A stretch of DNA of 23,195 nt from a virus (IMGVR_UViG_3300028837_000216:1-23195), one strand, 5' to 3'; shown: positions 1 to 23,195, counted from the first letter of the stretch. Program-made: numbers and translations. The notes: generated by a model from the letters alone, not told the origin.

Positions 1-482
1 ACCCATAAATCTCCACCCTTTACATACTGTGGTCCACTTTTCTGTCTAGTATCTACGTTCTTTATTTCTGTAATTTTAAATCCACAGCTTGGTAATTCTT
101 TTTCAAATCGCTCTTTCCACCAACCAGAGTAATGAATATCGCCCTTACGTCGCTGGTATCCAAAAATATACCGCAGACCCCAAGTAGATTTCCAATCCCA
201 CTTACGCTCTAGAAATAATTTACAATATACTTCAAAGTCGGGTACTCTGATTACTAGCTTTCCATTAGGCTTTAGCACTCTATACCACTCAGAAAAAGTA
301 GAATTAATATCTTCAATATGCTCAAGTAAATGAGATGAAAATATTTCGTCTACCTCTTGTGCGTTATAGGGCAACCTATCAGCACTAGTTACGTGATCTG
401 TTGCTTTAGTTTTTCTAAAATCAATGCCTACGTATCCTGGCATTCTGGTCCCGCCACATCCGACATTAAGTTTTGTTGGCAT
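1..482 (-). CDS. SAM-dependent methyltransferase, class I (partial, C-terminus beyond window edge)
   Basis: About 160 residues are visible, read from an ATG at 482 and still open at base 1. The N-terminus carries the SAM-binding motif LNVGCGG (residues 5-11), followed by an acidic residue at the end of strand 2 (GID, residue 21). Further on come SSHLLEHIED and a VLKPNGKLVIRVPD stretch, the standard post-motif pattern of the Methyltransf_11 family often found in polysaccharide and sugar clusters. An AGGAA sits just upstream of the start. The gene overlaps the end of the preceding glycosyltransferase gene by 17 bp, so it is the last visible member of a coupled six-gene operon. From context the acceptor is probably a sugar or glycan hydroxyl or a sugar nucleotide, but nothing visible fixes the substrate. 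Class is secure; substrate is unknown. Confidence 0.85.
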   Translation of the reverse strand, partial: MPTKLNVGCGGTRMPGYVGIDFRKTKATDHVTSADRLPYNAQEVDEIFSSHLLEHIEDINSTFSEWYRVLKPNGKLVIRVPDFEVYCKLFLERKWDWKSTWGLRYIFGYQRRKGDIHYSGWWKERFEKELPSCGFKITEIKNVDTRQKSGPQYVKGGDLW

Positions 483-1074
483 TTCCTATACCCCATTTAA
501 TCTTCATTTTTCGTGAATCCTCTCTCCACCACGGCTGTACTGGTTTAGCTAGATCATGATGCACATAAACATCTTTAACACAGATAGTCTTATATCCAGC
601 CTCCGCAGCACGGAAGCTAAGATCACCATCAGAGGCGTAATGAGAAAATCTCTCATCTAGGTAGCCTAGTTCTTCAAATGCTTTACGCTTTATGACTACA
701 CAAAACCAGGCCCCTCTGTTAATCTCTACTACTTCTTTAGGCATTCCTGGTATACAATTACGCTGTACACCACCACGGCAAGGCCCACCAGTAACAGCAA
801 TCATATAACTATCGTCTTCTTCTAGAGCTTCAATCATACGCTCTAACCATCCCTCTTGGTACCTTGAACTATCGTCGTTTAGATAGCAGAGGTATTCTGC
901 ACCTTGTTTTACACCTTCTCGAAAACCCTTATTAAGATTTCTAGTCGCGCCTATTCTATTCTTATCATGTATCACATACAGTTCAGCATCAACATTAGTT
1001 TTGGATATCGCAAGTTCACCTGTTACTCTAGCAACTCTTGGGTCTAATGTTGGTATTACAACTGCTACTTTCAT
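466..1074 (-). CDS. Glycosyltransferase family 2 (GT-A fold)
   Basis: This 202-residue protein resembles a compact GT2 catalytic domain. Residues 1-10 form the first strand (KVAVVIPTL). NDD at 66-68 lies at the DxD-like nucleotide-sugar/metal position. SDGDLSF (149-154) resembles the acceptor-side ED/SDxD motif, followed by a C-terminal HHD. It should transfer a sugar from a nucleotide donor to an acceptor in the cytoplasm; no membrane segment is visible. The ATG at 1074 overlaps the stop of the SDR gene upstream as ATGA, so translation is probably coupled. At 202 residues it is shorter than most GT2 enzymes (about 230-300), but all core motifs are present. Donor and acceptor are unknown; the neighbouring epimerases suggest the donor. 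Confidence 0.82.
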   Translation of the reverse strand: MKVAVVIPTLDPRVARVTGELAISKTNVDAELYVIHDKNRIGATRNLNKGFREGVKQGAEYLCYLNDDSSRYQEGWLERMIEALEEDDSYMIAVTGGPCRGGVQRNCIPGMPKEVVEINRGAWFCVVIKRKAFEELGYLDERFSHYASDGDLSFRAAEAGYKTICVKDVYVHHDLAKPVQPWWREDSRKMKIKWGIGNANKT

Positions 1075-2171
1075 CGTGATAATCCCATGTCTACCAATTT
1101 TTTATCTTCATCAACCTCATATAGTGGTTGATTTTTAGCCCACTCCACTAGCCTAGTAACACCGTCATACTCATGAACCGTTGATTTGAATTCTAGAACA
1201 TTCTCGGCTCTTCCTGTAAATGCGTATGCGTGCCGTGCATCCCCTATACGGTACTGCTCAGTACGTTGTATCTCTGAATTACTACTAGCTATGCCTTTAA
1301 TCAGGTTAGCCATAGCGTACATTTTAACTGGTATACCAGTGCCTACATTGTAGATACCAAGTGGACGACGCTCGTCAATTGCTAATACAAAAGCACTCAC
1401 AACGTCATCAATGTATACGAAGTCTCTAACCATTAAGCCGTCTTCATATACGTTAATTGGTTTACCAGATAGTGCCCAATTTGTAAACATAGAGACTATA
1501 CCAGTATACTTATTATTGATATTTTGGCCGGGACCATAAACATTAAATAGCCTTAGTATAGTTGTTGGAATATCGTAAGCATTACCTACAACTGAAAAGA
1601 TATCCTCTTGAGCAACTTTTGTCTGCCCGTAAACTGAGGTTGGTCTATTAACACAATCCTCATCCATAGGCAGAAGTTGAAGCACATTATTACAGTTCTT
1701 ACATTTAATATCCCACGTCTTTGATTTAAAATCATTAGGAGTTCTAGGGGCTGGAATACTAAACTGGTAACAGCCTTGACAAAAGTATGGACCTTCACCA
1801 TATACGGCCCTAGACGACGCTAGTACAAATTTTCTAACGCCGTGTTTCGCGGCGACTTCTGCTAATACGCCTGTACCTGTAACATTCTGATCTACATAAT
1901 TACTAATCTCATACATAGATTGTCCAGCACCGATCTGTGAGGCTAGATGAATTACTGTGTGTGGATTATACTCATTGAATAATACTTCTAATGGGGCCTT
2001 GTTTCGGACATCGCCAAATACAAAATTACTGGCTGCGTATTTAGCAGCATTAGTATTAGGATGTGCCTGTGAGTCAAGATTGTCATATATAACAACCTCT
2101 TGGTCCATATCCATAAGCCTTTTTACCAAATGCTGTCCAATAAAACCTGCACCACCTGTTACTAAAATCAT
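1071..2171 (-). CDS. NAD-dependent sugar-nucleotide epimerase/dehydratase (extended SDR) with zinc-ribbon insert
   Basis: The extended SDR protein has a Rossmann motif GGAGFIG at residues 6-12, D30 at the end of strand 2, a catalytic-region SS at 119-120, and YGQTK with Tyr181 and Lys185. An insert between the VYGEG turn and the YxxxK motif carries paired cysteines C131/C134 and C157/C160, a likely zinc ribbon. From memory, a similar four-Cys insert occurs in some dTDP-L-rhamnose 4-epimerase/UDP-glucose 4-epimerase-like SDRs, so epimerisation at C4 of a nucleotide sugar is the best guess. I chose the ATG at 2171, giving 366 residues. It starts the protein exactly at the Rossmann strand, follows a GGAGG five bases upstream, and overlaps the previous stop as ATGA. 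A longer reading to 2228 would add 19 unsupported residues inside the upstream gene. Confidence 0.85.
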   Translation of the reverse strand: MILVTGGAGFIGQHLVKRLMDMDQEVVIYDNLDSQAHPNTNAAKYAASNFVFGDVRNKAPLEVLFNEYNPHTVIHLASQIGAGQSMYEISNYVDQNVTGTGVLAEVAAKHGVRKFVLASSRAVYGEGPYFCQGCYQFSIPAPRTPNDFKSKTWDIKCKNCNNVLQLLPMDEDCVNRPTSVYGQTKVAQEDIFSVVGNAYDIPTTILRLFNVYGPGQNINNKYTGIVSMFTNWALSGKPINVYEDGLMVRDFVYIDDVVSAFVLAIDERRPLGIYNVGTGIPVKMYAMANLIKGIASSNSEIQRTEQYRIGDARHAYAFTGRAENVLEFKSTVHEYDGVTRLVEWAKNQPLYEVDEDKKLVDMGLSR

Positions 2172-2989
2172 CCTATCCTCCACACATTGGGAGCTATCTC
2201 TACTTCGGGATAGCCCACTAATCCCCAACTATCAGAATTCTTGTAGGCACTCATCTTAGGCACCTTAGAAAACTTTTTACCCTTATGAGTAATTGCATGT
2301 TTACGAACCTTACGCATTATTAAATCATGGTCTGCTTTATATACTATACCGACGGCTTCCATCTTATAGCCAAGTTCGATCCAGTTCCAGCAGAAGTGTC
2401 CATCCGAGTGTGGGTTAGCGTCGTTCATGGCCTCATCGTAGCCTGGGTTATCCTTAGATGACAGCATCATAAAGTCTCCGGCAGCGTGCTGTAGCTTACC
2501 AATAAGTGAATAAGCTCGATGTGCATTCTTATTAAGTTCGTTATACGGCATATCAAAAGATGTATAAGATACGTCTTTACGCTCGGCCCGGTACATTACT
2601 CTTCTCTCGAACTCACCAGCAACTAGAAAATTCCATACTTTTTTACCTAGTACGTTGTCAGCATTCGTAGAGATTAGCCACTCATTAGCGGCCCGTCGCA
2701 TCCCTACATTCTTTGCAAAGCCCTCCATGAATTTATATCTATTGGCTACATCAGGATCAACTAATGAATCGTGTACTTCTGGACTCACCACATAGCAGCG
2801 AAATCCTAGCGGGGCTAGATCATTAGATAGTAAATCATCCGACGGTGGATTCCACTCTACGAATAGCCAGTCTATGTTAAGATTCCTGCTGTTAGCCTCT
2901 TCCTGGTTCCTAGTTACTGCGGCCAGCGTCCTTTCTCGTAAGTTACCAGAGTAAAAAGGGTCACGCCCTGCCATCATAAATGTTACCAT
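2168..2989 (-). CDS. Glycosyltransferase-like protein (GT-A-like, EWNPP family)
   Basis: The product is 273 residues and soluble, with no signal peptide. FVEWNPP at about residues 43-49, NAD at 109-111 in a strand-loop setting, and HAAGDFMMLS further on match a set of GT-A-like proteins found in sugar clusters. The NAD motif would take the place of the DxD that holds the nucleotide sugar. It begins seven bases inside the end of the upstream epimerase gene, and its own end overlaps the next SDR gene by 4 bp, so it belongs to the operon. The C-terminus is rich in Lys and ends in a Trp/Gly-rich tail. The fold class is an inference from motif pattern; substrate and linkage cannot be read. A role in building or attaching the sugar made by the neighbouring SDR enzymes is the simplest view. 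Confidence 0.6.
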   Translation of the reverse strand: MVTFMMAGRDPFYSGNLRERTLAAVTRNQEEANSRNLNIDWLFVEWNPPSDDLLSNDLAPLGFRCYVVSPEVHDSLVDPDVANRYKFMEGFAKNVGMRRAANEWLISTNADNVLGKKVWNFLVAGEFERRVMYRAERKDVSYTSFDMPYNELNKNAHRAYSLIGKLQHAAGDFMMLSSKDNPGYDEAMNDANPHSDGHFCWNWIELGYKMEAVGIVYKADHDLIMRKVRKHAITHKGKKFSKVPKMSAYKNSDSWGLVGYPEVEIAPNVWRIG

Positions 2990-4032
2990 CGTTCTTTACC
3001 TAGAGTATAAATTCCACGTAACAGATCATCTACTGTTAAGGTTGGTTTCCAGTTATAGTCTCTATATAGTTTAGAGGTATCAGTTATCCACCATATATGA
3101 TCGCCCTTTCTACCGTCTAGTATCTTCAGTGTACCAAGCATATCGTTACCACTGATTTTCTGACATAAGCTAATTGCTTCTATGATTGATACTGCGTTCT
3201 CTCTGCCGCCACCTATGTTATAAACAATGCTTTTAGGCTCTTCTATAATAGAGTCAATTGCTCTAATTACGTCAAAGGCATGAACCTGATCGCGTACTTG
3301 TTTACCTTTATAGCCATATATATTATAGGGCGTATTAGTGTATGCACATTTCATTAGATAGGATAGCATTCCATGTGCCTCTACACCAGAGTGATTACCA
3401 CCAGTAATACAACCTGCCCGCAACACCGCAGCCTTCAGTCCATATTGATATGCAAATTCTTGTACGTACAAGTCTGCTGCGGTTTTTGAGCGCCCAAAGA
3501 AGCTAGAAATTCCTTGATCTATAGAGGTCTGCTCATTAAAACCATTGTAATGTTGGGTAGCCGGTGGTAAGTCATACCTAGTTGGAAGCTCTAGATAGAT
3601 AAGGTTATTGGGATAGTTAGCATAGACCTTTATTGTAGACAGGTATATGAATACTGCATCTGGAAAGTAGTCTCTCCACAACTCAAGCATGTTTAGTGTG
3701 CCTAAAACATTAACATCAAAGTCTTCTTTAAACTCTCCTTCATGTGAGGCTTGTGCCGCACAGTGAATAATAGCTTTAAGTCCTTCCTTTTTATTATAAA
3801 GAAGTGCATTTCTAAGCCTAGCTCTATCGCGTATATCAATTGATATATTATAAAAGTTTGAGTATTTTGCTTCTAATCTATCAATATTCCATTGAGTAGA
3901 AGCGCCGATATCTCCTAGTAGTTGTCCACGTAGGTCATTGTCAATACCAATTACCTCATGAGAATGTCCGTAATATTCAACAGCTTTAGAACCTACTAAA
4001 CCACCAGCGCCCGTAATTAATATCTTGCTCAT
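2983..4032 (-). CDS. CDP-paratose 2-epimerase-like SDR
   Basis: The 349-residue extended SDR has GAGGLVG at residues 8-14 for NAD binding, YLSTIKVYA (130-138) at the catalytic Ser/Thr strand, and FFGRSKTAAD (178-187) at the YxxxK site. CITGGNHSGVEAHG, then GYKGKQVRDQVHAFDV, and finally YNIGGGREN form the signature of the CDP-paratose/CDP-tyvelose 2-epimerase branch of the SDR family. That branch inverts C2 of a CDP-dideoxyhexose during surface glycan synthesis. The residue four before Lys183 is Phe179, not the usual Tyr. The length is normal for the branch. It is coupled to the upstream SDR by an ATGA overlap and to the downstream glycosyltransferase by 7 bp. Family assignment is firm; the precise substrate is not, because no CDP-sugar dehydratase set is visible here. 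Confidence 0.82.
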   Translation of the reverse strand: MSKILITGAGGLVGSKAVEYYGHSHEVIGIDNDLRGQLLGDIGASTQWNIDRLEAKYSNFYNISIDIRDRARLRNALLYNKKEGLKAIIHCAAQASHEGEFKEDFDVNVLGTLNMLELWRDYFPDAVFIYLSTIKVYANYPNNLIYLELPTRYDLPPATQHYNGFNEQTSIDQGISSFFGRSKTAADLYVQEFAYQYGLKAAVLRAGCITGGNHSGVEAHGMLSYLMKCAYTNTPYNIYGYKGKQVRDQVHAFDVIRAIDSIIEEPKSIVYNIGGGRENAVSIIEAISLCQKISGNDMLGTLKILDGRKGDHIWWITDTSKLYRDYNWKPTLTVDDLLRGIYTLGKERW

Positions 4033-4934
4033 TTATAATCCCAATCATAATTATTCTGATACCAGTTTACTGTAAGCTGTATACCTTCTTCAAATGTTAC
4101 AAGATCAAGTTCAGCTACACCATCTAATGTAGATGGATCGCCTAATACAACTGAACCGGGCGGCTCACCTGGTCGCATAGGAATATGTACAATCTTACTA
4201 GTAGTACCGGCGGCTTCGATTACTTTCTCAGCAATCCAATTAACAGTAGTCTTTCTACCAGTACCGGCCTCATATACAGTCTGATAATCTACGCTGTCAC
4301 CAGTAGCTACGTCTACTAGAATACTAGCTAAGTCGCCGACATAGATCATATCCATGATCTGATCCCCGTCGCCGTAGACTTCAATATCCTCACCACGTAA
4401 GGCTTTAACTACAAATGTGGGGATGATCTTACGTACTGGTTTATGTTTCTGACCAGGGCCGTAAGCATTAAGCGCCCGCACCATAGCCATCTTAGTACCA
4501 TTTTCTTTATTGTACATTTTACAAAAACGAATAGCACTACTCTTAGTAATTGAGTATGAGTTATCCATCCAGTAATTTCCAACACCAATTTGTACACCCT
4601 GTACAGTGTGGAAAGCAGACGGCACCATAGCCTCAAGAATATTGAGAGTGCCAATAATATTAGTTTGTACTGATGGGATAGGCTTACGGATGGTTTCTTG
4701 TGTGCCGAGAATCCCGGCCAGATTTACAACGTAGTCCACCTTTGCCACTGCTTCTTGTACAGCTTCGTAGTCTCTGATATCTCCAAGAAATACCTCAAGA
4801 GCACAGCCACGGCACGTCTGACAAAGACGACCAAGACGATCAAAAAAAATTATTTCATATCCTCTATTAAAACATTCCTCTACTACATGTGAACCTATAA
4901 AACCATTTGCCCCTGTAACTAACACCGTTTCCAT
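4029..4934 (-). CDS. NAD-dependent epimerase/dehydratase (divergent extended SDR), first gene of the sugar operon
   Basis: The 301-residue extended SDR has GANGFIG at residues 8-14, NLAG at 71-74, and YSITK with Tyr127/Lys131. RALNAYGPGQ and VYGDGDQIMDMIYVGD lie in the substrate-binding half, as in UDP-glucose 4-epimerase and GDP-mannose dehydratase relatives. Two features are odd. The strand that normally ends in Ser-Ser/Thr and VYG reads TVQGVQIGVG, so the usual catalytic Ser/Thr is not visible, and the loop to YxxxK is short. There is also a CxxCxxC motif (C38, C41, C44) in the cofactor half. The start is firm, with AGGAGG six bases upstream. A short 56-bp non-coding gap separates it from the spike gene, so this may be a transcription or translation start for the six-gene operon. 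Substrate is unknown. Confidence 0.8.
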   Translation of the reverse strand: METVLVTGANGFIGSHVVEECFNRGYEIIFFDRLGRLCQTCRGCALEVFLGDIRDYEAVQEAVAKVDYVVNLAGILGTQETIRKPIPSVQTNIIGTLNILEAMVPSAFHTVQGVQIGVGNYWMDNSYSITKSSAIRFCKMYNKENGTKMAMVRALNAYGPGQKHKPVRKIIPTFVVKALRGEDIEVYGDGDQIMDMIYVGDLASILVDVATGDSVDYQTVYEAGTGRKTTVNWIAEKVIEAAGTTSKIVHIPMRPGEPPGSVVLGDPSTLDGVAELDLVTFEEGIQLTVNWYQNNYDWDYK

Positions 4935-4940
4935 ATCCTA

Positions 4941-4946
4941 CCTCCT
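4941..4946 (-). promoter_or_regulatory. Strong Shine-Dalgarno site of the sugar operon
   Basis: On the minus strand this reads AGGAGG, six bases before the ATG at 4934. It is the best-matching ribosome binding site in the window and sits in the 56-bp gap after the spike gene, so the leading SDR gene is probably translated independently of the spike. The rest of the gap (4947-4990) is AT-rich with no convincing promoter. Confidence 0.8.
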
Positions 4947-4990
4947 AATTAAATTTTGATAAAGTCAATTCTTCTTTGTTATCTGATTAA

Positions 4991-6733
4991 TTATGGAACA
5001 TACTCATACGCACCGATGGCTGGGTTGGTCTCTTGCGGCACGGCTACTTCATCATAGTCCCGCGTCAAGCTCACATCTGTTCCAACGTTTCGCGCTGGAG
5101 AACCAGCCTGCAAATGAAAATCATCGGCCCCTGGATTGACAAATACCGGATCGGCAACCACGGGACTATTCCCATCCTGGGCGCTGTTGAGAAGCCAGCC
5201 TGCATAATTGTAAGTTACACCAGCCCACTCAAACATTGCAGCACCGTCAGGATAGTACAAGTTATAATCATAGTCTGCGACCACGCCTGCTACCGCAAGA
5301 ATGTGTCTTTGCACGCTGTTCATAACTATGTTATTCTTGATGTGCCAGTTGTCGGCGTCTGCCTCCCACGGCGCAATACCGCGATAGTTGTTGTACAGCA
5401 CATTATTGTAAATTGTGTGACCTGTGCCTGTACCAAAAATGCCATACTCGATAAAGTTGGCTGAACCGTCGTTGTCGTAGATGAGGTTGTAGTAAATCTG
5501 TGTGTTTGTTACAGTATCCGCACCGATAAAAATACCACCACCCTCAGCCGTCATCTTTGCCTGGTCGCCGTTATCGTAAATCTCATTATAGCGAATGATA
5601 TTTGCTGTCGATGGCCCATCAGGCGCTCCACCCGCCCACAACTCAATACCTCTATTCCAAGCACGTCCTATTTCATTGTTCTCTATGACATTACTTGAAC
5701 CTGTCTGGACACCAACACCTAAACCCTCTGCCCCCACCGCTATACTATCTATGTCCAGTACAGTATTGTTGGCAATGGTTGTGCTGTCACAGCGATGAAG
5801 GTAAATAGCACTGCCACAATTTGCAACTGTGTTCTCAGTGATGGAATGGTTAGTAGCTCGCTCAGTTGTATCGAATCCCCAGACATCAATACCTGTCCGG
5901 GCGCAATCAGAAATGTCATTGTTGGTTATTGAGTTGTTTGTTGCGGTCTGGCCGCCTGCAGTGATAACAAATTGCACACCGCATATTAGTTCACTAATGG
6001 TGCAATCGCGGACTGTGTTATTGCTTGAGTTATAAATACGAACGCCGTATCCCGCACCATTTTCTACCGCTAACCCACTTAGTACATGATTGCTTGCCCC
6101 AGTTTGACCGTTCCAGTCAACCGTCCCGTCGCCTGCACTATTTGCGCCGTAAAGATGCATGTCTTTTATCCAAACATACACTCTACTATTTAGTAAGATA
6201 ACAGTATCTCTTGCACCCGATTCAGCAATACCGTCGTCTGGGTCTTCGCCAACATTAACCCACAACTCATTTGCATTCCAATCCCACTCGTTCACACCCA
6301 CGGTATTTGTCGCGCCGTCGTTCTCCGTAAGCACTGTGCCATCATAAATGACGATGTGTGGTTCAGTGGCGACAGCGGCACTATAACTCCCACCGTCAAC
6401 CGTCCAGCCCGTAATAATATCGGCGCCACTGATAATCGGCCTGTTCCCACTTCCATAAGCACCGAAGGTGATGAACTTACCACTCGCCCCAGACGAGGGC
6501 ACGGTCAATTGCTCCCGCCACGTCTCCCCCCGCTTGAACAAAATACTCTCGCCAGGATTGAACGTCTCCCCGTTCACCTTAGCGACAGTCTGCCAAGCTA
6601 GGTCAGGCGTCTTGCCATCATTGGCGTCGTTGCCCAGCGTGGCGTCAACGTAATATCGCGTAGCCGGGTAATTTGTTAGGAGATTAAATCTCTTCCTCCA
6701 AGACTGGATACCGCCCAGTGGTGAAATTAGCAT
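4991..6733 (-). CDS. Right-handed parallel beta-helix spike/receptor-binding protein
   Basis: The product is 580 residues. Residues 1 to about 25 look unlike the rest and may anchor it to the virion. From about residue 26 it has YYVDATLGNDANDG followed by AWQTV and GYGSG-type turns. A long series of coil repeats rich in Asn then runs through most of the protein (NNSITNNDISD, ENTVANCGSAIYL, NNTVLDIDS, IENNEIGRAW, YNEIYDNGD, YNNVLYNNYRG). The end, DPVFVNPGADDFHLQAGSPARN to IGAYEY, is typical of secreted bacterial beta-helix (pectate-lyase-like, NosD-like repeat) proteins. It probably binds or degrades a host surface polysaccharide. No clear catalytic set can be assigned. GC is high: 40 of 60 bases at 6481-6540, against 16 of 60 in the nearby HNH gene. 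The start at 6733 follows AGAGG and lies two bases after the upstream stop. Confidence 0.8.
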   Translation of the reverse strand: MLISPLGGIQSWRKRFNLLTNYPATRYYVDATLGNDANDGKTPDLAWQTVAKVNGETFNPGESILFKRGETWREQLTVPSSGASGKFITFGAYGSGNRPIISGADIITGWTVDGGSYSAAVATEPHIVIYDGTVLTENDGATNTVGVNEWDWNANELWVNVGEDPDDGIAESGARDTVILLNSRVYVWIKDMHLYGANSAGDGTVDWNGQTGASNHVLSGLAVENGAGYGVRIYNSSNNTVRDCTISELICGVQFVITAGGQTATNNSITNNDISDCARTGIDVWGFDTTERATNHSITENTVANCGSAIYLHRCDSTTIANNTVLDIDSIAVGAEGLGVGVQTGSSNVIENNEIGRAWNRGIELWAGGAPDGPSTANIIRYNEIYDNGDQAKMTAEGGGIFIGADTVTNTQIYYNLIYDNDGSANFIEYGIFGTGTGHTIYNNVLYNNYRGIAPWEADADNWHIKNNIVMNSVQRHILAVAGVVADYDYNLYYPDGAAMFEWAGVTYNYAGWLLNSAQDGNSPVVADPVFVNPGADDFHLQAGSPARNVGTDVSLTRDYDEVAVPQETNPAIGAYEYVP

Positions 6734-6735
6734 AG

Positions 6736-7116
6736 CTATACCTCTCGGTAATATTGAATGTGCGCTACCGCCGCGTCACCAGCGACACCAGAAAGAGTAA
6801 CTTCAGTAAGTACAGATAACGGTCCAAAAATACGACCACTTTCCGAAGGTACATAGCCGGGAGATAAAGCACTAGTAGTATCACTATTAATAGTATAATA
6901 CAGTTTAGCATCCTCAGCATTAATTTCTACAATCGTAGTTAAAGCAGGAAGCGTTAATGATTTGAGTGTTCCATCCATTGTAATCGCTTCGCCACCAAGA
7001 TATACCCAAGACTTTAGTGATATCTCTGCATCATCAGCCAAGGTAACTGCGAATTCTAGATCAGTTACATCTACAAACTCACCAGTTTTATCATCAATTT
7101 CATGTAATTCTGTCAT
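6736..7116 (-). CDS. Hypothetical virion-associated protein, beta-rich
   Basis: I do not recognise this 126-residue, acidic protein. It is mostly short beta-type segments (LEFAVTLADDAEISLKSWVYLGG, cut here to its character: alternating hydrophobics) with a PGYVPSESGRIFGPL turn and a C-terminal HIQYYREV. No membrane segment or signal is visible. AGAGG precedes the ATG at 7116, two bases before which the HNH gene ends. Because it ends two bases before the spike gene starts, it may be a small adaptor, chaperone or capping protein for the spike, but that is inference from position. The protein resembles small immunoglobulin-like or fibre-base domains only in general composition. Confidence 0.6.
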   Translation of the reverse strand: MTELHEIDDKTGEFVDVTDLEFAVTLADDAEISLKSWVYLGGEAITMDGTLKSLTLPALTTIVEINAEDAKLYYTINSDTTSALSPGYVPSESGRIFGPLSVLTEVTLSGVAGDAAVAHIQYYREV

Positions 7117-7119
7117 TAT

Positions 7120-7617
7120 TTAATCCTCTTGCCAGCATTGATTATTTATAATTCTACTAATTTGCTGAAATGCAACACCATACTCTTTGCCTAATTTAGT
7201 TAAACTTGTAGTACCTTCAGCATATTTTTCTCTAATTTCTCGAACTTTGACCCATGTTAATTTTGCTTGACCAGATGTTTCCCCTCTATTTCTACTAGTG
7301 TGCCCTTTACTTTGTTTTTTAGGGTAAATTCCTTGCTTGCGTCTTTTAATTACGGCATCTTTCATATTATCTTGATGTGTTCCTAAAAACAGATGTTTAG
7401 GATTTACACATTCGGGGTTATCACAATGATGTAATACAAATAACCCTTCTGGAATCTCATCAACAAAGGTCTGGTATGATACTCTATGAGCTAGTTGTTG
7501 TCCAGAGGCACGAAAAACTCCATAGCCTTTTTTATTTTTACTAGCTGTCCACTTCCAACAACCATTATCTACTTTATCAACCTTTTTAAAAAATCTTTGT
7601 AGTATCTTCTTATTCAT
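7120..7617 (-). CDS. Free-standing HNH endonuclease
   Basis: The 165-residue protein has the phage HNH_3 pattern. CWKWTASKNKKGYG is at residues 20-33 and LAHRVSY at 42-48. The catalytic ββα-metal core is VLHHCDNPECVNPKHLFLGT (61-80) with H64, N72 and H75, followed by the DN at 83-84. Cys65 and Cys70 may hold structural zinc. Residues 119-160 (KLTWVKVREIREKY to QQISRIINN) look like a helix-turn-helix DNA-binding tail. It cuts DNA and is probably mobile or a nicking/homing enzyme. It interrupts a run of virion genes and is much more AT-rich than its neighbours. No intron or intein boundary is visible, so it is free-standing. The RBS AGGAG lies seven bases before the ATG. Confidence 0.88.
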   Translation of the reverse strand: MNKKILQRFFKKVDKVDNGCWKWTASKNKKGYGVFRASGQQLAHRVSYQTFVDEIPEGLFVLHHCDNPECVNPKHLFLGTHQDNMKDAVIKRRKQGIYPKKQSKGHTSRNRGETSGQAKLTWVKVREIREKYAEGTTSLTKLGKEYGVAFQQISRIINNQCWQED

Positions 7618-7639
7618 GCTTCTCTCCTATATTTGTAAT

Positions 7640-7657
7640 TAGAGGATAACTCCTCTA
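7640..7657 (-). other. Perfect hairpin in the gap before the HNH gene
   Basis: A 7-bp perfect stem (TAGAGGA/TCCTCTA) closes a GTTA tetraloop. Farther out TTTGTA and TACAAA can pair as well, with an asymmetric internal loop, and that outer arm lies in the shared 10-bp repeat core. No T-run follows, so it is not a classical terminator. It could regulate HNH translation or mark the edge of an insertion. Confidence 0.5.
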
Positions 7658-7662
7658 CTATA

Positions 7663-7672
7663 TCCTACAAAC
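7663..7672 (-). repeat. Gene-junction repeat, core copy (third occurrence)
   Basis: On the minus strand this reads GTTTGTAGGA, identical to the core of the two longer 24-bp copies at 17877-17900 and 21552-21575. Here it sits about 46 bp upstream of the HNH start and so cannot act as that gene's ribosome binding site. Confidence 0.5.
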
Positions 7673-7692
7673 ACAATAGAGAGAAATATGAC

Positions 7693-8448
7693 TCAACCTT
7701 CTCGCCAATTTTCAGGATAACGAAAGCCTGGTAACGACTGTCGCTGTCCCATATGTAATTTAAGTTTAAAGAATGAATCAAGCATCTCAATCCATTTATT
7801 TAACATAGCATGTCTAGATTTGTCAGCTTGAATATTGGATACTTGAATCTCATCATCACGCCAACTAGCTACTTGCCAACTAGCGTCTTGTGTAGCACCG
7901 GACACAATAAGAATGGCAGCCTGTAAAACAATAGGCGGCTCATCTTTTATTTGTATAGTAGGTGGCGAGGAATCTTCATATAACCATGCAGCCTTGCCTC
8001 TAGCAACTGTACCGTCACTAATAGTATACCTGTTTCCCCACCGCGCCATCAACGCTTTTAGTGAGAATACTAGACTATTTCTTAGTGTGTCAGTAGAGTA
8101 TCTATAAGGGTCATCCCAATCACCAAGATTTAGTCGCAGCAGGGGGATTAAGTAATCTAGGTCAGTACCATCATACTCTATAGCTATAAAGAATCCACTC
8201 TTTACTTCTTTTAGACTACTAGCTGGCGTCTCTCCGATAAATGTGTAAGTATGATCGCCGTCAATAACGATCTCATATAGAAAGTTATAATCTCCAGTTG
8301 TGGGATTATTAATAACAGAGATCGTATCTTCTACACCATCTGGCCGTAAAATAAAAGCAGTAACAGTGGTGGGATCATATTTATTACGATCCTGATCGTA
8401 AAATGACGCCTCAAAATATGGTGTAGTACCTACCTCGTAATCATTCAT
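7693..8448 (-). CDS. Two-domain connector-like virion protein
   Basis: The product is 251 residues from the ATG at 8448; a GTG one codon upstream is the alternative. Residues 1 to about 95 are beta-rich, with VTAFILRPDG and GDHTYTFIGE as in an immunoglobulin-like or BppU-type domain. Residues about 97-250 are helical and include LIPLLRLNLGDWDDPYRYS, then SLVFSLKALMARWGNRY and LNKWIEMLDSFFKLKL. A helical domain beginning with L.L.LGD..P.RY is seen in head-tail connector-type proteins of environmental phages; this is from memory and not proven. The RBS AGAGG lies six bases before the ATG, and the start overlaps the previous stop by 8 bp. It lies among virion genes, so a neck or tail-base role is likely, but the precise function is not assigned. 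Confidence 0.6.
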   Translation of the reverse strand: MNDYEVGTTPYFEASFYDQDRNKYDPTTVTAFILRPDGVEDTISVINNPTTGDYNFLYEIVIDGDHTYTFIGETPASSLKEVKSGFFIAIEYDGTDLDYLIPLLRLNLGDWDDPYRYSTDTLRNSLVFSLKALMARWGNRYTISDGTVARGKAAWLYEDSSPPTIQIKDEPPIVLQAAILIVSGATQDASWQVASWRDDEIQVSNIQADKSRHAMLNKWIEMLDSFFKLKLHMGQRQSLPGFRYPENWREG

Positions 8449-8893
8449 CACTTACCTCTACAGTTAATATTGAGCCGTCGCTAGATACAGTTCTAATTAC
8501 GGAACTTCTAACATCACTAGTTATGACTCCACGATCTACCAATACCGCCCTAGCTTCGTTGTCTAATAGTGAGGCTATCAGTACTCTATTACTATTTATT
8601 ATTGCTGATATAGTAGCCCTATCTGATATAGTGGTTTCATTTATACCATCAGATAGTGTCATAATTAATGAGCTTCTATCGCTTACAAGCGTGACACCTA
8701 CTTCTCTATCAGCTAAGAGGGAAACTATTGTTTCGCCGTCACTTACTACATTTACAAATTCTATATCACTTACGTCAGCCCTAAAGAACAGTGTTACCGG
8801 CGCTACTGCAAACTTTACATAGATAACGCCTTTGGTGGCTAATGTTAATGCTGATACAGATATTATACCCTTAGTCGCTAAGTGTAAACTCAC
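8441..8893 (-). CDS. Decapeptide-repeat beta-solenoid-like protein, function unknown
   Basis: I read this from a GTG at 8893, giving 150 residues, because it overlaps the upstream stop as GTGA. An ATG at 8935 would put 14 residues with no repeat character inside the upstream gene. Two copies of LATKGIIS/LATKGVIY (residues 5-12 and 18-25) are followed, from about residue 51 to the end, by about ten tandem units of 9-11 residues. Most begin S-D-(R/G) and end in a hydrophobic strand: SDGETIVSLL, ADREVGVTLV, SDRSSLIMTL, SDGINETTI, SDRATISAII. The last is SDGSILTVEV. This pattern suggests a small beta-solenoid or fibre shaft. No catalytic motif is visible and I do not recognise a family. It sits between two likely virion proteins. 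Confidence 0.65.
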   Translation of the reverse strand: MSLHLATKGIISVSALTLATKGVIYVKFAVAPVTLFFRADVSDIEFVNVVSDGETIVSLLADREVGVTLVSDRSSLIMTLSDGINETTISDRATISAIINSNRVLIASLLDNEARAVLVDRGVITSDVRSSVIRTVSSDGSILTVEVSDE

Positions 8894-9684
8894 TGCTTCA
8901 CTACAGAATAAGTATCCATCTCTGCACCAGTCCAACTAGCAGTAATAGCATACGTCGCTATTACGTCACTACCTGTACCAACCGATGCTGGATCACTATA
9001 AACTCTAATTCGACCAGATGTTAATTGCTTTTGACCATCATAAGTACCATAAGTAGTTTGATCTAAATAATAATTTTCTTGCATTAAACCAAGTGCTCTA
9101 CCTAAATCTGCAAGCATATTAATAACAGCTTCACCAAACGAGCCGCTATCTGTATGAGTAGCAGTTAGTTCATCCCACACATTATCAGCAATCTCTGTAC
9201 TTAGTGCATGTTCTTGAACTTCTTCACCGAATGAGCCTATTGCAACATGGGTTGCTTTTGGTTCGTCCCACACAGCGTCCGCTACTTCTTCTGCGGTTGG
9301 TACTGATTCTGCCCCACTAACATATACACCATCAACTGGTGCCTCAAGTACCGTAATATCTCCTGCTGTACCAGTTGCTTTAATTGGTTGGTCACTTAGA
9401 CCACCAACTATTTTACCACCATATACACGGGTATAGCCAGAGCCGCCCCAAAATTGGATTTGCCAAGGCGTATTCATCACTAAAATGATCTGTGAGAATA
9501 CGCCTGGGTTAGTTGGGTCTTCAATTTTACCCTCTGGTTGAAATATAGCACTACGAATTAATCCAACTGGAGATGCCATACCTCTCTCATCTTCAACTAA
9601 ATCATGTAGAGATTGAAGGTCTACTTCAGTTGTTGGTGATGTTATTAGAAGTAATTCATTAATCCAATCAATCTGAATTGGCAT
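8890..9684 (-). CDS. Virion structural protein with duplicated VWDE module
   Basis: The 264-residue protein begins with a beta-rich N-terminal region (residues 1-115). A pair of 31-residue repeats follows: EVADAVWDE with SFGEE at 133-155, and EIADNVWDE with SFGEA at 164-186. After a helix (MLADLGRALGLMQENYYLDQ) comes a C-terminal beta domain with LTSGRIRVYS. The VWDE..HT..GSFGE module and the NYYLDQTTY...LTSGRIR tail recur in virion proteins of many environmental phages (from memory), probably in trimeric fibres or neck proteins. It overlaps the preceding gene by 17 bp. No enzymatic motif is visible. Structural role is well supported; exact part is not. Confidence 0.65.
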   Translation of the reverse strand: MPIQIDWINELLLITSPTTEVDLQSLHDLVEDERGMASPVGLIRSAIFQPEGKIEDPTNPGVFSQIILVMNTPWQIQFWGGSGYTRVYGGKIVGGLSDQPIKATGTAGDITVLEAPVDGVYVSGAESVPTAEEVADAVWDEPKATHVAIGSFGEEVQEHALSTEIADNVWDELTATHTDSGSFGEAVINMLADLGRALGLMQENYYLDQTTYGTYDGQKQLTSGRIRVYSDPASVGTGSDVIATYAITASWTGAEMDTYSVVKQ

Positions 9685-10066
9685 TCCTGCTGTTCCCCAC
9701 TTTCGCCGCGAGTGCTATATTTGCATAATAGTTTTCTAGCTGTCCTGTAAGCGTTTCAACAATCTCTCCGTGATGCGCTATTGCATCATCCGATAGCTTT
9801 ACTTTATCGCTATACATTGTTATATTTTGTACAATTTGATCGAGTGCAGTATTTAGGGAATCGTCATCAAACTTACCATTACCAATATGTTTACGCCATG
9901 CTCTCTTACGCTTAATCTCGTGAGAGCGCGCTTCAACATACGATAGCTTTTCCTGCTTCGATCTTTCCAAGAGGGCTTGGTGTTTCTCCAAGTCACGCTT
10001 GATAATAACATCCAAACCCTCTATGGTAATTATAGGCTCATTATCACGTTGTTTATTATGATCCAT
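9668..10066 (-). CDS. Coiled-coil hypothetical protein
   Basis: From the ATG at 10066 the product is 132 residues; a TTG at 10081 would add five residues. Residues about 20-60 are strongly helical and charged (IIKRDLEKHQALLERSKQEK to HEIKRKRAWRKH). A second helical stretch covers about 70-125. There is no membrane segment, cysteine motif or catalytic signature. Basic residues cluster around 50-62. The gene overlaps its upstream neighbour by 11 bp and its downstream neighbour by 17 bp. It lies between two virion genes, so it could be a structural linker or an assembly factor. I cannot name a family. Confidence 0.6.
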   Translation of the reverse strand: MDHNKQRDNEPIITIEGLDVIIKRDLEKHQALLERSKQEKLSYVEARSHEIKRKRAWRKHIGNGKFDDDSLNTALDQIVQNITMYSDKVKLSDDAIAHHGEIVETLTGQLENYYANIALAAKVGNSRNANSD

Positions 10067-12557
10067 AAACTGTATTCTCAATTCGCGTGGCTGATGCTAC
10101 ACCACCAGTTGTACTAATTTCAACTTCCGCTGTATACCCTTTAATCTTAGTAGTTGCGGAACTAGTGTTACGAACCCGAACAATAACGTAGAAGCCAGAT
10201 ACATACACCATAGAAGCAGAAGCCGTACCAGCCGACTCTCGAAATTCAAATACAATCGGGAAGTAAACGTCGTCTGCCGTATCCATAGCAATTGGCACAC
10301 AGTTTATCTCGCCCGTATCGCCGGAATTCTGACCAGTCAAAGCTGGATAAATGGTAATCTCGTCAGCGTCAACGACTTCAGTCACGTAGCTCACCGCAGT
10401 CAGATCGTTATTATATACAAGATCGCCAACCTGAGTGCTTCCGAACTGTGCAGTGGCTATGATTGTGGTTTCATCCGTGAGTGCTTCTGCTGTCCACGTT
10501 GAGTTGGATAGTGTAACCACGCCCGTTGAAGCTACATAGGAATCGTAGCGAACAACATAGTCTTGGTCGTTGTCGCTTGCGTCACGTATAACCAACCGCC
10601 CACCTAACGCTTTACCAGGAACGTCAGCATCGATTGTGCCGTCAACCGTGATTGTGGTGTCACCGATTGATTCGCCACCTGTTGCTGAATATTCCTCAAA
10701 GTCAATAGGTAAGCCCGTACCAGTAAGCCGGAAAGCTGTGGCCCAATCGTACTGAAGCAAGTTACCAATCGCCATTGTGATAGTCGTAGGACGTGCGCGT
10801 GATACACCAGTTGCGTCAAGTGTTGACCATAAGTTTTCTTCGGTAGTCTTATAGTCGGACAATAGTACACCGCGAGAGGCAAAGAATGATGTACCGGCCA
10901 GTGTACCAAATGAAGCCTCAGCTACGGGCACAATAACTTCTACAGTTAGGCCAGAAGCATCAAATTCATTAACACCGTCAGTCTCATAGATACGTTCACC
11001 ACTTTGGAATGTGCCGCGTGTATTGCGAACTAGTGCAGTATTAGCGGAACCACCAGGATTTGAAACAACTACAGCAGTAGCGCCAGAGGTTGCACCAGTT
11101 ACCACGTTACCTTCGGGTACAGTTCCGGTAATCGTTGCATAATTAATAGCGTAGTCAATACCAATCCACTCCTGACCGTCTAGTCCGTCAAGGTCAAGTG
11201 TACTACCACGCCGCATCACATACTTATTATATTCATGCATCTGTGCTAGTGATGCTTGATTAAGATCAATCGTGATACCGTACTCTTCGTCTGTGCCGTT
11301 ATCGTCTACGTCAAACTGATTATTTGCAAACGTAAACGTCGGTAAAGCTGAACCGTCAAACCATGCAGTATCCGCTGGTCCTTCATCGGCTGGCGCTGAA
11401 CCATTCTTTGTGCCAGTTCCAGTATCATCTTCGTTGGTCAGATTCTCAATTCCAGAGTCAAAGTCAGTTACCGGATCACCGATCAAGAAATAGTGAACGG
11501 TCTGCGTTGCACCAGGACTATCAATCTGCGTAATAAGTGCGCGAGCATCAGAGCTATCGCCCGTCATCTCGTCACCTACACTCCAGTTCCCAGATGATGC
11601 GGTGAACGTAATCGACTTATATCCAGTAGTGTTAGTGATGTCACTACCGGAGGACACACCAGCAGCAATGTTACCACCAGAAGTCGTATTTGCTCGGATG
11701 ATCGAGTACGTATACTTTGAACCATACTGATTTGCTTTTACAGTTAGATATCCCCCGTCAATAGTGGGGAAGCTGGCGGTAGTGTAATCTTTAATTGGGA
11801 TTGCACGATCAACGTGACCGTCCCCCCACCAATCCTGATCGTTCTCATCAGAACTAACTACACGTTCACCATCCTGGTAAACAAAGATATGCGTATCGTC
11901 CAGAATAGCGCCCTGCGTATAGGGATTACTCCAGACCATCTCACCCGTCACACCGGCTGCTGTCTGCGTAGCTGTATGTGACGTACCGGCTTCAGTAAGC
12001 ACGCCGGATGTACTGTTAAAGTCATCAGCAAGAGCACTAGTGTCTGGTCGGATAAAGAGATAGTCGGTCGTATCATCAGGGTCGATGATTACGTCTAGTA
12101 ACGTACCATCATCACCGTCCGCGTGGCTGATGTCTTCACCAATATCACCCGGCACAATAGTACTTGTTGAACCATCAACTGCAACTACTACGATACCAAT
12201 GTTACCAGTACCGTCACCGGGTAAGTCGCGTTCCCAACCACTCGTTTTGACAGCGCAGCCCGTGAAGTTAGCAAAGTCTCCAACAATGTGTTCCATTGTT
12301 TTTAGATCAATAAACCAAGGCTCTTGGTCGCCAGCATCAATCTTTCCGATGGTATACTCACCGGGCGTTTCAGCTGAAAAGATAAGTCCATCATCTTGCT
12401 GAGTGGGCTGTGTAAACAGGTCTTCGGTGGCGTCGTAGACATCAATCATTTTCTGAGTGTCATCTTTAGCCGTAGTACCTGTCCATTTAAGTTGTTTTCT
12501 TCGATTCTCGGCAAGATAGTATACTGTTAATTTGCCGCTTAAAATTGTATCAGACAT
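10056..12557 (-). CDS. Large beta-rich virion structural protein (833 aa)
   Basis: The protein is acidic, Gly/Thr/Asp-rich and largely beta-strand. The N-terminal region (1 to about 120) has YYLAENRRKQLKWTG, then TQKMIDVYDATEDLF and PWFIDLKTMEHI. Multiple domains containing small repeats follow, such as GDEMTGDSSDARALITQI and NVVTGATSGATAVVVSNPGG, a (G)-x-SGA-TA-V motif common in surface proteins of environmental phages. The C-terminus ends in VYVSGFYVIVRVRN and GYTAEVEIST. AGGAG lies about ten bases before the ATG at 12557. No signal peptide or catalytic residues are visible. It is probably a fibre, sheath-like or head-surface protein. The family has no functional name known to me. Confidence 0.65.
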   Translation of the reverse strand: MSDTILSGKLTVYYLAENRRKQLKWTGTTAKDDTQKMIDVYDATEDLFTQPTQQDDGLIFSAETPGEYTIGKIDAGDQEPWFIDLKTMEHIVGDFANFTGCAVKTSGWERDLPGDGTGNIGIVVVAVDGSTSTIVPGDIGEDISHADGDDGTLLDVIIDPDDTTDYLFIRPDTSALADDFNSTSGVLTEAGTSHTATQTAAGVTGEMVWSNPYTQGAILDDTHIFVYQDGERVVSSDENDQDWWGDGHVDRAIPIKDYTTASFPTIDGGYLTVKANQYGSKYTYSIIRANTTSGGNIAAGVSSGSDITNTTGYKSITFTASSGNWSVGDEMTGDSSDARALITQIDSPGATQTVHYFLIGDPVTDFDSGIENLTNEDDTGTGTKNGSAPADEGPADTAWFDGSALPTFTFANNQFDVDDNGTDEEYGITIDLNQASLAQMHEYNKYVMRRGSTLDLDGLDGQEWIGIDYAINYATITGTVPEGNVVTGATSGATAVVVSNPGGSANTALVRNTRGTFQSGERIYETDGVNEFDASGLTVEVIVPVAEASFGTLAGTSFFASRGVLLSDYKTTEENLWSTLDATGVSRARPTTITMAIGNLLQYDWATAFRLTGTGLPIDFEEYSATGGESIGDTTITVDGTIDADVPGKALGGRLVIRDASDNDQDYVVRYDSYVASTGVVTLSNSTWTAEALTDETTIIATAQFGSTQVGDLVYNNDLTAVSYVTEVVDADEITIYPALTGQNSGDTGEINCVPIAMDTADDVYFPIVFEFRESAGTASASMVYVSGFYVIVRVRNTSSATTKIKGYTAEVEISTTGGVASATRIENTVYGS

Positions 12558-12570
12558 CTAATATATTCTC

Positions 12571-14226
12571 CTAAATAGGTAATGGTTGCTCCAACATCGT
12601 TACAGTAACGGAGAACCCCCCAGAGTCGATTACTCCAGTCCCAGAAGCCGCTTTATATCTAGGGCTATCTAAATCATCTGACTTTCTTGCCCTCCAATAT
12701 ATTTCAACTTCTGTGCCAGGATAGTTAAAATTCTCAGTTGCAATCCCTGTCACAGCTTGACTGTCCTCATTCATAATCTGCGTACCATCGCTTGACTTCC
12801 AAACGGAACATTGTACATCCTGTACTGGATCATTATCTGCGTCTACACACGCCATAGTTACGGGCACATTACTAACTACATTAACAGTGTCTCCAACTCT
12901 AGCTTGATAATAGCTAAGAGTACCAGTTGTGCCAGAGTGTCCTATTGACCAAGTTTGATCTGATCCCTTATCAGGAAGATATATTGCACTAGTAGTTTGT
13001 TGATTCGATGCACTAAAATCTGTGAACGTCATATTAGTAAGATTAATAGTCAACGGTGCTGACGTTCCAAATTCTACTGCATGATGAGAACCAGCCCCTT
13101 TTGTAAATGAAGCGCCGTCCATACTTGTATCAGGATCACCTGAATCGTTCCATAAAACTGCACCACCACCCGCACTACCACCACCAGTTACGGTAGACGA
13201 ATCTACAAATGCACCAGAGATATCTCCACCACCTACATCAATTTGAGCACACCGACGCCATACACAGTCTATAGCGTCTGTATTGCTATCAAATGTAAAC
13301 GTAGACATATCAACAAATGTACATGCGTCTAGAGAAACTGTTGCATCATTAGTAGTAATCCAGCGCCCCTTAGATGCTGTGTTAGTCGGGTCAAGGCAAA
13401 TGAACTGGAACCCAGTCATCTCCACATTGGAGCTTCCGTTAACCACCTCAATAGTGTTAAAGTTAGCTGTAACCTTACGAGTATCTTGAATGAAAATTAG
13501 TGCGTCACTGTCACGAAAGTCAACTGCGTTAGTGGATGTTCCTAACTGCATCCTACCTTTCCAAAGATAACCACCCGCCACCGCTTGAATTAATCCCCAT
13601 CGTGCGGAAGTAGCATCGTTAACAGCCGCGTATCCAGCTATAGTAGCATAGTCGGCTGTCTCACCGTATTCAAAGATAGAAGAACAACGCCCAACTCGGA
13701 TGGCGTCTACCTGTAAGCTCTCACCTTTACCGATACCAGTTAGAACTTTAACCCCGCATCCAACAAATTGATGAGAACCTCCTGCATAACTGTTTACTGT
13801 ATCGTCCGCGGAAACGGTATCATTGACGGCAAAACACTGCCAGCCGCCATAAGGATATGAACCATAGTCAGAACCACCTACATCCCACGACCAAAATGTA
13901 TTATCCGCACTGCCGATAATAGCCCGTAGCCCACCATTGGCTAAGGTATCCAAGGCGTTAGGATTGTAAAAGTTGATCCAGATTAGCATAGCGCCGTCAG
14001 TAGGAACAGTGAACGTTGAGCCGTAGTCCCAAAGCAAAGTACCAACACCAGTCTTAGTAGTATCAGCCGTGACAGAATAGCTTCCCTGGATGTAAGCATA
14101 GTCCTGGTCCTGGTAGGCCGGTGGCCCCTGATCGTCCCAAGCCGTATCACTCGACTCCGCCCAACCACTTCCTTCTTCGGATAGTGTAAGATCAGTTAAA
14201 TCTTCTGTATAACTAGGTGCTGTCAT
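12571..14226 (-). CDS. Beta-helix-like virion protein (551 aa)
   Basis: Residues 1-60 are an acidic, Trp-rich lead (GWAESSDTAWDD). Residues about 60-200 form a beta-rich, possibly lectin-like region (MLIWINFYNPN, WSWDVGGSDYG). Residues about 205-420 contain serial strands with Asp/Thr turns (VEMTGFQFICLDPT, VSLDACTFVDMS, AIDCVWRRCAQIDVGG, LTINLTNMTFTDFS) that look like coils of a right-handed beta-helix. The end (VTMACVDADNDPVQDVQCSV, then EVEIYWRARKSDDLDSPRY) is a beta-sandwich-like tail seen in phage virion proteins. A surface or fibre role is likely; there is no evident enzyme site. The ATG at 14226 overlaps the previous gene by 14 bp and follows AGGTACAAG. Confidence 0.65.
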   Translation of the reverse strand: MTAPSYTEDLTDLTLSEEGSGWAESSDTAWDDQGPPAYQDQDYAYIQGSYSVTADTTKTGVGTLLWDYGSTFTVPTDGAMLIWINFYNPNALDTLANGGLRAIIGSADNTFWSWDVGGSDYGSYPYGGWQCFAVNDTVSADDTVNSYAGGSHQFVGCGVKVLTGIGKGESLQVDAIRVGRCSSIFEYGETADYATIAGYAAVNDATSARWGLIQAVAGGYLWKGRMQLGTSTNAVDFRDSDALIFIQDTRKVTANFNTIEVVNGSSNVEMTGFQFICLDPTNTASKGRWITTNDATVSLDACTFVDMSTFTFDSNTDAIDCVWRRCAQIDVGGGDISGAFVDSSTVTGGGSAGGGAVLWNDSGDPDTSMDGASFTKGAGSHHAVEFGTSAPLTINLTNMTFTDFSASNQQTTSAIYLPDKGSDQTWSIGHSGTTGTLSYYQARVGDTVNVVSNVPVTMACVDADNDPVQDVQCSVWKSSDGTQIMNEDSQAVTGIATENFNYPGTEVEIYWRARKSDDLDSPRYKAASGTGVIDSGGFSVTVTMLEQPLPI

Positions 14227-14581
14227 CTTGTACCTGTAATACTACTTTAAAGTTTTCTCTATTAAAGGCTTCAATTTGTTTATGCGCAGCATCAGAAATA
14301 GTTCCAATTACAGTACCAACCATTAGATCATTATCTCGCTCAAATACAATTCCACATTTATCGGGTCGTAATTCTAACGGCACCTCATAAGGCATTTGAA
14401 TATAAGCACACTCGCAATTGGCACAAGAAGTTGGTCGTGTCTCATAGATATTACAACCATCCTTTTCTGTCGCGTGTACACATTGAGTGAACTTAGCCTT
14501 TTTTAACTCCACTACCGGAAAAGCAAAACAACAAGCGGTACAGCCGTTACAGTTGTTTCTTTGGCTAAAAATTTGTGTCAT
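14213..14581 (-). CDS. YkgJ-like cysteine-cluster protein (putative zinc/iron chelator)
   Basis: The product is 122 residues. The N-terminus has CNGCTACC (C11, C14, C17, C18), followed by C34, GCNIYETRP (C43) and TSCANCECAY (C53, C56, C58). This is the layout of the YkgJ/CxxCxxCC family, whose members are thought to bind zinc or an iron-sulfur centre. The C-terminal half (MPYEVPLELRPDKCG, then a beta region) is less conserved. Members of the family occur sporadically in phage structural regions; their task there is not known to me. The start overlaps the end of the preceding gene by 17 bp, and the end overlaps the next gene by 14 bp. A role in virion assembly or in holding a metal is an inference from position. 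Confidence 0.78.
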   Translation of the reverse strand: MTQIFSQRNNCNGCTACCFAFPVVELKKAKFTQCVHATEKDGCNIYETRPTSCANCECAYIQMPYEVPLELRPDKCGIVFERDNDLMVGTVIGTISDAAHKQIEAFNRENFKVVLQVQDDST

Positions 14582-15098
14582 CAGTATACTCTAACTCTTG
14601 CAGTTCTGCTAGACGCATAGTAATAGCATCAATAACACCTGATGTTTTGTTTAGTTCTTTAGCTTTACGTAGAAGACGTTCTACTGGTATCGGGGATGTA
14701 AACTTGTCTAGCAGTGCTTTAACAGCGAAGAATGGCTTATCGAGAGCTTCTTCTAATTCTTCCTCTGTGATGACGTTTACCTGAATCTCTTCAATATATT
14801 CAGGAGTATGTGGTACGATATACCCACTCTTAATAAGAGTTTTATTCTCTTTTAGAAAGTACTGTTTATCGTACTCAGTATAGAGAGGTACAACAGCATC
14901 TTCGTCATCTAAATCGGGATCAGTAGTATCTCCCTTTAAGATTCTTGTAATCGCTTGTCCTGAGAGTGGGTCAATCAAATCTACTGCTAAACGCCCACGA
15001 CATGCCTTAATGTAATGCTCAAGAACTTCACCTGTTAACGCCTTTTCCTGAATCTGCTCTTTAATCTCACCAGCTAATTGAATTTGTACTTTAGCCAT
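14565..15098 (-). CDS. Hypothetical protein downstream of the capsid gene
   Basis: I do not recognise this 177-residue protein. It is acidic and mainly helical: KEQIQEKALTGEVLEHYIKAC near the N-terminus, an acidic linker (DPDLDDEDAVV), ITEEELEEALDKPFFAVKALLD, then ERLLRKAKELNKTSG and ITMRLAELQELEY at the end. No cysteine cluster, membrane segment or enzyme motif is visible. GGAGG lies seven bases before the ATG at 15098, and a 12-bp hairpin separates it from the capsid gene. The size, acidity and place after the capsid gene would fit a head-completion or assembly protein, but this is a guess. Confidence 0.6.
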   Translation of the reverse strand: MAKVQIQLAGEIKEQIQEKALTGEVLEHYIKACRGRLAVDLIDPLSGQAITRILKGDTTDPDLDDEDAVVPLYTEYDKQYFLKENKTLIKSGYIVPHTPEYIEEIQVNVITEEELEEALDKPFFAVKALLDKFTSPIPVERLLRKAKELNKTSGVIDAITMRLAELQELEYTDDTNF

Positions 15099-15123
15099 CC
15101 GTATCCTCCATATATGAATTTAT

Positions 15124-15160
15124 GGACGGGGCCTGAATATTGTTTAGACAAGCCCCGTCC
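15124..15160 (-). terminator. 12-bp hairpin after the capsid gene (attenuator or mRNA stabiliser)
   Basis: Arms at 15149-15160 and 15124-15135 (minus strand GGACGGGGCTTG / CAGGCCCCGTCC) pair over 12 bp with one G-U, closing a 13-base loop. It is by far the most stable inverted repeat noticed and lies wholly in the 77-bp gap between the capsid and next genes. There is no T-run after it, so full intrinsic termination is doubtful. It may cut transcription partly or protect the 3' end of capsid mRNA. Confidence 0.65.
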
Positions 15161-15175
15161 CAAATTGTTTATTTA

Positions 15176-16090
15176 CTACCCAGTTACGTTTATGACATAG
15201 ATGCCAGAGGCATTATCAACTATCATCCCGTACTGTTGGTACAGTTCGAGAATCCATACGGGCGGCGTAGGATTCATATCATCCCACTGCTTTTCCCGCA
15301 CAGGTCCATACGTGATAAACTCACCAACATTCTCACCAATGACCAGCACTTTATCTTCTGGAATCATTGTGGTATAGTCCGTGGGGGACTTCCACTTCTG
15401 ATCCAAGCCGATGATATCAGTACCGTAGTACCGACCTAGCCAACCATTCTGGTGTACTTCATTGATCCGCTGCTCAGAACCCCAAACTGTAGGAGTACCA
15501 GCACCGTTGTCCCAAAATGCACCAAACTTAGTGATTGGAAGCAGGGTGTTTCGTGCGCCAATGACAGCCCTGGCACGACCCATACGATATGAAACTTCAT
15601 CGATGGCGTCTTCCAGCAAATCCGCAGTAATGGCAGCGCCAGTTGCGTAGTTGTTGGGCGTATTGACAGCATTCCACACATTCGTCAAGGCATTATAAGT
15701 GCGCGTGACGTAAAAGTCAGTTAGTTTAGCCAGCATCTCGCTTCGGATACTTTCAACGGTACCAAGCTCACCTGACTCAAGTTCCCACAAGTTAGCGTGA
15801 ACTTTAATGTCAGCACCGTTCAACATATAGTTAGCGACATCCACCACAGTGATCTCAGACGCCATATGAACAGCACCCGGAACCAGTGTGCGGACTTCGA
15901 TACCAGAACGAACTTTCTTTACAAGAGCATCACCAAGGTTCATAGAACGCGTTGGCAACATCAGGTCCATAATCTCTCGCGTATAGTGGTTAGGCTGAAT
16001 CCACTCAGTAATCCACTCAGCAAGGGCTTGGCGCTGGCTCTTATCACTTGCTAGGGCAGCAAAAGATTCTTGTACTTGTTTCTTATCCAT
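15176..16090 (-). CDS. Major capsid protein (HK97-like)
   Basis: The 304-residue protein follows the usual position after protease/scaffold and decoration genes. The N-terminal 35 residues are helical (KKQVQESFAALASDKSQRQALAEW). EIMDLMLPTRSMNLGDALVK follows, like an E-loop/N-arm region. A helical spine then appears (SIRSEMLAKLTDFYVTRTYNALTNVWNAV), and DLLEDAIDEVSYRMGRARAVIG leads to an ARNTLLPITKF strand. This is characteristic of short HK97-fold capsid proteins of environmental siphoviruses or podoviruses, and of phage-like proteins without an evident delta domain. The scaffold is separately encoded within the protease gene, which would fit this lack. The RBS is AGGGGG, with a long spacing of about 11. 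No frameshift extension is evident. Confidence 0.82.
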   Translation of the reverse strand: MDKKQVQESFAALASDKSQRQALAEWITEWIQPNHYTREIMDLMLPTRSMNLGDALVKKVRSGIEVRTLVPGAVHMASEITVVDVANYMLNGADIKVHANLWELESGELGTVESIRSEMLAKLTDFYVTRTYNALTNVWNAVNTPNNYATGAAITADLLEDAIDEVSYRMGRARAVIGARNTLLPITKFGAFWDNGAGTPTVWGSEQRINEVHQNGWLGRYYGTDIIGLDQKWKSPTDYTTMIPEDKVLVIGENVGEFITYGPVREKQWDDMNPTPPVWILELYQQYGMIVDNASGIYVINVTG

Positions 16091-16108
16091 TATTTCATTT
16101 ACCCCCTA

Positions 16109-16702
16109 TTAAGGAACCAACGTCCGAATAGTAACGGAATAATCGGTGGTATTGAACTCTTCAATCACACCAATAGTTCCTGCGGCATCATACTGAGGTT
16201 TACCCTGATCTGCACCACCGTCAGTTGCTTCAACAGCAATCAAGTTACCAACAACGTGAATGTTAGCACTATCAACAAAGGTACCAGATGGGAACGTATA
16301 CACGCCACCAGCATAAGCCAACGCCTTGTATCCACTAGGAATCTGTAAAGGCATGTGCTGCTGTGACGGATAGCTCAGATAGATGGTAGAACCAGTAATC
16401 GGAGTATTATCACTGTTAGGATTTCGCTGTCCGGCTTCAAAACCATAGTTGCGTACAATCCAATTATACGCAGGCATCGGATCAAGTAGAGGCAGCGGGC
16501 GGTTTTCCATAGCCCAACCAAGCACGTACTTAGAGAGTGCGGCTTCACCAGCACTCGTAGGCATACGTACACCGGCTAAGTCCTCTTCTAGACCAAATGG
16601 CGAACTATTAGCAAGGGCTGGAACCAACATAACAAACCGGCCCTCATAAATAGCTTCAGTGGTGACTACACCGATAATATCAGAAAATTTGCGAATTTCC
16701 AT
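16109..16702 (-). CDS. Probable head decoration/stabilisation protein
   Basis: This 197-residue, beta-rich protein lies between protease/scaffold and capsid genes, where many phages place a head decoration or capsid-stabilising protein. Recognisable parts are VVTTEAIYEGRFVML at the start, a proline-rich stretch (RPLPLLDPMPAYN), and ALAYAGGVYTFPSGTFVDSA toward a GTIGVIEEF end. The YEGRFVML and late GxIGVIEEF strands resemble the barrel of gpD-like decoration proteins, but the sequence is larger than lambda gpD (about 110 residues). Two alternatives are a second capsid component and an unrecognised structural protein. AGGAG lies upstream of the ATG at 16702. Confidence 0.6.
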   Translation of the reverse strand: MEIRKFSDIIGVVTTEAIYEGRFVMLVPALANSSPFGLEEDLAGVRMPTSAGEAALSKYVLGWAMENRPLPLLDPMPAYNWIVRNYGFEAGQRNPNSDNTPITGSTIYLSYPSQQHMPLQIPSGYKALAYAGGVYTFPSGTFVDSANIHVVGNLIAVEATDGGADQGKPQYDAAGTIGVIEEFNTTDYSVTIRTLVP

Positions 16703-16714
16703 GCTTAGTCACTC

Positions 16715-17122
16715 CTACTCTTTATTTGCAAAGTAATCTGTTAACACGGCTTTGTGATCCGTGACAGACTTATCGCTAGAAACGTCAGGAACTAATGACG
16801 CATTTGCACTAACCGCACTAGCTTTAGCACTAGTGAGGTCTTCAACGTACAGACCAAAAGCACTGTCATCTAAGGACAACCATAGAGTACTTTTCTTTTC
16901 AATCTGCTCGTTAGTAAACTCAAAACCAGCCTCCGTTAAAACCTCTAAACGAGACTTTAACATCGCAGCTTTAGCATCCTCATCTTCACGCGTAGTCTTA
17001 TATTCAAACAAACTATCACGCTCGGAAGTCAACGCGTCCAACTGCTCTTTAAGCTCTTGAAGCTGATCCCGTAAAGTGGAAGCCTCATTTTCGAGAACTT
17101 CAAGTTTTTCTTTATCTTCCAT
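16715..17122 (-). CDS. Possible nested scaffold protein from an internal start in the protease gene
   Basis: An in-frame ATG at 17122 (residue 250 of the protease fusion) begins MEDKEKLEVLENEA, exactly at the beginning of the coiled coil. AAGGAGAG lies upstream, 12 bases from its last SD base, a slightly long but purine-rich spacing. It would give 135 residues. Lambda C/Nu3 is an established precedent for a nested scaffold. Here it is inference from the site and boundary; it may simply be a domain of the fusion. Confidence 0.35.
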   Translation of the reverse strand: MEDKEKLEVLENEASTLRDQLQELKEQLDALTSERDSLFEYKTTREDEDAKAAMLKSRLEVLTEAGFEFTNEQIEKKSTLWLSLDDSAFGLYVEDLTSAKASAVSANASLVPDVSSDKSVTDHKAVLTDYFANKE

Positions 17123-17869
17123 CGAAATTATTCTCTCCTTGTTTAGTTCGGCATATGCTATACGTAAAACATTTAGCACCTGTTCTTGCTGAGAGAATTC
17201 GTGTTTCTCAGCTTCTACCAAACTGTCATTTAATAGTGTCTCAGAGATTTTACCATCGACATCCCTATAAGGGAAATGTCTAAGACTTCGCGGGTGGGTT
17301 ATTCCATCTTTTAAAATACCACCGGGTTCGATAAATGCAAAACTACCATCGGGTAATTCAACATAACTATCTTCTCCAGCGATAGATAAAACAGGTGTCC
17401 TGCCTTCATAAGCAGGATTACTTACGATAGTCGCAGCACGTACAACCGGATCAAGTAACCATTCAACACCATTATCATCAACCTCAAACTCACTATAGAT
17501 TAATTCAAATGAAATATCAAGCGGTTCACCATTTGCATAGCTTTCCCGCAGTAAAGCTACGTCAGAAGGACGCTCTTTATGCCAGATAGCTGCTGTGCCC
17601 GATATATGATCTTGAGCCTGCGACATATCACGAATAACACCCAAGGGCTTGCTACTGGTATGCCCACCAATCTTGCCTTCGTCCATCTTAATAGGCATAA
17701 ACTGGCCGGTGGAGATAACACTTGGGAATGCCTCAGTAGGTATACCTTGCATGTTACCATTGGGCTTGTTATCTGCAAACACGAATTCCATCCACGTTAA
17801 TAGTGGATTCGCTTCGGCCTCTGCCGATTGAACAATCTTCAATGGTACAGTAATGGTAAGTTCTTTCAT
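16715..17869 (-). CDS. Prohead protease with C-terminal coiled-coil scaffold
   Basis: The N-terminal ~165 residues resemble a phage prohead serine protease (S78-like): FMPIKMDEGKIGGHTSSKPLG with H70, LDISFELIYSEFE with S120, and VVRAATIVSNPAYEGRTPV. Residues about 168-230 contain LPDGSFAFIEPGG and HPRSLRHFPYRDVDGKI, a segment common in phage and prophage protease/scaffold proteins. Residues about 250-305 form a coiled coil (KLEVLENEASTLRDQLQELKEQLDALTSERD), followed by a helix and Ala/Ser-rich tail. The enzyme should mature the capsid by cleaving the scaffold and possibly the capsid protein. The ATG at 17869 follows GAGGA. A potential internal start at Met250 could make scaffold alone. Active-site residues are inferred from pattern. 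Confidence 0.8.
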   Translation of the reverse strand: MKELTITVPLKIVQSAEAEANPLLTWMEFVFADNKPNGNMQGIPTEAFPSVISTGQFMPIKMDEGKIGGHTSSKPLGVIRDMSQAQDHISGTAAIWHKERPSDVALLRESYANGEPLDISFELIYSEFEVDDNGVEWLLDPVVRAATIVSNPAYEGRTPVLSIAGEDSYVELPDGSFAFIEPGGILKDGITHPRSLRHFPYRDVDGKISETLLNDSLVEAEKHEFSQQEQVLNVLRIAYAELNKERIISMEDKEKLEVLENEASTLRDQLQELKEQLDALTSERDSLFEYKTTREDEDAKAAMLKSRLEVLTEAGFEFTNEQIEKKSTLWLSLDDSAFGLYVEDLTSAKASAVSANASLVPDVSSDKSVTDHKAVLTDYFANKE

Positions 17870-17876
17870 AGCTGTC

Positions 17877-17900
17877 CTCGATTCCTACAAACAATTATGT
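17877..17900 (-). repeat. 24-bp gene-junction repeat, copy upstream of protease
   Basis: This copy differs from the one at 21552-21575 at only three of 24 positions. Both include ACATAAT, the core GTTTGTAGGA and a GAG end, and both contain the stop codon of the upstream gene. The core also occurs at 7663-7672. In this copy a separate GAGGA nearer the ATG is a better ribosome binding site, so the repeat is unlikely to be conserved only for translation. Confidence 0.65.
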
Positions 17901-19352
17901 ACTATCTGTGTCGTCGGATGCAGAATCCGCATCTGGATTTGCATCAAAAGCCATTAGTGGGTATTCTTCTAAATCGTTCTTTTCAAACCACTCTTGCTCC
18001 AATATTCTCTGCGGTAATTCAACATCTTCAAAGTTAAAGCCGCCAATATCTGCTAGAGTTTTCTTTGATAACGCACCACGCTGATATACAAGGTCTGCTA
18101 CTTCCATAAGCTTAGCTAGATCGTACAATCTGATTTCTGAGAATACTGGCTCTGGTAAGTTAACAAAGTTATTACGCTCTCTCATCTCTTTATACAATCT
18201 GTCAGGCCATGATAACGTAGCCTTGCGGATAGCCTTAATAGTCTCACCAGGAGACATTAATGCAAACTCAGCCTGTGACGTACCAGTCTTGGCTGTTTCA
18301 CCAGTTAACATGATACGGGGAAAACCCAAACCAAATAAAATGTCTAGGTTTACTGAATCGTATTTGCTATCATCTAATAGTGCATCCACATCAGGTGTAA
18401 TCCACTGAATCTCGATAGTGTGGTTTGTAAACAGCTGAAATAACCGTTCAAAATTACTGCCAGAATACCGCCATTTAAACTGCTGCCGCAGTTCTGCTAC
18501 AGCCTCGTCGTCTTCACTTGTAATAGGGAATTCATCACTACCCATCTTTACTTGCATAATAGCAGTGATAACCCTGGCAGCAATAGCATAGTCCATCTTA
18601 CGTAAATTACGTTTATGCTCAAGGGGTTCTAATACAGGTAACAAATAAGGATTAGGAAGTGGACTATCGGGTAGTGGATTACGACGAATTAGGTGTGGAT
18701 CGTCCAATTTAAATTCTGTCTTGCCTGCGTTGATAGCTCTAACATATTCTGGATATTCTTTTAATAGTAGTTGATAAGTCTCTTTATCCTCTGTATTATC
18801 AGGATATACACCCTTGTGTTTAACAAAGTAAATATCGTCTTCGCTAGGCGTGACGGTAACTACTACTCTATTAGGGATAGGTGTTTTCTTTAGTTTGATA
18901 CTAAAGGGATCACGCTTCCATAAAACGTCAGGTACGTGATATACTTTCCCTGCTGGTAGCTCTGGATGAAGCTCTGCACCAGTCTTTGTAGTCCAAGTAG
19001 CTTCTGGTACAACTAGACCGGATAGCATGTATTCCAAACCAAGGTCACGCAGATTCCAAACTAGTGAATCATTGATTGAAGAATACACACGATACTCTTC
19101 GTCGTCACAACCTTTACGCTGTAGCCTGTAATCTTTAAAGCCAATATCCAGCACCTTATTAAGCGTATTGGATACAATCGGGTCTGTCCTATAAAAGTGA
19201 TAACAGATATTTATAATCTCATAATAGTCTTTTGGGAATTGGTACTTATCAATTTCAGTATTAGGTTGTCCACTACTATACCTACCCATACCCGGTACTA
19301 TTGAGCTTGAAAAATCTGCCTTTGCTACGAATAGTCTTTCTTTATCAGCCAT
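17895..19352 (-). CDS. Portal protein
   Basis: This 485-residue portal is placed directly after large terminase. Key segments include DYYEIINICYHFYRTDPIVSN and GLEYMLSGLVVPEATW in the N-terminal half, then LLPVLEPLEHKRNLRKMDYAIA, ITAIMQVKMG and a PRIMLTGE followed by SQAEFALMSP, typical of the portal wing and crown region in SPP1/HK97-like portals. It forms the dodecameric ring through which DNA enters the head and to which terminase and tail attach. I chose ATG 19352, two bases after the terminase stop with AGGTGG upstream. A GTG at 19364 would add four residues. The length fits the family, and the acidic Asp/Ser tail is usual. Confidence 0.88.
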   Translation of the reverse strand: MADKERLFVAKADFSSSIVPGMGRYSSGQPNTEIDKYQFPKDYYEIINICYHFYRTDPIVSNTLNKVLDIGFKDYRLQRKGCDDEEYRVYSSINDSLVWNLRDLGLEYMLSGLVVPEATWTTKTGAELHPELPAGKVYHVPDVLWKRDPFSIKLKKTPIPNRVVVTVTPSEDDIYFVKHKGVYPDNTEDKETYQLLLKEYPEYVRAINAGKTEFKLDDPHLIRRNPLPDSPLPNPYLLPVLEPLEHKRNLRKMDYAIAARVITAIMQVKMGSDEFPITSEDDEAVAELRQQFKWRYSGSNFERLFQLFTNHTIEIQWITPDVDALLDDSKYDSVNLDILFGLGFPRIMLTGETAKTGTSQAEFALMSPGETIKAIRKATLSWPDRLYKEMRERNNFVNLPEPVFSEIRLYDLAKLMEVADLVYQRGALSKKTLADIGGFNFEDVELPQRILEQEWFEKNDLEEYPLMAFDANPDADSASDDTDST

Positions 19353-19354
19353 AC

Positions 19355-20899
19355 TTAATACCACCTAGAAGACCATAACTTCTTTCGTTGCATTGTAAAG
19401 CCTTCCTGCTCATACTTATAAAAGTGTGATAACATAAATGCTAACAGTGCTGCAATATTGTGGTCGTCACCACTCTTACCACCACGCTCTGTCATAGTTT
19501 TATAAATAATATGTCCAGACGGTGTGCGTGAGTAGACTGTACGTTCCAACTCTATAATTAAGTCTTCGTCATGTTTAGAAAAAATAATATTATGTGTATT
19601 TACAAACTCCTGTAAACGCTGCATACCATACGCTTTAGCACGCTCTTTTAATTCGTTACCGTCGTGATCGTAACCTACAAAAACGGAAGCATTAAAGTCT
19701 GTAGCGATTAGTGTTTGAGAAAGCCGATGTTTTTTATATTTATCATCATATAGAAGATTTTGGATGACAGGTTTACCAGCACCACCGGCATCAATGCCAA
19801 TAAACGTTGGGTCATACTTCTTCGCTATATTAGCGATAAAGTTCTGTTGCGTAGGATAGTTTACCTGTGTTAAGTTAAGCCTAAACAGAAACTTCCAACG
19901 ATCTTGAACTTTATATAAACCAAGTATAACCGTCGGCTCTGTATACCCCAAGTCAATACCTATTGCCATCTGTGAAATTTTGTTTGGCGGCATTGGCATC
20001 AAACGTAAAAGATCACCGAGTAGCATAGGGTTCTCTCTAACCTTATTTCCATAGACCTTGCTTACGAAAACGTCGTAAGGCTGGATGAACATTTTATCCC
20101 TATCGAATAGTGCGTATACAGGATTACCGTGTCTACCCAAAACAAGATGTATGTAATCCTCAGATTCTACACCGCCGAATTGTTTTATATTTCTAGATTC
20201 GTCTTCAGGTGTATATCGTGGATTAGCATGTTGTGGTATATTCCAACTAGTAAAATTTACGTCTTCAACGTCACAAAAATATAAAACGTTTCTATCACGC
20301 TGGCCGATAGGCACACCAGATACGAATAACTGTGCGCCCTCTGTCCACGTATTGTGTGTAGGCAATAGCTCAATCCAAGTGCCCCAAGGAAATACGCCAG
20401 CCTCATCTAATAAGATTACTGGTGTATGTAGGCCAATTACATTGGAACCACCACCAGTTGTACCGGCAATACGACAGTCTAATTGAAAGCCATTCTTAGC
20501 GTTAATATTAAAGATACCAGAATTGATGTTATTCCTACCAACGAAATGCTTTAAAAATGAGTGTGTAGATAACCATCGACGCAGCTTAGAGAATAGCGGT
20601 TCAAGATGTACACGGTTTGGTGTAACAATAGCAACCGGATCAGCTTCAAAAAAATTATTAACCATGTACCAAGCCGCCTTATCTAACAACGTTTCAGATT
20701 TACCAATAGCACGACCACAGCACAGTGCAACGTACATATTGTGGTCACATAGCATACCTACTTGATAGTCTGTTAACTCCCAAGGCTTATCTGTTTCTGG
20801 AATATCTAAGTTACGCAAAAACTCCGCACACCAAACAGGGTGTCGGAATATCTCGTAGAGCATAAGCTCATCTTCGGTTAGTTTTACGTCTATAGCCAT
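19355..20899 (-). CDS. Terminase large subunit (ATPase and nuclease)
   Basis: The 514-residue large terminase is complete. The ATPase half has a Walker-A-like CCGRAIGKSE (G62-S68) and Walker B VILLDEAG (D165/E166), with a TPNRVHLEPLF segment between them. The RNase-H-fold nuclease half has IGIDLGYTEP (D316), FIGIDAGGAG (D370) and GDDHNIAALL (D478/D479), the acidic residues that cut concatemers. It pumps DNA through the portal. The gene starts at ATG 20899, directly after the probable small subunit, and ends before portal. Length and motif order are normal. Type of packaging (cos or pac) cannot be decided from this alone. Confidence 0.95.
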   Translation of the reverse strand: MAIDVKLTEDELMLYEIFRHPVWCAEFLRNLDIPETDKPWELTDYQVGMLCDHNMYVALCCGRAIGKSETLLDKAAWYMVNNFFEADPVAIVTPNRVHLEPLFSKLRRWLSTHSFLKHFVGRNNINSGIFNINAKNGFQLDCRIAGTTGGGSNVIGLHTPVILLDEAGVFPWGTWIELLPTHNTWTEGAQLFVSGVPIGQRDRNVLYFCDVEDVNFTSWNIPQHANPRYTPEDESRNIKQFGGVESEDYIHLVLGRHGNPVYALFDRDKMFIQPYDVFVSKVYGNKVRENPMLLGDLLRLMPMPPNKISQMAIGIDLGYTEPTVILGLYKVQDRWKFLFRLNLTQVNYPTQQNFIANIAKKYDPTFIGIDAGGAGKPVIQNLLYDDKYKKHRLSQTLIATDFNASVFVGYDHDGNELKERAKAYGMQRLQEFVNTHNIIFSKHDEDLIIELERTVYSRTPSGHIIYKTMTERGGKSGDDHNIAALLAFMLSHFYKYEQEGFTMQRKKLWSSRWY

Positions 20900-20900
20900 A

Positions 20901-21551
20901 CTATGTAGGCAATACCCCTTCTACGTTCTTGTGTTTCCCTTCCCACAGTTCCTTTGATGTGAGCTTAAACCTATTATCACATATCTCACCACTATCACTA
21001 TTAACCACACGGGTACAATGCAAGTGTAAAACATTGTTAGCCTTCCAATCTAAGCACCAAATATTAGCTAATAACATTTTGCATTTGGGACAGTATACAT
21101 ACGCCAAACGTTCTTGCATATGTTTCTTAGCACGTAGCTTTATACTATCCCACTGACTTAATAGATCACTGTCGTCGTCACCCTTTCTAGCTCTACGCGT
21201 AATACTAAGATCGCCCTGTAATTGAGAAGCATCCTTTCTAAGGACTGATGCGATATTATTTAAACGCTGTACTTCAACACTATCACCGTCAGCCATAGCC
21301 TGATCTATCATACGTTCAATATGATCTAGCCGTACAAATGCCTGTGCTAGATTACGTAATGCCATCTCGTCATTAGCATTTAAATCTGACACGTCGTAAT
21401 CGTTTACAATTCTATCAAGTGTTTCCTGTACTCTAGCTTCCGTATTACCATAATATAAATTTTCTGCTATAAGCTCTAGCTCCGAATCCGTTTTGTCTCT
21501 ATATTGAGGTAAGTTCTTTAATTGTGCTGGTGTCTGTTTTGCCCTTGCCAT
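20901..21551 (-). CDS. Probable terminase small subunit with C-terminal zinc ribbon
   Basis: This 216-residue protein lies immediately before large terminase and so is probably the small subunit. Residues about 20-120 are helical (SELELIAENLYYGNTEARVQE, EMALRNLAQAFVRLDHIERM), compatible with oligomerisation but with no obvious helix-turn-helix. Residues 154-191 hold C154 and C157 (CPKC), C166, C179 and C191, a probable zinc ribbon which is not standard in small terminases. It could help recognise the packaging site. A 24-bp repeat with GTAGGAG lies immediately before the ATG at 21551. Alternative: a DNA-binding packaging adaptor or a regulator. Confidence 0.6.
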   Translation of the reverse strand: MARAKQTPAQLKNLPQYRDKTDSELELIAENLYYGNTEARVQETLDRIVNDYDVSDLNANDEMALRNLAQAFVRLDHIERMIDQAMADGDSVEVQRLNNIASVLRKDASQLQGDLSITRRARKGDDDSDLLSQWDSIKLRAKKHMQERLAYVYCPKCKMLLANIWCLDWKANNVLHLHCTRVVNSDSGEICDNRFKLTSKELWEGKHKNVEGVLPT

Positions 21552-21575
21552 CTCTACTCCTACAAACCATTATGT
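21552..21575 (-). repeat. 24-bp gene-junction repeat, copy upstream of small terminase
   Basis: It matches 17877-17900 at 21 of 24 positions. GTAGGAG within it probably serves as ribosome binding site here because the ATG at 21551 follows directly. It also overlaps the stop of the upstream gene at 21570. The similarity extends upstream of the SD core to ACATAAT, beyond what translation requires. Confidence 0.65.
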
Positions 21576-21800
21576 TCTAGTTATGAAATCGAATACGTCA
21601 TTATTGTTTATGTCAGAAAAAGGTATCTCTCTATCGTCTGCTCTAGCCTCTCTACGATAGGTAGCAACCATTTCTTTAATCCAATCAGGCCAATCAGTAT
21701 AAGGTGTGTGCTCTATGCTCCAAGATTTTTCACATCCTGCACACACCCAAAATTGATATGTAATTGACTTTCCACAAATCACGCACGATTTACTCGGCAT
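21570..21800 (-). CDS. Small zinc-ribbon protein
   Basis: The 76-residue protein has CVIC (C6, C9) and CAGC (C20, C23), with 10 residues between the pairs, which should form one zinc ribbon. FWVCAGC and WSIEHTPY are followed by WPDWIKEMVATYRREAR and an acidic/basic tail. It overlaps the preceding gene by 11 bp. A regulator or DNA/RNA-binding accessory protein is possible; the target is unknown. Small single zinc-ribbon proteins are common near replication and regulatory genes in phages. Confidence 0.65.
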   Translation of the reverse strand: MPSKSCVICGKSITYQFWVCAGCEKSWSIEHTPYTDWPDWIKEMVATYRREARADDREIPFSDINNNDVFDFITRT

Positions 21801-22023
21801 ACTTATACAACTTTAGAGGTTTAAACTCTAGGATAGGAACGTCTTCACCGAACAATTCTCCTAAGTCTTCATCCCACTCTAGCACCCAGTACTCAACATC
21901 TCCTGCGAACGCTTTACGGTGAATAACTCCACGGATCGTCAATTCAAAAGCTGTTGGATACTCAATATCTATATCCTCATCCAATGTAAAAAATACACCC
22001 TCTGGTACGGCAAATGATGTCAT
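21790..22023 (-). CDS. Hypothetical acidic small protein
   Basis: I do not recognise this 77-residue protein. It is acidic and beta-rich (VFFTLDEDIDIEYPTAFELTI, VEYWVLEWDED), and ends in a more basic PLKLYKYAE. There is no Cys motif or membrane segment. Its ATG overlaps the zinc-finger gene stop as ATGA, and its end overlaps the next gene by 11 bp. The tight coupling suggests a real member of this run of small genes. Confidence 0.6.
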   Translation of the reverse strand: MTSFAVPEGVFFTLDEDIDIEYPTAFELTIRGVIHRKAFAGDVEYWVLEWDEDLGELFGEDVPILEFKPLKLYKYAE

Positions 22024-22259
22024 TTTACCACCCTCCCTTTAAGTCTATTATATTTTTGTACAGTAGCAACCAATGTGTCTGTAGCATAGTTAGGATCGTA
22101 TGTAACAAGTATTGCTGCCAACCTACGCAAATCAGAAACTAAAAATGGTACCACTATCATATCATGTCCAGATTCACATTGAGAAGCAAGCTCAAAATTT
22201 TTATACGTTTTTCCACAAATATCACATCTGTATAGTGTATTAGTTTGTGGGATCGGCAT
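22020..22259 (-). CDS. Small C2CH zinc-finger protein
   Basis: From ATG 22259 the protein is 79 residues. CDICGKTYKNFELASQCESGH contains C12, C15, C28 and H32, a C2CH finger followed by a helical C-terminus (VSDLRRLAAILV, VATVQKYNRLKGR). It may bind DNA, RNA or protein; target unknown. GGAG lies eight bases upstream. A TTG two codons earlier is unlikely. It overlaps the upstream gene and couples to the downstream one by ATGA. Confidence 0.68.
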   Translation of the reverse strand: MPIPQTNTLYRCDICGKTYKNFELASQCESGHDMIVVPFLVSDLRRLAAILVTYDPNYATDTLVATVQKYNRLKGRVVK

Positions 22260-22437
22260 ATGCAAACTCCAATATAATTTTAAATGCGTCTAGCTCATCT
22301 AAGCGTGACCAAGCAATATAACCTTCAATAGCTGCGTCTTCTCCTACAGCATTAGCCGCTACTAACGTCTCGTTTAATTGCTTCGTCCTTAATTCTATAT
22401 AGTTCAAAAGAGTCTGTTTCGGTTTGCTCATTGTCAT
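22240..22437 (-). CDS. Hypothetical small helical protein
   Basis: The 65-residue reading begins at ATG 22437, four bases after GAGGAG; ATG 22431 gives 63 residues with a better ten-base spacing. The protein is helical (LLNYIELRTKQLNETLVAANA, then LDELDAFKIILEFAYA). It has no Cys pair or membrane segment. Its end overlaps the C2CH finger gene by 20 bp. Another frame starting at 22498 overlaps its first 86 bases, so one of the two may not be expressed, or the frames may be truly overlapped. Confidence 0.58.
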   Translation of the reverse strand: MTMSKPKQTLLNYIELRTKQLNETLVAANAVGEDAAIEGYIAWSRLDELDAFKIILEFAYADPTN

Positions 22438-22498
22438 TATTCTCCTCTATGATATTCCTTAATACCTCATTGTCGCTTTTAATCTCGTCGCCACACAT
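22352..22498 (-). CDS. Possible 48-residue acidic protein in an overlapping frame
   Basis: An ATG at 22498 immediately follows the stop of the small membrane gene, with GGAGG nine bases upstream. It reads 48 residues (starting MCGDEIKSDNEV and ending IKRDVSSG) and overlaps the helical protein gene by 86 bp. The start signals are convincing, but the long overlap and lack of a known family keep confidence modest. It may be a leader that couples translation of the next gene. Confidence 0.38.
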   Translation of the reverse strand: MCGDEIKSDNEVLRNIIEENNDNEQTETDSFELYRIKDEAIKRDVSSG

Positions 22499-22585
22499 CT
22501 ATCTATTCCTCCACCACTTATCAATTAAAAGTAAAATAACAAGTACAATAAAGATTATTGCTAATCCTAGATAACATCCACTCAT
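22499..22585 (-). CDS. 28-residue single-pass membrane peptide
   Basis: ATG 22585 begins one base after the RNase H stop. Residues about 5-21 are a continuous hydrophobic segment (YLGLAIIFIVLVILLLI), followed by DKWWRNR, a positive and aromatic tail suggesting that the C-terminus faces the cytoplasm. It is too short for standard gene lists. No strong SD is visible, so it would be translated by coupling from RNase H. Its role could be lysis-related, superinfection-related or none; I cannot tell. It could also be a chance reading. Confidence 0.45.
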   Translation of the reverse strand: MSGCYLGLAIIFIVLVILLLIDKWWRNR

Positions 22586-22586
22586 A

Positions 22587-22955
22587 TTAATGCCCGACCA
22601 TAGTTTTCATACGCTTGTCATTAATATGTTCAAAATCAGCATTAGGTATCTTGTCAAGTAGTTCCATAGCTTCTTCCCATAATGGGAACATTCTATTATT
22701 ATTTACTCTATATACTCCTAACACTTGGTTCATCACCAACAATGAGTCCATCCTAATTAACGCACGCTTCACGTCATTCTCCACTAGATAATCTAGTAAT
22801 CTAATCAGCGCCCAATACTCCGCTTGATTATTTGTACCCTCTACAAATTGAAATGTCTCTTCGATAATGCCACTCCCCATACCAATTATCTTAAATGAGC
22901 CGTAACATTGTCCAGGGTTTGGCTTTGCACCACCATCACAATAGCATATAATCAT
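22587..22955 (-). CDS. RNase HI-like protein with atypical C-terminus
   Basis: The 122-residue protein shows the RNase HI pattern. YCDGGAKPNPG has D7, the TNNQAEYWAL motif has E46, and IRMDSLLVMNQV has D70. The fourth acidic residue expected near the C-terminal (N..cD.LA) part is not evident. In the local reading INDKRM the position aligned with E. coli D134 is Met116. This would affect two-metal catalysis. RNase HI cuts RNA in RNA/DNA hybrids and would fit primer removal during phage replication. GGAG precedes the ATG at 22955. The gene overlaps the upstream gene as ATGA. Length is about 20-30 residues below many full RNase HI proteins. Confidence 0.78.
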   Translation of the reverse strand: MIICYCDGGAKPNPGQCYGSFKIIGMGSGIIEETFQFVEGTNNQAEYWALIRLLDYLVENDVKRALIRMDSLLVMNQVLGVYRVNNNRMFPLWEEAMELLDKIPNADFEHINDKRMKTMVGH

Positions 22956-23195
22956 TTATTATTCTCCAATGCTGTTTCTAGATAAGCAAAGAAATTATCT
23001 GGCTTCCATACTTTACCTTTAAACTTATTCCTCATATACATGACAATATCATTAACTTGTTTTAAGCTATAAGTTTCTTCTAGAATATCTAAGGTTGTAG
23101 CAAGACGAAAGTTTAATTTTCCAGCAACCATAGTATCCCAGTATTCTCTGTAATTTGTTTTATTGTTAATGTTCGATTCTGCTATCAGTCTATTG
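22952..23195 (-). CDS. Unrecognised protein, C-terminal part only
   Basis: The frame is open to the right edge and gives about 80 C-terminal residues before the TGA at 22952. It is helical and moderately charged, with YREYWDTMVAGKLNFRLA, then LDILEETYSLKQVNDIV and KVWKPDNFFAYLETALENN. No catalytic motif is visible. Because it overlaps the RNase H start as ATGA, it probably belongs to the same replication-side transcription unit, but its function is not known. Confidence 0.65.
   Translation of the reverse strand, partial: NRLIAESNINNKTNYREYWDTMVAGKLNFRLATTLDILEETYSLKQVNDIVMYMRNKFKGKVWKPDNFFAYLETALENNK

Follow-up and report, generated by a model that had tools for sequence, protein, structure and literature searches.

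The window, by which we mean the virus record in its full 23,195 bases, is a genome fragment. Its annotated genes all lie on the minus strand, in the order RNase H-like gene, gene for the terminase large subunit (TerL), portal match, several consecutive genes whose products have no family, HNH gene, gene for a short unknown protein, beta-helix gene and a cassette of six genes, g1 to g6 (Table 1). Because TerL and the weak portal match lie in one gene run, the cassette falls on the late, virion side of a tailed phage; it is co-directional with the structural genes. From g6 to g1 the overlaps at the junctions measure 4, 7, 4, 4 and 17 bp. The beta-helix ORF, whose product has a C-terminal choice-of-anchor Q match (choice_anch_Q), ends 56 bp ahead of g6, and AGGAGG, a strong Shine-Dalgarno sequence, precedes the g6 ATG. 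A first-pass annotation had described a six-gene, translationally coupled set following directly on a beta-helix spike. Its layout is borne out, since all six minus-strand ORFs are present behind the beta-helix ORF and all five internal junctions overlap, as are its family calls for the three SDRs (Pfam Epimerase, E 1e-29 to 2e-55 for g3, g5 and g6), g2 (Glycos_transf_2), g1 (Methyltransf_11) and the spike (Beta_helix).

Table 1. Genes of the cassette and its late-region context, in window coordinates.
Feature	Position	Strand	Evidence
g1, SAM-dependent methyltransferase, incomplete at the contig end	3..482	-	Pfam Methyltransf_11 E 1.7e-11; no stop before end
g2, GT2-type (GT-A) glycosyltransferase	466..1074	-	Glycos_transf_2 E 7.4e-6; phrog_2456 glycosyltransferase E 8.8e-10
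g3, Zn-ribbon extended SDR	1071..2171	-	Epimerase E 2e-55; Cys 131, 134, 157, 160; Tyr181
g4, putative divergent GT-A-like glycosyltransferase	2168..2989	-	distant relative only
g5, CDP-tyvelose-2-epimerase-like SDR, Phe179 for catalytic Tyr	2983..4032	-	Epimerase; homologues, fold
g6, SDR of the virus-associated 'LGTQE' subfamily	4029..4934	-	Pfam Epimerase; Tyr127 and Lys131 kept; GVGN
g7, right-handed beta-helix protein (tail-spike-like), 580 residues	4991..6733	-	Beta_helix E 2.2e-18; para_beta_helix
Portal protein (context; weak match)	17895..19364	-	phrog_2739 E 5e-11
Terminase large subunit (context)	19355..20899	-	phrog_2 E 1.8e-13; Terminase_6C

The codon frequencies of the cassette and of the other phage genes correlate at 0.92 and their GC ranges are alike, so the cassette is not a recent foreign block. 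A recent host passenger in a single genome had been named as the finding that would speak against a phage function; codon use led us to reject a recent passenger. The cassette has been seen in one contig. Leftward extension of the contig had also been called for, and IMG/VR scans with g5, g6, the portal and TerL did not extend the cassette beyond its cut left end. The sole contig identical to the window, L004, spans the opposite, portal/terminase side and continues about 5 kb past TerL, where it encodes a DNA polymerase of family A and a ParB-like protein. In the polymerase ORF (L004:852-3395, 847 residues), residues 472-515 match HNH_3 and are flanked by polymerase parts; this segment is possibly an intein or an in-frame homing insertion. 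In the window itself, an HNH homing-type endonuclease gene lies within the tail gene run (7120-7617), and a small Cys-rich protein with NNCNGCTACC near its start (14213-14581; phrog_9155) is encoded among the structural genes.

Within the visible part of the cassette we recognized neither a sugar kinase nor a nucleotidyltransferase, and g1 to g6 contain no membrane segment (the 19-residue hydropathy maximum is 1.46), which leaves this part without a Wzx/Wzy protein or a membrane transferase of an envelope pathway. For g3, the ATG at 2171 is preferable to the TTG at 2228 as start codon. Its CxxC...CxxC insertion sits between VYG and the catalytic YGQTK, whose tyrosine is Tyr181. The dTDP-L-rhamnose 4-epimerases (WbiB of B. 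thailandensis and MAB_4111c of M. abscessus) offer a point of comparison, in that MAB_4111c also has its Tyr at 181 (PMC11549994); this agreement, by position alone, is consistent with a pre-Tyr insertion of MAB_4111c length and serves as a lead only. Of the two glycosyltransferase-like proteins announced by the first-pass annotation, g2 stands by its direct match, and g4 is reached via a single distant relative: Pfam, PHROG and NCBIfam profile searches gave no direct family match, and the GT-A assignment is drawn from the only relative found, a phage protein of 26% identity that itself matches Glycos_transf_2 (E 1.2e-5). A fold prediction for g4 from two sequences gave no usable model (pLDDT 38), and scans of IMG/VR and phage records with g4, and of phage records with g2, returned no matches.

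The first gene of the cassette, g6, belongs to an SDR subfamily that we recognize by the signature LGTQETI...P.P together with a shortened loop, [AG]VGNxW...YS[IL][ST]K. All 79 viral relatives inspected keep Tyr and Lys and replace the S-S-x-VYG strand by AVGN or GVGN (AAAN in four); the window g6 likewise retains Tyr127 and Lys131 and has GVGN where a Ser/Thr strand is usual. It scores below the NCBIfam cut-offs of the equivalogs for dTDP-glucose 4,6-dehydratase (131 versus 365 bits) and UDP-glucose 4-epimerase (80 versus 262 bits). At least 233 IMG/VR contigs encode an LGTQE SDR, and the subfamily is also represented in Microbacterium phage Magritte and several Streptomyces phages. Two bacterial samples, of 396 and 398 genomes, were drawn from the phyla to which an Acidimicrobiia and an Aquamicrobium genome belong; with five candidates scored per genome, none of the 794 yielded an LGTQE SDR at E<=1e-50, and five viral positive controls in the same search scored 1e-112 to 1e-154. 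A virus-associated subfamily is thereby well supported; that it is virus-only is not proven, because just five candidates were scored per genome. The open-licence literature that we searched contains no description of it. The products of Magritte gp5 (L011:2393-3307) and JustBecause gp156 (L012:9989-10939) are labelled 'UDP-glucose dehydrogenase', yet they are extended SDRs of the LGTQE type, and the label finds no support in their sequences. In both phages the g6 orthologue (48% and 43% identity, respectively) is followed by a glycosyltransferase (Magritte gp5-6, JustBecause gp156-157); these pairs differ from the window set in having one SDR only.

What company do the g6 relatives keep? Each 80%-identity group was represented by a single locus, which gave 41 viral groups and, at two genes on each side, 146 neighbouring proteins. 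These include 20 GT2, nine GT32-like and five GT17 glycosyltransferases, nine Methyltransf_24 and seven rhamnosyl O-methyltransferase-like proteins, 12 portals and terminase matches. By clustering, a portal or TerL lies within five genes of g6 in 17 of these 41 non-redundant groups. Scanned in the same way, the surroundings of viral g5 relatives contained one portal and two major head matches in 146 proteins, and the portal counts of the two sets differ with a Fisher p of 0.003, lineage being ignored. Since the portals adjoining g6 fall into only three groups at 60% identity, few independent lineages carry the link between g6 and the portal. In L007 and L010, a 64%-identical g6 belongs to a sugar cassette that starts just after capsid-like and GroES-like genes, and in L199 a g6 relative comes after baseplate and tail genes and a glycosyltransferase; the copies of g6 and its glycosyltransferase in Streptomyces phages lie outside any obvious head module. 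The cassette behind the GroES-like gene (L007:3044-11379) is long, comprising glycosyltransferases, two SDRs and a DegT aminotransferase, and two metagenome contigs carry it in identical form. We also asked whether g6-type and g5-type SDRs form a conserved pair, and rejected the idea: SDRs often precede g5 relatives, with their classes mixed, and no other fetched locus had both types together.

For the second SDR, g5, the closest proteins of solved structure are CDP-tyvelose 2-epimerases (phmmer 1.3e-33), and an AlphaFold model (pLDDT 89) predicts an extended SDR fold closest to 1orr and 9rl0 (Foldseek best 1orr, E 1.9e-29; TM 0.86-0.89). In TyvE of T. atlanticus the catalytic triad is Thr124, Tyr164 and Lys168, Asn125 is essential (N125A is inactive), and Met85 and Gln205 are sugar-pocket positions (PMC13098431). 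We collected 133 distinct viral and bacterial g5 relatives with search patterns in the GYKGKQVRD and GDHxW stretches, away from the columns discussed here; the similarity ranking favours close kin. The triad Thr and Lys are kept in the subfamily (Thr133 and Lys183 in g5), but the full triad of the CDP-tyvelose 2-epimerases is absent, its Tyr being replaced by Phe (Phe179) in 132 of the 133 relatives and in the window, so that loss of the Tyr by decay of one copy is ruled out. Four further positions are invariant: His97 (TyvE Met85), Cys208 (Ser193), His214 (Gln199) and His220 (Gln205), of which His97, Cys208 and His220 occupy the sugar pocket in place of three residues. The window copy departs further, with Ile134 in place of the Asn125 of the TNK segment, where Asn is found in 64 of 64 bacterial and 65 of 69 viral sequences and Ile in the window alone, and with Ala95 where nearly all relatives have Pro. 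Because both residues differ from the subfamily and the Asn is essential in TyvE, this particular copy may be altered in function.

Judged by these residues, the active site of the subfamily looks re-tooled, unless the protein is a non-catalytic partner. The corresponding Tyr-to-Phe exchange cuts the activity of a related enzyme, UDP-glucuronate 4-epimerase, about 1200-fold (PMC7984243), so that its fixation here alongside new pocket histidines poses a question for enzymology. About ten bacterial loci encode a Tyr-containing paralogue directly upstream of the Phe protein, and several more have one within a few genes, an arrangement that suggests a two-subunit enzyme. The subfamily is widespread in bacteria and phages, and we found no SDR subfamily with this exchange described in the open-licence literature searched, which does not prove that no description exists.

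With several SDRs and glycosyltransferases in one transcription-compatible run on a phage contig, the set is a phage nucleotide-sugar/glycosyltransferase cluster. Its first reading as such holds: it is coupled, phage-like in composition and placed inside the late region, and its most phage-specific gene, g6, turns up next to glycosyltransferases and head genes in phages that are not related. The accompanying view that such a set is unusual in a virion region, and could be a new virion glycosylation system, is not sustained. Clusters with several SDR epimerases or dehydratases, glycosyltransferases and methyltransferases, often near tail-fibre genes, are documented in cyanophages, pelagimyophages and jumbo phages (PMC7824862, PMC7029224, PMC9602691), and the cassette is therefore of a known kind. 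It differs from those clusters in being compact and coupled, in being headed by an LGTQE SDR and in lacking a kinase and a nucleotidyltransferase in the part seen; the portal and terminase of its phage have remote relatives only. Virion glycosylation, for its part, is reported for the mycobacteriophages Che8, Corndog and Myrna, where phage glycosyltransferases act on late proteins (Freeman et al. 2023, as cited in PMC12363180 and PMC12619734). Those systems, as summarized in the citing papers, are described by their glycosyltransferases, whereas the window set adds three SDRs and a methyltransferase. Two things are new to us: an LGTQE subfamily that is associated with viruses and linked to head genes, and an SDR subfamily in which Phe naturally takes the place of the Tyr.

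How might the cassette act? It probably makes an unusual sugar and attaches it to something built late in infection. We envision that one or more host nucleotide sugars would be rebuilt by the three SDRs, g6, g5 and g3 (the sugar and the order of reactions are conjectural), that the product would be transferred by the two soluble GT-A glycosyltransferases, g4 and g2, and that g1 probably O-methylates the sugar or the glycan. The acceptor may be a virion protein made concurrently, that is, spike, capsid or tail, and the effect might be to shield the particle or to alter its binding. A virion protein is the most likely acceptor because the cassette lies in the virion run and encodes no membrane proteins, and because cassettes of the g6 type recur next to portal, terminase, capsid or tail genes. 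The small number of independent portal lineages and the Streptomyces-phage copies outside a head module count against it, and no prominent glycan-attachment tract was found in the virion proteins of the window. On balance, late glycosylation of a virion protein fits best and is the reading that we favour, with a probability that we place a little short of even, and remodelling of the host surface comes close behind.

The latter, to which we accord a substantial minority share of the probability, would have the envelope polysaccharide of the infected cell changed such that superinfection is blocked or progeny are kept off debris, near the receptor of the spike. Epimerase, glycosyltransferase and methyltransferase clusters by tail-fibre genes are usually so read in accounts of cyanophages, pelagimyophages and jumbo phages (PMC7029224, PMC7824862, PMC9602691), and opinion on similar clusters leans the same way (PMC7029224, PMC7824862). 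In bacteria, moreover, TagA/CpsF-type and priming glycosyltransferases are encoded in the same loci as g5 relatives (recognized by eye in neighbour clusters), and the neighbouring beta-helix protein could be a receptor-binding depolymerase. The visible cassette, however, has no membrane, polymerase or flippase gene, late expression allows little time for a change of the envelope, and g6 relatives occur beside portal and terminase genes and in phages of Gram-positive hosts. Microbacterium and Streptomyces have no LPS, and the presence of g6 with a glycosyltransferase in their phages argues against an LPS-only role.

Very improbable, in our estimate, is a decaying block of acquired sugar genes with little present function: Ile134 and Ala95 are confined to the window g5, the counterpart N125A abolishes activity in T. 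atlanticus TyvE (PMC13098431) and the cassette is known from a single contig, but six intact frames, overlapping junctions, a phage-like composition and the retention of the subfamily-specific His97, Cys208, His214 and His220 in g5 all speak against decay. Least probable is glycosylation or hypermodification of the phage DNA, of which phage glycosyltransferases are capable (Pyle et al. 2024, as cited in PMC12619734), but for which three SDRs and a methyltransferase are more than usual and no base hydroxymethylase or thymidylate-synthase-like gene was recognized in 28 kb (the window plus the 5 kb of L004, a weak argument because the genome is incomplete).

Returning to virion glycosylation, a bolder version of it, which we consider unlikely, is that the LGTQE SDR and its partner glycosyltransferase form a virus-specific virion-glycosylation module of many tailed phages, would produce a sugar absent from the hosts, and would work in this phage alongside another SDR, in which loss of the Tyr and gain of two His and a Cys have rebuilt the active site. 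If the LGTQE SDR does mark a sugar pathway that is confined to viruses and linked with head genes, it would provide a sequence tag by which glycosylated phages could be found in different hosts, and the cultured phages Magritte, JustBecause and Kela would allow a concrete test.

A second, related phage sugar module is found in Stenotrophomonas phage DLP5 (L013:7352-10659) and Rhodobacter phage RcZahn (L016:5351-10142), which share the order PIG-L deacetylase, SDR, aminotransferase, methyltransferase and then a glycosyltransferase; in DLP5 it lies shortly upstream of TerL.
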